Assembly (NCBI RefSeq): GCF_034522235.1
Contig: NZ_JAXHLN010000003.1
Span: 930,001 to 994,000 of the forward strand
Direction of reading: 5' to 3'
DNA from: Thiohalophilus sp.
Lineage (GTDB): Bacteria; Pseudomonadota; Gammaproteobacteria; UBA6429; Thiohalophilaceae
DNA length: 64,000 nt
The position numbers and the translations under genes were made by a program. Under the pieces are notes generated by a model, which saw only the letters and a list, made by a program, of their open reading frames with translations, was not told where the DNA came from and made no database searches. This document shows, one piece after another, positions 1-64,000 of the stretch (the first letter of the stretch is position 1; each line of letters starts with the position of its first letter).

Positions 1-2457
<2,457 letters not shown>

Positions 2458-3018
2458 ATGCCTACGCTACCGAGCGGATCCCGTTACGCGCTGCTGGCGC
2501 TGCTGATGCTGAGCCTCGCCTTGCCGGCCTGCGGGTTTCGCCTGCGCGGCGCGGTCGATCTGCCGCCCGCGATGGAGCACGTTGTGGCTGAGGGCGTGGG
2601 GCAGTATTCGCCGTTGGGCGGGGCACTGGTCCGCTCCTGGCAACAGTCCGGGGGCCGGCTCGATTTTGATGCCGATGCCGGGCCGCCCCGTACCCGGCTG
2701 GTGATCACGCGCGACGACATATCGCGCCGCACGCTGTCGGTGGACAGCGCCGGACGACCGAATGAATATCAGCTGACTTACAACGTGGATTTCAAGCTGA
2801 TCGATGCCAGCGGCGAACCGTTACTGGAGAGCCAGTCGGTCAGTGTGAATCGGGCCTATCAGTTTAATGCCGATAATAGTCTGGCCATGGCGGACGAGGA
2901 GGCGCGGCTCAAGCGGATCCTGGCCGAGGAGGCGGCCGTGCAGATGCTGCGCCGGATCACCTTCCAGTTGCGCCATCCCCCGGAGACCACATTGCCGACG
3001 ACCCTCGATGCCAGATAG
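2458..3018 (+). CDS. lptE: LPS-assembly lipoprotein LptE
   Basis: Outer-membrane lipoprotein that plugs the LptD barrel and assists lipopolysaccharide delivery to the cell surface. 186 residues with a hydrophobic signal segment and a lipobox LPAC ending at Cys25, followed by the typical CGFRLRG start of the mature protein. It begins directly after the leuS stop with no gap and is probably co-transcribed with leuS and holA. Identity rests on the lipobox, length and the conserved leuS-lptE-holA neighbourhood. Confidence 0.92.
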   Translation: MPTLPSGSRYALLALLMLSLALPACGFRLRGAVDLPPAMEHVVAEGVGQYSPLGGALVRSWQQSGGRLDFDADAGPPRTRLVITRDDISRRTLSVDSAGRPNEYQLTYNVDFKLIDASGEPLLESQSVSVNRAYQFNADNSLAMADEEARLKRILAEEAAVQMLRRITFQLRHPPETTLPTTLDAR

Positions 3019-3029
3019 CCTGGCCGAAT

Positions 3030-4073
3030 GTGACGATGAAACTGCGCGCTGAACAGATCCCCGCCCACCTGCAAAAGGGCCTGGCCCCGGTCTATCTGAT
3101 CAGCGGCGATGAGCCGTTTCAGCTGGATCAGGCCGTGGGTGCCATTCGCCGGCAGGCCCAGCAGCAGGGGCATACCGATCGCCAGGTATTGCACGCGGAC
3201 GCCCGCTTTGACTGGCACAGCCTGGGGGCCTCGGCCGCCAATCTGTCGCTGTTCGCCGAAAAACAGTTGATCGAACTGCGCCTGCCCACCGGCAAACCGG
3301 GGGCCGAGGGCAGCAAGGCCCTGCTGGCCTATCTGGACAACCCGCCGGCGGATACCGTGTTGCTGATCATCAGTGCCAAGCTGGATAAACAGCAACAGAA
3401 CAGCAAGTGGTACAGGGCCATCGATCGGGCCGGCGTGACGGTGGCGATCTGGCCCATCGAGGCGGCGCGGCTGCCCGCCTGGCTGAAGCAGCGCATGGCC
3501 CTGCGCGAAATGCAGCCCAGCGAAGCGGCGTTGCAACTGCTGGTGGATCGGGTCGAGGGCAATCTGCTGGCCGCCGATCAGGAACTGGAAAAACTGCGCC
3601 TGCTCACTGGCGGCGGGGCCATCGATGCCGAGCAGGTGGCGTCGGCGGTGGCCGACAGTGCCCGCTATGATCTCTTCTCGCTGGTGGATGTGACCCTGAG
3701 CGGGGATCTCGGCCGGGCCCAGCGCATGTTATCCGGCCTGCGCGCCGAAGGGGTCGAGGCGATTCTGGTGCTCTGGGCCCTGAGTCGCGAGATCCGCGCC
3801 CTGGCGGCGATGGCGGCGGAGCTGGAGACAGGCCGGCCGATTGCCGCGGTGATGCAACAACACCGGGTCTGGGACAAACGCAAGGCCCCGGTGGGGGCCG
3901 CCCTGCGGCGCTATCCCCGCGCCGCCGACTGGCAGGCGCTGCTGCGTCATTGCCGGCATATCGATTTTTGCATCAAGGGCCAGGCGGCAGGCGCCGAGTG
4001 GGCGGAGTTGTTACAATTAACCGCAGCGCTGGCTGGTACCCCGCTGTTCGAGTCGGGGCGGGCCACCGGCTGA
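3030..4073 (+). CDS. holA: DNA polymerase III subunit delta
   Basis: Clamp-loader delta subunit, which opens the beta sliding clamp at primed DNA. 347 residues, the usual length. The N-terminus contains the family-typical VYLISGDEPF stretch (HolA N-terminal AAA-like domain), and LFSLVDVTLSGD with the following helical C-terminal domain is also characteristic. Two ATGs are possible, 3030 and 3036; the second gives the more usual MKLRAEQ start. It follows lptE by 11 bases. Confidence 0.95.
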   Translation: MTMKLRAEQIPAHLQKGLAPVYLISGDEPFQLDQAVGAIRRQAQQQGHTDRQVLHADARFDWHSLGASAANLSLFAEKQLIELRLPTGKPGAEGSKALLAYLDNPPADTVLLIISAKLDKQQQNSKWYRAIDRAGVTVAIWPIEAARLPAWLKQRMALREMQPSEAALQLLVDRVEGNLLAADQELEKLRLLTGGGAIDAEQVASAVADSARYDLFSLVDVTLSGDLGRAQRMLSGLRAEGVEAILVLWALSREIRALAAMAAELETGRPIAAVMQQHRVWDKRKAPVGAALRRYPRAADWQALLRHCRHIDFCIKGQAAGAEWAELLQLTAALAGTPLFESGRATG

Positions 4074-4103
4074 TCACTCACCGACAGGCAAAACTAAAAA
4101 ACG

Positions 4104-5372
4104 ATGGACGCGAAAGTCGATATCAAGCAGTACATGACCCGGTTGGGCCGCCAGGCCCGCCAGGCCTCGCGGGCGATGGCGCGCGCCGGCACCAACCAGA
4201 AAAACGCCGCCCTGCAGGCGATGGCCGAGGCGCTGGAGGCCGGGCGCGAGGCCCTGCTGGCCGCCAACCGGGAGGATCTGCAGGCCGGACGCGACAAGGG
4301 GCTGGACGCGGCCCTGCTGGATCGCCTGGAACTCAATGACGAGCGCATCGCCGCCATGGCCGAGGGCCTGCGCCAGATCGCCGCGCTGCCCGATCCGGTG
4401 GGTGAGATCAGCGACATGGCCTATCGGCCTTCGGGGATCCAGGTGGGCAAGATGCGGGTGCCGCTGGGCGTCATCGGCATTATTTACGAGTCGCGCCCCA
4501 ACGTCACCGCCGACGCCGCCGCCCTGTGTCTCAAATCGGGCAATGCCGCGATTCTGCGCGGCGGCTCCGAGGCCGAACATTCCAACCAGGCGATTGCCGC
4601 CTGTATTCATCAGGGTTTGCAGCAGGCCGGCCTGCCGGACGAGGCGGTGCAGGTGATCGAGACCACCGATCGCGCCGCGGTCGGTGAACTGATCACCATG
4701 CCCGAATATGTAGATGTGATCGTGCCGCGCGGCGGCAAGGGACTGATCGAGCGCATCACCGCCGATGCCCGGGTGCCGGTGATCAAGCATCTGCACGGCG
4801 TCTGCCATGTCTATATCGACGACAAGGCCGATGTGGACAAGGCGGTGCAGGTCACTTTCAATGCCAAGACCCAGCGTTACGGCACCTGCAACACCCTGGA
4901 AACCCTGCTGGTGCAACGCGACATCGCGGCTACCGTCCTGCCGCCGTTGGGTCGGCTCTATCAGGAGCAAGGGGTGGAGCTGCGCGGCTGCGAGGCGACC
5001 CGGGCGATCCTCGAGCAGGCCATAGCCGCCAGCGAGGAAGACTGGGATACCGAGTATCTGGCGCCCATCCTCTCGATCCGGGTGGTGGACGATCTGGATG
5101 CCGCCATCGAGCACATTCACGCCCACGGCTCCGGGCATACCGAGGCGATCCTGACCGAGGATATCGGCCGCGCGCGGCGTTTTCTTGCCGAAGTGGATGC
5201 CAGTTCGGTGATGGTTAACGCCTCGACCCGCTTCGCCGACGGTTTCGAATACGGCCTGGGCGCCGAGATTGGCATCAGTACCGACAAAATCCACGTCCGC
5301 GGCCCGGTCGGCCTGGAGGGGCTCACCTCGCAGAAATACATCGTGATCGGTGATGGTCATATCCGCAAGTGA
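4104..5372 (+). CDS. proA: gamma-glutamyl phosphate reductase
   Basis: NADPH-dependent reductase of proline biosynthesis that converts gamma-glutamyl phosphate to glutamate semialdehyde. 422 residues, full family length. The aldehyde-dehydrogenase-type fold shows [14 protein letters not shown] near the N-terminus and the catalytic cysteine in RYGTCNTLE around 4877-4900. The C-terminal [13 protein letters not shown] is characteristic of ProA. It lies between holA and nadD, an order I know from Pseudomonas. The 3' spacer carries a dispersed repeat. Confidence 0.97.
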
Positions 5373-5466
5373 CGAGGGACGAGTTACGAGGGACGAGGAA
5401 ACCAGCGTGCATTTAGAGGTCATGATACCAATCCACTCGGCCCTCGTCCCTCGGCCCTCGGCCCTG
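5371..5466. repeat. GACGAGG-family inverted/dispersed repeat
   Basis: The proA-nadD spacer starts with gacgagggacgagttacgag and ends with a mirrored block rich in cctcgtccctcgg (about 5438-5463), so the two ends can pair as a long imperfect hairpin. The same left-hand core occurs twice more after mlaB (33263-33292 and 33387-33416). It does not look coding. It may act as a stem-loop at the proA 3' end. Confidence 0.75.
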
Positions 5467-5471
5467 TACTT

Positions 5472-6107
5472 ATGATTGGGATTCTTGGCGGGACGTTTGA
5501 TCCCATCCATTTCGGCCATCTGCGACCGGCGCTGGAGATCTATCAGGCCCTGGGACTGCGGGAGCTGCGCTTTATTCCCAGTGGTGAGCCGCCGCACCGG
5601 GACAAGCCCCAGGCGTCGGCCCTGCAACGCTTGATGATGGTGCGTGCGGCGATTGCCGGGCAGCCCGGTTTTGTGATCGACGATCGGGAACTGCGCCGCA
5701 GCGGCCCCTCTTACATGGTCGATACCCTGCACAGCCTGCGCGAAGAGCTGGGTACCTCAACTCCGTTGTGCCTGGTTCTGGGTCTGGATGCCTTTCTGGG
5801 GCTGGAAGGCTGGCACCGTTGGCAGGATCTGTTCGATTACACCCATCTGGTGATCACCCACCGGCCCGGCTGGTCGCTGCGCGACATGCGTACGGACTCG
5901 ATTCTGGCCAGGGAGATCCAGACGCGCTACAGCGAACCGGAACAACTGGCCCGCCAGCCGGCCGGCAAGCTCGCTTTCCAGTCGGTGACCCAACTGGATA
6001 TTTCCGCCAGTGGCATTCGCGAGGAGTTGGCAAGAGGACGGGATATTCGCTATTTACTGCCGGATACCGTCCACGAATTTATCAAAACGCAACACATCTA
6101 CGGGTAA
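5472..6107 (+). CDS. nadD: nicotinate-nucleotide adenylyltransferase
   Basis: Transfers AMP from ATP to nicotinate mononucleotide in NAD biosynthesis. 211 residues. The N-terminal GGTFDPIHFGHL carries the nucleotidyltransferase HxGH-type motif, and the C-terminal ISASGIREEL is the family ISxxxxR motif. It lies directly upstream of rsfS (9-base gap), a very widespread pairing. Confidence 0.96.
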   Translation: MIGILGGTFDPIHFGHLRPALEIYQALGLRELRFIPSGEPPHRDKPQASALQRLMMVRAAIAGQPGFVIDDRELRRSGPSYMVDTLHSLREELGTSTPLCLVLGLDAFLGLEGWHRWQDLFDYTHLVITHRPGWSLRDMRTDSILAREIQTRYSEPEQLARQPAGKLAFQSVTQLDISASGIREELARGRDIRYLLPDTVHEFIKTQHIYG

Positions 6108-6116
6108 ACAGGCACG

Positions 6117-6464
6117 ATGATGAACGAGGAACAACTGACACAACTGGTGGTGGACGCGATCGAGGACGTCAAAGGTGCCGACATCAAGGTGCTCGATGTC
6201 AGCGGTAAATCCAGCGTGACCGATATCATGGTCATAGCCACCGGCAATACTGCACGACAGGCCAAGGCCATTGCCGACAGTATTGTTGTCAAGGCCAAGG
6301 CGGCCGGCGTCAAACCCCTGGGCATGGAAGGTGAACAGTATGCCGAATGGATTCTGGTCGATCTCGGTGATGTGGTGGCGCATATCATGCAACCGCCGAT
6401 TCGTGACTTTTACAACCTGGAAAAGCTCTGGGGCGAGGACAGTCCCTCGGCAGCTGAAAAATAA
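6117..6464 (+). CDS. rsfS: ribosomal silencing factor RsfS
   Basis: Binds L14 of the large ribosomal subunit and blocks subunit joining when nutrients are scarce. 115 residues, typical length. Family features visible are the KGADIKVLDVSGKSSVTDIMVIATG stretch near residues 19-43 and the MQPPIRDFYNLEKLW C-terminus. The start is one of two adjacent ATGs at 6117 and 6120. The nadD-rsfS-rlmH context supports the call. Confidence 0.95.
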   Translation: MMNEEQLTQLVVDAIEDVKGADIKVLDVSGKSSVTDIMVIATGNTARQAKAIADSIVVKAKAAGVKPLGMEGEQYAEWILVDLGDVVAHIMQPPIRDFYNLEKLWGEDSPSAAEK

Positions 6465-6531
6465 CCCGGGTGATCGGAATGCAACGGTGCGAGAGGCCTG
6501 GGCAAGTGCAGGATAACCACTGACGACAGCG

Positions 6532-6620
6532 AATGCACCGAACACACCGAAGCTAAAAAGTGGTTTGTCAGTGTCTTCAGTGCATTCGGTGCATTCGGTG
6601 CATTCGGTGTTTTCGGTGGT
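6532..6620. repeat. 9-bp tandem repeat with inverted partner
   Basis: The rsfS-rlmH spacer holds three perfect copies of tgcattcgg at 6580-6606 followed by a related ttttcgg unit. An inverted counterpart (gaatgcaccgaacacaccgaa) sits at 6532-6552, so the stretch can fold into a hairpin. Read backwards it gives a low-complexity Glu-Cys-Thr open frame, which I regard as spurious. Confidence 0.75.
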
Positions 6621-6692
6621 CATTCACCTCTGCTGATCGAATCCGGACAAATCTGAATACACGGATCCTTTTACGATAACCCGCAGGCAGGC

Positions 6693-7160
6693 ATGCAGAT
6701 TCATCTTTTGGCGGTAGGCAGCAAGATGCCCGGCTGGGTTCAGGACGGTTATGCCGAATACGCCCGGCGCATGCCGCCCGAGTGTCGGCTGAATCTGGTC
6801 GAGGTTCCACTGGCCAAACGCGGCAAAACCAGTGCCGTCGAACAACTCAAACAGCAGGAAGGCGAAAAGTTGCTGGCGGCGGTGCCGAAAAGTGCCGCTG
6901 TTTGGGCCCTGGATAGCCAGGGCCAGAGCTGGTCCACCGAACAACTGGCCGGGCAACTGAGCGACTGGCTGCAGGGCGGGCAGGATGTTGCCCTGCTGAT
7001 CGGCGGACCGGACGGATTGTCCCGTGATTGCCTGCAACAGGTCAGCGGCCACTGGTCCCTCTCCCCCCTGACCTTGCCTCATCCGCTGGTGCGCATTATT
7101 GTGGCAGAACAGCTGTACCGGGCGATGAGCATACTCAAGCACCATCCATACCATAAATAA
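6693..7160 (+). CDS. rlmH: 23S rRNA (pseudouridine-1915 N3)-methyltransferase
   Basis: SPOUT-class methyltransferase that modifies pseudouridine 1915 in helix 69 of 23S rRNA. 155 residues, exactly the usual length. It shows the SAM-binding LLIGGPDGL knot motif and the invariant C-terminal YRAMSILKHHPYHK. It stands 228 bases downstream of rsfS, separated by the tandem repeat. In Pseudomonas and E. coli rlmH is followed by mrdA, but here maf follows. Confidence 0.96.
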   Translation: MQIHLLAVGSKMPGWVQDGYAEYARRMPPECRLNLVEVPLAKRGKTSAVEQLKQQEGEKLLAAVPKSAAVWALDSQGQSWSTEQLAGQLSDWLQGGQDVALLIGGPDGLSRDCLQQVSGHWSLSPLTLPHPLVRIIVAEQLYRAMSILKHHPYHK

Positions 7161-7235
7161 CCTGACAACCGGTCCCCCCTGAATGACCGTGGGGGACACT
7201 GAAACCCGGGGCCGGAACAGGGTACACTCACAGGT

Positions 7236-7829
7236 ATGGAACCTTTTGATATCTATCTGGCATCGGCCTCGCCGCGGCGTCGCGAATTGCTGAGGCAGAT
7301 CGGCGTCCGTTACCGGTTGCTGGATGTCGCAATCAGCGAGACCCGGCTGGATAACGAAGCGCCCGAGGCGTATGTCCGCCGGGTGGCGCGGGACAAGGCA
7401 CGCGCCGGCCTGGCGCTGATCGATGAAAAACCGCCGCGAGCGGTACTCGGCGCCGATACGGTCATCGTCATTGACGACGAGGTACTGGGCAAACCGCAGG
7501 ATCGGGCCGAAGCGATCGCCATGCTGCAGCGGCTATCGGGACGGACCCATCAGGTACTCAGCGGCGTGGCGCTGATCGATCGCGAAGAATACGAGGCACT
7601 CAATGTCAGCCAGGTGACATTTCGGGGATTGAACCGGGCGGAGTGTGAACGCTATTGGCAAACCGGCGAAAGCCAGGGCAAGGCAGGCGCCTATGCCATA
7701 CAGGGTTATGCCGCCGCGTTTGTTCGCGAGTTGTGCGGCAGTTACTCGGGGGTGATGGGATTACCGTTGTATGAAACAGCACAATTACTGCAACAGGTCG
7801 GGATAGATCTGTTTTCCGATCGGGACTGA
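7236..7829 (+). CDS. Maf family nucleoside triphosphate pyrophosphatase
   Basis: Maf/YhdE-type house-cleaning enzyme, expected to hydrolyse dTTP, UTP or modified nucleotides to monophosphates. 197 residues. It has the N-terminal ASASPRRRELL signature, GADTVIVIDDEVLGKP in the middle, and the GAYAIQGYAAAFV segment close to the C-terminus. The exact substrate subgroup (YhdE or YceF) cannot be fixed from the sequence, although its position next to rng matches E. coli yhdE. The stop is 11 bases before rng. Confidence 0.94.
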   Translation: MEPFDIYLASASPRRRELLRQIGVRYRLLDVAISETRLDNEAPEAYVRRVARDKARAGLALIDEKPPRAVLGADTVIVIDDEVLGKPQDRAEAIAMLQRLSGRTHQVLSGVALIDREEYEALNVSQVTFRGLNRAECERYWQTGESQGKAGAYAIQGYAAAFVRELCGSYSGVMGLPLYETAQLLQQVGIDLFSDRD

Positions 7830-7840
7830 GTGGAGCCAGG

Positions 7841-9307
7841 ATGAGTGAAGAACTGTTAATCAATGTCACGCCGCAAGAGACTCGCGTCGCCTATGTGGAA
7901 AACGGAATGTTACAGGAAGTGCATATCGAACGGGCACGTAAACGGGGTCTGGTCGGCAATATTTATCGCGGCAAGGTCAGTCGGGTTCTTCCCGGGATGC
8001 AGGCGGCATTCATCGATATGGGACTGGATCGCACCGCCTTTTTACATGTTTCCGATATCGCGGTACATGGGGACGGTAACGATGAAAAAAACTCGCAGAC
8101 CATTATGGAACTGTTGCGTGAAGGCCAGGAAGTTATTGCTCAGGTGATCAAGGATCCGATGGGTTCCAAAGGCGCGCGCCTGACCACCCAGTTATCAATT
8201 CCTTCGCGTTATCTGGTTTACATGCCGGGCGCCGAGCATGTCGGTGTATCGCAAAAAATCGATGAGGAAGCCGAACGTCAGCGCCTGAAGGAGATCGTTG
8301 CTCGCCGTGTGTCGGAGTTTGAACCTGGCGGTTATATTGTGCGTACCGTGGCGGAGGGGGTCTCCGAGGAGGCTATACTCAATGATATGCGCTTTTTGCA
8401 AAAATTGTGGACGGCCATTCAGGAGCGCAGTCAGATAAGTAATGGTGAAGACGATAATCTTCTCTACGAAGATCTGCCGCTGGTGATGCGCACCATGCGC
8501 GATCTGAGTGGTAGCGATATCGAAAAAGTCCGCATCGACTCCAATGAAACCTATGAGCGTGTCAAAAAATTTGCTTCCCGGTTTATTCCCAATCTGGTCA
8601 ATCAGATTGAATACTATCCGGGCGAACGACCGATTTTCGATCTTTATGGTGTCGAGGATGAAATCCGCCGGGCACTGGAACGCAAGGTGCAACTCAAGTC
8701 AGGAGGGTATCTGATCATCGATCAGACCGAGGCGATGACTACCATTGATGTCAATACCGGCGCTTTTGTCGGACATCGCAATCTCGAGGAAACGATTTTC
8801 AAGACCAATCTTGAAGCCACCCAGACGATCGTGCGCCAGTTGCGACTGCGCAATCTGGGTGGAATTATTATCATCGATTTTATCGATATGGTGGATATCG
8901 AGCATCGACGGCAGGTGCTGCGGGCGCTGGAGAAAAACCTCGAGCGGGATCACGCCAAAAACCATATCAGCGAAGTCTCGAGCCTGGGATTGGTTGAGAT
9001 GACCCGCAAACGAACCCGGGAAAGTCTGGAACATATTCTCTGCGAACCCTGTTCTACCTGTAACGGGCGCGGCACACTGCTGACAGCGGAAACAGTTTGT
9101 TTCGAGATTTTTCGTGAGATACTGCGCGAGGCGCGTCAGTTCGATGCACAGCAGTTTCTGGTCCTGGCGGGACAGCCGGTGGTGGATATGCTGCTGGACG
9201 AGGAGTCCACCAGTGTGGCCGAACTGGAGGAGTTTATCGGCAAACCAATCAAGTTCCAGGTTGAGTCCGAGTATACCCAGGAACAGTTCGATGTAGTGCT
9301 CATGTAA
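7841..9307 (+). CDS. rng: ribonuclease G
   Basis: Single-strand endoribonuclease for 16S rRNA 5' maturation and mRNA decay. 488 residues, matching RNase G rather than the much longer RNase E. An S1-like RNA-binding segment is near residues 38-95. The catalytic core includes AMTTIDVNTGAFVG and GGIIIIDFIDM, which hold the metal-binding aspartates, and the CEPCSTCNGRG zinc-link motif follows. It starts 11 bases after maf behind a GGAGCC ribosome site, and the maf-rng-yhdP order matches E. coli yhdE-rng-yhdP. Confidence 0.97.
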   Translation: MSEELLINVTPQETRVAYVENGMLQEVHIERARKRGLVGNIYRGKVSRVLPGMQAAFIDMGLDRTAFLHVSDIAVHGDGNDEKNSQTIMELLREGQEVIAQVIKDPMGSKGARLTTQLSIPSRYLVYMPGAEHVGVSQKIDEEAERQRLKEIVARRVSEFEPGGYIVRTVAEGVSEEAILNDMRFLQKLWTAIQERSQISNGEDDNLLYEDLPLVMRTMRDLSGSDIEKVRIDSNETYERVKKFASRFIPNLVNQIEYYPGERPIFDLYGVEDEIRRALERKVQLKSGGYLIIDQTEAMTTIDVNTGAFVGHRNLEETIFKTNLEATQTIVRQLRLRNLGGIIIIDFIDMVDIEHRRQVLRALEKNLERDHAKNHISEVSSLGLVEMTRKRTRESLEHILCEPCSTCNGRGTLLTAETVCFEIFREILREARQFDAQQFLVLAGQPVVDMLLDEESTSVAELEEFIGKPIKFQVESEYTQEQFDVVLM

Positions 9308-9347
9308 CGAATGTCTGCCTCAAACTGACAGAGTGATGATAGTTTAG

Positions 9348-12300
9348 GTGTCTACTGTAAAAAAATACCTGCGTATTGCACGGCGTACCCTCTGGTACAG
9401 CCTGGCGGCTTTGCTGGTTACCCTGGCCGTGCTGGTTTCCCTGTTTCGAATATTTCTGCCCGATCTGACCGCTTACCGTGCCGATCTGGAACAGTTTGCC
9501 AGTGCGTTTCTGGATCATACCGTCAGAATCGAATCCATGGACGCGCGCCTGGTCGGTTTTACACCGATGTTGATCTTCGATGACGTCTACATGCTGGATA
9601 AAACCGGCGAGCGAGAGCTGGTACGTTTTGAACAGGCCCGGCTCGGTGTAGCCTTGTTCGATTCGATTCGCCAACGCCAGGTGGTACCCCGAAACTTTAC
9701 CATCGACGGAATCCAGCTGGCGATTACCCGGCAGGAAGACGGGCGTTTTCTGCTACAGGGTGTGGATGTCCAGGACCTCGAAAAAACCTTCCAGCCCGAT
9801 CGAGCACGTGGTTCTGCTGAGCTGGCAGACTGGTTGTTCAAACGCAGCAGCCTGGCATTGCGTAACAGCACGATTTTGTGGAAAGACCTTAAGCAGGATG
9901 GTGAAACACTGCGCTTCGATGACGTGAATCTGATACTTCGAAACGATAACCAGCGGCATCAGCTCAATGTCCAGGTCAATCTGCCGCAGCGGATGGGTGA
10001 GCGTTTTGATGTTGCCATGGATGTGCGAGGCAATATTCTTAATCCGCGTGAGATGAAAGGCAAAATCTATATGCGCGGTGATGCCGTGCAGCTCGATAAA
10101 TGGGGCGTCAAACCCGCGTATATGGGCGTCAGCTTGCACTCCGGTATGGCGGATTTTCAGATTTGGGGAGATTGGGAGAATAATGCGATTCAGAAGATCA
10201 GCGGTGATTTGACTGCCTATGATCTCAAACTGTCTCTGCCGGTAATGGATAAACCCTACGATATTCAACTCATGGGCGGGTTGTTCGATGTCGATAACCG
10301 GGGTAACGGTTGGCGGCTCAATGTCGATCGTTTTCAGTATATGAGCGGCGGTGATGTCTGGCCTCAGACGCGCTTCCGTATCAGTCATCAGAACAGTGAA
10401 GAAGGCGTATCAGATTGGCGTGTGGATACCGACTATTTTCGCCTTGAGGATGTCGCAAACCTGTTGTTGCAGACCAATTTGCTGGATGAACAACAGTCCG
10501 GGTTTCTGAAAACGGCAAAACCGGCCGGTGATATGCGGAGTCTACATTTTTATCACAGGAAGGATGCACAGGAGCGGGCGGCTTATCAGCTTCAGGCCGA
10601 GTTTGATCAGCTTTCTACCCGTCCGTGGCGTAACTTGCCGGGTGTTGACGGCCTGGAAGGGCGGATTATTGCAGATGAACGGCAGGGCCGCCTGCAACTG
10701 ACATCCGCTTCCGGGGCACTGGATTTACCGCGGCTGTTCCGTGAGCCGTTGGAGGTGAGCCGTTTAGAGGGCGATGTGCAATGGCACGATGAAGGCGATA
10801 GCTGGCGCATACACAGTAACGAGCTGCAGGTCGACACAGATGATATCGAAGTGGCTGGTGATCTGCTGCTGAGTTTTCCCAAGGAATCATCGATCTCGCC
10901 TTATCTCGATTTGCAAGTCAGCTTTGAAAACGGCAAGGCGGCATCTGCCGAGCGTTATTATCCGACCGGTATCATGAAAAGCGAGCTGGTCAACTGGCTG
11001 GATCGCGGTATTGTCGACGGTCATGTCAGCCAGGGTGGCATGGTATTTAACGGTCGCTTGAAGGATTTTCCGTTTCGTGACCATCAGGGACAGTTCAAGG
11101 TCGAGTTTGATGTCCGGGATGCGACGCTGGACTATCGGGAACAATGGCCCGAGCTCAGCGGAGTTGACCTGTCAGCTGTTTTGACCGGGCGGGGGGTGGA
11201 ATTGCTGGTCCAGCGCGGCAAACTGTTTGATATGCGGCTTTCCCCGTCCCGGGTACGTATCGCAGATTTTAGATCACCGAAATTGCAGTTGCAGGTAGAT
11301 GCCAACGGTAAGTTGGTTGATGTCGCACGGATTTTAACGGCGAGCCCGTTGGCGCCGGGGGGACGCGCCTTTGTGCAGCGTTCGGGGATCGAAGGCAGGG
11401 CGCATACCCGGTTTGAGGCGATGATTCCTTTGAACTCGCGTGTCAAGGCACAGTCACCCCTTCGCTATCAGGGCGAGTTAAACCTGGCCAACGGTCAGTT
11501 GCATCTGTTGGACGGTCAGCTGGAACTTGTTGAGATCAACGGTCAAGTTACCTTTGATCAGGACGGTTTATCGTCCAATGGTCTGCATTCTCAACTGCTT
11601 GGGGAGACGATCGAGCTGGCGCTCGATAGCCGGCAACTGGAACAGGGCAACCGGCAAATCAGCCTCTTAGCCGATGGTCAGCTGGATGCCGGTCGACTGG
11701 CGGAACGTTTTGCCTTGCCGTGGTCCGCTGTGGTGGAGGGCAAAAGTTCATGGCATGGTGCGGTGATCGTGGAAAGTGGCACGGAGCTGGGCCAGCCGCC
11801 ACTTGTCCGGATCGGGTCCGATCTGGAGGGGGTCCGCTCGGAGCTGCCGTCACCATTGAATAAAGGGGCGGGGGAACGCGCCCGGCTGAGCACTGAAATA
11901 CGATTTCATGATAATGGACAGAGCCGCATTTCGGTCAACCTGGGAAACAAGCTGGATGCCCGGCTGGAACTGGAGCAGACCGAACGCCACACAGGATTGA
12001 CTCGCGGTGTGCTGCACGTTGGTTCGGCATCGGCACAACTGCCACCGGATCGTGTCCTGCTGATCGACGGTGCACTGGATGGTTTCGATCCTTCCGCCTG
12101 GGAGGCATTAATAAAGGACTTACAACAAGCGGATATCCTGGATGGAGGCTTGAATCTGCCGATCCGGCTTGATATGGAACGGTTGGTCGTGGTTAAGGCA
12201 GCAAAGCAGTCGGATGAAGAGTCTGCCGGGTCATCGGCCGGTTACTCGCCGCCGCCGGACAAGTTTCCGGAGATCAGCGGCCGTATTGATCAGTTGCAAT

Positions 12301-13073
12301 ACGGCGAGCACAGGCTCGGGCGTCTGGATTTTGAGCTCCGATCGCTGCAAAAAGGGCTGAGTTTGCGGCGCCTGCTGTTACAAGGTGAAAACCTGCGCCT
12401 GCATGCCAGTGGTGACTGGTTATATGAATCGGGCCTACATACCAGTAAGGTCAATTTCGAAATGACCAGTCCCAATCTGGGCAGGTTTCTGGAAGAGCTG
12501 GGTTATTCGGCAATCATCAAGGGGGGCGATACGCTGCTCCGCGGCGACTTGCACTGGGCGGCCCCCCCGGCCGCCGTGACAGCGGGGTTGCTGAACGGCA
12601 CGATTCAGCTGCAGGTGGATGACGGCAGTTTCGTCCAGGTCGAACCCGGCGCCGGTCGTTTGCTGGGGCTGTTCAGTTTGTCGGCCCTGCCGCGGCGTTT
12701 AATGCTGGATTTTCGTGATACCTTTCAGGAGGGTTTCAGCTTCGACGAGATGCGCGGACGCGTCCAGCTCCGTGACGGCAACGCCTACAGCGATAATCTG
12801 CGAATTAGCTCGCCGGTGGCGGAAATCCGGATTCGGGGACGCACCGGATTGGCCGCCCGCGACTTCGATCAACGGGTCACCGTGACCCCCCGGGTCGGTG
12901 ACAGCTTGCCGATAGCCGGGGGCCTGCTGTTCGGAACCCAGGTCGGGGCGGCAATCCTGTTTCTGGAAAAACTGTTCGGGGGCGGGATCGACAAGGCGTC
13001 GGCGAAGCGTTATCACGTGACCGGCAGTTGGGAAGACCCCGTTATCACACCGTTGGACAGTGTCCCGGAATAA
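9348..13073 (+). CDS. YhdP family AsmA-like protein
   Basis: Large bridge-like envelope protein of the AsmA/YhdP family, implicated in moving phospholipid from the inner to the outer membrane. 1241 residues, near the E. coli YhdP length. One transmembrane helix near residues 14-37 is followed by a very long periplasmic region rich in beta-strand repeats. The C-terminal DUF3971/AsmA-like end includes the RGRTGLAARDFDQRVTVTP type stretch. The start is GTG at 9348. Together with MlaA and MlaFEDCB elsewhere in the window it suggests a complete phospholipid-trafficking set. Confidence 0.92.
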   Translation: MSTVKKYLRIARRTLWYSLAALLVTLAVLVSLFRIFLPDLTAYRADLEQFASAFLDHTVRIESMDARLVGFTPMLIFDDVYMLDKTGERELVRFEQARLGVALFDSIRQRQVVPRNFTIDGIQLAITRQEDGRFLLQGVDVQDLEKTFQPDRARGSAELADWLFKRSSLALRNSTILWKDLKQDGETLRFDDVNLILRNDNQRHQLNVQVNLPQRMGERFDVAMDVRGNILNPREMKGKIYMRGDAVQLDKWGVKPAYMGVSLHSGMADFQIWGDWENNAIQKISGDLTAYDLKLSLPVMDKPYDIQLMGGLFDVDNRGNGWRLNVDRFQYMSGGDVWPQTRFRISHQNSEEGVSDWRVDTDYFRLEDVANLLLQTNLLDEQQSGFLKTAKPAGDMRSLHFYHRKDAQERAAYQLQAEFDQLSTRPWRNLPGVDGLEGRIIADERQGRLQLTSASGALDLPRLFREPLEVSRLEGDVQWHDEGDSWRIHSNELQVDTDDIEVAGDLLLSFPKESSISPYLDLQVSFENGKAASAERYYPTGIMKSELVNWLDRGIVDGHVSQGGMVFNGRLKDFPFRDHQGQFKVEFDVRDATLDYREQWPELSGVDLSAVLTGRGVELLVQRGKLFDMRLSPSRVRIADFRSPKLQLQVDANGKLVDVARILTASPLAPGGRAFVQRSGIEGRAHTRFEAMIPLNSRVKAQSPLRYQGELNLANGQLHLLDGQLELVEINGQVTFDQDGLSSNGLHSQLLGETIELALDSRQLEQGNRQISLLADGQLDAGRLAERFALPWSAVVEGKSSWHGAVIVESGTELGQPPLVRIGSDLEGVRSELPSPLNKGAGERARLSTEIRFHDNGQSRISVNLGNKLDARLELEQTERHTGLTRGVLHVGSASAQLPPDRVLLIDGALDGFDPSAWEALIKDLQQADILDGGLNLPIRLDMERLVVVKAAKQSDEESAGSSAGYSPPPDKFPEISGRIDQLQYGEHRLGRLDFELRSLQKGLSLRRLLLQGENLRLHASGDWLYESGLHTSKVNFEMTSPNLGRFLEELGYSAIIKGGDTLLRGDLHWAAPPAAVTAGLLNGTIQLQVDDGSFVQVEPGAGRLLGLFSLSALPRRLMLDFRDTFQEGFSFDEMRGRVQLRDGNAYSDNLRISSPVAEIRIRGRTGLAARDFDQRVTVTPRVGDSLPIAGGLLFGTQVGAAILFLEKLFGGGIDKASAKRYHVTGSWEDPVITPLDSVPE

Positions 13074-13183
13074 CCCCAAGGACGATCTCCGAACTGTATA
13101 ATGCGCCGGTTTTGTGATCGGCGCAGAACTGTCAGTTTTCGACATCACTGATCCGGGCGCCGGTTTAATGATATTCTTGGCCT

Positions 13184-13576
13184 ATGATCAAATCCCTTCT
13201 GACAGTCATCCTGTTCGGTGTTTGTCACCTTGTGGTGGCCGATGCCGCGCACCGTTTGAGCCTGGAGCAATGGTCGGTGCCCCGCAGCGCCAAATCGGTG
13301 GTGGCCATGCCGGCACTGTCCCGGGCCATGCAGGATTTTCAGGCAACGCCCGGCGCCCGTCTGCGGGTTCATTATCCCGGGGGTGAACAGGGCAGTGTGT
13401 GGGCGGCGGAACTGCGGACCTGGCTGATCGCCCTGGGGGTTCCCTCCACCGCTCTTGAAATGCGCGCCGGTAGCGCCAATATCGATGTTATCGAGCTGGA
13501 GATTATTTCCGATGGCCAGAAAACCGCGCCGATTATGACGATACTGCCCGATGACCCCGCGGCGAATAACCCCTGA
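13184..13576 (+). CDS. small exported protein of unknown function
   Basis: 130 residues. The N-terminus is a typical signal peptide (hydrophobic run ending VVADA about residue 21), followed by a mixed alpha/beta domain without cysteines. I recognise no family. It lies between yhdP and the nitrilase gene on the same strand with a 38-base gap to the latter, so it may belong to that transcript. A TATAAT-like hexamer at 13097-13102 could be a -10 element, but no -35 was seen. Confidence 0.7.
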   Translation: MIKSLLTVILFGVCHLVVADAAHRLSLEQWSVPRSAKSVVAMPALSRAMQDFQATPGARLRVHYPGGEQGSVWAAELRTWLIALGVPSTALEMRAGSANIDVIELEIISDGQKTAPIMTILPDDPAANNP

Positions 13577-13614
13577 GTATTACGCCTTTTCCCCAGTGTG
13601 AACGAGGTACAAGC

Positions 13615-14442
13615 ATGAAACGTGTGGCAGCTATCCAGATGGCTTCCGGGCCCAACGTGGGCGCTAATCTGACCGAAGCCGGCCGACTGATCAACCGGGC
13701 GGTGGACGCCGGTGCGGCATTGATCGTGCTGCCGGAAAATTTCGCCATCATGGGCATGCACGAAGTCGACAAGGTCAAGGTGGGTGAGCAACCGGGCAAA
13801 GGGCCGATTCAGGACTTTCTGGCCGAACAGGCCCGCAAGCACGGTATCTGGATTGTCGGTGGTACGCTGCCGCTGCAATCCGATGATGAACAGCGTATTC
13901 GCGCCGCCTGTCTGTTAATCGATGATCAGGGGCATCAGGTGGCGCGTTATGACAAGGTGCATCTGTTTGATGTGCACCTGGCAGAGAATGCCGAAATCTA
14001 TAACGAATCACAAACCATCGAGCCGGGGCGCGAAGCCACTGTAGTGGATACGCCTTTTGGTCGCCTGGGCATGGCGGTCTGTTACGATCTGCGTTTCCCC
14101 GAACTGTTCCGGAGCATGGCTGATCAGGGTGTGGATCTGGTCGCGCTGCCGTCGGCCTTCACCGCCATTACCGGCAAGGCTCACTGGGAGGTGCTGGTAC
14201 GGGCCCGCGCGATCGAAAACCTGATCTACGTGGTCGCGGCGGCCCAGGGCGGTTACCATGTTAACGGGCGCGAAACCTATGGCCACAGCATGATTGTGGA
14301 CCCGTGGGGCATGGTGCTCGACGAATTACCTAATGGTTCCGGCTTTGTCAGTGCCGAGCTGGATCCCAGGCGCATCGCCGATACCCGGCGCAATTTCCCG
14401 GCGCTGCAACATCGCAAAATACCTTGTAAAGTGGCCTTATGA
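13615..14442 (+). CDS. carbon-nitrogen hydrolase (Nit/deaminated-glutathione amidase type)
   Basis: Nitrilase-superfamily amidase, probably a cytoplasmic repair enzyme for deaminated glutathione by similarity to Nit1/YbeM. 275 residues. The Glu-Lys-Cys triad is visible: Glu41 in LPENFAIM, Lys114 in YDKVHLFDV and Cys156 in [16 protein letters not shown] ribosome site precedes the ATG. Its last codons overlap the tldD start by four bases (ATGA), indicating translational coupling. The substrate is inferred. Confidence 0.9.
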
Positions 14443-15881
14443 CACAACCCGCACTCGATATCGCACAGGATCTGTTACTTGCTCCCGCCGGTCTGGGGGA
14501 ACAGGAACTGCAACGCACTCTCGATCAACTGCTGGGACACAGCGTCGACAACGCGGATCTCTATTTCCAGTTTGCCCGCCAGGAGTCCTGGGTGCTGGAA
14601 GACGGCATCGTCCGCGAAGGCAGTCACAACATTGATCAGGGGGTCGGGGTTCGCGCCATCAGTGGCGAGAAAACCGGCTTCGCCTATTCCGACGAAATCG
14701 TGCTGCCGGCCCTGACCGAGGCGGCCAATGCCGCCCGCGCCATTGCCCACAGCGGCCAGTCCGGCCAGGTCCAGGGCTGGCAGCGCCGCGCCGGCCATGC
14801 GCTGTATCGCCCGGCTGATCCCATCGACTCGCTCGCCACGGCGGACAAGATCGCTCTGTTGCAGGCCCTGGACAAGGAGGCGCGGTGCCAGGACCCCCGG
14901 GTCAAGCAGGTGATCGTCAGCCTGGGCGGGGTGCAGGAGGTGGTGCTGGTTGCTGCCAGTGACGGCACCCTGGGCGCCGATGTGCGCCCGCTGGTACGCC
15001 TCAATGTGCAGGTGATTGCCGAGCAGAACGGCCGTCGCGAGCAGGGCAGCGCCGGCGGCGGTGGTCGGGTCAGTTACGACTATTTTCAGCAGGCGGAGCG
15101 CGGCCTGGATTATGCCCGCGAGGCGGTGCGCCAGGCACTGGTCAACCTGGAAGCGGTCGACGCCCCGGCCGGCAGCATGCCGGTGGTGCTGGGCCCGGGC
15201 TGGCCCGGCGTGCTGCTGCACGAGGCGGTCGGCCACGGCCTGGAAGGCGATTTCAACCGCAAGGGCAGCTCGGCCTTCGCCGGGCGTATGGGTGAGCAGG
15301 TGGCCTCGACCCTGTGCACCGTGGTCGATGACGGCACCCTGGCCGAGCGCCGCGGCTCGCTCAACGTCGACGATGAGGGCACCCCGACCGGGCATACCGT
15401 GCTGATCGAAAACGGGATTTTAAAAGGCTACATGCAGGACAAGATGAACGCCCGGCTGATGGGCACGGCCTCCACCGGCAACGGCCGGCGCGAATCCTAC
15501 GCCCACCTGCCCATGCCGCGCATGACCAATACCTACATGCTGGCCGGGGAGAGTGATCCCGAAGAGATCATCGCCTCGGTGGAGAAGGGCCTCTACGCGG
15601 TCAACTTCGGTGGCGGCCAGGTGGATATCACCTCGGGCCGGTTCGTCTTTTCCGCCAACGAGGCCTATCTGATCGAAAACGGCAAGGTGACCCGCCCGGT
15701 CAAGGGGGCCACCCTGATCGGCAACGGCCCGGAAGTGATGAATAAAGTGGAAATGGTCGGCAACGATCTGCAACTGGACAGCGGCGTCGGCGTCTGCGGC
15801 AAAGAAGGCCAGAGCGTCCCCGTCGGCGTCGGCCAGCCGACCCTCAAGATCAGCAGCATCACCGTCGGCGGGACAGCTTGA
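14439..15881 (+). CDS. tldD: metalloprotease TldD
   Basis: Catalytic subunit of the TldD/TldE (PmbA) zinc protease that trims modified peptides and antitoxins. 480 residues. The active-site helix [12 protein letters not shown] (HExxxH) lies near 15220-15255, and the GMPxxLR-like C-terminal [23 protein letters not shown] is typical. Overlaps the upstream nitrilase gene by four bases. The partner pmbA lies downstream past the convergent darP gene, a common gammaproteobacterial arrangement. Confidence 0.96.
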
Positions 15882-15890
15882 AAAACTTTT

Positions 15891-16060
15891 CACCGCAGAG
15901 ACGCAGAGATCGCAGAGGATACAAAGTAATGTTGAATGTTTAATGCTGAATTTTGAATTAAACGCCTGTCCGCAATTCAAAATTTAAAATTCAACATTCA
16001 AAATTATACCTCCGCGCCTCCGCGCCTCCGCGTCCTCTGCGTTAATCATCGCGGTGTGAG
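15891..16060. repeat. composite palindromic repeat, copy 1
   Basis: The spacer between the convergent tldD and darP genes is a nested inverted repeat. Outer arms carry cgcagag/ctctgcg-type blocks (15891-15920 and 16010-16055). Inner AT-rich arms (about 15929-15959 and 15973-16006) are built from ttgaatgtt/aattcaaaatt words. The centre reads gcctgtccgc. Two further copies occur at 18063 and 28219; this copy is inverted relative to them, judged by the central word. A bidirectional terminator role is plausible but unproven. Confidence 0.8.
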
Positions 16061-16069
16061 AAAAGTGAT

Positions 16070-16573
16070 TCAGTCCGGGGCCATGAGGTTTTTGAGGTAC
16101 TGGAACAGTTCACGGGCGGCTTTGGGGGGCTTGTTGTCCTTTCTTTCTTTGTGGGCGCTGCGGATCAGTTGACGGACGTGCTGGCGATCGGTGTCGGGCT
16201 GTTCTTCCACTAGTGATTCCAGTGCGGCGTCGCCGTCGGTTAGCAGCCGCTCGCGCCACTTCTCCAGCTGGTGGAAGTGTTTGATGTCTTCCTCAAAGGG
16301 ATGCATGACCCGATCATAGGCCTGTTGCAGGGCCTCGGCGTCACGCTGGCGGATCAGCTTGCCGATAAACTGCATCTGGCGTTTGAGGGCGCCGTGCTGT
16401 TTGATGCGTCGGGCCTCGAGGATGGCCTGGCGCAGCTCATCATCCAGCGGGATTTTGTCCAGATCCGCTGGTGACAGTTTGGTCAGTTCGCTGCCGAGAT
16501 CCTGCAGGGCGTGACATTCCCGCTTGCGCTGGGATTTACTGATCCACTGTTCGTCATGCTCATCGTAAGTCAT
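16070..16573 (-). CDS. darP: ribosome-associated protein DarP (YjgA/DUF615)
   Basis: Small basic factor associated with late 50S ribosomal subunit assembly. From the ATG at 16573 it has 167 residues and starts MTYDEHDEQWISKSQRKRE, as expected for the family; a longer in-frame reading to 16651 adds a non-conserved N-terminus. The QLVEEQP...RQHVRQLIRSA..E and PKAARELFQYL C-terminus is typical. It sits between tldD and pmbA on the opposite strand. Confidence 0.93.
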   Translation of the reverse strand: MTYDEHDEQWISKSQRKRECHALQDLGSELTKLSPADLDKIPLDDELRQAILEARRIKQHGALKRQMQFIGKLIRQRDAEALQQAYDRVMHPFEEDIKHFHQLEKWRERLLTDGDAALESLVEEQPDTDRQHVRQLIRSAHKERKDNKPPKAARELFQYLKNLMAPD

Positions 16574-16699
16574 GGCGGCTATTTTACCCGCTAATGACGG
16601 GGAGTCGACCAGAAAATACGCTCTGCCGGCCCCAAGGGGCGTTTGTTCCATTTCCCGCGGGCCCGTAGAATGGCTTAATTAGCAGAAAATGAGAGATCC

Positions 16700-18061
16700 A
16701 TGTCTGACAAGAATGTGAGTACCAGCGACGTCACGGCGCTGTTCGACGCCGAACGTTATCAGCAGATGGTGGCCGACATGCTCGGTGAAGCAAAGCGGCT
16801 GGGAGCCAGCGCCGCGGAGGCGGCGGTCAGTCTCGAGTCCGGCCTGTCGGTAACGGTTCGTCTGGGCGAGGTGGAAACGGTGGAACACAACCGGGACAAG
16901 GGTCTCGGGATCACGGTCTATTTCGGTCAACGCAAGGGCTCGGCCAGTACCTCCGACTTTGGTCCGGCCGCCATTGGCGAGACTGTCAAGGCGGCCTGCG
17001 ATATCGCCCGTTATACCGAAGAGGATGCCAGCGCCGGCCTGGCTGATGCGGCATTGATGGCGGCGAGTATCCCGGATCTGCAGCTCTACCATCCCTGGGC
17101 GATCGGCGCCCCCGAGGCGATCGAACGGGCCCTGGCCTGTGAAGCTGTGGCGCGGGGCTTTGATGCGCGCATCACCAACTCCGAGGGGGCCAGCATTACC
17201 AGCCACAGCGGGCTGCGGGTTTACGGCAACAGTCACGGTTTTGTCGGGGCCTATCCCAGTTCCCGGCACAGCATGAGCTGTACTGTCATTGGCCAGGACG
17301 AGTCGGGCATGCAACGGGATTACTGGTACACCCTGGCCCGGGATCCCGGGCAGCTCGACAGCGCCGAGTCGGTCGGGGAACGTGCGGCCCGGCGCACGGT
17401 TTCACGCCTTGGCGCCCGTAAACTCACCACCCGTCAGGTGCCGGTGATGTTCGAGGCCGATGTGGCCCGGGGGCTGCTCGGGCACCTGGTGCGCGCCATC
17501 AGCGGCGGCGCCCTGTATCGCAACGCCAGCTTCCTGGTGGATTCACTCGGCCAGCAGCTGTTCCCCGAGCGGGTGCGTATTGATGAACGCCCCCACTTGC
17601 CCGGTGCGCTGGGCAGTGCGCCGTTTGATAACGAAGGCGTGGCGACCGCACCCCGGACCCTGATTGAAGCGGGCGTGTTGCAGGGCTATGTGCTCGACAG
17701 CTACAGCGCCCGTCGGCTGGGCATGCAGACCACCGGCAACGCCGGCGGCGTGCATAATTTATATATTAATCATGACGATCTCAGTCGCGAGCAGTTGCTG
17801 CAACAGATGGGCAACGGTCTGCTGGTGACCGAAGTGATGGGGCAGGGCGTTAACAACGTGACCGGTGACTATTCGCGCGGCGCCTCCGGCTTCTGGGTGG
17901 AAAACGGCGAAATCCAGTATCCGGTTGAAGAGATTACCCTGGGCGGCCGGTTACAGGATATGTACCTCGGGCTGCAGGCCGTCGGCAACGACGTTGACGC
18001 CCGCGGCAACATCATCACCGGCTCCTGGCTCATCGACAACCTGACCGTCGCCGGGGACTAA
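16700..18061 (+). CDS. pmbA: metalloprotease PmbA (TldE)
   Basis: Non-catalytic partner of TldD in the heterodimeric peptide-processing protease. 453 residues. It shows the N-terminal SLESGLSVTVRLGEVETVEHNRDKGLGITVYFG region and the C-terminal NNVTGDYSRGASGFWVENGEI block typical of PmbA. It has no HExxxH motif, as expected for this subunit. An AGAGATCC ribosome site precedes the ATG. Its stop abuts a dispersed palindromic repeat. Confidence 0.96.
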   Translation: MSDKNVSTSDVTALFDAERYQQMVADMLGEAKRLGASAAEAAVSLESGLSVTVRLGEVETVEHNRDKGLGITVYFGQRKGSASTSDFGPAAIGETVKAACDIARYTEEDASAGLADAALMAASIPDLQLYHPWAIGAPEAIERALACEAVARGFDARITNSEGASITSHSGLRVYGNSHGFVGAYPSSRHSMSCTVIGQDESGMQRDYWYTLARDPGQLDSAESVGERAARRTVSRLGARKLTTRQVPVMFEADVARGLLGHLVRAISGGALYRNASFLVDSLGQQLFPERVRIDERPHLPGALGSAPFDNEGVATAPRTLIEAGVLQGYVLDSYSARRLGMQTTGNAGGVHNLYINHDDLSREQLLQQMGNGLLVTEVMGQGVNNVTGDYSRGASGFWVENGEIQYPVEEITLGGRLQDMYLGLQAVGNDVDARGNIITGSWLIDNLTVAGD

Positions 18062-18062
18062 G

Positions 18063-18172
18063 TCAATTTTGAATGTTGAATTTTAAATTTTGAATTGCGG
18101 ACAGGCATTTAATTCAAAATTCAGCATTAAAAATTCAAAATTAGTCTGCGCCTCCGCGTCTCTGCGGTGAAA
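18063..18172. repeat. composite palindromic repeat, copy 2
   Basis: It fills the space between the convergent pmbA and mgtE stops. AT-rich inner arms (18064-18096 and 18109-18143) flank the central word gcggacaggcattt. One GC-rich outer arm (gcgcctccgcgtctctgcgg) adjoins the mgtE end. Same family as 15891-16060, where the central word is reverse-complemented, and 28219-28318. No reading frame is supported here. Confidence 0.8.
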
Positions 18173-18177
18173 ATCCT

Positions 18178-19542
18178 TTAAATCAGAAACAGCGTCGCCA
18201 GGCCGAGGAAGGCGAAGAAGCCGACGACGTCGGTGACGGTGGTGAGGATTACTGAGCCGGACAGGGCCGGGTCGCCGCCCAGTTTCTTGAGGAGCAGTGG
18301 AATCACGGCGCCGGAGATGGCGGCCATGATCAGGTTGATCAGAATCGCGGCGGCGATGACCAGGCTCAGCTTGAAGCTGTCGAACCAGAACCCGGCGACA
18401 CTGGCGATAACGATGGCCCAGATCAAACCATTCCAGATACCTACTCCGAATTCTTTTCTCAGGATCGTTTTGGCATTGGTCGCACTGATCTTACCCAGCG
18501 CCATGCCGCGAATAACCAGGGTCAGGGTCTGACTGCCGGCGATGCCGCCCATGCTGGCGACTACCGGCATCAGCACGGCCAGCGCCACCAGTTTTTCGAT
18601 GGTGCCTTCGAACAGGCCGATGACCCAGGCGGCCAGCAGGGCGGTAAGCAGGTTAATGCCCAACCAGACACTCCGCCGCCGGGTACTGGTGAGCACCGGT
18701 GCGAACATGTCCTCTTCCTCGTTCAGACCGGCCATGCTCATCAGGGAGTGGTCGGCTTCTTCGCGAATAACGTCGACCACGTCGTCGATGGTGATACGCC
18801 CCATCAACTGACCGTCTTCGGTGATGACCGGGGCGGTGATCAGGTCGCGGCGTTCAAAGAGGTTGGCCACGTCGCGGGCCGGCATGTCGACCGGGATACC
18901 GATGACATCATGCTCCATGACCTCCGCGACGCTCATCTCCGGATCACTGGTCAAGATGATCGTCAGGGGCAGCAGACCCTGAAAGCGGCCTTCGCGATCG
19001 ACGACGAACAGACTGTCGGTCGATTCGGGAATACTGCCGCGGCGGCGCAGATAACGCAGGACCACATCCAGGCTGGTATCGGCCCGGACGGTGATCATGT
19101 CCAGATCCATCAAACCGCCGGCGGAATCCTCCGAATAAGAAAGGACCGAGCGCAGCCGCTCGCGCTCCTGCTGCTCCATGGAGAGCAGGATCTCCTGGAC
19201 GATATCACGCGGCATTTCCGGCAGCAGGTCGGCCAGATCGTCGGTATCCAGGGACTCGGTGGCGGCAACCAGCTGGTCGGTGTCCATCCGGTCCATGATG
19301 GCGCTGCGCACATCATCGGCGAGATGGACCAAGATCTCCCCTTCGGAATGAAGGGGGACGTGCTCCCAGACTACCTGGCGATCAGCGGAGGGGAGGGATT
19401 CGAGCAGATGGGCGATTTCCTGGGGATGCATCTCCTCCAGAAAATCCTCGATCTGTTCATGATCTTCGTCTTCGGCGTGGAGGATAGCGAGAAGTGACTG
19501 CAAAACGTCACGATATTCCTCTTTTGTTTCCACTTCGGCCAT
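18178..19542 (-). CDS. mgtE: magnesium transporter MgtE
   Basis: Mg2+-gated magnesium channel of the inner membrane. From the ATG at 19542 it has 454 residues: an N-terminal superhelical Mg sensor domain, a pair of CBS domains (about residues 140-260) and five C-terminal transmembrane helices that include the conserved MPVVASMGGIAGSQTL pore motif. A longer version from TTG at 19581 is less likely. It lies at the end of the rpoN/PTS cluster, its usual place in Xanthomonas-like clusters, except that no EI gene separates it from ptsH. Confidence 0.95.
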   Translation of the reverse strand: MAEVETKEEYRDVLQSLLAILHAEDEDHEQIEDFLEEMHPQEIAHLLESLPSADRQVVWEHVPLHSEGEILVHLADDVRSAIMDRMDTDQLVAATESLDTDDLADLLPEMPRDIVQEILLSMEQQERERLRSVLSYSEDSAGGLMDLDMITVRADTSLDVVLRYLRRRGSIPESTDSLFVVDREGRFQGLLPLTIILTSDPEMSVAEVMEHDVIGIPVDMPARDVANLFERRDLITAPVITEDGQLMGRITIDDVVDVIREEADHSLMSMAGLNEEEDMFAPVLTSTRRRSVWLGINLLTALLAAWVIGLFEGTIEKLVALAVLMPVVASMGGIAGSQTLTLVIRGMALGKISATNAKTILRKEFGVGIWNGLIWAIVIASVAGFWFDSFKLSLVIAAAILINLIMAAISGAVIPLLLKKLGGDPALSGSVILTTVTDVVGFFAFLGLATLFLI

Positions 19543-19659
19543 CAGTCCATTCCCGTATCCACCCGCCTGAAAGTTTAACAAGCCCGATGCTAAGTTGGGA
19601 ACTGTCCGGGGGACTTTTATTGGTCAGCAGATGGATTGCGCAAAGCCGGAAAAACAGGG

Positions 19660-19929
19660 TTATTCAGGTTCATCAAACCGGTTGTTGATGAGTTCAAGCA
19701 GAGCCTGGCTGGCCTGTTCCTCGTCGGGACCGTCGATTTCAAGGTGGATGGTGGATCCCTTGCTAGCGGCCAGCATCATCACACCCATGATACTTTTGCC
19801 GTTGACCTGCTGGCCGTTGTAATCGACCAGTATCTCGGCGTCAAACCCGGACGCCAGGGTAACAAATTTGGCCGCTGCCCTGGCATGCAGACCAAGCTTG
19901 TTGATGATTTCGACAGAATGTTCCAGCAA
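19660..19929 (-). CDS. ptsH: phosphocarrier protein HPr
   Basis: 89-residue HPr of the nitrogen-type PTS. His15 lies in the phosphotransfer motif GLHARAAAKF. Ser46 in GKSIMGVM is the target of HPr kinase, which is encoded four genes upstream as hprK. It follows the EIIA(Man)-type gene by 3 bases. The expected next gene, ptsI for EI, is absent; the 117 bases up to mgtE hold no coding sequence. Both phospho-sites are intact, so both EI- and HprK-dependent modification remain possible. Confidence 0.95.
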   Translation of the reverse strand: MLEHSVEIINKLGLHARAAAKFVTLASGFDAEILVDYNGQQVNGKSIMGVMMLAASKGSTIHLEIDGPDEEQASQALLELINNRFDEPE

Positions 19930-19932
19930 GTG

Positions 19933-20328
19933 TCAGTCTCCGGCGGGTTGAATGACAATAATTCCGTCATGCGCGCCGGAGACGGCTTTTTCCACCATTT
20001 CGGGCAGGCTCAATCGGGGATAATTGAGGACCCGGATCAGCATGGGCAGATTGAGTCCGGTGATCACCGCGATGTTGCCGGATTGCAGTTGCCGGGCGAT
20101 ATTACTGGGTGTGGCGCCGAACAGGTCGGTGAGGATCAGAACGCCTTCACCTTCATCGAGCTGGTCGATCTGCTGATGGGCCTTATCCAGTGTTTCCTCG
20201 AGTCGGGCATTCATGCCCACGCCCATGCGCGTGATTGTCAGCGGCATGTCACCGATGATTTTGCCGGCTGTATCCAGCATGGCCTGGCCGATCTTGTCGT
20301 GCGTGATAAGCAGCACCGCGACGCTCAT
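19933..20328 (-). CDS. mannose-type PTS EIIA domain protein
   Basis: 131-residue single-domain EIIA of the mannose family, with the expected phospho-accepting His10 in LLITHDKIGQAM. No IIB, IIC or IID component is nearby, so it probably regulates rather than transports sugar, as proposed for similar incomplete proteobacterial PTS systems. The start overlaps the rapZ stop by four bases, and HPr follows after three bases, so the three genes form one translationally coupled unit. Confidence 0.93.
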   Translation of the reverse strand: MSVAVLLITHDKIGQAMLDTAGKIIGDMPLTITRMGVGMNARLEETLDKAHQQIDQLDEGEGVLILTDLFGATPSNIARQLQSGNIAVITGLNLPMLIRVLNYPRLSLPEMVEKAVSGAHDGIIVIQPAGD

Positions 20329-21182
20329 GTCAGCTCCCTGTGCCGGACGAGAACCCCATCACGTTGTGGATGGAAATACACAGCCAGGCGCTCTACCAGA
20401 TAAACCGAGCGATGATGCCCGCCGGTACAACCGATAGCGACCGTCATATAGCTTCGGTTATCCGCTTCGAAGCAGCCGATCCACTTCTCTATAAACTGGC
20501 GAATATCGTTATACATATCGTGTACGGCGCCATGCCGCTCCAGATAGTCCGCCACGGCCTTGTCCTGGCCGCTCAGGTGGCGCAATTCGGCAACCCAGTG
20601 CGGATTGGGTATGCAGCGAACATCAAAAACAAAATCGGCATCCACCGGAATGCCGTGCTTGAAGCCGAAGGACTGGAACAGGATCGATAACTGTGTCCTG
20701 GCCGCCCCATGCACCCTGCTGTGGATGATGTCCCGCAATTGGTGGATGTTAGTCATACTGGTGTCGATTCGCAAATCGGCCCGTGATGATATCGGCTCCA
20801 GTAACTGGTGTTCCTGCAGGATCGCCTCATTCAGCGGAACTTCGTCGTTGCTCAGGGGATGTTTGCGCCGGGTTTCGCTGAAGCGCTTCAGTAAAGTGAG
20901 ATTGTCGGCTTTAAGAAAGAAAATCTCACACTGAATTCCGGCCTCGTTCAAAGAGTGAAGCGCATCCGGAAAACTGATTAATTCGCCGGACAGGTTGCGG
21001 GCATCAATGCCGACGGCAAACCACTGCTCGCCATGCCGGTTGGCGCGTACGATCTCATCGGCCAGCGATGGGAGCATGCCGATCGGCAGGTTGTCGATAC
21101 AGTAGTAATCAAGATCCTCCAGAACATGCAAGACCACACTCTTGCCCGAGCCGGAAAGTCCACTAACGATGATTAGCCTCAT
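20325..21182 (-). CDS. rapZ: RNase adapter protein RapZ
   Basis: P-loop protein that binds small RNAs and directs their cleavage by RNase E in enterobacteria, controlling glucosamine-6-phosphate synthase. 285 residues. Walker A GLSGSGKS lies at the N-terminus. The C-terminal half has the DVRCIPNPHWVAELRHLSGQD and IGCTGGHHRSVYL motifs of the RNA-binding domain. The ATG overlaps the hprK stop by one base (TAATG). Its target here is inferred only by analogy. Confidence 0.96.
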   Translation of the reverse strand: MRLIIVSGLSGSGKSVVLHVLEDLDYYCIDNLPIGMLPSLADEIVRANRHGEQWFAVGIDARNLSGELISFPDALHSLNEAGIQCEIFFLKADNLTLLKRFSETRRKHPLSNDEVPLNEAILQEHQLLEPISSRADLRIDTSMTNIHQLRDIIHSRVHGAARTQLSILFQSFGFKHGIPVDADFVFDVRCIPNPHWVAELRHLSGQDKAVADYLERHGAVHDMYNDIRQFIEKWIGCFEADNRSYMTVAIGCTGGHHRSVYLVERLAVYFHPQRDGVLVRHRELT

Positions 21183-22129
21183 TATGAAGAACGGGCCCGT
21201 TTGATAAGTTCCTGCTGGCGTTCGATGAAGTCCTGTGCGGCATTATAGCCGTTGAGGTAGAGTACATGATTTCTCACGGCCGCTTCAATAATGACCGCCA
21301 GATCACGGCCCGGCGCAACGGGTAACCGGACTTCCGGAATATCCACTTCCAGCAGGCGTCGGCTGCGACCGGTATGGTCCAGTCGTTCAATCGGTTCATT
21401 CGACAAATCCGGCTCGGTGTCGAGGCGAACAATCAAACGCAGACGTTTGTGATCGAGGATGGCATTGTTGCCGTACATGGCGCGGATGTTCAACACGCCC
21501 AGCCCGCGCACCTCGATAAAATCGGTCAGCAGGCTGGGACAGCTGCCGGTGATGGCATCCGGGGCGGTGCGCCGGAATTCCGGGGCGTCGTCGGCTACCA
21601 GTCGATGGCCGCGGCTGAGCAGTTCTAGCGCCAGTTCGCTTTTGCCGACGCCGCTGGGTCCGGTCAGCAGCACGCCGATGCCGAAGACTTCCATGAATAC
21701 GCCGTGGAAGACGGTTTTTTCGGTGAGTTGGTTACTCAGGTAATAATGCAGATGATCGACAATCTTGTGACTGCTTTCGCTGGCAGTGACTAACGGTGTG
21801 CCGTTTTGCCGGGCAAATTCGAGCAGGGATTCCGGCGGGCTGATACCACCGGCAATGATGACCATCAGGGGACTGGAGTCATACAGACGTTGCAGTGTAT
21901 CCTGCAGCGAGTTTTTCCCCAGATTGTCCAGATACTCGAGTTCGGTGTCGGCCAGCACCTGAATATAGTTGGGTCTGACCAGGTTCAGGTGGCCGATGAG
22001 ACTGCTGTCGGACAGCCGGGCATCCACCTCGGTCAGCTTGCCTTTATTCTGTTCGCCTACAACCCATCTCAAGCCGAGTTCTTTCTGATGTGCCTGAAAG
22101 ATATCGTTGCTGGAGATCGGGCCGGACAT
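21182..22129 (-). CDS. hprK: HPr kinase/phosphorylase
   Basis: Bifunctional enzyme that phosphorylates and dephosphorylates Ser46 of HPr. From the ATG at 22129 it has 315 residues, typical of proteobacterial HprK; an upstream in-frame start would overlap ptsN by 55 bases and is less likely. Walker A LTGPSGVGKSELALELL and the downstream signature EVRGLGVLNIRAMYG are clear. An hprK in this cluster occurs in some beta- and gammaproteobacteria (for example Xanthomonas) but not in enterics. Confidence 0.95.
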   Translation of the reverse strand: MSGPISSNDIFQAHQKELGLRWVVGEQNKGKLTEVDARLSDSSLIGHLNLVRPNYIQVLADTELEYLDNLGKNSLQDTLQRLYDSSPLMVIIAGGISPPESLLEFARQNGTPLVTASESSHKIVDHLHYYLSNQLTEKTVFHGVFMEVFGIGVLLTGPSGVGKSELALELLSRGHRLVADDAPEFRRTAPDAITGSCPSLLTDFIEVRGLGVLNIRAMYGNNAILDHKRLRLIVRLDTEPDLSNEPIERLDHTGRSRRLLEVDIPEVRLPVAPGRDLAVIIEAAVRNHVLYLNGYNAAQDFIERQQELIKRARSS

Positions 22130-22134
22130 GTTTT

Positions 22135-22593
22135 TTAGTTCCCGGCCTGCTCGGTGAATAGCCGGTGAAGATCCTGGCCGCTTTGACACTGGCGGGTCTG
22201 TTCCCGGAACTCATCGTCATTGAACATCCCGGCCAGCAACGCCAACAGCTTCAGGTGATCCTCGCTGGATTCTTCCGGCACAACCAGGGCGAACAACAGA
22301 TCCACCGGCTGCTTGTCGATGGCGTCAAAATCAATGGCTTGTTTCAGTTGGATAAAAGCGGCGGTGGCATGGTCGCAATTTTTCAGCCGCCCGTGGGGGA
22401 TGGCGACACCATAACCGATGCCGGTTCCCCCGAGACGCTCTCTTGATATCAGGCTTTCAAAAATATCGGTGTCGGTGGCGTTCGGTTGATCGGCGGCCAA
22501 CAGCTCACTGAGCAGTTCCAGAGCGCGTTTTTTACTTGATGCATCGGAGTTGCAGATAATGCGGTCCGAACTGAGAAAATCTGATAATTGCAT
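22135..22593 (-). CDS. ptsN: PTS IIA-like nitrogen regulatory protein PtsN
   Basis: EIIA(Ntr), 152 residues, with phospho-acceptor His67 in GYGVAIPHGRL. It is the output protein of the PTS-Ntr, known in other bacteria to influence potassium transport, phosphate sensing and sigma-54-linked processes. It follows hpf by 19 bases and precedes hprK by 5 bases, the conserved rpoN-hpf-ptsN order. Confidence 0.95.
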   Translation of the reverse strand: MQLSDFLSSDRIICNSDASSKKRALELLSELLAADQPNATDTDIFESLISRERLGGTGIGYGVAIPHGRLKNCDHATAAFIQLKQAIDFDAIDKQPVDLLFALVVPEESSEDHLKLLALLAGMFNDDEFREQTRQCQSGQDLHRLFTEQAGN

Positions 22594-22612
22594 AACTATG
22601 CCTGCTGGATGA

Positions 22613-22939
22613 TTATTCGACGGGCTGTTTCTTCAGACCGCCTTCGGCGCGATGATGATCGGTCAGTTTTTCCTTGTGTTTTTTGATTTGCCGATCAAGC
22701 TTGTCGGCCATGGCATCAATAGCTGCATACATGTCATCGTTTTCGGCATTGGCAAACAGCTCACCACCGCTGATATGCACGGTTGCTTCGGCTTTTTGAC
22801 GGTTTTTTTCCACGCTCAGGATGACGTGGACATTGGTGACATTGTCAAAGTGTCGTTCGACCCGTTCCAGTTTGCTGATGACGTAATCGTGCATGGATTC
22901 GGTGATATCGACATGATGGCCTGTAATATTGACTTGCAT
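22613..22939 (-). CDS. hpf: ribosome hibernation promoting factor HPF (short form)
   Basis: 108-residue short HPF/RaiA family protein that binds the decoding centre and promotes 100S ribosome dimers in stationary phase. The N-terminal MQVNITGHHVDITESMHDYV and the DMYAAIDAMADKLDRQIKKHKEK helix are diagnostic. It lies 14 bases after rpoN, its standard location. It lacks the C-terminal dimerisation domain of long-form HPF. Confidence 0.96.
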   Translation of the reverse strand: MQVNITGHHVDITESMHDYVISKLERVERHFDNVTNVHVILSVEKNRQKAEATVHISGGELFANAENDDMYAAIDAMADKLDRQIKKHKEKLTDHHRAEGGLKKQPVE

Positions 22940-22953
22940 GGTTTTCTCCCTGG

Positions 22954-24453
22954 TTATGCCAGACGTTTGCGTTCATTGGAAGGTGGAATCGCCATGGCCT
23001 CTCGGTATTTAGCGACGGTTCGGCGGGCGACATTAATCCCTTTATCCGAAAGTATCGTGGCGATTTTACTGTCACTCAGTGGTTTGTTCGGGCTCTCGGC
23101 AGCTACCAGCTTCTTGATCAGGGCCCGAATGGCCGTGGCCGACGCCTCGCCCCCGCTGGAGGTGGAGACGTGGCTGGAAAAGAAGTATTTCAGCTCATAG
23201 ATCCCGCGCGGCGTATGCATGTATTTTTTGGTGGTGACCCGTGAGATGGTGGACTCATGCATGTCGACCTCTTCGGCGATATCGTGCAGCACCAGGGCTT
23301 TCATGGCTTCCTCGCCGTGCTCGAGAAAGTCCTTTTGCCGTTCGACGATGCTGGTGGCCACCTTGAGCAGGGTTTCGTTGCGACTGGTGAGACTCTTGAG
23401 AAACCAGCGAGCTTCCTGCAGGTGGTTTTTCAACGTTGCGTTATCTTCATCGTTTTTGACCTTTTTGATCAGGCTGGCGTAATGGGGATTGATGCGCAAC
23501 CGCGGCGCGGCGTCGGGGTTGAGCTCGACGCGCCACTGGCCCTTCACCTTGTTGACGATGACATCGGGGATAATGTACTCGGGTTGCCCGGTGTTGATTC
23601 GACCGCCGGGACGCGGGTTGAGGGAGGTGATCAGCTGCACGACGTCCCGCAGTTCGGCTTCGTCCAGTTTCAGCTTGCGCTGCAACTGGGCGTAATCGCG
23701 GTGGGCCAGCAGTTCAAAGTGTTGATCGACCAGTTCCATGGCCTTCTGCAGGTGGGCGTGTTCCAGCGGGAATTGCTTGAGTTGCAGGGTCAGACTCTCG
23801 CGCAGATCGCGGGCTCCCACGCCCGGGGGATCAAAATGCTGAACGCGATGCAGCACGGCCTCGATTTCATCCAGCTCGATCTCCTCATCACCCAGTGCTT
23901 GTTGCACCTCCTCGATGCTGCAACCCAGGTAGCCGTCATCATTGATCGAGTCAATGATGACTTCGGCGATAGCCCGGTCGGTGTCGCTGAAGTGACTCAG
24001 TTCCATCTGCCAGCGCAGGTAATCCTGCAGCGTTTCATCGGTGGAGCCGGAGATTTCGAAATCCGGGCCGGGTTCGGCCGGGCTGCTTGCCTGCGCTGTG
24101 GCGACATTGTCATAGATATCGTCCCAGTTGCTGTCGACCGGCAGGTCATCGGGAATTTCGCCCGGTGTCTCGCTCGCGGCGGATTCGGTCTCGTCACTCT
24201 CCGCCACATTTTGCGGAGTTTCCTGGTTTTCCGCGCCGGGTGGTGCCTCGGCGACGGTATAGCTGTCCGTCGGCTCGTTATTCTCGGTGCTGTCGCCTTC
24301 CTCATCCATCTCCAGCATGAGGTTGGAATCCAGCGCATCCTGAATCTCGGTCTGCAGCTCAAGCGTCGATAGTTGTAGCAGCCGAATGGCTTGCTGCAGC
24401 TGTGGGGTCATGGTCAGATGCTGACCGAGTCGGAGTTGTAGGGTTTGCTTCAT
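22954..24453 (-). CDS. rpoN: RNA polymerase sigma-54 factor
   Basis: Sigma factor for -24/-12 promoters that need enhancer-binding activators. 499 residues. Q- and L-rich region I (LRLGQHLTMTPQLQQAIRLLQL) is at the N-terminus. An acidic region II spans about residues 50-120, then the core-binding domain. The RpoN box ARRTVAKYR is close to the C-terminus. It is preceded by lptB with an 81-base gap and followed by hpf. I found no convincing -24/-12 promoter in the window. Confidence 0.97.
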   Translation of the reverse strand: MKQTLQLRLGQHLTMTPQLQQAIRLLQLSTLELQTEIQDALDSNLMLEMDEEGDSTENNEPTDSYTVAEAPPGAENQETPQNVAESDETESAASETPGEIPDDLPVDSNWDDIYDNVATAQASSPAEPGPDFEISGSTDETLQDYLRWQMELSHFSDTDRAIAEVIIDSINDDGYLGCSIEEVQQALGDEEIELDEIEAVLHRVQHFDPPGVGARDLRESLTLQLKQFPLEHAHLQKAMELVDQHFELLAHRDYAQLQRKLKLDEAELRDVVQLITSLNPRPGGRINTGQPEYIIPDVIVNKVKGQWRVELNPDAAPRLRINPHYASLIKKVKNDEDNATLKNHLQEARWFLKSLTSRNETLLKVATSIVERQKDFLEHGEEAMKALVLHDIAEEVDMHESTISRVTTKKYMHTPRGIYELKYFFSSHVSTSSGGEASATAIRALIKKLVAAESPNKPLSDSKIATILSDKGINVARRTVAKYREAMAIPPSNERKRLA

Positions 24454-24534
24454 ATTATGGTTGGGAACGGGCCAGTCAACCAGCTCTCTGGCTGGCTTTC
24501 ATTTTAGCGTATTTCCATGTTGAGTGCAGAGTCC

Positions 24535-25260
24535 CTAGAGACGGAAATTTTCACCCAAATAGACCTTGCGAACTTGTTTGTTCTGCAGCAGTTGCTCCGG
24601 CTCGCCCTGGGCGATGACCTCACCGGCATTGATGATATAGGCCCGCTCGCAGATCCCCAGGGTTTCCCGAACGTTATGATCGGTTATCAGCACGCCGATG
24701 CCACGGTCTTTCAGATGGCGAATGATACTCTGAATATCCAGCACGGAGATAGGATCCACCCCCGCAAAGGGTTCATCGAGCAGAATAAATCGCGGCTCGG
24801 TGGCCAGAGCGCGGGCGATCTCCACCCGGCGGCGCTCGCCGCCGGACAGACTCATGCCGGTGGTCTGGCGAATGTGGCTGATGTGCAACTCTTCCAGCAA
24901 CTCCTCGAGTTTTTGCTGTTGCTGATAGGGGGCGAGCTCCTTGCGGGTCTGCAGAATCGCCAGGATATTCTCGGCCACGCTCAGTTTGCGAAACACCGAG
25001 GCTTCCTGCGGCAGATAGCCGATGCCGCGCCGGGCCCGCAGGTGCATGGGCAGGGGGGTGAGATCCTCGTCATCCAGCCGGATTTCGCCCTGATCGGCCT
25101 TGATCAGCCCCACGACCATATAAAAAGAGGTGGTCTTGCCGGCGCCGTTGGGACCCAGCAGCCCGACAATCTCGCCACTGTCCACGGTCAGCGAGACATC
25201 CTTGACCACCTTGTGGCCTTTGTAGGACTTGCCCAGCTGGCTGGCGCTCAGGGTGCTCAT
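24535..25260 (-). CDS. lptB: LPS export ABC transporter ATPase LptB
   Basis: Cytoplasmic ATPase of the LptB2FGC complex that powers lipopolysaccharide extraction from the inner membrane. 241 residues. Walker [13 protein letters not shown], signature [15 protein letters not shown] and Walker [14 protein letters not shown] are all intact. The start overlaps the lptA stop by four bases. The LptF and LptG permeases are not in this window. Confidence 0.97.
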
Positions 25261-25799
25261 TCACCCGGATCCTGTGGTTTGTCGCCCGGCTCGATAATGA
25301 CGCGAACCCGACCGTCGCTTTGCGGGTCGTCTGGCTGTTTCGACGGGGAGTCGCTATTGGCCGCGACGATACTGTTGCGGGTGTCGTAGTGAATGCGTGT
25401 GCCGCTGATGCGGTTGGTGCCCTGTTTGACCCTGGCGTCATCGATCAACAGCAGTTCGCCGCTCTGGGTGTTGTATTCCATGCGTCGGGCCTCGGAATAG
25501 ACCATTTCCCGATTATCCGGTTGCTGCTGCAGCTCGGCCGGTTTACCGATCACGATGATCCGGCTGACTTCACCCTTTTGTAAATGAACGGTGAGTTCAT
25601 CGCCGCGGATCTCCAGCGAGCCCTGTTTGAGAAACACCTCACCTTCATAGTGACTGATTCCCTGGCGTTCGTCGGCGCGCATGCGATCAGCTGTGATGTT
25701 GACCGGTTGGTCGCGATCGCTGCTCAGCGCCCAGACGGACGCCGGGATGCTGGCCAGCAGGGTCATCAGCAGCAACGATTTAGCGCGGGTTAATAACAT
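25257..25799 (-). CDS. lptA: LPS transport periplasmic protein LptA
   Basis: Periplasmic bridge protein that polymerises between LptC and LptD to carry LPS. From the ATG at 25799 it has 180 residues with a signal peptide ([19 protein letters not shown]) and an OstA-like beta-jellyroll starting [10 protein letters not shown]. The start lies inside the lptC 3' end (20-base overlap), and its stop overlaps lptB. The C-terminal tail is acidic and proline-rich. Confidence 0.94.
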
Positions 25800-26352
25800 A
25801 GGTTCCTCGGGTATCCGACAACAGTTCAAGCAGGCCCCGGGCCACGTTCAGCCGCATTCCGATCGCCCGGGTCTCGCTGCTATCGCTGGTGATTGTAACA
25901 GCCGCATCGGTCTCGGCGTATTCCCGTTGGGGATAAACGGTCAGTTTTTCGGTCACCAGGGTCAGCGCCTCGTTGTGCGCGGTGGCCGGGCGATGCAGTT
26001 CCACCTCGCCGCTGAGCTCGATGCGTTCCCCCTGCTCGTAGACCACGCCCTGGTTGGCCTGCGCGGTCCAGGGCGGCAGATCCTCGCGATACAGATCCAG
26101 CGTCAGTTGCTGAATCACGAGGGTGTCGTCATCGGGATAATGTTCCAGATAATCAGCTACCAGCCGGTGGCGCGCCACGCCGTTTTCATCCATGCGGGTG
26201 GCGGTGAAGTTCTGCAGAAAATAATCGGGATCATGGCGGACTTCGCGGGGAATCATTCTCGGCTGGGTTTCAAGGCCGGTGAGCAGCCAGTTACTGAAGG
26301 CGCCGATCAGGATGACCAGCAGAATAATACTGATGATTTGCAGCTTATTCAT
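25780..26352 (-). CDS. lptC: LPS export protein LptC
   Basis: Bitopic inner-membrane protein that receives LPS from LptB2FG and passes it to LptA. 190 residues with a single N-terminal transmembrane helix (IISIILLVILIGAFSNWLL) and a periplasmic beta-jellyroll (DYFLQNFTATRMDENG, VVYEQGERIELSGEVEL). Overlaps kdsC by eight bases and lptA by twenty, so the kdsC-lptC-lptA-lptB genes form one coupled transcript. Confidence 0.94.
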   Translation of the reverse strand: MNKLQIISIILLVILIGAFSNWLLTGLETQPRMIPREVRHDPDYFLQNFTATRMDENGVARHRLVADYLEHYPDDDTLVIQQLTLDLYREDLPPWTAQANQGVVYEQGERIELSGEVELHRPATAHNEALTLVTEKLTVYPQREYAETDAAVTITSDSSETRAIGMRLNVARGLLELLSDTRGTYVINPR

Positions 26353-26872
26353 AGAGGAATTTATTCAACTGCGCATCCAGCGTATTGTGCGCTTCCATGA
26401 TCAGTTCGCAGACATCGCGCGCCGCGCCGTGCCCCCCGCCGTGCGGGGTCTGCCAGTGGGCATGCTGTTTGGCCAGGGGATGGGCATCTTGCACCGCGAT
26501 GGCCAGGCCGGCGCGGCGCATCACCGGCAGATCGACCACATCGTCTCCCACGTAGGCGGCCTGTTCCAGCGTCAGGCCCAGCTTGCCTACCAGCTCCTCG
26601 AAGGCCGGCAGTTTCTCCAGTTGGCCCTGATAGACGTGTTCGATGCCGAGGTTGTCCATGCGATGCTGGACCACGTTCGAACTGCGTGCGGTGATGACAC
26701 CGATTTCAACGCCGCTCTCCTTGAGCAGCTTGATGCCAAAACCGTCACGCGAATGAAATGCCTTGTATTCCTGACCGTCGTCGCCGACAAACAGACTGCC
26801 GTCGGTGAGTACGCCATCCACATCAAAAACCACCAGCTCGATCTGGGCGGCACGGGCCAGGATATCTTTCAT
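26345..26872 (-). CDS. kdsC: 3-deoxy-D-manno-octulosonate 8-phosphate phosphatase KdsC
   Basis: HAD-superfamily phosphatase that releases inorganic phosphate from KDO-8-phosphate in LPS core synthesis. 175 residues. HAD motif I is FDVDGVLTDG and the C-terminal motif is YVGDDVVDLPVM. In many gammaproteobacteria kdsD (arabinose-5-phosphate isomerase) lies directly upstream; here an HMA peptide gene occupies that place, so kdsD must be elsewhere if present. Confidence 0.96.
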   Translation of the reverse strand: MKDILARAAQIELVVFDVDGVLTDGSLFVGDDGQEYKAFHSRDGFGIKLLKESGVEIGVITARSSNVVQHRMDNLGIEHVYQGQLEKLPAFEELVGKLGLTLEQAAYVGDDVVDLPVMRRAGLAIAVQDAHPLAKQHAHWQTPHGGGHGAARDVCELIMEAHNTLDAQLNKFLYE

Positions 26873-26935
26873 AACAGTCGGTCCGGTCGGGTTTGGCTGA
26901 TTGTCTGTAAACTGTCTGACACGGTGGGTAATGCG

Positions 26936-27142
26936 TTATTCGGCGGCGGGATAACCCAGCTCCGCCAACTTGTCGCGAATCACCTGTTCCGACAGATCCT
27001 CGCCTTCGATACGCACCCGGCCGTTGTCGATGGTCACTTCCACCTGATCGATTCCGGGCAGGGCCTTGAGGCCGTTTTCAATGGCGGCGACGCAGCCCCC
27101 GCATTTGATGTTCTGTGCCGTAATTTGCAATGTGTCACTCAT
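26936..27142 (-). CDS. heavy-metal-associated (HMA) domain peptide
   Basis: 68 residues from the ATG at 27142 (MSDTLQITAQNIKCGGC). It is a single HMA/CopZ-like ferredoxin fold with a CGGC metal-binding loop instead of the commoner MxCxxC, and the typical VEVTIDNGRVRIEGEDL and LAELGYPAAE end. It probably binds Cu(I) or another soft metal ion. No copper ATPase or MerR-type regulator is adjacent. It stands between the CaCA antiporter and kdsC, where kdsD is usually found. Confidence 0.85.
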   Translation of the reverse strand: MSDTLQITAQNIKCGGCVAAIENGLKALPGIDQVEVTIDNGRVRIEGEDLSEQVIRDKLAELGYPAAE

Positions 27143-27159
27143 CCGCGTCCGCTCCTGTA

Positions 27160-28137
27160 TCAAGCTTGCTGGATATTGAAATAAAGTAGTGTGAGATAGG
27201 CCACATAGGCCAGTAATAACAGCCCGCCTTCAAACCGGTTGATTTTGCCGTCGCCCCGAAAGCCGTAAGCCATCACAAACAGGGCGATGCTCAGGCCGAT
27301 CATTACCGGGAAATCCCGGCTCAGGACCTCGGGCTCCAGCGCCACCGGCCCCAGCAGGCCCGGGATACCCAGTACGACCAGTAGATTGAACATATTGGAC
27401 CCGATCACATTGCCGATGGCAATGTCCGGCTCCTTGCGCAGCGCCCCCATCAGCGAGGCGGCCAGTTCCGGCAGGCTGGTGCCGATGGCCACAATCGTCA
27501 GGCCGATGATCAGATCGCTGACCCCGAAAAAGTGGGCGATGTTCACCGCGCCCCAGACCAGCGCCCGCGAACTGGCCAGCAACAGCACCAGGCCGATCAT
27601 CAGCCACAGCAGGGCACGGGGTGTGGTCATGGCGGGGATTTCACTGGCGTATTCCGCCTCCAGCGGATCGTGGTCCTTGCGCTTGCCCAGCAGCACCATC
27701 CACCACAGCATCAATACCATTCCGACCAGCAGGATCAGCCCGTCCAGCACCCCCAGCTCCCCATCGGCTACCAGCATCAGGCTCACCAGCATGATCAAAA
27801 ACATCACCGGGTATTCGCGGCGCAGGGTTTCGGAACGCACGACCAGCGGCACCACCAGGGCGGTGATCCCCAGCACCAGGGCAATGTTGGTAATGTTCGA
27901 GCCCAGCGCGTTGCCCACCGCCAGACCACTGTTGCCTTCCAGGGTGGCAATGGCGGAGATCAGCATCTCCGGCGCCGAGGTGCCCAGACCGACGATGGTC
28001 AGGCCGATGACCAGCGGCGAAACCCCCAGATTGCGCGCCGTGGCGCCGGCCCCCTGCACAAACCAGTCGGCGCCCTTGATCACAACGGCAAAGCCGAGAA
28101 TCACGGCAATAACGGAAAGCAGCATGTCAGTCGGCAT
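27160..28137 (-). CDS. calcium/sodium antiporter (CaCA family, YrbG-like)
   Basis: Inner-membrane cation exchanger with ten or so transmembrane helices. From the ATG at 28137 it has 325 residues, the usual length; the upstream extension to 28197 is not hydrophobic and not conserved. The two inverted alpha-repeats are obvious: GLGTSAPEMLISAIA near the N-terminus and AIGTSLPELAASLMGA in the second half, each followed by a GNxxGSNxxN motif. Position upstream of kdsC matches E. coli yrbG. Confidence 0.92.
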   Translation of the reverse strand: MPTDMLLSVIAVILGFAVVIKGADWFVQGAGATARNLGVSPLVIGLTIVGLGTSAPEMLISAIATLEGNSGLAVGNALGSNITNIALVLGITALVVPLVVRSETLRREYPVMFLIMLVSLMLVADGELGVLDGLILLVGMVLMLWWMVLLGKRKDHDPLEAEYASEIPAMTTPRALLWLMIGLVLLLASSRALVWGAVNIAHFFGVSDLIIGLTIVAIGTSLPELAASLMGALRKEPDIAIGNVIGSNMFNLLVVLGIPGLLGPVALEPEVLSRDFPVMIGLSIALFVMAYGFRGDGKINRFEGGLLLLAYVAYLTLLYFNIQQA

Positions 28138-28218
28138 AAAACTCAGGTCAGGGTTATGGGCCAGAGTGTTCGGCGGCGTATGATACCAGCTTGTCACCGG
28201 CGCGCGAGGGCGGTGGTG

Positions 28219-28318
28219 TGTAATTTTGAATGTTGAATGTTGAATGTTGAATTTTGAATTGCAAACAGGCAGTTAATTCAACATTCAAAATTATATTTCT
28301 GCGCCTCTGCGTTAAACA
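28219..28318. repeat. composite palindromic repeat, copy 3
   Basis: Located between the start of the CaCA antiporter gene and the mlaA stop. It begins with three tandem gaatgtt words, continues ttttgaatt, has a central gcaaacaggcagtt, then the inverted arm aattcaacattcaaaatta and an outer block gcgcctctgcg. Same orientation as the copy at 18063-18172. Non-coding. Confidence 0.8.
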
Positions 28319-28324
28319 GGTTTT

Positions 28325-29128
28325 CTACTGCAGTTCGCGTTCGAGCTCCATCTCCAGCTCGCGTTCCAGCGCCCGATCTTCCTCGGTCGGTTCAAATTGC
28401 GGCCGTTCCTCCCGCGGCGGATTGCCGTCATACACCCGGTTGCGCCGATGCTGCAAATAGGCGTCGCGCATGAAGGTGTAGGGATCGGCGCCGGACTCTT
28501 CCAGCATACGGCTGGCGCCGAGCAGTTGTGCGCGGGAATTGATGGCGCGCAGCACTACCGCGCTCCAGTAGGCTTCGTCGTCCTCAATTTCCTGCAACGG
28601 CTCATATTCCCAGTCGACAACAAGTCCGCCGGTGTCTCGCAGGGTGCTGGGGCCGAGAAACGGCAAGACGATATAGGGGCCTTCGCCGACCCCCCAGCTG
28701 CCCAGTGTCTGGCCGAAGTCCTCGTTGTGCTTGGGCAGGCCCATCGGGGTAGCCACATCGATCAAACCGAACAGGCCCACGGTCGAGTTCCAGGCCACGC
28801 GGGAGAAATCCGAGACCGCATCCGTGAACTTGAGTTGCAACAGGTTGTTGACCATCACCCAGACATCATCCAGGTTGCTGAAGAAGTTGGAGATGCCGGT
28901 CTGCGCCGGTTGCGGCACGTTGTTTTTATAAGCCCGGGCGGTCGGCCGGGCGATGCTGCGATCCACCGCGTCGTTGAATTTGTACATGGCACGGTTATAG
29001 GACTCGAGCGGATCGCTTTGACCTTCATCGGCCGGGCCATTGGTACTGGCGCAGCCGCAAAGCAGCAGGGTAGCGGTAATCAACGCGACATGCAGGCGGG
29101 AACGGGATCGGTTGTTATTTTTCATCAT
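28325..29128 (-). CDS. mlaA: MlaA (VacJ) family lipoprotein
   Basis: Outer-membrane lipoprotein that extracts misplaced phospholipids from the outer leaflet and hands them to MlaC. From the ATG at 29128 it has 267 residues with a signal peptide and lipobox LLCGC. The VacJ domain (DPLESYNRAMYKFND, NFFSNLDDVWVMVNNLLQ, GPYIVLPFLGPST) is clear. The longer frame upstream runs through a dispersed repeat and is not coding. The C-terminal tail is unusually Glu/Arg-rich (ALERELEMELERELQ). The rest of the Mla pathway lies at 30244-33256. Confidence 0.94.
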   Translation of the reverse strand: MMKNNNRSRSRLHVALITATLLLCGCASTNGPADEGQSDPLESYNRAMYKFNDAVDRSIARPTARAYKNNVPQPAQTGISNFFSNLDDVWVMVNNLLQLKFTDAVSDFSRVAWNSTVGLFGLIDVATPMGLPKHNEDFGQTLGSWGVGEGPYIVLPFLGPSTLRDTGGLVVDWEYEPLQEIEDDEAYWSAVVLRAINSRAQLLGASRMLEESGADPYTFMRDAYLQHRRNRVYDGNPPREERPQFEPTEEDRALERELEMELERELQ

Positions 29129-29165
29129 ATAAAAGCGGGGCTTCGGCAGAGAGGGGATAAGCATC

Positions 29166-29208
29166 GTTCTCTGTGAACCTCTGTGACCTCGGTGGTTTAC
29201 TGTGGTTT
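29166..29208. repeat. CTCTGTGACCTCGGTGG dispersed-type repeat
   Basis: Short repeat-like block (ctctgtgaacctctgtgacc, then tcggtgg) between the 3' end of the zinc-ribbon gene and mlaA. It resembles a word family that recurs between genes in many bacterial genomes; that is recalled knowledge and only one copy is in this window. Its reverse reading produces the spurious NHRGHRG extension of mlaA. Confidence 0.5.
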
Positions 29209-29394
29209 TTATTTGGCCTCGGTGCGCGTGGCGCCGCAGCGACGGCACCGGTAACGGCTGACCATTTTACCCTGTTTGACGTCAAAGGGGTTGTCCTTGA
29301 CCGCTTCCCATTTGTGAAAGCCGCTTTTGCACAGGGCTTTGCCGCGGTGCTTGTCGCTGGCCCGGGGTCGTTTAAACGGGAGAATGTCCGCCAT
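29209..29394 (-). CDS. small zinc-ribbon-like protein
   Basis: 61 residues, strongly basic, starting MADILPFKRP. A Cys-x5-His pair (CKSGFHKW) and a C-terminal CRRCG knuckle could together bind one zinc ion. I believe similar 60-residue proteins occur widely in gammaproteobacteria, but I know no function. It is divergent from the DUF72-like gene at 29485 with a 90-base intergenic region. The stop codon abuts the dispersed repeat at 29166-29208. Confidence 0.72.
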   Translation of the reverse strand: MADILPFKRPRASDKHRGKALCKSGFHKWEAVKDNPFDVKQGKMVSRYRCRRCGATRTEAK

Positions 29395-29484
29395 GATGGA
29401 TATCCGTTACGCTGACCGTTTCAATTATGACCGTGAATGGGTATGTTTGTCAGCTTTGTTGTCTGAACAGCACGGGGAGTGGAG

Positions 29485-30144
29485 ATGACGGGACAGACAC
29501 ATCGCATACTGATCGGCAGTTGCGGCTGGCAGCATGAGGGTTGGCAGGACAGCTACTACCCGGCCGATCTGCCGTCGGAGTGGCGCCTGGGCTATTACAG
29601 TAACGAGTTCCCCCTGGCGGTGGTCACCGAGCGCGAACGGGCGCAGGCGGAGGACCTGCCCGGTGAGATGGCCGATTGCCGCGAGGATCTGTGGGTGCTG
29701 GTTAGCGTTACGAATGACGCCGGGCTGGAGTCGGCGGTCGACCTGTTGCAGCAGCTGCCCCGTCAGGGCGGGGTGTTGTTGCAGGTCGATCCGGCAGCGT
29801 GCCGCGATCCCGACGCATGGCTGGCGCAGATCGCGCCCCGGCTCAACGGCCAGCCGCTTTGTGTCGATCCCGTCCGGTTGCTGAACGAGGCGTGGCGCGA
29901 CGCGTTACGGGCACGGAGCATCGGCTGGAGCTGGAATTCCCACAGTGATGCCGACGGGCTGGCACTCGGCCCCCTGGCGGTGATCCGGGTGGACGGCGAC
30001 TGTTCCGCCCGGCAGTTGCGTGATTATCTCGAAGCCGGACTGGCTGTCAGCCGCCCGACGCGGGACGTGGCGCTGGTGATCGACGGGCAACCGCCCGACG
30101 TGGAAACCCTGCGCCAGGCGAAACAGATCGAGGAGTTGCTGTGA
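29485..30144 (+). CDS. DUF72-like protein
   Basis: 219 residues from the ATG at 29485, chosen because GGGGAG lies five bases upstream. The N-terminus IGSCGWQHEGWQDSYYPADLPSEWRLGYYSNEF matches the opening of the DUF72 (YecE) TIM-barrel family. The rest is much less like the family and lacks the usual histidine-rich or aromatic blocks I would expect. It ends about 100 bases before mlaF. Function unknown; it may be a diverged member. Confidence 0.72.
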   Translation: MTGQTHRILIGSCGWQHEGWQDSYYPADLPSEWRLGYYSNEFPLAVVTERERAQAEDLPGEMADCREDLWVLVSVTNDAGLESAVDLLQQLPRQGGVLLQVDPAACRDPDAWLAQIAPRLNGQPLCVDPVRLLNEAWRDALRARSIGWSWNSHSDADGLALGPLAVIRVDGDCSARQLRDYLEAGLAVSRPTRDVALVIDGQPPDVETLRQAKQIEELL

Positions 30145-30183
30145 GCCCGGCGTTAATGAACGACACCGACAAGCCGGCAAGCA

Positions 30184-30212
30184 TTGTCATGGGCGCGGGG
30201 CTGGGTCACAAT
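30184..30212 (+). promoter_or_regulatory. candidate sigma-70 promoter of the mla operon
   Basis: TTGTCA at 30184-30189 matches the -35 consensus in five of six positions. CACAAT at 30207-30212 matches the -10 in four of six, with an ideal 17-base spacer. It lies 31 bases before the mlaF ATG, which has an AAGGA ribosome site. Seen by eye only. Confidence 0.4.
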
Positions 30213-30243
30213 GCCGACACTGTAAAAAAGGAATTCGTTACGC

Positions 30244-31062
30244 ATGGCAGTTGATGACAATCTGGTCGAAATCCGTAACCTCACTTTTTGCCGGGGGCGT
30301 AATCTCATTTTCGACGATATCGATATCGATATCCGCCGCGGCAGCATCACCGCCATCATGGGGCCCAGTGGCACCGGCAAGACCACCCTGTTACGTCTGA
30401 TAGGCCGCCAACTGCAACCCGAGGCCGGCACCATTGTGGTCGACGGCGAGAACGTCAACCGGCTGGGACGCGGTGCCCTGTATGAATTGCGCAAGCGCAT
30501 GGGCATGCTGTTTCAAAACGGTGCCCTGCTCACCGACATGAACGTTTACGACAATGTCGCCTTTCCGATACGCGAGCATACCCGCCTGCCGGAACGCTTG
30601 ATCCGCACCCTGGTGCTGATGAAGCTCGAAGCCGTCGGCCTGCGCGGCGCGCGGGAGCTGATGCCGGCCGAGCTCTCCGGCGGCATGGCGCGACGGGTGG
30701 CGCTGGCCCGGGCAATCGCCCTGGATCCGATGATGATCATGTACGACGAGCCGTTCACCGGGCAGGACCCGATCTCCATGGGCGTGCTGGTGCGCCTGAT
30801 CAAGGATCTCAACGACGCGCTGGGACTGACCAGCGTGATCGTCTCGCACGATATCGCCGAGACGGCCGAGATTGCCGATGACATCTATCTGCTCTCCGGC
30901 GGCAAGGTGGTGGCGCACGGCAGCCGGGAGGATCTGCGCCACTCCGATTCCGAATGGGCCCAGCAGTTCATGCAGGGGCTGCCCGACGGGCCGGTGCCGT
31001 TTCACTATCCGGCCGCGGGCTATGCCGATGATCTGGTCAATAACAGCGGGGCGCGCGACTGA
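30244..31062 (+). CDS. mlaF: phospholipid ABC transporter ATPase MlaF
   Basis: ATPase of the MlaFEDB inner-membrane complex that maintains outer-membrane lipid asymmetry. 272 residues. Walker [10 protein letters not shown], signature [14 protein letters not shown] and Walker [15 protein letters not shown] are intact; the GQDP variant after the Walker B is typical of MlaF. The stop shares one base with the mlaE start. Confidence 0.97.
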
Positions 31063-31841
31063 TGCTCTCTTCCTTGCAACTACTGGGACACAAGGCGCTG
31101 GGCTTTTTCCAGCGTCTGGGGCGTGGTCATCTGCTGCTGCTGCGCATTCTCGAAGGGCTGCCGGCGCTGGTACCGAAATTCGCTCTGGTGATTCAGCAGG
31201 TTTACTCGGTCGGTGTGCGGTCGCTGCTCATCATCCTGGTTTCCGGCGCCTTTGTCGGTATGGTGCTGGGCCTGCAGGGTTACAATACCCTGGTGGATTT
31301 CGGTGCCGAGGAGTCGCTCGGCGTGATCGTCGCCCTGAGCCTGGTCCGCGAGCTGGGGCCGGTGGTCACGGCGCTGCTGTTCGCCGGGCGGGCCGGCTCG
31401 GCGCTGACCGCCGAGATCGGTCTGATGAAAACCACCGAACAGCTCTCCGCCATGGAGATGATGGCCGTGGATCCCATTCGCCGGGTACTGGCGCCCCGTT
31501 TTCTGGCCGGTTTTTTGTCCATGCCCCTGCTGGCGGCGATCTTCAGCGCGGTCGGGGTGCTGGGCGGCTATTTTGTCGGCGTGGGCCTGCTCGGAGTGGA
31601 CCAGGGCGCCTACTGGTCGCAAATGCAGGCCAATGTCGATGTGTATGACGATATTTATAATGGTGTGATCAAGAGCCTGGTCTTTGGCGTGGTGGTCACC
31701 TGGATTGCGGTGTTTGAAGGCTATGATGCCGAGCCGACCTCGGAAGGTATCAGTCGTTCCACCACCCGTACCGTCGTGCATGCCTCGCTGGCGGTACTGG
31801 GGCTGGACTTCGTGCTCACTGCGCTCATGTTTGGAGAATAA
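31062..31841 (+). CDS. mlaE: phospholipid ABC transporter permease MlaE
   Basis: Integral membrane permease of the Mla transporter, 259 residues with about five transmembrane helices. The family signature [31 protein letters not shown]-like block occurs near 31330-31430 ([17 protein letters not shown]). It overlaps mlaF by one base and is followed by mlaD after three bases. Confidence 0.97.
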
Positions 31842-31844
31842 AAG

Positions 31845-32321
31845 ATGATGAATTCGCGTCTGGTTGAAATCTGGGTCGGGATCTTTGTCGCCGCGGGACT
31901 GGCGGCGCTGTTCATGCTGGCCATGCAGGTCAGCAACCTGAGCACCTACAGCAATGGCGAAGGCTACGAGATCAGCGCCCGCTTCCAGGATATCAGCGGT
32001 CTCAAGGTGCGTTCGCCGGTGACCATGGCCGGCGTGACCATCGGCCGGGTGAAGTCGATCGGTTTCGATGAGCAAACCTTCGAGGCGGTGGTCACCCTGC
32101 GCATCGAGGATCAGTATCGCGAGACCCTGCCCAAAGATACCTCGGCCAGCATCTATACCGCCGGTCTGCTCGGCGAAAAGTACGTGGGACTGGAGCCGGG
32201 CGGGGCGATGAAAGCGCTGGGGCAGGGCGACGAAATCAAGCTGACCCAGGACTCGCTGGTGCTGGAAAAACTGATCGGCCAGTTCATCAGCCGCTTTATG
32301 GATGACAGCGGAGATCAATAA
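31845..32321 (+). CDS. mlaD: MCE-domain lipid-binding protein MlaD
   Basis: Bitopic inner-membrane protein that forms a hexameric ring and channels phospholipid between MlaE and MlaC. 158 residues with an N-terminal transmembrane helix (VGIFVAAGLAALFMLAM) and one MCE domain containing ISGLKVRSPVTMAGVTIGRV and the YTAGLLGEKYVGLEPGG-type hydrophobic loop. The stop is adjacent to the mlaC start. Confidence 0.96.
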   Translation: MMNSRLVEIWVGIFVAAGLAALFMLAMQVSNLSTYSNGEGYEISARFQDISGLKVRSPVTMAGVTIGRVKSIGFDEQTFEAVVTLRIEDQYRETLPKDTSASIYTAGLLGEKYVGLEPGGAMKALGQGDEIKLTQDSLVLEKLIGQFISRFMDDSGDQ

Positions 32322-32957
32322 GTGATCTCCGGCGCCCGTCGGTGGCGGCGCCTCGCAGCGGGACTGCTGCTGATGCTGGCCGGTTCCCTGGCCGGGGTCG
32401 GTGCGGTCACGCAAGGCCCGCAACAGCTGGTGATCGATACCACCGAGCGCATGCTGGTGACCCTGGAACAACAGGCACCGCAGCTCGAACAGAACCCGGC
32501 GCTGATCGACGAACTGGTCAGCGAGATCGTGCTGCCCCATTTTGATTTCGTGCGCATGGCCGGCTGGGTGCTGGGCAAGCACTGGCGCACCGCCAGCTCG
32601 GAACAGAAGTTGCGCTTCGTGCGCGCCTTTCGCCAGATGCTGGTACGCACCTACGCGGTGGCGCTGCTGGAATACCGGGGGCAGCGTATCGAGTACCTGC
32701 CGTTGCGCGCCGACCCGGCCGCCGGCGAGGTGACCGTGCGCACCCGGGTATTGCAGCCGGGCCGCGCGCCGGTGGCGTTCAACTATACCCTGTGGGAGCG
32801 TGACGGCCAGTGGCAGGTGTATGACCTCAGTGTCGATGGCATCAGCCTGGTGGCCAGTTTTCGCACCAGTTATGCGGCCGAAATCCGGGAACGGGGGCTG
32901 GACGCCCTGATTGCGCGTCTGGAACAACACAACCTCAAGGGGGAAGCCCTGCAATGA
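32322..32957 (+). CDS. mlaC: periplasmic phospholipid-binding protein MlaC
   Basis: Soluble shuttle that carries phospholipid between MlaA and MlaFEDB. 211 residues with a GTG start placed immediately after the mlaD stop. A signal peptide (about residues 9-30) is followed by the Tol_tol/Ttg2 domain with DFVRMAGWVLGKHWRTAS and the C-terminal VDGISLVASFRTSYAAEI. Overlaps mlaB by four bases. Confidence 0.95.
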   Translation: MISGARRWRRLAAGLLLMLAGSLAGVGAVTQGPQQLVIDTTERMLVTLEQQAPQLEQNPALIDELVSEIVLPHFDFVRMAGWVLGKHWRTASSEQKLRFVRAFRQMLVRTYAVALLEYRGQRIEYLPLRADPAAGEVTVRTRVLQPGRAPVAFNYTLWERDGQWQVYDLSVDGISLVASFRTSYAAEIRERGLDALIARLEQHNLKGEALQ

Positions 32958-33256
32958 GCGAAACAGCCATTCAGCCACAGGATGACAGTAGCTATCTGAT
33001 CAGCGGCGAATTGAACATGCAGACCGTGCCGAGCCTGTTGCAGCAGGTCGAGCCGATCCTGGCTCGCAGCCAGGGCGAGGTCTGCTTCGATCTGCAGGCG
33101 GTCAGCCGCAGCGACAGCGCCGGCCTGGCCCTGCTGGTGGAGTGGCTGCAGTTCGCCCGCCAGCAGGATCGCAAACTGACCTTTCGCAACCTGCCGGATC
33201 AGCTGCGCGATATCGCCCGGATCAGCGGCCTCGAAGATCTCCTGCCGCTCTCATGA
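32954..33256 (+). CDS. mlaB: STAS-domain protein MlaB
   Basis: Cytoplasmic STAS-domain subunit that stabilises MlaF in the Mla transporter. 100 residues, with the central DLQAVSRSDSAGLALLVEWLQ motif typical of MlaB. ATGA overlap with mlaC. The last nine bases of the gene (ctctcatga) are repeated at 33373, within a 125-base duplication in the downstream spacer. Confidence 0.92.
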   Translation: MSETAIQPQDDSSYLISGELNMQTVPSLLQQVEPILARSQGEVCFDLQAVSRSDSAGLALLVEWLQFARQQDRKLTFRNLPDQLRDIARISGLEDLLPLS

Positions 33257-33435
33257 AAAAAAGGGCCGAGGGACGAGTTACGAGGGACGAGGAAAACAAC
33301 CTCTTAACCCGGAATCCAGTTGATCCGAAAGCAGGGGTTGCCAGGTAGCGCTGCGCCCAACCTGGCCTACAACTCTCATGAAAAAGGGCCGAGGGACGAG
33401 TTACGAGGGACGAGGAAAATAACCCCTTACCCCGT
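33248..33435 (+). repeat. 125-bp duplication carrying GACGAGG repeats
   Basis: Two direct copies of about 63 bases start with ctctcatgaaaaa, continue gggccgagggacgagttacg and end aacc-ctta-cccg. They lie at 33248-33311 and 33373-33435, offset 125 bases. The first copy includes the mlaB stop codon. Between them a short hairpin ccaggt...acctgg (33341-33365) surrounds agcgctgcgccca. The core matches the repeat at 5371. Confidence 0.82.
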
Positions 33436-33686
33436 CATTCCGGGCAAGCCGGAGGCGCGACCCGGACAAATTTGTCCGGAACAAATTTGGTCGCACTCTA
33501 GTGCGCCCGGAGGGCGAGCCACAGGGATGTGGCGAGACAATCCAGCTCTCGGGGCCTGGCGCCGGGGTGAGCAAGTCCGTGGTTTTCTTGCTGAATTTCC
33601 AATCCGGTCCGGTTTTGCCCTGTGCGGCCGGCGGTTGAGCGGATACAATAGGCGGTCTCATACACAGCGCGATGCGAGTTGGAACC
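33257..33686. other. mlaB-ibaG spacer filled with repeats
   Basis: 430 bases without a gene. The first two thirds are the 125-base duplication and the 110-base repeat described separately. The last 140 bases are unique and include a TACAAT hexamer at 33644-33649 that might be a -10 element for ibaG-murA-his, though no matching -35 was found. Confidence 0.7.
33433..33545. repeat. cgtcattcc...acaatccag repeat, copy 1
   Basis: About 110 bases that recur with high identity at 38590-38690. It contains the palindrome ggacaaatttgtcc (33473-33486), a cgcact/agtgcg hairpin near 33493 and a block acagggatgtggcgagacaa. It has no credible reading frame. It is probably a small non-autonomous mobile or dispersed element. 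Confidence 0.8.
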
Positions 33687-33944
33687 ATGAGCCCAGACGA
33701 AGTGAAACAATTGATTGAAGCCGGGATCCCCGGCTGCGAAGCCACTGTCACCGGCGACGGCAGCCACTTCGACGCGATCGTGGTCAGCCCCGATTTCGAA
33801 GGCCTGAGCCCGGTGAAAAAACAGCAAATGGTCTACGGCACGGTGACCGACAGGATCACCTCCGGCGAGCTGCATGCCCTGACCATCAAGGCCTATACCC
33901 CCGACGAGTGGGAGAAGGCACGCGAACTGCAGATCTCATCCTGA
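33687..33944 (+). CDS. ibaG: BolA family protein IbaG
   Basis: 85 residues from the ATG at 33687 (a start at 33672 adds five residues). It has the BolA-fold motif VTGDGSHFDAIVVSPDFEG, then VKKQQMVYG and the C-terminal HALTIKAYTPDEWE, all matching E. coli IbaG/YrbA. BolA proteins bind 2Fe-2S clusters with monothiol glutaredoxins. It lies between mla and murA exactly as in E. coli. Confidence 0.95.
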   Translation: MSPDEVKQLIEAGIPGCEATVTGDGSHFDAIVVSPDFEGLSPVKKQQMVYGTVTDRITSGELHALTIKAYTPDEWEKARELQISS

Positions 33945-33979
33945 GTGATGCGGCCCGCCGCGTGAGCGGTGCTTTTTAG

Positions 33980-35891
<1,912 letters not shown>

Positions 35892-35933
35892 AATCGGTAA
35901 TCTAAAATCGGTAATCAATAATCGGTAATTAAA
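35892..35933 (+). repeat. three 14-bp tandem units before hisD
   Basis: Three units of aatcggtaat plus four variable bases occupy the whole hisG-hisD gap and end directly at the hisD ATG. The usual purine-rich ribosome-binding sequence is absent, although ggtaa occurs in each unit. The spacer is probably the product of slippage or a small dispersed repeat. Confidence 0.8.
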
Positions 35934-37232
35934 ATGGATATCAGGCGGCTTAATAAAAACGACAGTAACTTCTGGTCCGAGCTGGATGCCCTGCTCGACT
36001 GGGAGGGCGTTTCCGACGAGGCGGTCAACACCACGGTGAAAAACATCCTCAAGGATGTCAGAACCCGGGGCGACGCGGCCGTGGTGGAATACACCAATAA
36101 ACTGGATCGTATGTCCGCCGCCAGCATGGCCGATCTCACCCTGGATATGGATCGTCTCGAGGCGGCGCTGAACAACATTCCCGCCGAAACGCGTGAAGCA
36201 CTGGAGACCGCCGCGCAGCGGCTGCGCACTTATCACCAGCACCAGAAGATGGAGTCCTGGTCCTATACCGAGGCCGACGGCACGCTGCTCGGCCAGCAGG
36301 TGACGCCGCTGGATCGGGTCGGGCTCTACGTGCCCGGCGGCAAGGCGACCTATCCCTCCTCGGTACTGATGAACGCCATCCCCGCGCACGTAGCCGGGGT
36401 CGAAGAAATCATCATGGTCGTGCCGACGCCCGACGGGGAAGTGAACGAGATGGTGCTGGCCGCCGCGCGTATCGCCGGGGTGAGTCAGGTCTTCACCCTG
36501 GGCGGCGCGCAGGCCGTGGCCGCGCTGGCCTATGGCACCGAGACGGTCCCGCCGGTGGACAAGATCGTCGGCCCCGGCAACATCTATGTCGCCACCGCCA
36601 AGTCGATGGTGTTCGGCCGGGTCGGCATCGACATGATCGCCGGACCCTCGGAAATCCTGGTGGTCTGCGACGGCAAAACCGATCCCGACTGGATCGCCAT
36701 GGATCTCTTCTCGCAGGCCGAGCACGATGAAGACGCCCAGGCGATCCTGGTCTCCCCCGATGCGGCGTTTCTCGACCAGGTGAAAGCGAGCATCGATCGC
36801 CTGGTGCAGGAGATGGAACGCAAGGCCATCATCGAAACCTCCCTGTCCGATCGCGGTGCGTTGATTCAAGTAAAAGACATGGACGAAGCGATCGAAGTGG
36901 CCAATTACATCGCGCCGGAACATCTGGAACTGTCCATCGACAACCCGCAAGCGGCCGCGAAACAGATCCGCCACGCCGGCGCCATCTTCATGGGCCGCTA
37001 TACCGCCGAGGCGATCGGCGATTACTGCGCCGGGCCCAATCACGTGCTGCCCACCTCGCGCACCGCGCGTTTCAGTTCACCGCTGGGCGTGTACGATTTT
37101 CAAAAGCGCTCGAGTCTTATCATGTGCTCGGCCGACGGCGCGTCCGAACTGGGCAAGACCGCCTCGGTGCTGGCGCGCGGTGAAAGCCTCACCGCCCACG
37201 CCCGTTCCGCCGAATACCGCATCAAGGACTGA
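35934..37232 (+). CDS. hisD: histidinol dehydrogenase
   Basis: NAD-dependent enzyme for the last two steps of histidine biosynthesis. 432 residues. The family signature is present near 36640-36740 ([31 protein letters not shown], with the zinc-binding Gln-His pair) and the C-terminal [23 protein letters not shown]. It follows the 14-bp tandem repeat and precedes hisC by nine bases. Confidence 0.97.
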
Positions 37233-37241
37233 TTCAAACCC

Positions 37242-38318
37242 ATGACCGGCTCGCGCATCGACAAATGGATCCGCCCCGCGATCCGCGGCCTGCACGCCTA
37301 TCACGTGCCGCCGGCCAAAGGTTTCATCAAACTCGATGCGATGGAAAACCCCTATCGCTGGCCCGATGCGCTGCTCGATCAATGGCTGGACGTCGTGCGC
37401 CAGGTAGAACTCAACCGCTATCCCGATCCCTCCGCATCCAGTTTGAAACAACACCTGCGCGAGGCGATGGCCGTGCCCGCCGGGGCGGAGATATTACTTG
37501 GTAACGGCTCGGATGAGATCATCCAGATGATCCTCATGACCCTGGCCGACGAACAACGCAGCGTGCTGTCGGTAGAGCCGGGTTTTGTCATGTACCACAT
37601 GATCGCCACCTTCACCGACATGCAGTACATCGGTGTGCCGCTGCAGGACGATTTCGCGCTGGACAGCTTCGAGGTCCTGCACGCTATCGAACAGTACCAG
37701 CCGGCGGTGGTGTTCCTGGCCTATCCCAACAACCCGACCGGTAACCTGTTCGACAAGAATGATATTAAAAAGATCATCGACGCCGCGCCGGGACTGGTGA
37801 TCATCGACGAGGCCTATCACGCCTTCGCCGGCGACTCGTTCATGGGCGAGGTCACCGAGCACGAGAACATGCTGGTGATGCGCACCGTCTCCAAGATGGG
37901 CCTGGCCGGTTTGCGGCTGGGCCTGCTGGCCGGCAACCCGGCGTGGCTCAACGAATTCGACAAGGTGCGCCTGCCATATAACATCAGCAGCCTCACCCAG
38001 GCCAGCGCCGAATTCGCATTGCAGAATCGGGATGTTTTAGATGCCCAGACCGATCAGATCTGTGCCGATCGGGAAACGTTGTATGCCGAGCTGAACAAGA
38101 TTGATGGTTTGACCGTCTATCCCAGCAAGGCGAACTTCATCCTGTTCCGCACCCGACCCGGCAAAGCCACGGCGATTTTCGAGGGGCTGAAAGGCGAGGG
38201 TGTGTTGATCAAAAACCTCGACAAGGCCGGCGGGCTGTTGAAGGATTGCCTGCGCGTCACCGTCGGCACGCCCGAAGAGAACGCGGCGTTTCTCGCGGCG
38301 TTGAAGAAGGTTCTCTAA
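37242..38318 (+). CDS. hisC: histidinol-phosphate aminotransferase
   Basis: PLP-dependent aminotransferase, fold type I, 358 residues. The motifs are PNNPTGN for substrate binding, LVIIDEAYHAF, and the PLP lysine in RTVSKMGLAGLRLG. It closes the murA-hisG-hisD-hisC run. Downstream is a 960-base stretch of repeats, so transcription probably ends there. Confidence 0.96.
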   Translation: MTGSRIDKWIRPAIRGLHAYHVPPAKGFIKLDAMENPYRWPDALLDQWLDVVRQVELNRYPDPSASSLKQHLREAMAVPAGAEILLGNGSDEIIQMILMTLADEQRSVLSVEPGFVMYHMIATFTDMQYIGVPLQDDFALDSFEVLHAIEQYQPAVVFLAYPNNPTGNLFDKNDIKKIIDAAPGLVIIDEAYHAFAGDSFMGEVTEHENMLVMRTVSKMGLAGLRLGLLAGNPAWLNEFDKVRLPYNISSLTQASAEFALQNRDVLDAQTDQICADRETLYAELNKIDGLTVYPSKANFILFRTRPGKATAIFEGLKGEGVLIKNLDKAGGLLKDCLRVTVGTPEENAAFLAALKKVL

Positions 38319-39277
38319 TACTCGCTGTCATTGCGAGCAGCGCGAAGCAATCTCCCGAATTTGCCCCGTCATTGCGAGCGCAGCGAAGTACGTAGGCCCG
38401 ATAGAGCAAAGCGGTATCGGGCAGTTCCTGTGTCCGCATGCCTCTGGAAATAACGCAAAGGGCGCAAAGGCGCGGAGAACGCAAAGGGGACAATGTAGGG
38501 TGCGTTCTACGCACCTGACTTTGTATACATAGCATGTAGCCCCGATAAAGCACGTCGCGGGTAATCCGGAAATGATCGCCCTGGGGCTCCGTCACTCCGG
38601 CGCAGGCCGGACAAATTTGTCGGGAACAAATTTGGTCGCACTTTAGTGCGCCCGCAGGGCGAGCTACAGGGATGTGGCGAGACAATCCAGTCTGTCCAAG
38701 AGGTTCGCCCTGCGGGCGGACTTGATCTTGAAAGCGGGCTCTCGTGGGAGGCGACTGTGTCGGCGATTGTTGCCGAATCCACCTTCCTATCTAAATGTTC
38801 GCCCTCCGGGCGAGCTGAATCTCGAAAGCGCTGACCCGCCAGCGCACCTCGGGTTCATTTCGTTGTAACGCGACAACGAAACGAACCAAAGAAAACGCGC
38901 CCGAAAGACGCCGCCGGTTCAGCCATTTCCAATGGCTAAACCGGTTCCCTGCGCTTCTCGCTCCAGTCGGGCTCGCCAGACGGCACGTCCCTGTGCCGAC
39001 TGGCGAGTGGCGGCTTCCCTGCCGCCACCCTGCGGGCTGATCCTCCTTCCACTGCGATGCTCGGCGGCGTCTAACGGGATCAAAAACAGACTGGATAAGG
39101 TAGGGGAAACCCTGATGTCTCGACAAAACGATTCCCTGCCAACCTCGAAAAAGCTCTTCGGCCCTGCTAGGATTAGGGGCAATTCTCATATTTTTCGGAT
39201 TTCGTTCGTAATTTCAGCTTTATCTAGATTTAGATGAACGGCCGTCTATTTAACTTGTTAGGTAGAATTGATAGAAA
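38319..39277. other. repeat-rich non-coding spacer
   Basis: About 960 bases with no gene I can support. It holds two tgtcattgcgagc-type words with cgaag (38327-38356 and 38367-38388), an acgcaaagggcgcaaaggcg stretch near 38454-38488, and the second copy of the 110-base element (38590-38690). Two hairpins of the type cgccctgcgggcg follow near 38706 and 38801. From 38840 to 39100 comes a GC-rich block with the hairpin tggctaaaccgg/gccatttccaatggc. Composition changes to AT-rich near 39180. Short open frames here are low-complexity artefacts. Confidence 0.75.
38590..38690. repeat. cgtcattcc...acaatccag repeat, copy 2
   Basis: Second copy of the element at 33433-33545, same orientation. Shared blocks include acaaatttgtc/gggaacaaatttggtcgcact and acagggatgtggcgagacaatccag. 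This copy lacks a few bases near its left end (gcgcaggcc for the longer caagccggaggcgcgaccc). Confidence 0.8.
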
Positions 39278-39646
39278 ATGTACCGACTTATTGTTACTTT
39301 CTTTTTATTTTCAATATCAGTTCCCTGCTGGTCTGATGCGGTGAACTGTTTTGTTCGAATATATGACGTTGTAAGGGATACAAAATATACAATTCAAGAA
39401 GAATTTAATCTTCCTGTGAAAGCATCTGGTGAAACAAAGCACTTTAAACTACCGGGCACAACGTACAAGTGTTCACTAATATTTTACGGCCTAGATAGCG
39501 GCACATCTTTGTCATGCCAATTTGATGAAATGGGCCACAATTTTGTACAATCAGATCGCACTGTCATTGATGAAAAGTCGCCCAAAAACAATATTACGTT
39601 CAGGTTTGACGCTAACAACTACGTTATTAAATCGTCATGCGAATAA
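39278..39646 (+). CDS. small exported protein of unknown function
   Basis: 122 residues. The N-terminal MYRLIVTFFLFSISVPCWS is a signal peptide, and the mature part has four cysteines that could form two disulfides, ending SSCE. Charged and aromatic residues are spread through a probably beta-rich domain. No family recognised. The gene is markedly AT-rich, unlike the genes before 38318 and after 41814, pointing to acquisition. The ribosome site is weak (tagaaa). Confidence 0.6.
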   Translation: MYRLIVTFFLFSISVPCWSDAVNCFVRIYDVVRDTKYTIQEEFNLPVKASGETKHFKLPGTTYKCSLIFYGLDSGTSLSCQFDEMGHNFVQSDRTVIDEKSPKNNITFRFDANNYVIKSSCE

Positions 39647-39751
39647 TTACTAACAACTGCATCAATTCGTTCGCTATCTCTCACTCGCTTCTCGGGGACA
39701 TTGCGTACCCCTCTGCAATTTATGCAAATCGTTAGAGGACATAAGAGAATA

Positions 39752-40054
39752 ATGATGCGATTACTAAAAACTATCTCTTGTGTTATCTCACTAGTGATTA
39801 TTTCAAGTATTTATTTACCTGCTACTGCTGCCGATCAGGAGGATGTTCAACAATTTTTCTCTAAAAATAAGGTTGGTAATTCACCAGATTATGCTTTTGT
39901 CAAGGATGGGGTCGCAGGTAAAGATCACTCGATTACTATTCATGGGTATGCTGACGATAAAGCGGTATGTGAAGCCTTGGTCAAGGTTTACAACGCAGCT
40001 CCTTCTTTGTCAACATTGCCTGGTAAGTATCAATGTATACCACTAAACAAATAA
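39752..40054 (+). CDS. small exported protein of unknown function
   Basis: 100 residues from the ATG at 39752 (a second ATG follows directly), behind an AAGAGAAT purine run. The signal peptide ends near PATAA. The mature part has two cysteines, a DHSITIHGYADDKAVCEALVKVYN segment, and ends YQCIPLNK. The Ile-His-Gly-Tyr-then-Cys layout suggests a compact alpha/beta domain, but I do not recognise it. AT-rich like its neighbours. A hairpin gacgcg...cgcgtc at 40084-40105 follows the stop and could be a terminator without a T-run. Confidence 0.6.
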   Translation: MMRLLKTISCVISLVIISSIYLPATAADQEDVQQFFSKNKVGNSPDYAFVKDGVAGKDHSITIHGYADDKAVCEALVKVYNAAPSLSTLPGKYQCIPLNK

Positions 40055-40119
40055 CTGAATCCTCCAGCAAAAGGGTCGAGTTCGACGCGCAAAAACACAC
40101 GCGTCAAACACTTCTAGAA

Positions 40120-40193
40120 AAAAGGTGTCGGAGAGATTAAAAAATGAACAATTCTCTAGGGTTGGTTAAAATTAAATCCCTCCGACACCTTTC
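40120..40193. repeat. 13-bp inverted repeat element
   Basis: aaaggtgtcggag at 40121-40133 and its exact reverse complement ctccgacaccttt at 40180-40192 enclose 46 AT-rich bases. The pair could form a cruciform or be the ends of a very small mobile element. The right arm coincides with the start of the open remnant at 40160-40375. Confidence 0.7.
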
Positions 40194-40375
40194 TTTACAA
40201 TTTGAAGTGTACAGCTAATGGCGCGATTAGGCAGTTGGCCGTGTCAGAATATTCTTGGCCGCACGAGTTAAAAACACAAAATAAGATTTACTGTACGGAA
40301 GATAATTACCTTAAAATCGTTTATGGCGAAAATAACCCTTTAAATAAGCATAATTCTGGTTTTTCTATAGAATAG
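40160..40375 (+). pseudogene. 5'-truncated gene remnant
   Basis: An open frame without a start codon encodes about 60 protein-like residues (LYNLKCTANGAIRQLAVSEY..., ending NSGFSIE) from roughly 40193 to the TAG at 40373. It contains two cysteines and no low-complexity sequence. It begins right at the right arm of the inverted repeat, as if the 5' part had been removed or replaced. Family unknown; it could also be a chance frame. Confidence 0.35.
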
Positions 40376-40525
40376 TTACGAAAGAATATAAGGTGCTGGT
40401 GAAAAATGCTCGTTATTCTCAACACAGTGAAATACATTTCAGAAACCAATGTCTAGAACATAGTAAAAAGGGGGCAGATTTATTTTTCATATATATAATT
40501 GTTTTTGTATATAAAGGGGGAGGTT

Positions 40526-41287
40526 ATGAGAATATTTATGGTTTCGCTTCTCTTGTTATGTCTTGCAGAGACTGCCAATAGTAAAACTGAAATAAAGCCA
40601 ACTGAACATGTACCGACTCAAGATGTTTCATTGGAAGATACGCGTCAGATTGACAAGTTAGAAAGCCAATTTGCAGTAATTCGTGATTATAATGACGATT
40701 TTTTGTCTATTGTAATATGGGCTCTAAGTGCTTTAGGTGCATTGACAGTTGTTTTAATTGGGTTTAACTGGGTTCAGAGCTCAAGAGTATTGAAAAATGA
40801 GATTAAATCTATCAAGAATGATCTTGAGGGATCTATTAGAGATTCATCAAGGGAGCTTTCTGAGCGCATAGATGAAAAGCTAGCCGAAGTGGATAAAAAT
40901 CTGCGGAAAGTGGCTGGTGAAGTATCTGAAGAAAAGATCAGTAAAGTCCGCGGAAGAATAAGACGATTATCGGCTGATGTATTAGATCTTCAATATGAAT
41001 CATTATCTGCCGATGTTAAGCGTTGGCAAAAACGTCCTGTACCAATCAATGCCGTAAGTGTAAGTGGTAATCTTATCGATTGTGCAATATCAATTGGTTA
41101 CGATTGGAAAATCTCAGGCGCGATAAATATTCTTAATGAATCCCTTGATTTATTAAAGGAATCTGGCGACCAGATTGGAGTGCAAGAGCTCAATGAACTA
41201 GAAGCTAAGGTTGAAAAAATTCCTGATAGCCACAAGACGGCAAAGGCAGCCATTCTAAAGCGCTTGGAAGAGATGCATAAGAGGTAA
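40526..41287 (+). CDS. membrane-anchored coiled-coil protein of unknown function
   Basis: 253 residues from the ATG at 40526, preceded by GGGGGAGG two bases upstream. A signal-like N-terminus (MRIFMVSLLLLCLAETANS) and one strong transmembrane helix at about residues 58-82 (IVIWALSALGALTVVLIGF) flank a short acidic extracytoplasmic stretch. A long charged coiled-coil region follows (about 85-150: ESIKNDLEGSIRDSS...RIDEKLAEVDKNLRKV). The C-terminal 80 residues are helical and TPR-like. AT-rich. Function unknown; scaffold or sensor roles are possible but not shown. Confidence 0.7.
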   Translation: MRIFMVSLLLLCLAETANSKTEIKPTEHVPTQDVSLEDTRQIDKLESQFAVIRDYNDDFLSIVIWALSALGALTVVLIGFNWVQSSRVLKNEIKSIKNDLEGSIRDSSRELSERIDEKLAEVDKNLRKVAGEVSEEKISKVRGRIRRLSADVLDLQYESLSADVKRWQKRPVPINAVSVSGNLIDCAISIGYDWKISGAINILNESLDLLKESGDQIGVQELNELEAKVEKIPDSHKTAKAAILKRLEEMHKR

Positions 41288-41288
41288 A

Positions 41289-41332
41289 GCAAAAGGGGTG
41301 GCCCGCTAACGGGGTCAGGTCTTGCCTTTTGC
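41289..41332 (+). terminator. hairpin after the coiled-coil gene
   Basis: gcaaaagg (41289-41296) pairs with ccttttgc (41325-41332) across a GC-rich interior with ggcccgctaacgggg. It lies one base after the stop. There is no T-run, so an intrinsic terminator is possible but uncertain. The interior ggggtcagg word recurs in related forms nearby. Confidence 0.35.
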
Positions 41333-41558
41333 CTATCTGAAGTCAAAAGAAATACCTGATCCTGATATCAAGAAAGGGGTCGCCCATAAGTCGTCGCCTG
41401 TCAAGTGGGCGAGCGAGAACGAAGTGAGCTCACCCTAAAAAAGAGAAAAAAGGTGACAGATTTATTTTCTTGGCTCATAACTACAACTGTAAAAGAAAGT
41501 TGTCTTGTTAAAGCGCTATTGCTTTATCAAGTATAAATAGCATAAGAAGGAGGTCAAA

Positions 41559-41726
41559 ATGGAGAAGGAAAACGTTGTTGTTATAGATATCAGGATGCCT
41601 TTCATCTCTATGGTGGTGTTTATGGTGAAATGGGCAATCGCGTCTATCCCTGCGATTATCATACTTGCCTTATTATTTGCACTTATTGCCGGCTTTATGG
41701 GTGGCCTTGGTGGGTACGGTTACTAA
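41559..41726 (+). CDS. small membrane protein (55 residues)
   Basis: Short gene behind a textbook ribosome site (AAGAAGGAGG at 41544-41553, six bases from the ATG). The product starts MEKENVVVIDIRMPF. It has a hydrophobic helix pair or one long helix (about residues 14-47, with MVVFMVKWAIASIPAIIIL), and ends with a glycine-rich GGLGGYGY tail. I have a vague memory of similar short proteins in other proteobacteria but no function. The surrounding 270 bases upstream hold only repeat-like words. Confidence 0.65.
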   Translation: MEKENVVVIDIRMPFISMVVFMVKWAIASIPAIIILALLFALIAGFMGGLGGYGY

Positions 41727-41813
41727 GCAGGGGAACCAGGTGTTAAAGATTGGCCATTTCCACTATTAGAGAATATTGCCTTTCGGCACGGTTTATCTTT
41801 AGTATGTCCCGCT

Positions 41814-42768
41814 ATGGGTGAAGCATTACAAACTGCCGTTGCCAGCCAGCGCATGTTGCTGCGCAGCCGTCTGTCGGGGCGGCTGGATCATCTGGCGGAC
41901 GCCTGCCGGGCGGTATGGCCGGATCGCGAGAGGCTGGAGGCCTGCCTGGTTCGGGGCTACGAGGCGTTGCCTTATTGTAAATACCTTTACATCCTGGATG
42001 AGAAGGCACACCAGGTCACGTCCAATGTGAGCTACGACGGGCTGTTGCCGGAGAGTTTCGGGCGCGATCGCAGCGAGCGGCCGTACATGGCCGAGGCGCT
42101 GAATGGTGAGGATTTCTCACTGTCCAATGCCTATATCAGCCGCAACGCCCGGCGCCCGTCACTCACTGCGGTTCAGCGTATCCTTGATGCCGAGGGCCGG
42201 TTGCTGGGTTACCTGGGGCGGATTTCGATCTGCGTGAATTACCCCTGACGCGGCAGGTCTATAAAGAGCCGGAGCAGTGGATGCAGATCAAGGGCGATCC
42301 GGCGATTCGGGGCGGACTGTTCCTGCAACAGCGTGCCGAGAGTCTGATGGATCAGCGTATCGATGAAGTCCTGCCGCTGGTAACGGAGCTGGTGGAGGTC
42401 CATGGGGTATTCCATGCAAGCTGCATTTCTCCAGTTCCCGGGCCACCCTGTGGTTGATCGAAGACCCTTTCCGTTACCGTATCCTGGATATCGAGGATCT
42501 CACCGATCCGGCGATCTGCCTGGCCTGGTCGCAGCATAGCTACTCTGACGAGGCGGTGATCCCGGCGGAGCGTGTGAAGGAGGTGTTTCGCACGTTTCGG
42601 GATCTGCGCTTCATGGACGAAAACATCTATCTGCGCGCGGGCTCGCTCAACATCTTCAATGGCATGGTGGGGTTGAATTTCTCCTGTGACGGTTCCCATT
42701 ACATGCCGTGGTCGGAGTTCCTGGACAAGAATCTCGGTTTCTGGCTCGGGTCGGACAATCCGTTGTAA
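41814..42768 (+). pseudogene. PDC (Cache) sensor-domain protein, two frameshifts
   Basis: The three reading frames join into one protein of about 317 residues. Residues 1-134 run to DAEGRLLGYLG. The frame moves at the G-run near 42214-42218, where restoring one G gives LGADFDLRELPLTRQ. It moves again near 42415-42420, where one extra base gives FHAKLHFSSSRATLWLIEDPFRYRI. The protein then continues to GSDNPL at 42768. The layout (LPYCKYLYILD, GRDRSERPYM, SGSLNIFNGMVG-like ending) fits a soluble PDC-sensor family I recall from Chromatiales. Both changes are single-base losses, one in a G-run; sequencing error is possible. Confidence 0.8.
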
Positions 42769-42845
42769 AACAGAGAAAAAGGTGAAAGAGGGGGTGAAGC
42801 TTAACCCGTCACCAGCGAAACATTGCTTTCAATTCAGTTTTTAAT

Positions 42846-43586
42846 TCACAACATCGTTACTTCCAGATCACGCCCCAGCAGTTCAGTTTTGATCGCCTCG
42901 CAAGCCGCTTGCGCCTCGGCTTTCTCACCCTTGATCCCCATTTCGATCTCACTTTTCCCGTTCGCCAGGAATCTCGGCAGGCTGGACACCTTGAGCGACG
43001 GGTAGTCGCGCTGGATTTGCTCCATCAGTGCGATCAGCTCGCTTTCCTGGCCGTCGTGGATTTTCATTACATACTGCGTCGTCTCGGCGCCGTGCAGATC
43101 GGGGTAGTGGTTCTCCATCACCCACTCCATCATCGGCCAGGCCAGTTCCGGGAAGCCGGGCAGGCAGTGGATGTGGCCCACGGAAAAGCCGGGGATGCGG
43201 TTGCGGGGATTGGGAATGAGTCCGGCACCCTCTGGCAGGTCGGCCATCCGGATACGGTTGGGATAGGCGCGCTCGCTGAACTGGGTCTCGATTTCTTTTA
43301 CGGCGCCGGGGTGGCGGACGATGGGCAGGTTCAATGCCCTGGCCACGCACTGGCGGGTGATGTCGTCCGGGGTGGCGCCGATGCCGCCGAAGCTGAAGCA
43401 CAAATCGCCACGGGTGGCGATATCGTGGAAGCTGTCAACCAGGTTGGTTTCATCGTCGCCCACGTAGCGGGCCCAGGACAGGTCAAGGTGGCGCTGTGCC
43501 AGTACGCCTATCACGTGGGCCAGATGTTTGTCCTGGCGCCGGCCGGACAACAGTTCATCACCGATAATTAAAATACCAATTTGCAT
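42846..43586 (-). CDS. CinA-like molybdopterin-binding domain protein
   Basis: 246 residues, with an N-terminal MoaB/CinA-type domain beginning IGILIIGDELLSGRRQDKH and the FSFGGIGATPDDITRQCVARAL motif. It lacks the C-terminal nicotinamide-nucleotide amidase domain of full CinA. The family has been linked to competence-damage-inducible proteins and nucleotide pyrophosphatase activity; the actual role here is unknown. It is convergent with the broken PDC-sensor gene. Confidence 0.87.
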   Translation of the reverse strand: MQIGILIIGDELLSGRRQDKHLAHVIGVLAQRHLDLSWARYVGDDETNLVDSFHDIATRGDLCFSFGGIGATPDDITRQCVARALNLPIVRHPGAVKEIETQFSERAYPNRIRMADLPEGAGLIPNPRNRIPGFSVGHIHCLPGFPELAWPMMEWVMENHYPDLHGAETTQYVMKIHDGQESELIALMEQIQRDYPSLKVSSLPRFLANGKSEIEMGIKGEKAEAQAACEAIKTELLGRDLEVTML

Positions 43587-43932
43587 GTGGTTCTCAAATT
43601 TGCTGGCTAATCGAACTATAAGCTAAATTCCGGGTCAGGATAAATAGCAAGAAAGGGGCGATGACAAACGAGAACTATGTGCGTTAATATTTGAAATCTC
43701 AATAAGCTTTCCGAATACCAGTCCATTTTACTGAGTCGCCTGGATTAAGGAGCAACGCAACGGATCCAGGCTTTGCCCGGGTTCAGGTGGAACCGCTTCG
43801 CTTGTTCCACCCTACAGGGAGGTGATCGGGTATGAGTAAATTTTATTAGCCCTTATTGCACTAACCTGATCCATCATCATATATAAAGCAGGGAAACCTA
43901 TGCTGTTCGTTTCGAATACCGATATGTAGCCC
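43587..43932. other. spacer with a ggtggaac/gttccacc hairpin
   Basis: 346 bases between divergent genes. The hairpin ggtggaac...gttccacc (43786-43793 and 43804-43811, loop cgcttcgctt) sits in a repeat-like block from 43741 to 43820. The right part, AT-rich with atatataaagcaggg, probably holds the promoter of the lipid-related operon, but no clear -35/-10 pair was seen. Confidence 0.55.
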
Positions 43933-44991
43933 ATGGTTGACTCTGGCGAGATTGAATATTCGAGACGGGCGTCCCGGCAAAGGCTGATTGTATTCAGTCT
44001 GCTCTTTGTTGTACTGACCGCTGCCGGCTTGTATGCCGTTTATGAGCAGTTTGCCGGGCGCAGCATGACCTTTGATACCCGGCTTGTTGCCCCTGAGACC
44101 CTCATTGCGCTATTTGGGTTATTGCTGGTTTATTTCGTGTCAGACGGGTTGCGGCTGCACTTTACTCTCAGGGCCCTGGGTCATCACCTCGCTTACAGGG
44201 CTATATTTCGGTTGGTGTTTATCAACCTGTTTTTTTCAAATATCACGCCCATGGCTACCGGCGGCGGATTTGCCCAGATCTGGTATTTGCACAATCATGG
44301 GGTCCCGGTTGGCAGGGCTACTGCCGCGACAACCATTCGAACCGTGCTTGCCATACTATTCATATTTTCCCTGACCCCATTTTTTTTGCTAACACTCAAA
44401 CCGCTGGAAGGGAATATGATCGCGGGAGGTGTAGAGACTGCACTGGCCTTTTTTATTGTCCTTTATCTGGGGTTTTTCATCGTTCTGCTGTTACGTGCTC
44501 ACTGGCTTATCGGACCACTCAGTGCGCTCTTGCGGGGGGCTCGCCGGTTTCATATCATCAGTGAGACGCGGCACCGCCGCTGGCAATTCAAAGCGCGCAG
44601 AGAAATGCTGCGATTCTCCCAAAGTTTCAGTGACTATATTCGTGGTCGACTTCTGTTTATCGGTTTGTCGATTCTGTTTACTGCGGTTTTCCTGCTCAGT
44701 CTGTTCAGTTTCCCTGCACTGCTGATGTATAGTCTTGATTACAATGTGGATTATCTGGTGTCGCTGGGTCTTCTGGTAGTAACGACGTTTATCATGTATT
44801 TTTCTCCAACGCCTGGTGCTGCGGGTATTTCCGAGGGGGTTTTCGGCAGCTTCTTCCAGGGTATTCTATCCGGTAATCACCTGCTTCTGGTGATCGTGAG
44901 CTGGCGATTTTTGACTATTTATCTGGGTATGATCATTGGGCTGGTAGTATTGCAAAAGGAGCTTGTCATTAATCAACGGAGAGTCAGGTGA
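43933..44991 (+). CDS. lysylphosphatidylglycerol synthase TM-region / flippase-like protein
   Basis: 352-residue polytopic membrane protein with about eight helices, matching the UPF0104/LPG-synthase transmembrane family (flippase-like domain). The NLFFSNITPMATGGGFAQIWYLHNHG block and the late SPTPGAAGISEGVFGSFFQG motif are characteristic. No soluble synthase domain is attached. It heads an operon with a glycosyltransferase fusion and a PAP2 phosphatase, so moving or regulating a glycolipid or lipid-linked sugar across the inner membrane is a fair inference. Confidence 0.88.
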   Translation: MVDSGEIEYSRRASRQRLIVFSLLFVVLTAAGLYAVYEQFAGRSMTFDTRLVAPETLIALFGLLLVYFVSDGLRLHFTLRALGHHLAYRAIFRLVFINLFFSNITPMATGGGFAQIWYLHNHGVPVGRATAATTIRTVLAILFIFSLTPFFLLTLKPLEGNMIAGGVETALAFFIVLYLGFFIVLLLRAHWLIGPLSALLRGARRFHIISETRHRRWQFKARREMLRFSQSFSDYIRGRLLFIGLSILFTAVFLLSLFSFPALLMYSLDYNVDYLVSLGLLVVTTFIMYFSPTPGAAGISEGVFGSFFQGILSGNHLLLVIVSWRFLTIYLGMIIGLVVLQKELVINQRRVR

Positions 44992-47213
44992 ATTTTCGAA
45001 ATCCTCTCAAGTTGTTGTACTACCTCAGTCTCCTGGCCGTGTTCTTGCTGGTTGGCTACAAAACCTATCTGAATCTGTTTGTTGAAGATTTCCAGGGGGC
45101 GCACACAGAGCAGGTTGAGAAAATTCATCGTGAAATTACGGATGACAAGCCATTTAGCTTTGCGGTGGTGGGTAATATCAATAATTCGGTGGGTGTCTTT
45201 GAGGATTATATCATTCCCAAACTGAATGCCTCTGGCATTGATTTTCTTGTTTCAGCCGGGAATGCGGTCAGCGGTGGTGGCGAAGATAAATATCAGGCCC
45301 TCCATGGCTCGCTGGGCCACCTTAACATCCCCTATCTTCTCACCTTTGGTGCCAATGAGTATGAGGATTTCGGAAGTCACCGTTTTTATGACCATTTTGG
45401 CCCCCATTTTTATAGCATTAAGGTTGGTAACAGCCGACTGATTTTTCTGGACAGCACGGGTAAAACGCCATGGCGTTGGCAGATTCGCTGGCTTAACGAC
45501 TTGTTGAACCAGGACGCCTCCGGTGCCCGGTTCCTGTTCATTAGTCACCCGTTGTTCAAGCCTGAAAAAGATATCCCGTTTGATCAACCGGAGGACTACC
45601 TGGGCCCGCCGGAATTCCGGGAGGCCTTACTTCGGGCCGTGGATAAGCACAACATTGACCGGGTTTTTTCCTCCAACCTGTCCGTGTACTCGGAAAAGGC
45701 CGTTGGGAATACCTGGTTTATTACTACCGGTGGTGCAGGAGGGCTGGTCATGAACAATGACAGCAGCTTCTATCATATGGTCCGGGTGAATGTAAGCCAA
45801 AAAGGCAAGGTGAGTCACAGCCTGGAGCGCCTGGACGTTGGCCTGCATCCTGTTTTCAAGCAGCTGGAAAGTTTCTGGTTCTTTATCTATTCCCTGTTTT
45901 ATACCGGCTATATTAACTTTCTGCTAATTGTGGCTATGTTCGGTGCCATCGCGCTCAAGCTCCATAGCGTTATCTTCATTGGGAAGGATTACTATCCTGA
46001 TTACGATCTGGACCCGACGCCCTGGCTGGAGCATCCTTTGCGAGTGGCCATGTTTACCAACAATTATCTGCCGTTTATCGGAGGCGTCCCTCTTTCGATA
46101 GAACGGCTGCGGCGGGGGCTGCAGGAACTCGGGGATATATTGTTGATCGTCGCGCCACAATACGAGCGGAAACCGGAAGTGGAAAATCATGTCCTGCGAG
46201 TACCATCACTGCTGGCCTTGGGAAAGAAGCAGGAGTTTAGGCTGGCCAATATCTTTTCTGGACATATCCGCAAGGGTATTCGTGCTTTCCACCCGGATAT
46301 TATTCATCTGCACCACCCGTTCTGGTTGGGCTCGCTGGGTCTGTTCATCGCCCGGCGGATAAAAATACCGGCAATCTATACCTACCATACCCGCCTGGAG
46401 CACTACGCTCACTTTGTTCCGCTACCTGGCATGCTGTTCCGCAACCTGATCTCCCACGCGCTGATCAAACGCTTTGCGAACAAATGTGATGGCGTGATTG
46501 TGCCTACTTATTCAACCGAAGAATACCTGCGGATGATTGGCGTCAAGACCCCGACCTTTGTTCAGCCAACGGGTATTGAATTCGAACGCTTTCAGGAAGT
46601 TAGCCAAAAAGATGTTGAACAATTACGCAAGAAGCTGGGTCTGGAAAATGAAAAGGTCTTTATAAGCGTCTCCCGGTTATCCAACGAGAAAAATATTGAC
46701 TTCATGATTGAGGCGATCGATGTCCTGCGCAGGGAGACGGATATTCCCTTCCGGTTTCTGATGATCGGAGACGGTCATCAGAAAGATCGCCTGCAGAATA
46801 AGATAGATCAACGTGGGCTTAAACAACAGTTCACCCTTGTGGGTCCTGTTCCGCCCGAGGATATGGCAATCTGGTATCGGCTTGGTGATGCGTTCCTCTT
46901 TGCTTCCATATCCGAAACTCAGGGTATGGTGATCTTGGAGGCCATGGCAGCCGGACTGCCGGTGGTCACTGTACGCTCCAGCGGTATAGATGACGTGGTT
47001 CGCCACGGGTTCAATGGTTTTAAAACGCCGGAAAAACAGGATCTCTGGCGTGCGCAGGTGAAAAAATTGCTGGAAGATGACGAGCTTCGCGATAAGCTGG
47101 CTAAACAGGCACTCGGTTTCGCCGCTGATTTCTCCGTGGAACAGTTTGCCAGGAATGTGCGAAGCATTTATGCCAGCACCCTGGCGCTGGATGCAAAGAA
47201 GCGCCTGCGCTAA
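44988..47213 (+). CDS. degenerate metallophosphoesterase domain fused to GT4 glycosyltransferase
   Basis: 741 residues with a GTG start overlapping the upstream stop by four bases, behind CGGAGAG. It has a TM helix at about residues 8-25. A calcineurin-like phosphoesterase domain follows (55-285) whose metal motifs are altered: GNIN at 62-65, GN at 91-92, GANE at 121-124 and SNLS at 229-232 replace the usual GDxH, GD, GNHD/E and GHxH. His187 and the C-terminal TTGGAGG remain. A second TM lies near 296-325. The GT4 domain (350-741) has the N-terminal NNYLPFIGGVPLSIERL and an intact E643-x7-E651. It resembles diacylglycerol glucosyltransferases; lipid substrate is inferred. Confidence 0.88.
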   Translation: MNFRNPLKLLYYLSLLAVFLLVGYKTYLNLFVEDFQGAHTEQVEKIHREITDDKPFSFAVVGNINNSVGVFEDYIIPKLNASGIDFLVSAGNAVSGGGEDKYQALHGSLGHLNIPYLLTFGANEYEDFGSHRFYDHFGPHFYSIKVGNSRLIFLDSTGKTPWRWQIRWLNDLLNQDASGARFLFISHPLFKPEKDIPFDQPEDYLGPPEFREALLRAVDKHNIDRVFSSNLSVYSEKAVGNTWFITTGGAGGLVMNNDSSFYHMVRVNVSQKGKVSHSLERLDVGLHPVFKQLESFWFFIYSLFYTGYINFLLIVAMFGAIALKLHSVIFIGKDYYPDYDLDPTPWLEHPLRVAMFTNNYLPFIGGVPLSIERLRRGLQELGDILLIVAPQYERKPEVENHVLRVPSLLALGKKQEFRLANIFSGHIRKGIRAFHPDIIHLHHPFWLGSLGLFIARRIKIPAIYTYHTRLEHYAHFVPLPGMLFRNLISHALIKRFANKCDGVIVPTYSTEEYLRMIGVKTPTFVQPTGIEFERFQEVSQKDVEQLRKKLGLENEKVFISVSRLSNEKNIDFMIEAIDVLRRETDIPFRFLMIGDGHQKDRLQNKIDQRGLKQQFTLVGPVPPEDMAIWYRLGDAFLFASISETQGMVILEAMAAGLPVVTVRSSGIDDVVRHGFNGFKTPEKQDLWRAQVKKLLEDDELRDKLAKQALGFAADFSVEQFARNVRSIYASTLALDAKKRLR

Positions 47214-47304
47214 GGTAAGGTTGATGTGCAAACGGATTATGGATATTTATCGTAGAAAAGAGTGATAACCTTTTTCGTTTCCGGATTAACCGGCGGAGAT
47301 ATGG

Positions 47305-48195
47305 ATGACCTGGACAGTGGTTGTTTTTCTGTCGATGCTTGTGATGATCCTCGTGCTTCGTCTACTTGCCTGGTGGGGACTCCGGTTTTTTACACATTTT
47401 TTCGACAAAACGGTAATTTTTCTCAAACAAGCCCGGGAACAAGATGATATCTCAGCCGCGGGATCGCAGATCAAGGCAAAGTTTCCTGCGACGACAAAGT
47501 TACGGAAAGCCAGGCTGACACCAGAGCGGTTTACAGGTCTTTCTCTGATGCTCGTTGTGATAGCGGCGCTCTACATTGCCGCCCTGCTCGGTGGATTGGT
47601 AGAAGAACTTTTCGAGGCGGACGAACTTGTCCGCTTTGATGAGGGATTTAATCAGCAACTGGCTACAGTTCGCACGGATGTGGTTGTCACATTATTCGCC
47701 TGGATCACCGATCTGGGCGGATCAGCGACCCTGGTCGCGGTAGCGCTCTTTACGACAGGCCTGCTATGGGCGCACAGTCACATTTATATGATCGCTCCGC
47801 TATGGCTGATCCTGCTCGGATCGCAGATTACCACTTATGCGGGCAAGTACGCGATCGCAAGGCCACGACCGGAATTCGTCACGGACGTTGTTGCCGTAAC
47901 GCCTTCTTTCCCCAGCGGCCATGCGACAAGCGCTATGGCCGTGTATGGCTTTATCGCTTATCTCCTCGCTGTCCATCTCTCCGGCGTGCGCCAGCGATTC
48001 GAGGTGAGCTACTGGACCGCTGTGCTTATTGCTCTGGTTGGTTTCAGTCGCATGCTCCTGAGTCTGCATTACGCGAGTGACATTGCGGCCGGTTTCCTTG
48101 TTGGTGGCTTCTGGCTGCTGCTGGGTTTTGCCCTCGTCGAGCACAGGCGGCATCAAATGAATTGGAAAAAAGATGGCGAAGGGATTAAATTCTAA
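47305..48195 (+). CDS. PAP2-family membrane phosphatase
   Basis: 296 residues, polytopic, with all three phosphatidate-phosphatase motifs: KYAIARPRP at 181-189, PSFPSGHAT at 200-208 (His206), and SRxxxxxHxxxD at 248-259. It would dephosphorylate a lipid phosphate or undecaprenyl pyrophosphate at the outer face of the inner membrane. It follows the glycosyltransferase fusion by 91 bases on the same strand. A cytoplasmic charged segment separates the first helix from the rest. Confidence 0.92.
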   Translation: MTWTVVVFLSMLVMILVLRLLAWWGLRFFTHFFDKTVIFLKQAREQDDISAAGSQIKAKFPATTKLRKARLTPERFTGLSLMLVVIAALYIAALLGGLVEELFEADELVRFDEGFNQQLATVRTDVVVTLFAWITDLGGSATLVAVALFTTGLLWAHSHIYMIAPLWLILLGSQITTYAGKYAIARPRPEFVTDVVAVTPSFPSGHATSAMAVYGFIAYLLAVHLSGVRQRFEVSYWTAVLIALVGFSRMLLSLHYASDIAAGFLVGGFWLLLGFALVEHRRHQMNWKKDGEGIKF

Positions 48196-49067
48196 TGACC
48201 TTTTCAATATCACGCGGAAACCCTACATTGCACACCAGTAACTCTCTCACCCGCCTGTTTCCCTCCCGCGAGGAGGATGTTGCCCTGGAGGGGCTGTATC
48301 TGCAGCACGCCCTGCACCGGGCGCAGTTGCAGGAGACGCCGCTGGTGTACAGTAACTTTATTGAAAGCCTGGACGGGCGGATTGCGATTGCGCACCCGGA
48401 GACGGGGGAGAAGGGGGTGCCGGCGGCGATTACCAATCCGCGCGACTGGCGGTTGTACCAGGAGCTGGCGGCGCAGGCGGATATTCTGGTGACCAGTGCG
48501 CGCTATGTGCGGGATTTTGCCGCCGGGGAGGCGCAGGATGCGTTGCCGCTGAGTGACGATCCGGCCTATGCGGATTTGCACCAATGGCGCCGGGCGCAGG
48601 GGCTGGCGCCGCAGCCGGCGGTGGTGGTTTTGAGTGCCAGCCTGGATCTGCCACTGGAGGTGTTGTGCGAACAGCTGGAGCGGCCGGTGTATGTGGCCAC
48701 CGGGGCGCAGGCGGATCCCGAACGGATCAGGACGTTGCGCTCTGCCGGGGCGACAGTGTTGATCGCCGGGGAGGGGCGCAAGGTGGAGGGCCGGGCGTTG
48801 ATCGAGGCGCTGCGGGCCGAGGGCTTTTGCTGTATTTATTCGATCGCCGGCACAGGGGTGCTGGAGACGCTGGTGACCGCCGGGGTGATTAACCGGCTGT
48901 ATCTGACCCAGGTCCACCGCCTGCTCGGCGGGGCCTCCTATCACACCCTGCTCGAGGGCCAGCTGCTCGATCCGCCGGTCGATTTTGTGCTCAATGCGCT
49001 CTATTACGATCAGGGTAATGAGGAATGTTGCAGCCAGTTCTTTTCCGTGTATGACGCACTCAAATAA
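48195..49067 (+). CDS. RibD C-terminal-like reductase
   Basis: 290 residues, starting one base inside the PAP2 stop (TAATG). The domain fits the RibD_C/dihydrofolate-reductase-like fold: VYSNFIESLDGRIAI, ADILVTSARYVRDF, and the late GTGVLETLVTAGVINRLYLTQVHRLLGG. Stand-alone members reduce pyrimidine or similar substrates with NADPH. No riboflavin genes adjoin it and the substrate is unknown. The G-rich codon use here (gag, gcg, ctg) contrasts with the AT-richer genes upstream. Confidence 0.85.
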   Translation: MTFSISRGNPTLHTSNSLTRLFPSREEDVALEGLYLQHALHRAQLQETPLVYSNFIESLDGRIAIAHPETGEKGVPAAITNPRDWRLYQELAAQADILVTSARYVRDFAAGEAQDALPLSDDPAYADLHQWRRAQGLAPQPAVVVLSASLDLPLEVLCEQLERPVYVATGAQADPERIRTLRSAGATVLIAGEGRKVEGRALIEALRAEGFCCIYSIAGTGVLETLVTAGVINRLYLTQVHRLLGGASYHTLLEGQLLDPPVDFVLNALYYDQGNEECCSQFFSVYDALK

Positions 49068-49219
49068 GGCCTAACCTACTGGCACTGCGTCGTGACGGCA
49101 GCGATCTCCCTGTTCAAACCGCATCACCCCGCTTCGCCTGTATGGGGGCGGGGACGTTTAGGCCTATACTATATAAAATGTGTTGTCCCGGCGGTTCGCC
49201 GGGCAAGGGAGTGAATAAC

Positions 49220-50218
49220 GTGCGTGGTATGGTTGTATTTGTTCTGGCTCTGATGAGCTTTTCGGTCCTGGCCGAACCGGTCAAGACACCCTACGGCGCG
49301 GTCAGTCTGCCCTTTGAGCTGCACCAGGTGCCGGAGGCGCCGGTGTATTACCTTATCGGCGAGTCGGGCGTGCCCGATTCGGTGAACGAGGGGCATACCT
49401 CTAACGGCGGGTTTGTGGTGACCGACGCGGGCGTGGTGGTGTTTGATGCGCTGGGCACACCGGCGCTGGGCTACCGGATGCTGCAGCGGATCCGCGAGGT
49501 GACCGACAAGCCGGTCACCCACGTGGTGATCAGCCATTACCATGCCGATCATATTTACGGCCTGCAGGCCTTCGACGAGCATGCCGGCAGTCCCGAGGTG
49601 ATCGCCCAGCAACTGGCGCTGGGTTATATCGGCGGCGATCGCGCCAGCCAGGGCGAGGCGGCACAGCGCCGGCTGGAGCAGCGTCGCGAGGCGTTGTTTC
49701 CCTGGGTCGACGAGAATACCTACCTGGTGGCGCCGGATACGACTTTTGAAAAAGACTATACCTTCGAGCAGGGCGGGCTGACCTTCGAAGTGCGGCACAT
49801 GGGGCCGGCGCATGCACCGGGCGACAGCATCATGCTGGTCAAAGAGCTGGGCGTGCTGTTCAGTGGTGATGTGATCTACAAGGGGCGGATTCCCTTTCTG
49901 GACAGCCCGGATACGGATATCGAGCGCTGGCTGCAGGGGCTGGCCTATCTCGACAAGATGTACCCGACCCCGCGCTTTATCATTCCCGGGCATGGTGATG
50001 CCTCCGACGATGTGCATGAGGCGATCAGCTTTACCCAGGGCTATCTGAAATACGTGCGCCGGAAAATGGGCGCGGCGGCGGGGAATTTTGTCCCGTTTGA
50101 CGAGGCGTATCGCAATACAGACTGGTCACAGTACGAAGACATGCCGGCTTTTGATGCCAGTAACCGGGGTAATGCCTATCGCATTTACCTGGAAATGGAA
50201 ACGGCGTCCTTTAATTAA
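49220..50218 (+). CDS. exported metallo-beta-lactamase-fold hydrolase
   Basis: 332 residues from GTG at 49220, chosen because AAGGGA lies about nine bases upstream and a signal peptide (MVVFVLALMSFSVLAEP) follows at once; the frame is open further upstream to 49142. The zinc-binding HxHxDH is SHYHADHIYG, with further ligand motifs HAPGDS, LFSGDVIY and PGHGDAS. Domain order fits the SoxH or quinoprotein-associated periplasmic MBL group. The substrate is unknown. It stands alone, with a gene remnant after it. Confidence 0.88.
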   Translation: MRGMVVFVLALMSFSVLAEPVKTPYGAVSLPFELHQVPEAPVYYLIGESGVPDSVNEGHTSNGGFVVTDAGVVVFDALGTPALGYRMLQRIREVTDKPVTHVVISHYHADHIYGLQAFDEHAGSPEVIAQQLALGYIGGDRASQGEAAQRRLEQRREALFPWVDENTYLVAPDTTFEKDYTFEQGGLTFEVRHMGPAHAPGDSIMLVKELGVLFSGDVIYKGRIPFLDSPDTDIERWLQGLAYLDKMYPTPRFIIPGHGDASDDVHEAISFTQGYLKYVRRKMGAAAGNFVPFDEAYRNTDWSQYEDMPAFDASNRGNAYRIYLEMETASFN

Positions 50219-50229
50219 ACCTTTGCAAA

Positions 50230-50427
50230 TCACCGCCTCTGCTGGAGACGCTCAAGCAGACCGTCAGTGCCTGTAATGAACAATATATCACCCGTATTGA
50301 GGATGAAGCGCGTGCGGCCGCCAATGCCCATGCGACACCGGGTGACGAAGGCGAACAGGGGCGCCTGAACCGGATTATTGCCGGCCTGAATGACTTCTAC
50401 GTGCTGGCATCGGTGCTTAACCGCTGA
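50230..50427 (+). pseudogene. start-less 3' gene remnant
   Basis: Frame 1 encodes 65 residues that look like real protein (PLLETLKQTVSACNEQYITR, then IEDEARAAANAHATPGDEGE and NRIIAGLNDFYVLASVLNR) and ends at TGA 50425. There is no ATG, GTG or TTG start in frame after the stop at 50212. The predicted structure is helical. It overlaps the convergent PII-like gene by 11 bases. Probably the tail of a gene lost by deletion; I cannot name the family. Confidence 0.45.
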
Positions 50428-50743
50428 ATTTCACCAGCCGTGTCACCTGAATGTCGGAGATAAACACCACGCCCGAATGCTCGTTGTAGAAGGGCGACAG
50501 GCCTTCGAGTATCGGCTTGACCCGCTCCTCGGGTACTGCGGCGATGATCATGATCAGCACGTCATCCTCGTTAAACATGAGATGGCCTTCATGAAAACCG
50601 TGGCTGCCTTTGCCGGAGAGGTTGTTGATAATGGTGTAGCCCTTGACGCCGGCCCGATCCAGCACGTCGGTGGCAAAGCTCTGGTGTTCGCCGCCCAGGA
50701 TGATCTCGAGTTTTTTCAACGGACTGAAGTTCAGGTTTTTCAT
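50417..50743 (-). CDS. PII-like signalling protein of the DAB operon
   Basis: 108 residues with the PII (GlnB-like) ferredoxin fold order: KKLEIILGGEHQSFATDVLDRAGVKGYTIINNLSGKG, a shortened T-loop with GSHGFHEGH, then VLIMIIAAVPEERVKPILEGL and a last strand VVFISDIQVTRLVKF. The GlnB T-loop tyrosine and its QKGH block are absent, so it belongs to a divergent PII-like group. It begins inside the dabA stop (ATGA). Given that position it may sense adenyl nucleotides or bicarbonate and regulate the transporter; that is inference. Confidence 0.82.
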   Translation of the reverse strand: MKNLNFSPLKKLEIILGGEHQSFATDVLDRAGVKGYTIINNLSGKGSHGFHEGHLMFNEDDVLIMIIAAVPEERVKPILEGLSPFYNEHSGVVFISDIQVTRLVKFSG

Positions 50744-53700
50744 GATGCAGTGGACTCCGTGGGTTGTTCCTGCTGACTGTCGCCAGTTAACGACCGGCGC
50801 TGCCAGGCGTTGTGGTCGTAGATATGGGCCGTGTTCTGTTCCGGGTCGATGATCACAATGCGCACCCAGCCGTTACGCACCAGGTTCTTGACCGTGGCCA
50901 CTTCCTCGATGGCCTGACGGGCATGTTCGTAGGGCGCCTCGATGACGGTGATCAGCCGGATCGGCTGATGATAGGGCTGTCCCTGATCGAGCACGGTCTG
51001 GGCTGGCAGGCCGGTGCGCAGATCGCTGAGGTTGCCGGTCATCACGCCGAAGCGTCCGGCCACGTTGTGATAGACCTTGCTGCCGCTGCCGAAGCGTTCG
51101 TTATCCACGCTGGAAAAATAGTGTTCCATGTTGATCCACTGGCCGACCACCAGCGGGCCGGTGAGGATGCTCTCCAGCAGACGCCGTTTGGGATCGGCGC
51201 GGTAATCATAGGAATGCAAAAACGCACGGCCTTCCAGTGACAGGTGTTGGGTCAGGTTGCGGCGGCCGATGATGAAATAGGCGTTGCCGGACAGGCCCCA
51301 TTCCGGGCGCACCTGTGACCAGTCCATGGCATTGCGTCGGGCATGGTGATTGGCCTCGGCCGGGTCGCATTGACCCGGCGTCAGTTGCAGTTCGGGGAGC
51401 CGTTCCCGGGCACACAGCCGCGAGGCGCCGGTCAGACCGCTGCGCAGGCGATCGAGATAGACCACATGCGAGGACGGCAGCCGATCGAGATCGAACAGTT
51501 TGATCTCATCGGTGGTGGTGTCGTGCAGGGCCGGCAGGAACCAGGCATCGTCGGGAATATCGATCCCCCGGGCACGCAGGCGCTGGCGGACCTGGGACTT
51601 GTTGGCCATCTGGGCCAGCGCGCGGGCATTGACTATGCCCTGATTGCCGCCACAGGCGCCACAATCGAGCGCCGACTCATAAGGGTTATTCTCAGACGTG
51701 CTGCCGTGGCCAACCAGCAGGATAAAGCGTGAGAACGTCCGGTTCAGGCCGATCGAGTGCAGCGCCTGGCTGACAAAGTTGGTCTGCTCCTCGAGGCTGA
51801 AACCGATCCGCCCCAGCTGTTCCCTTTGCAGTTGCGCGAAGGCCGGTTCAATCCGGTAGACAGAGCGCAGGCGCTGGATAAAGGCCTGTTCGGCTTCTTG
51901 AGTCAGGCCCAGTGCTTCGCGCACTGCCGGGGCCTGTGCGACATGGCCCAGGGCGGCTTCACGCAGTTCGCGGACCATGGCGTCGGTAATCGCTTCGGGC
52001 TCGAGCTCGAACTCCTGTTCCACCGCCTTGGCCACGACCGCCCGTTGCACGGCGCGAACGATGGAGTCGGCCTGCTCGCGATCCAGCTTGTCGAGCAGCA
52101 GATGCGTCGGGGGCTTGTCGCGGTACAGGTGCTGGCGCCAGCGGGTGTAGCTTTGCGGCATGAATGTTTTGCCGATCATGTCGAAGCCGAACAACATGCC
52201 GATAGCCTCGACGGTGACATACGGGGTGAGGACCGATTCTTTCAGTTCGTGCAGCACCTTCTCCAGCGCGGTGGTGGCGGCCACATCCTCCGGTTCCGTG
52301 GCGGTCATTTCCAGGACCAGGTTTTTCGGTTTGAGCAAGACCGGACACAAATGGATCTCGCTGCCCTTGCCCAGTTCCATGAAGCTGATGGGAATGCCGA
52401 AGAAACCGGCGATGCCGAAGGTCTGGTAATCCCCCGCGCTTTCCAGGTGACGGCGAATCCGCTCGGAGCGGGTGTCGATGCAAAACAGGGCCTGGGCAAA
52501 GGGGCGTTTGTCGCGCGGGGCCGGCGGGGTCAGATTGACGTCCCGCAAGATATTTTCCATGGCATGGGCCTCCATTGCGCGCAGCCAGAGCATGCCTTCC
52601 TCGCCTTCGAACTGTTGCAGCAGCAGCATCAGCCCGCCCAGTTGCCCGGGTGTTATGGCTTCGAGTGCGGCGGTCGCGTCGGCGCTTGCATCGGATCTGG
52701 CATTGGATCTGGCGGCCAGCTGACGCAGGCGGGTGGCCTGGTCTTCGGCGTCGTGGCGGCGTTTGGCACGCACATAGTCATCAAAGCATTTTTCAATGGC
52801 GGCCGCGCGCCCGCGGGCCAGGGTTTGCTCCACGCGTCGGGCATAGGCCGGCAGTATCGCGCCGCTGTTTAATTCATGGCGTAGCCAGGTCTCCCGGGGC
52901 CGGGTTTGAATGAGGCTTTCCAGCGCGGCCCGATCGGTGGCGATCTGCTGGCGACCGCGTTCGGCGAGCAGAGCGAGGGCCAGGGTCAGGCGTATCGCCA
53001 GAAAATCGACCAGGTCGGCGGGATAACGTTGACTCCAGTAATAATGCTTGGCGTTGGCCCGCCAGCGGATGAAGCCGGCCCAGCCGTGCAGGCGGGATAA
53101 TTCGCGGGAGAAACAGCTGACCCATTTATCCTCGGGAATACCCAGCTCACTCATCACCGAGGCAATCACGCCTTCGGGGTGCGGTTCATTTTCCAGAATC
53201 CGCTCGATATGCAGGCCGCGCATAAACAGCCGGGCGTTGCGCAGGGCCAGCTCGCGCCAGGCGCTGAACAGACCATTTTTGCGACCGGGCATGTGCCAGA
53301 CAGACTGGCCCTCGTCGAAGAAATCGAGACAGCTTTTGATCACCAGCTCATCCAGCTCGGCGCCGATCCCGGTGCCATAGAGCCGGTCCACCGCTTCATA
53401 TAAAGGACAGGTGTCCAGCAAAGTTTCATGCAGCGTCGCCGTCAGGGTGTCGGGATCGACCGTCGCTTCGGGTTGCTCTGTTCGCTGGATAACGGCATAC
53501 ACATCGTTCGCGTCGGCCAAAGACGTGACCCGCATGACCGGTTGGTCGGTCCGGGTAAGTAATGTCATTAACCAGTGCGACAGATCGATGCCGGTGATTG
53601 CCGGCTGCTGCGCCAGAAAGTCATCGATCCCGGCTGCCAGCGCGGCATGCTCCACTTTGTTTTGCGTCAGATAACGCTGGTATTCCCGCCGGGACAAAAA

Positions 53701-53880
53701 GCCCCGCCCATGAAACAGTTGCGCGCCGGTTTCCACGGCTTCGGGAAAGGGGAGATGTTCCAGGCCGTGCAGCGGGTTATGGTGAATGAACGAACGCATG
53801 GGCCAGAAAAACGGAATGGGTTCGCCGGCCACGTAGATCATGGTGCGAATTTTAAGCTGTTGTCCCAATGGCAATGTCAT
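50740..53880 (-). CDS. dabA: inorganic carbon transporter subunit DabA (DUF2309)
   Basis: 1046-residue cytoplasmic/peripheral subunit of the DAB pump, thought to act as a vectorial carbonic anhydrase hydrating CO2 to bicarbonate. The beta-carbonic-anhydrase-like zinc residues are visible: Cys467 and Asp469 in FCIDTRSER, His725 in VGHGSTSENN and Cys740 in ALDCGACGG. The 2- and 15-residue spacings match those known from Halothiobacillus DabA (C351, D353, H524, C539). It overlaps the next upstream gene by four bases and the downstream PII-like gene by four bases. Confidence 0.95.
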   Translation of the reverse strand: MTLPLGQQLKIRTMIYVAGEPIPFFWPMRSFIHHNPLHGLEHLPFPEAVETGAQLFHGRGFLSRREYQRYLTQNKVEHAALAAGIDDFLAQQPAITGIDLSHWLMTLLTRTDQPVMRVTSLADANDVYAVIQRTEQPEATVDPDTLTATLHETLLDTCPLYEAVDRLYGTGIGAELDELVIKSCLDFFDEGQSVWHMPGRKNGLFSAWRELALRNARLFMRGLHIERILENEPHPEGVIASVMSELGIPEDKWVSCFSRELSRLHGWAGFIRWRANAKHYYWSQRYPADLVDFLAIRLTLALALLAERGRQQIATDRAALESLIQTRPRETWLRHELNSGAILPAYARRVEQTLARGRAAAIEKCFDDYVRAKRRHDAEDQATRLRQLAARSNARSDASADATAALEAITPGQLGGLMLLLQQFEGEEGMLWLRAMEAHAMENILRDVNLTPPAPRDKRPFAQALFCIDTRSERIRRHLESAGDYQTFGIAGFFGIPISFMELGKGSEIHLCPVLLKPKNLVLEMTATEPEDVAATTALEKVLHELKESVLTPYVTVEAIGMLFGFDMIGKTFMPQSYTRWRQHLYRDKPPTHLLLDKLDREQADSIVRAVQRAVVAKAVEQEFELEPEAITDAMVRELREAALGHVAQAPAVREALGLTQEAEQAFIQRLRSVYRIEPAFAQLQREQLGRIGFSLEEQTNFVSQALHSIGLNRTFSRFILLVGHGSTSENNPYESALDCGACGGNQGIVNARALAQMANKSQVRQRLRARGIDIPDDAWFLPALHDTTTDEIKLFDLDRLPSSHVVYLDRLRSGLTGASRLCARERLPELQLTPGQCDPAEANHHARRNAMDWSQVRPEWGLSGNAYFIIGRRNLTQHLSLEGRAFLHSYDYRADPKRRLLESILTGPLVVGQWINMEHYFSSVDNERFGSGSKVYHNVAGRFGVMTGNLSDLRTGLPAQTVLDQGQPYHQPIRLITVIEAPYEHARQAIEEVATVKNLVRNGWVRIVIIDPEQNTAHIYDHNAWQRRSLTGDSQQEQPTESTAS

Positions 53881-54635
53881 GACAGGACTCCGATGCCGTA
53901 CAGCCCGCTCACCATCAGCAGGGTTAATGCCAGCGCATAAGCCCCGGTGGTGAAGCGATTCAGATCAATCACTTCATCGTCGCCCGCCGGGCCGACAATT
54001 AATCCCTGCAACAGGCGCGCGCCCGCCCAGCTCCACAATAACCAGACAAGGACGACAGCGACGGCCACAAGCGGCGTGACCGCGACAGCTTGTACCAGGG
54101 TGGCGAGCATGATGAAGAACGTCGGGAACAGCGGTGTGGCGATAATCGCCAGCACCACCAGCACGAGTATCGTGCTGAAGCGGGGAATCGATTCAGCCAG
54201 CCCGCCGTAAAGGCCGGTATAGGCGGCGCCAAAGCGGCGTTCCAGTCCCGCGCCGAGCAGTGCCAGCAAAACCAGGGGCGCACTGAAGCCCAGCGCAAAA
54301 AGATGCAACTCCAGCGCCGGGACATCACCCTGGGCCGCAATCCACAGCAAGGCCCAGGCCGAAGTGGCCAGAAACCCGCTCCACTGCCCCACATCGCGCA
54401 GGGCCAGGGTGCGCAAGGCATACAGGGCAGCGGTGAACAGGGCCAGCGGGACTATCCAGTTTGGCAGGGGACTGTCCAGGGTCTGCAACAGGGTCAGGCC
54501 GATCTGTGGCCAGAGCAGCAACAACACAATGCGCAACAGGGCAGAACGGCTTCGACCCAGCATAAAGTTGAAGCCCACGCTCAGCGGGAACAACGGCAGA
54601 AAAATGCCGATCAGCAGATAGGATCCTGTCTGCAT
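53877..54635 (-). CDS. extra membrane subunit of the DAB operon
   Basis: 252 residues, about seven hydrophobic helices (near 5-27, 32-48, 60-75, 85-102, 108-128, 145-180, 185-205, 225-248), almost no large soluble part. The AESIPRFSTILVLVVLAIIATPLFPTFFIML region resembles the C-terminal part of NuoM/NuoN-like proton-translocating subunits. It lies one base after dabB and overlaps dabA by four bases, so it is very probably part of the same complex. I have no established name for it. Confidence 0.8.
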   Translation of the reverse strand: MQTGSYLLIGIFLPLFPLSVGFNFMLGRSRSALLRIVLLLLWPQIGLTLLQTLDSPLPNWIVPLALFTAALYALRTLALRDVGQWSGFLATSAWALLWIAAQGDVPALELHLFALGFSAPLVLLALLGAGLERRFGAAYTGLYGGLAESIPRFSTILVLVVLAIIATPLFPTFFIMLATLVQAVAVTPLVAVAVVLVWLLWSWAGARLLQGLIVGPAGDDEVIDLNRFTTGAYALALTLLMVSGLYGIGVLS

Positions 54636-54636
54636 C

Positions 54637-56316
54637 TCAGATCCACCTCAACCAGAGATTGAGCCGTCCCGCGAAGGCCAGCAGGGCCCGGCTGAATCGG
54701 GTATAGAGATCGGTGAGATAAAACTCGCGCGAGATCAATGCATAGACTGACAACCACAGCTGGCGGCGGTATTGGCTTTTGTGGTTGCCGTTTTGATCGG
54801 TGAAGCTGATGATGATCCAGCCAAAAATGATGACCAGGGCAATCAATCCCATCAGCAGATCGAACCAGAACAGATCAAAATCGGCCGCCGCATAGATTTG
54901 TTCGCGAAATACCGGATCGGGATACAAAAACAGATCGAAAGCGTGACTGATCAAGGTGTAGCCGAGTACGACCACAGCGAAGGAGAAGATACTCAGCGTA
55001 ATCAGCCGGCGCAGATTCCGGGTCCGCATCCGGTAAGTGGTGAAGATCAGTTGCGCCCCGGTGATCCAGCCGAAGAACAGCAACACGATGGCGCTTTGTT
55101 TCTGGAAATAATCTTCCGCAACCAGCCAGTGGGCGGCCACCAGAATCGCGATCGGGACCGCCAGGGTAATGGCGGCCATCAGCCGCCAGGGCAAGCGCTG
55201 TCGCACCGGACGGCGTTCCACCACGAAGGTATACAGATCGTCCTTGGGCACGCCATCATCCTTGCGCGCGGCGTTGATGATGCTGCCGGCGCCCAGAAAC
55301 AGCGTGCCCTTGAACAGCCCGTGGGCAATCAGATGATAAATGGCCAGCGAGAACGCGCCGATGCCGCATTCCATGATCATAAAGCCCATCTGGCCCATGG
55401 TGGAGTAACCCAGGGACTTTTTGATGTCGTTCTGGGTCAGCATCAGGATTGAGCCAATCACGGCGGTGAACAGACCCACAATGAACACCCAGTGCAACAC
55501 GCCGGAACTGTGCACGAACACCGGCGCAAAGCGATTGATCAAAAAGCCCCCGGCATTAACGATGCCCGCGTGCATCAATGCCGAGACCGGCGTCGGCCCG
55601 GACATGGAATAGGGCAGCCAGGTGTGCAGCAGAAACTGCGCCGAGCGGGCAAAGGCGGCCAAAGCGATGAGCGCCGCGACCACATCCATTAATGGCCAGC
55701 CCAGCACCTGGTGCGCGCCCGGATCGGTACTGATTTGCTCGAAAATCGCCGGCAACGAGCCGGTGCCGTAGGCCTGGTAGAGCAACACCGCGGCAATGAG
55801 TAATGGTAAGTCGCCGATGCGGTAGGTGATCTTGGTCCAGAAGGCATAGCGATAGGCTGAAACATCCCGGGTATTCTGACCGAGCAGAAAATAGAGCAGG
55901 ACCCCGACCAGCTGCCAGGCAATGAGCAGAGTCAGCAGATCGCCGGCGAACACCATCACCAGCAGGGTGGCGGTCATCAGATCGAGCAGCACGAAGAAGC
56001 GGCTGTAACCGATCTCTTCGGCCATGTAACGCAGGGAATAGACATGCACGACCAGACTGATACCGGCAATGACCACGGCCATCAGGGTGCTCAGCGGTTC
56101 GAGTAACAACAGCGCACCGGAACCGAACAGGCTGACGGTTTTCGGACCGTGCCCGGCAAGGACCAGCCACAGGGCGGCGACGGAGATGCCAAAGGTGAGT
56201 ACCGTACCGATCATACTCAGGTGTGCGACGCGCCGTCCCATTCGCGGGCCCAGCAGATGCGTCAGCAAGGCCGAGAGGATCGGTACCCCCGCTATCAGTA
56301 CGATGATCTGTTCCAT
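54637..56316 (-). CDS. dabB: proton-conducting membrane subunit DabB (NuoL-like)
   Basis: 559 residues from the ATG at 56316 (GGTGAG seven bases upstream; a GTG at 56328 is also possible). It is polytopic with 14 or so helices and the antiporter-family core: the GVLLYFLLGQNTRD region, HTWLPYSMSGPTPVSALMHAGIVNAGGFLINRF, and LTQNDIKKSLGYSTMGQMGFM. It is homologous to complex I subunit L but no other nuo gene is here. In known systems it couples cation gradient to CO2 hydration by DabA. Confidence 0.94.
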   Translation of the reverse strand: MEQIIVLIAGVPILSALLTHLLGPRMGRRVAHLSMIGTVLTFGISVAALWLVLAGHGPKTVSLFGSGALLLLEPLSTLMAVVIAGISLVVHVYSLRYMAEEIGYSRFFVLLDLMTATLLVMVFAGDLLTLLIAWQLVGVLLYFLLGQNTRDVSAYRYAFWTKITYRIGDLPLLIAAVLLYQAYGTGSLPAIFEQISTDPGAHQVLGWPLMDVVAALIALAAFARSAQFLLHTWLPYSMSGPTPVSALMHAGIVNAGGFLINRFAPVFVHSSGVLHWVFIVGLFTAVIGSILMLTQNDIKKSLGYSTMGQMGFMIMECGIGAFSLAIYHLIAHGLFKGTLFLGAGSIINAARKDDGVPKDDLYTFVVERRPVRQRLPWRLMAAITLAVPIAILVAAHWLVAEDYFQKQSAIVLLFFGWITGAQLIFTTYRMRTRNLRRLITLSIFSFAVVVLGYTLISHAFDLFLYPDPVFREQIYAAADFDLFWFDLLMGLIALVIIFGWIIISFTDQNGNHKSQYRRQLWLSVYALISREFYLTDLYTRFSRALLAFAGRLNLWLRWI

Positions 56317-56462
56317 GCTGTCTCTCACCTGTTACCAGGAAAAGGTTTGCGTCTCGTCTGCAAGGGAAACCCACGAGCCTGCCCTTCCTGTCTGATTGGC
56401 TGATGAACCGCCGCGTCTTTCAGCAGCGGGCTGGGGCTCCCGCCTCACAACTCAGGCAAGTG

Positions 56463-56500
56463 TATCGGTATCACTGATAGGGAAATATCGATATTACAAA
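56463..56500. promoter_or_regulatory. candidate operator upstream of the DAB operon
   Basis: Two clean palindromes lie close together: tatcactgata at 56469-56479 and the perfect 12-base aatatcgatatt at 56484-56495, flanked by a further atcggta/cgata half-site. They are about 150 bases upstream of dabB, the usual spacing for a LysR-type (CbbR/CcmR) or similar dimeric regulator. No regulator gene is adjacent. By-eye call. Confidence 0.4.
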
Positions 56501-56680
56501 TAGGAATGATTGCTTATGAACTATGCTTGTAAAACGTGCAATGCGTGGGGACATCCGCGAGCAGCGGAAGATAGCCGCCGGGTCAAAATATATCTTCCGG
56601 GGGTATATCGGGAAGCCTGTGCCGGATGTGCCAGGGCGTTGGATCACGGCAATACACATTGCCAGATGCCTGTAACCCCA

Positions 56681-56709
56681 TTGATTGTGCAGAAAATAAT
56701 CATTATTCT
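56681..56709 (+). promoter_or_regulatory. candidate sigma-70 promoter of the barrel gene
   Basis: TTGATT (56681-56686) and TATTCT (56704-56709) each match the consensus in four of six positions with a 17-base spacer. The ATG of the outer-membrane barrel gene follows 35 bases after the -10, behind AAGAGA. Confidence 0.38.
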
Positions 56710-56744
56710 CTTGGAAATTCACCAATAAAAACAAGAGATAAACC

Positions 56745-57536
56745 ATGCGCTCATCCGTCACCCCGCTGGCTCTGTTGCCGATCATTGCTGTTCTATCATT
56801 ACCTGCCAATGCCGAACCGGTAACATTGCCGTTGGGGGCAACCGGTATCAAGGGGACGGTCTACCAGGAGCGCGCCTCCTGGGCCAGAGCCAGGGTGGGA
56901 CTGGGGATTGAAACTAACATTATTGACAAGGCGGAATTAAAAGACTTGGATGGTGAGGTTGAGGGAAATATCAGTACTGTCAAAATTGTTTATTCTGTGG
57001 CCAACAGAGTGGATCTTTATGCCAAGTTCGGCGTTGCCAGCGGATTGAAATATAGGGGCAAAAGTCAGGGAGATGATTTCGAGTTTGATTTGAGGGATGA
57101 ATTTGCCTGGGGTGCAGGGATTGCGGCTGTGCTCTATGAAGATGAGAGTGGCTTGTCGATCATCACTGATCTGCAATATCAAACAGTTCAAGGTATCGAT
57201 TATGATGGTATTACCATCAATGATGTATTTTACTCCAGAGACCAGTTAGGAGGGGCAACAGATGCCGAATATACACAATGGCACGCTGCACTTGGTCTTA
57301 GCTACAAGTTCAGTGGTTTTACACCCTATGCCGGAATAAAGTTTGTCGGGTCGGATTATTCGGCAAATGCAACATGGGGAGGTACAACTTATGATGCCGG
57401 TTCAACTGAGAAAGACAGCCTGGTTGGTGCGTTTTTCGGATTGACAATGTTACCGGCCGATCGGCTTGCCATCGATATCCAGGGGCGCGTTGTCGACGAG
57501 GAGGCGTTCAGCGCCAGCCTGACTTTTATGTTCTGA
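56745..57536 (+). CDS. outer-membrane beta-barrel protein
   Basis: 263 residues with a signal peptide ending PANA, followed by alternating hydrophobic strands with aromatic ends (for example RVDLYAKFGVASGLKYRG and QWHAALGLSYKFSGFTPYAGIKF) and the terminal Phe (SASLTFMF) that the BAM complex recognises. Size suggests an eight- to ten-stranded OmpA/OmpW-like barrel. No specific family or ligand is recognised. It is divergent from the DAB operon. Confidence 0.82.
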   Translation: MRSSVTPLALLPIIAVLSLPANAEPVTLPLGATGIKGTVYQERASWARARVGLGIETNIIDKAELKDLDGEVEGNISTVKIVYSVANRVDLYAKFGVASGLKYRGKSQGDDFEFDLRDEFAWGAGIAAVLYEDESGLSIITDLQYQTVQGIDYDGITINDVFYSRDQLGGATDAEYTQWHAALGLSYKFSGFTPYAGIKFVGSDYSANATWGGTTYDAGSTEKDSLVGAFFGLTMLPADRLAIDIQGRVVDEEAFSASLTFMF

Positions 57537-58003
57537 TCCGGTTAGTCTCCACCACGGTCTCCCGGTTTCCCCTGTACCCGGTTTTCGGGTCGCATTGCTG
57601 ACAAAGTATTGTGTCTTCCCGGCTGTGTTCTCAGCCTCTGTCTTGAGTTTTATCCCCCGCCGCACCCGAGAGTATTTCCGAGCGGCCGGTTTTGATTGCG
57701 TTTGCCGGGAATGCTGTCGCAATTAATTTTGTGACAGGTTTCAGGAAATTGGCGGTCAGTCCCATCTGAGTCGTATCTGTGTGCTGCTGACAGCCTGTGG
57801 TGAATGGGTGCTGATTCGTTATTCCGTCATGTCGAGCAAGATTTTCCTATGATATGAAAGGTTATTCTGTGGTTTGTGATTAGGGTTTACCCTTATATTC
57901 GCATGGAAATTAAAGATATATGTTTGCATGTCGAAATAAGTTAGAGAAGGGAGGAATCCTGTCCCGAGCTTATTTCCCGTTTTAGCTACAAAAGGAATGT
58001 CAT
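57537..58003. other. spacer between barrel gene and GGDEF-EAL gene
   Basis: 467 bases without a supported gene. A short hairpin acccg-gtttt-cgggt at 57576-57590 follows the barrel gene but has no T-run. The last 150 bases are AT-rich and probably contain the promoter of the next gene; no riboswitch-like structure was recognised. An AAAGGA ribosome site ends the region at 57991-57996. Confidence 0.5.
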
Positions 58004-60400
58004 TTGGCTAATCGACGGCAGCCCCGCCCCGCTCCACGCCACGGTGTGCGTTATGTCGGACTGATTGGCGGGCTTTTTGCCCTGGCCATACTGGCTGCGG
58101 CTTTCACGGTGGCGGTGGTCCAGATTCAGTCGGGGGTGGCGGCCTATCTGTCCGGACAAACTATCTGGTCCCGGGGTCAGGTCAAGACGGTCTATTATTT
58201 GTCTGAGTATGCCGAAACCGGCGAGCCTGAAATGCTGGAACTGGCGCGACGTTGGTACGATATTCCACTGGGCGATCTCCAGGCCCGCAGGGCGATGGAG
58301 AATGAGCCTTTCGACTATACGGCGGCACGTGAGGGATTTCTGCGCGGCCAGTTTCATCCCTCGGACATTCCTCGCGTTATCGTATTGTTTCGATTTTTTT
58401 CCGATGCCCCGTATTTTCGTGACGCAGTGAGGGCATGGCAGGACAGTGATCGGCAAATTCTGGCGCTGGGGGAAATTGCCGAGGGACTGGCGCGCGAATG
58501 GCAGTCCGAAGAACCCTCCTCCCGGCGACTGGCTGAGTTGAAGGAACAACTGGTCACGGCCAGTGACAAGCTGGACATCCAGGTTGCAACGTTTCGCAGT
58601 GCCATGACCCGACTGGCACGCCTGATGCCCAGCATATTGTCACTGGCCAGTGTCGTGTTTTTTATTGTGTTTGGTGTGATTGCCATGACTTTCACGCTAA
58701 GGCTGACCCGGGCACTGCGCAACTCGGAACGCAAATTCCGCGCAACTTTTGAGCAGGCCGGGGTAGGGATTGCCCAGGTGGCCGAAGACGGTCGCCTGCT
58801 GGAGGTGAACCCGACGTTGTGCGGGATTTTACGCTATCCCAGAGAAGACATTCTCAAGCTTAATTACGCGCAACTTCTCCATCCAGAGGACAAGGAAGCC
58901 GGAGAGGATGATCCGCTGTATCCGGTCCCCGAACCGTTTGCCGCCCGGACGTTTGAGCAGCGTATGATCTGTGGAGATGGTTCGACAGCCTGGGCCAGGC
59001 TGACATTAACCCGGGTTGCCGAACTGTCTGATTCGCAAGTTTGCTATCTTGTCATTCTGGAAGACATATCGGAAGCTCAACGTTTGTCGGCGGAGTTGAG
59101 TTATCAGGCGAGCCATGATGAACTGACCGGGCTGATCAACCGGCGCGCCTTCGGGCGTTACCTGGAAGATGCATTGAGTCGGGCACGTAATGAAGACTCA
59201 CTTCACGCGTTGTGTTTTATCGATCTCGACCAGTTCAAGATCATTAATGATACCTCGGGACATTTTGTTGGGGACTATCTGCTGCAACAGGTGGCGGATA
59301 TCCTGAGCCAGCATCTTCGCAAGGGCGATGTGCTGGCGCGTCTCGGTGGTGATGAGTTTGCGCTGATTCTGGAATATTGCGATCTGGACATGGCAATAAA
59401 CGTGACCGAGAAACTGCGCAAAACCCTGGTCGAGACAAGATTCGCCTGGGAAGAACGCAGTTTTAATGTTGGTTGCAGTATCGGGATTGTACCGATTACT
59501 TCTGCTAATGTTGATGCGGACAACCTGTTACGGATGGCGGATGCGGCCTGTTATCTGGCCAAGGAACAGGGGGGGAACCGTATTCATCTTGTCCATGATG
59601 ACGACAAGGAACTTGTCAAACATCGCGAGCAAATGGAATGGGTTGGTCGCATTCGGGCGGCACTTGATAATAACCGGCTATTCATGGATGCGCAGTCTAT
59701 CGCCTCGCTGTCGCACCCGGATCAGGTCCGCTATGAAGTGCTTGTCCGCATGAAGGATGAGGACGGGCGAATCCTGTTTCCGGAGGCATTTTTGCCGGCG
59801 GCAGAGCGGTTCGAAATGGCTCACCTGATCGATCGTTGGGTGATTGAGAATGTGGTGACTCAACTCGATCATCATCCGCGGCATCTTGATAAGCTGGACG
59901 CCTGCCACATCAATATTTCAGGTCGGTCGTTTGGTCACCGGGATTTTCTCGATTTCGTTGTTACCTTGTTGGAACAACACGCCATTCCGGCGGAAAAAAT
60001 ATGCTTTGAAATTACCGAGACCGCAGCAGTCAGGAATCTGAGTGACGCGCGTGTCTTTATGGAGCGCCTGGGTGAGCTCGGTTGCACTTTTGCGCTCGAT
60101 GATTTCGGCGCGGGTCTGTCGTCATTCGGATATCTGCGTCAAATGCCGGTGGACTTCATCAAGATCGACGGAAATTTAGTACGCAATATCGCCACGGATA
60201 ATACCGATCGGGTGATGGTGAACGCAATTAGCGATATTGGCCGGTCACTGGAAAAAAGGGTTGTTGCCGAGTTTGTCGAAAATGAAGCCACGCTGAAGCT
60301 GTTGCGAGAGATGGGCGTGGATTTTGCGCAAGGCTATGCGGTTCATTATCCGTGCGGATTTATCGAGTTGCTAAACGAAGCATCTGTAAAGGACCGATAG
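58004..60400 (+). CDS. PAS-GGDEF-EAL cyclic-di-GMP enzyme
   Basis: 798 residues with a TTG start seven bases after AAAGGA. A TM helix near 22-44, a periplasmic region of about 155 residues and a second TM near 203-228 precede a PAS domain (about 245-365). The GGDEF domain carries intact GGDEF at 448-452 and an RxxD I-site at 439-442, so cyclase activity with product inhibition is expected. The EAL domain has EVL at 578-580 in place of EAL but keeps ETE, LDDFG, IKIDG and the late FVEN and QGY residues, so phosphodiesterase activity is likely. Confidence 0.93.
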   Translation: MANRRQPRPAPRHGVRYVGLIGGLFALAILAAAFTVAVVQIQSGVAAYLSGQTIWSRGQVKTVYYLSEYAETGEPEMLELARRWYDIPLGDLQARRAMENEPFDYTAAREGFLRGQFHPSDIPRVIVLFRFFSDAPYFRDAVRAWQDSDRQILALGEIAEGLAREWQSEEPSSRRLAELKEQLVTASDKLDIQVATFRSAMTRLARLMPSILSLASVVFFIVFGVIAMTFTLRLTRALRNSERKFRATFEQAGVGIAQVAEDGRLLEVNPTLCGILRYPREDILKLNYAQLLHPEDKEAGEDDPLYPVPEPFAARTFEQRMICGDGSTAWARLTLTRVAELSDSQVCYLVILEDISEAQRLSAELSYQASHDELTGLINRRAFGRYLEDALSRARNEDSLHALCFIDLDQFKIINDTSGHFVGDYLLQQVADILSQHLRKGDVLARLGGDEFALILEYCDLDMAINVTEKLRKTLVETRFAWEERSFNVGCSIGIVPITSANVDADNLLRMADAACYLAKEQGGNRIHLVHDDDKELVKHREQMEWVGRIRAALDNNRLFMDAQSIASLSHPDQVRYEVLVRMKDEDGRILFPEAFLPAAERFEMAHLIDRWVIENVVTQLDHHPRHLDKLDACHINISGRSFGHRDFLDFVVTLLEQHAIPAEKICFEITETAAVRNLSDARVFMERLGELGCTFALDDFGAGLSSFGYLRQMPVDFIKIDGNLVRNIATDNTDRVMVNAISDIGRSLEKRVVAEFVENEATLKLLREMGVDFAQGYAVHYPCGFIELLNEASVKDR

Positions 60401-60483
60401 CAGGTAAATTTATCCGATTGGCACAAGCTGAATAGCGGCCTCTTGCGTACTTTGTGTTACAACTGGCGGTTAGCCGGCCAACA

Positions 60484-61128
60484 TCACTCCATTAACGGCA
60501 AAAAGAACCCTTTGCCAAACGCCACAGCCTCGGGCAGGGTGAAAAGCGAAATATTTTCCGTATCGCCGTCTTGCCAGTGTTCGGCCGTTGCCCGGTTTTC
60601 AAGAAAGACCATCTCCATGCACATGCTGTGCGCCGCCACGGTGGTGGGCATTTGCCAGCGAATCCCGACGATGGCGTCGTCGGGCCGGGCCTCGAGCAGG
60701 GTATCGCCCTGCATCCGAATCTTGATGGGGCTGTTGCTTATATGGCACCTGGAGGTAATGTTCACCGTTTCGTCAAACATCGGTGCCACGGAGAGGGCAT
60801 CCAGGGCGCACATGGCATGGATCGTATGGCCGTTGACGGCGATTTGGTGCGGGGTTTGCTCACTGGTCAGGGGATACGCACCAACCGGTAATTGCTCCTG
60901 TTTATCCAGTACGATCAGATCAGCCTCCCCCAGCTTGTGTAAACTTGCTCCCAGGTCCTCTCCGTGCAGCCCGATCTCGAGTTCGGCCCCGGTTGGTGCC
61001 CGACCGTGTTCGATAAAACTGCGCAGAATAGCCTGATGCAGGTTTTTTAACGCAGGCGACAACTGTGTCTGTCGGGCCTTGAGAGGGAGTTGTGAATTCA
61101 GTCGTGCCACCGCGGCTTGAATATCCAT
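60484..61128 (-). CDS. MerB-like organomercurial lyase
   Basis: 214 residues from the ATG at 61128 (AGGAG six bases upstream). An N-terminal winged-helix-like segment is followed by the alkylmercury lyase domain. The key residues Cys107 and Asp110 (CALD), Cys128 and Cys170 have spacings 3, 18 and 42, identical to C96, D99, C117 and C159 of the R831b MerB. The expected chemistry is protonolysis of carbon-mercury bonds. No merR, merA or merT adjoins it, and it is convergent with the GGDEF-EAL gene. Some MerB-like proteins may have other roles. Confidence 0.85.
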   Translation of the reverse strand: MDIQAAVARLNSQLPLKARQTQLSPALKNLHQAILRSFIEHGRAPTGAELEIGLHGEDLGASLHKLGEADLIVLDKQEQLPVGAYPLTSEQTPHQIAVNGHTIHAMCALDALSVAPMFDETVNITSRCHISNSPIKIRMQGDTLLEARPDDAIVGIRWQMPTTVAAHSMCMEMVFLENRATAEHWQDGDTENISLFTLPEAVAFGKGFFLPLME

Positions 61129-61243
61129 GTGTGCTCCTGATGTGAGGCGCGTCATTCCGGCGTAACCGACCGATAATAGCGTTGAAGGCTCTCCGCGGTT
61201 TTAAAATCGGATTAGGTACCCGGAATTCAAACAGTACGCTTGA

Positions 61244-63415
61244 TTATTCTTTCCCTTTTTCTTTGACTGCGCGTCTGTGGGTATAGAGTAACGGCTCGGT
61301 ATAGCCGTTGGCCTGTTCGCGCCCCTTGATGACCAGATCAAAGGCGGCCCGGAAGGCCTGGCTGTTGTTGAAATCCGGCCCCATCGGGGTATAGGTGGGA
61401 TCGCCGCCGTTTTGACGGTCGACTTTTTCCGCCATGCGCTTCATCACTTCCAGCACCTGTTCGGCATCGCATAGGCCGTGGTGTAGCCAGTTGGCGATGT
61501 GCTGGCTGGCGATACGCAGGGTGGCGCGGTCTTCCATTAAACCGATATTGTTGATGTCGGGCACCTTGGAGCAGCCAATCCCCTGGTTGATCCAGCGCAC
61601 CACGTAACCGAGGATGCCCTGGGCGTTGTTTTCCAGTTCCCGGGTGATGCCGTCGGCATCGGACCGGTCGTTACCGAGCAGCGGAATGACCAGCAGATCA
61701 TCGACCGGGGTGCGTTTGCTTTTGGCGATTGTCCCTTGTCGCTCGAAGACGTTCACCTGATGATAGTGGATGGCATGCAGCACAGCGGCGGTGGGCGAGG
61801 GGACCCAGGCCGTGTTGGCGCCGGCTCGGGGGTGGTCGATCTTCGCGGCCAGCATCGCCTTCATGTTATCCGGCATGGCCCACATGCCTTTGCCGATCTG
61901 CGCCTTGCCGCTGAAGCCGCAGGCCAGACCGGTTTCGACATTGATCTTTTCATAGGCCTGGATCCAGATGCTCTCTTTCATTGCCCCCTTGCGCACCATG
62001 GGGCCGGCTTCCATGCCGGTGTGGATCTCGTCACCGGTGCGATCCAGAAAGCCGGTATTGATGAACACCACGCGATCCTTTGCGGCGCGGATGCATTCCT
62101 TGAGGTTGACCGAGGTGCGGCGTTCTTCGTCCATGATGCCCAGCTTGAGGGTATGCCGGGCCAGGTTCAGTTGATCCTCGATAAAGTCGAGCAGTTCATT
62201 GGTAAAGGCGGCTTCCTCGGGGCCGTGCAGTTTGGGTTTGACCAGATAAATGCTGCCGCGGCGGGAATTGCTGAGTGAACTGTTTTCCCGGATATCATGC
62301 AGCGCGATCAAGGTGGTGACCAGTGCATCGAGGATACCCTCGGGGATTGGTGCGCCGTAGTGGGTCACTGCTGCGTCGGTATGAATAAACAGGCCGACGT
62401 TGCGAATGAGTAACAGGCTGCGTCCGGGCAGGGTCAGGGTGTCGCCGCCCGGGGTCTGGTACTGGCGATCCGGGTTGAGGCGGCGGGTGAGCATCTTGCC
62501 GGATTTGGAGAAGGTCTCCGTCAGGTTGCCCTGCATCAGTCCCAGCCAGTTACGATAGGCCAGCACCTTGTCCTCGGCATCGACCGTGGCAACCGAATCT
62601 TCCAGATCCTGAATGGTGGTGAGCGCCGCTTCCAGCTGAATGTCTTTAATGCCGGCCGGGTGGGTCTTGCCGGTGGGGTGTTCGCGATCGATCTGCAGCT
62701 CGATGTGCAGACCGTTGTGGCGCAACAGCACGGCTTGTGGCTCGTCACTGTGGCCATCGAAACCGGCAAACTGATCGGCCTGCTGGAGTGTGGTTAACGT
62801 CCCATCCGTCAGAGTGACTGTCAGTTTTCCGTTGTCTATGCTGTAACTGCTTGCGATATGGTGGCTGCCTTTGGCCAGCGGGGCGACCGAATCGAGCAGG
62901 TCCATGGCCCAGTCGATTACCTTTTCACCGCGCCGGGGGTTATACCGGGGGGTGCGTTCGGCGCCGTCGGACTCGTCGATTACATCGGTGCCGTAGAGGG
63001 CATCATACAGGCTTCCCCAGCGCGCATTGGCGGCGTTCAGGGCGTAGCGGGCGTTGGTGACGGGCACCACCAGTTGCGGGCCGGCCACCGTGGCGATTTC
63101 GTCATCCACGTTGGTGGTGGTGATGCTGAAATCATCACCTTCGGGTAAGAGATATTCGATGTCGATCAGAAACTGTTTGTAGGCTTTGGCATCAAAGCGG
63201 GGATGTTCGCGGTGCCAGGCATCGATCCGGGCCTGGAGATTATCGCGCTGTTCAAGCAGTTCATGATTGCGCGGGCCGAATTGGTGAACCGTTTCCGAGA
63301 GTGTGCTCCAGAATTGTTCGGGTTCAATTCCGGAACCGGGCAGCGCTTCATCCATAATAAAGGCATGTAGCTGGCTGTCGATCTGCAGTTCGCCGGCCTG
63401 GATGTATTGCGTCAT
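61244..63415 (-). CDS. glcB: malate synthase G
   Basis: Condenses glyoxylate with acetyl-CoA to malate in the glyoxylate or glycolate pathway. 723 residues, the full length of the single-chain G isoform. Conserved blocks include [43 protein letters not shown] and the C-terminal [19 protein letters not shown]. The ATG is preceded by AAAGGT. No isocitrate lyase or glycolate oxidase gene is nearby; in an autotroph it could serve photorespiratory-type glyoxylate salvage (inference). Confidence 0.97.
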
Positions 63416-63751
63416 GGGGGTACCTTTGATGTCGGGTCTGGCCGTCGTTATCCATAGTTTACCATTTTAAGCATAGACGTTTTTGAACCTCTTCGTTGAA
63501 GACTCGCCACAGACAAGGTGATGACCCGTACCCGGGCGACAATAAACGACTCACCGATCGATTGTCGTGCTCCCAACCGGAGGCGGTGTTTTCGCCTGCA
63601 CGAAAAGAAACGGCTAAAAACCCTGTAAATACTCATGAATTGTGGTCAGTGAACTGTGACCTCGTCGACGGCCGCTCCTTTTATAACAGGATGCAGTGAC
63701 TATACTTGTTGGTGTCAGGACGTGCAGTGAGCTCACAAACGATACAGGGGT
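63416..63751. other. divergent spacer upstream of glcB
   Basis: 336 bases between glcB and the last gene. Nothing coding is supported; the short open frames are arginine-rich shadows. AT-rich stretches near 63455-63480 probably contain the glcB promoter. Confidence 0.5.
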
Positions 63752-64000
63752 ATGACGATGACGAGGCGTTATTTAAAAGTGCTGGAGTACCTGATGATTG
63801 CCACCGGGGTCGTCGTGGCGTTTATCGCGGCGTTCGAGCCGCAAGCGGCGGAGGGGTATTACCTGCATGCCGGCATCCTGCTGGTCGGGTTATTGCCTTA
63901 TTTTGTCTATTCCCTGGCGGTGGCGTTGATGGACCGTGCGCTGGTGACACTACACGGTGTGGTGTTGTTGGCAATTCATATCTGGATGGTCGCTGTCGTG
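63752..64000 (+). CDS. membrane protein, 3' end outside window
   Basis: 83 codons open to the window end. ATG at 63752 or, with better spacing from AGGGG (63746-63750), ATG at 63758. Three hydrophobic helices are visible (about 12-26, 37-58 and 65-83), with a short polar loop containing EPQAAEGYYLH. Family not recognised. Confidence 0.6.
   Translation, partial: MTMTRRYLKVLEYLMIATGVVVAFIAAFEPQAAEGYYLHAGILLVGLLPYFVYSLAVALMDRALVTLHGVVLLAIHIWMVAVV

Follow-up and report, generated by a model that had tools for sequence, protein, structure and literature searches.

What would tie the genes of an inorganic-carbon pump so closely to two further genes, one for a third membrane protein and one for a PII-like protein, and what might each of these add to the pump? 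Many chemolithoautotrophs have DAB1 as the main CO2 pump next to their carboxysomes, and it has been used for synthetic CO2-concentrating mechanisms. The operon that raises the question, dabB-X-dabA-cpII (X being the gene of the third membrane protein), lies in the window, i.e., the whole stretch of 64,000 nucleotides of Thiohalophilus sp. DNA analyzed here. A preliminary description had singled out the four-gene arrangement; the same order has been in print since 2015 for Halothiobacillus neapolitanus, where hneap_0907-0909 and a neighboring gene were given as NuoL, a putative transmembrane protein, a 1046-aa DUF2309 protein and a PII/SbtB homologue (PMC4633670). DAB1 has since been termed a three-subunit complex in a 2026 paper (PMC13144422), and a plasmid carrying dabAB1 and the interstitial PF00361 gene, but none of the operon's seven other genes, complements carbonic anhydrase (CA)-free Escherichia coli (PMC7714395). 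A search of the open-access literature found no DAB1 structure and no biochemistry of its parts. The gene order being already known, what is added here is the co-distribution of CPII with DAB1, the identity of X, the conservation of functional residues and a gene run leading from sbtA to CPII.

Layout and Assignment of the Operon

The open reading frame list of the window contains the four genes where the preliminary description had placed them, all on the reverse strand (Table 1), and their tight coupling was read correctly: the dabB stop codon TGA is followed by a single nucleotide (G) and the ATG of X (+1 nt), and both the X/dabA and the dabA/cpII junctions are ATGA overlaps (-4 nt). Translation of dabB may start at GTG 56328 or at the in-frame ATG 56316, the earlier choice, which gives 559 aa. 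The operon consists of exactly four genes, the PII gene being the last, and is flanked downstream by a convergent gene of the metallo-beta-lactamase (MBL) fold and upstream by a divergent outer-membrane-protein-like gene. A promoter scan upstream of dabB returned three sigma-70-like matches against a mean of 2.5 in shuffled sequences, nothing above chance, and a terminator scan gave no signal above shuffles.

Table 1. Features of the dabB-X-dabA-cpII operon (window coordinates).
Feature	Coordinates	Strand	Description
dabB	54637..56328	-	DAB1-type, 563 aa from GTG; NuoL-like, predicted proton-conducting membrane subunit; PF00361, PF00662, DabB2 match
gene X	53877..54635	-	252 aa; position of hneap_0908; third DAB1 membrane subunit
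dabA	50740..53880	-	DAB1-type, 1046 aa; beta-CA-like zinc subunit with predicted membrane finger; PF10070, DabA2 match
cpII	50417..50743	-	108 aa; CPII-type PII-like signaling protein; PF00543, 5d4n match
intergenic 5' of dabB	56329..56744	-	presumed operon promoter, by position only; shared with divergent gene 56745-57536 (+)

The DAB1 subtype, as defined from PMC13144422, PMC7714395 and PMC4633670, comprises a long DabA (about 1046 aa), a DabB and, encoded between the two, a membrane protein related to PF00361; the window holds all three. As a whole, the operon is very likely best explained as a standard DAB1-type DIC-accumulating complex with its cpII gene; it is real and functional-looking, but ordinary, a conserved example of an operon type already described. 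Families, residues and gene order thus agree with the earlier reading of a DAB inorganic-carbon pump carrying an extra membrane subunit.

Conservation of the Zinc Site and the Proton Path

DabA belongs to PF10070 (Pfam, E 3e-258). With the solved DabA2 (9rd0_A) it aligns at E 4.6e-102, an alignment which equates C467, D469, R471, H725 and C740 with DabA2 C351, D353, R355, H524 and C539. The zinc ligands (Cys, His, Cys) and the Asp-Arg dyad are invariant in 71 sequences (36 DAB1, 26 DAB2 and nine other DabA), so that the zinc residues which the preliminary description had recognized (C467, D469, H725 and C740) are indeed kept. The His-to-Cys spacing is 15, equal to that of DabA2. On the other hand, the Cys-to-His spacing is 258 against 173 in DabA2, and 258–260 in all 36 DAB1-type proteins against 157–190 in DAB2, because of an extra DAB1 segment of about 80 aa between the finger and the zinc His; DAB2 DabA proteins are about 850 aa long and have no such insertion between the zinc Cys and the zinc His. 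AlphaFold2 (AF2) models this insertion as helices around residues 601–690 with moderate confidence. The AF2 model of DabA alone reached a mean pLDDT of 73 and was weak around the finger and the zinc site, and was therefore left out of the fold search.

Glu444 of DabA2 is a residue of the membrane finger and is essential in DAB2 (DAB2 paper). Its likely equivalent, judged by alignment, is E558, invariant in 36/36 DAB1 and 26/26 DAB2 sequences; the distance from the finger Glu to the zinc Cys in DAB2 proteins is 90–100, including 93, which fits Glu444 of DabA2.

DabB, in turn, is a NuoL-like protein (PF00361, E 4e-52, plus PF00662, Pfam) which adjoins dabA and matches the DabB2 chain 9rd0_B. Seven proton-path residues, S249, H253, K303, S309, H332, H336 and K340, correspond to DabB2 S256, H260, K310, S316, H339, H343 and K347, and are invariant in 34 DAB1 and 25 DAB2 sequences. 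Two positions depart from this pattern: the site of DabB2 Lys235 is Arg in 31 of the 34 DAB1 proteins, and that of NuoL E144 is polar or aromatic in DAB1 (mostly His, also Tyr or Phe; the protein of the window has Gln). Since the zinc site, the finger Glu and the proton path are conserved, this pump should work like DAB2; its gating may differ, because of the Arg at the Lys235 site and the altered E144 site. The preliminary description had proposed a test of bicarbonate uptake; DAB2, where studied, hydrates CO2 using the proton motive force (PMF) rather than importing bicarbonate (DAB2 paper). By extension from DAB2 and from the conserved residues, the beta-CA-like zinc subunit DabA would convert CO2 into bicarbonate only while DabB lets protons flow down the PMF, with the membrane finger and its Glu558 completing the proton path. 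DAB2 thus has the zinc ligands, the Asp-Arg dyad, the finger Glu and the proton-path residues in common with the window; unlike DAB1, it has two subunits, no X and, in the sampled class, no CPII neighbor.

The Third Membrane Subunit

An earlier suggestion was to compare X with the NuoL, NuoM and NuoN families. Against PF00361 X scores E 1.9e-4, just under the cut-off (Pfam), and the sole match of its profile in the PDB is NuoM (8e9g_M, 1.8e-7); the profile work on X used the round-0 profile and alignment A2 only, the iterated X profile having drifted into DabB. The AF2 model built from 44 homologues (pLDDT 93, pTM 0.91) matches NuoM/ND4 along its whole length, residues 1–252, in a superposition with their C-terminal half (Z 26–30, rmsd 2.0–2.5, 245–251 residues), which corresponds to residues 223–487 of E. 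coli NuoM. In comparison with a NuoM-type subunit, X has the fold of the C-terminal half, but neither the full length with the N-terminal half, nor both half-channels, nor the Glu/Lys of TM12: the place of the ND4 TM12 Glu is taken by M176, a position with Met in 33/44 and Leu in 11/44 homologues, and no conserved charged residue lies mid-helix among the 44 X proteins, whose conserved charges are at helix ends or in loops. X can thus be described as a half-antiporter without the proton-carrying residue, and is therefore probably a scaffold, most likely with a structural or coupling role in the membrane complex of DabB and DabA.

The same fold could be read differently, with X as an active second half-channel. 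DabB2 is devoid of the helix bundle equivalent to NuoL TM9-13 (DAB2 paper), and X has the fold of precisely that half (residues 1–252 on NuoM 223–487); protons would then pass via both DabB and X, and the H+:CO2 ratio might differ. We consider this unlikely, given the loss of the TM12 Glu in 44/44 proteins and the missing mid-helix charge. Moreover, DAB1 DabB retains its full C-terminal region (222–227 residues after the K347 equivalent, compared with 188–222 in DAB2; median lengths of 559 and 562 aa, respectively) and DabA its finger Glu, and so nothing is obviously missing for X to supply.

Other origins of X were also considered. It is not a duplicate of DabB: its profile reaches only E 0.35 with DabB, but 0.002 with a NuoM-like subunit and 1.8e-7 with the solved NuoM. 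Nor is X likely to be one half of a DabB that has split in two, as DAB1 DabB is as long as that of DAB2 and keeps the region after TM11. A natural DabB-X fusion was sought in the survey loci and none was found. In two loci (L094, 4365-10933, and L095), the ORF after dabA is about 1000 aa long and consists of two tandem DabB-like antiporter domains. The best matches of X outside its own family are full-length NuoM-like genes directly upstream of dabA in about ten other gammaproteobacterial clusters, and X may plausibly have descended from a gene of this kind. These clusters (L118, L119, L121, L122 and L124-L130; about 10 genomes) carry a different DabA of about 1100 aa, with a NuoM-like gene before dabA and DabB-like and NuoM/N-like genes behind it, making up to four antiporter-like subunits; this DabA lacks the finger Glu (0/9 tested), and the clusters may encode a multi-antiporter vectorial carbonic anhydrase.

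Identity and Distribution of the PII Protein

CPII shows ADP/bicarbonate-dependent nucleotide binding, and Wheatley reportedly named it, in 2016, as a carboxysome-associated PII protein. The last gene of the operon belongs to PF00543 (Pfam, E 1.2e-21), and its product aligns with CPII (PDB 5d4n) at E 3.7e-48, with 76 of 104 residues identical (73%) and no gaps, far ahead of SbtB (E 2.5e-4). Given this identity and the distance to SbtB, the gene is an orthologue of Thiomonas CPII (PDB 5d4l-5d4p, 5drk, 5ds7), and not the divergent PII-like gene of the preliminary description; it is not an SbtB either, its partner gene being dabA and SbtB a distant match.

To place these genes in a wider context, 369 genomes of the class were surveyed for DabA, and the genes of the DabA neighborhoods were ordered. 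DabA is present in 83 of them and a DAB1-type dabA in 37. X accompanies 36 of these 37, the remaining one (G163) having its dabA cut at a contig edge, and a search with the X profile also returned 36 genomes; the DAB1 locus of G191 is split across two contigs. The X-dabA junction is exactly -4 nt in 28/35 DAB1 loci with visible flanks and falls within -4 to +4 nt in 35/35, a coupling far beyond chance. An independent genome-wide profile search (E <= 1e-25, a threshold at which weaker homologues would be missed) detected CPII in 37/369 genomes, exactly the set with DAB1-type dabA, with the reservation that related genomes are dependent samples. CPII abuts dabA in 35 of these genomes, lies 914 bp downstream in one and shares its ORF in one. 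The refuting outcome named in the preliminary description, absence of X and the PII gene from most orthologous loci, is therefore contradicted, practically all DAB1-type dabA genes of the class being accompanied by both. Among 398 sampled genomes of the phylum, a single further CPII-like gene was detected (G380, 48% identical to CPII); in this genome, from another class, it stands directly behind a two-subunit DAB without X (L154:1021-5333).

CPII might nonetheless serve the carboxysome or RuBisCO, and stand beside dabA only since DAB1 often belongs to an extended carboxysome locus, as it does in H. neapolitanus. Its name would favor this reading (Wheatley, 2016), as would the presence of CsoS2 in 35 of the 37 genomes with DAB1 and CPII. 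However, CsoS2 was found in 72 genomes, and the other 37 have neither DAB1 nor, at E 1e-25, CPII, whereas every DAB1 genome has CPII. In the genome of the window, CPII stays with dabA in an isolated four-gene operon 579 kb away from the carboxysome locus (CsoS2 at 401 kb), and the CPII-like gene of G380, a genome of another class, adjoins a two-subunit DAB. Therefore, CPII follows DAB1 and not carboxysomes as such, and a primary role at the carboxysome or RuBisCO is quite improbable. The window's genome (G000:C3) also holds two form I-type RuBisCO loci, at 395-413 kb (L157) and 622-632 kb (L158), with DAB1 elsewhere. Probable SulP transporter genes lie near both; in the carboxysome RuBisCO locus (L157), a probable SulP takes the place of DAB1, and a probable CbbR-like LysR gene is present.

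A link between CPII and the pump would also be expected if CPII were a stoichiometric, permanently bound subunit required for activity, and its 4-nt overlap with dabA nearly everywhere, together with a single dabA-cpII ORF in one metagenome-assembled genome (MAG), could be taken in this sense. This reading is very doubtful, as the H. neapolitanus trio of dabB, X and dabA is active in CA-free E. coli without the seven other operon genes (PMC7714395), for which reason CPII is probably not an obligatory stoichiometric subunit. The single ORF (G036:C79, L010:6756-10025, L159; 1090 aa from ATG) has an in-frame junction which deletes about 54 C-terminal residues of DabA, in a MAG with a coverage of 2.1x; it is either a natural fusion or an assembly error, and was not taken as strong proof of binding. 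Of the complex with a regulator of its own that the preliminary description had proposed, the extra membrane subunit and the pump's own PII gene hold, and PII as a stoichiometric part probably does not.

Proposed Regulation of the Pump

CPII is probably a regulator of DAB1 rather than an obligatory subunit; this prediction follows from the sampled class, in which CPII was present only where DAB1 was, and carboxysomes by themselves came without it. The most likely function of the operon would be PMF-driven vectorial hydration of CO2, with CPII as its ADP/bicarbonate-sensing regulator. Regarding how this might be achieved, we hold it an even chance that CPII binds the DabB-X-DabA complex via X and/or the DabA insertion of about 80 aa, and gates CO2 hydration according to the level of bicarbonate and adenylates; CPII would then be a “DAB1-associated PII”, forming a second transporter-PII pair which parallels SbtA-SbtB, and X a gutted NuoM-type piece for coupling or docking.

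The parallel with SbtA and SbtB, drawn already in the preliminary description, is a reasonable one. In both cases a carbon-uptake system is followed by its own PII-like gene, although SbtA belongs to another transporter superfamily, CPII forms a separate PII subfamily of which SbtB is a distant relative, and binding to the pump has been demonstrated for SbtB only. Both pairs occur within one gene run in two genomes (G144 and G257), where the two uptake systems stand side by side, each with its own PII directly behind the transporter. In G144 (L103/L156), one strand carries the cso operon, sbtA, an SbtB-like PII gene, a LysR gene, a CsoS1D-like BMC gene, dabB, X, dabA and CPII; G257 (L098/L155) has the same run from sbtA to CPII as far as fetched, the cso operon being seen in G144. 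By analogy with SbtB and SbtA, CPII would sense ADP and bicarbonate and most likely throttle the pump at high cytoplasmic bicarbonate or in a low-energy state.

The strict co-distribution of CPII with DAB1 and the third subunit as a charge-stripped half of NuoM turn vague annotations into testable statements. If true, regulation of DAB1 by CPII would explain how these bacteria shut off the pump under unfavorable conditions of bicarbonate or energy, and engineers would learn from it which additional gene to include or omit.
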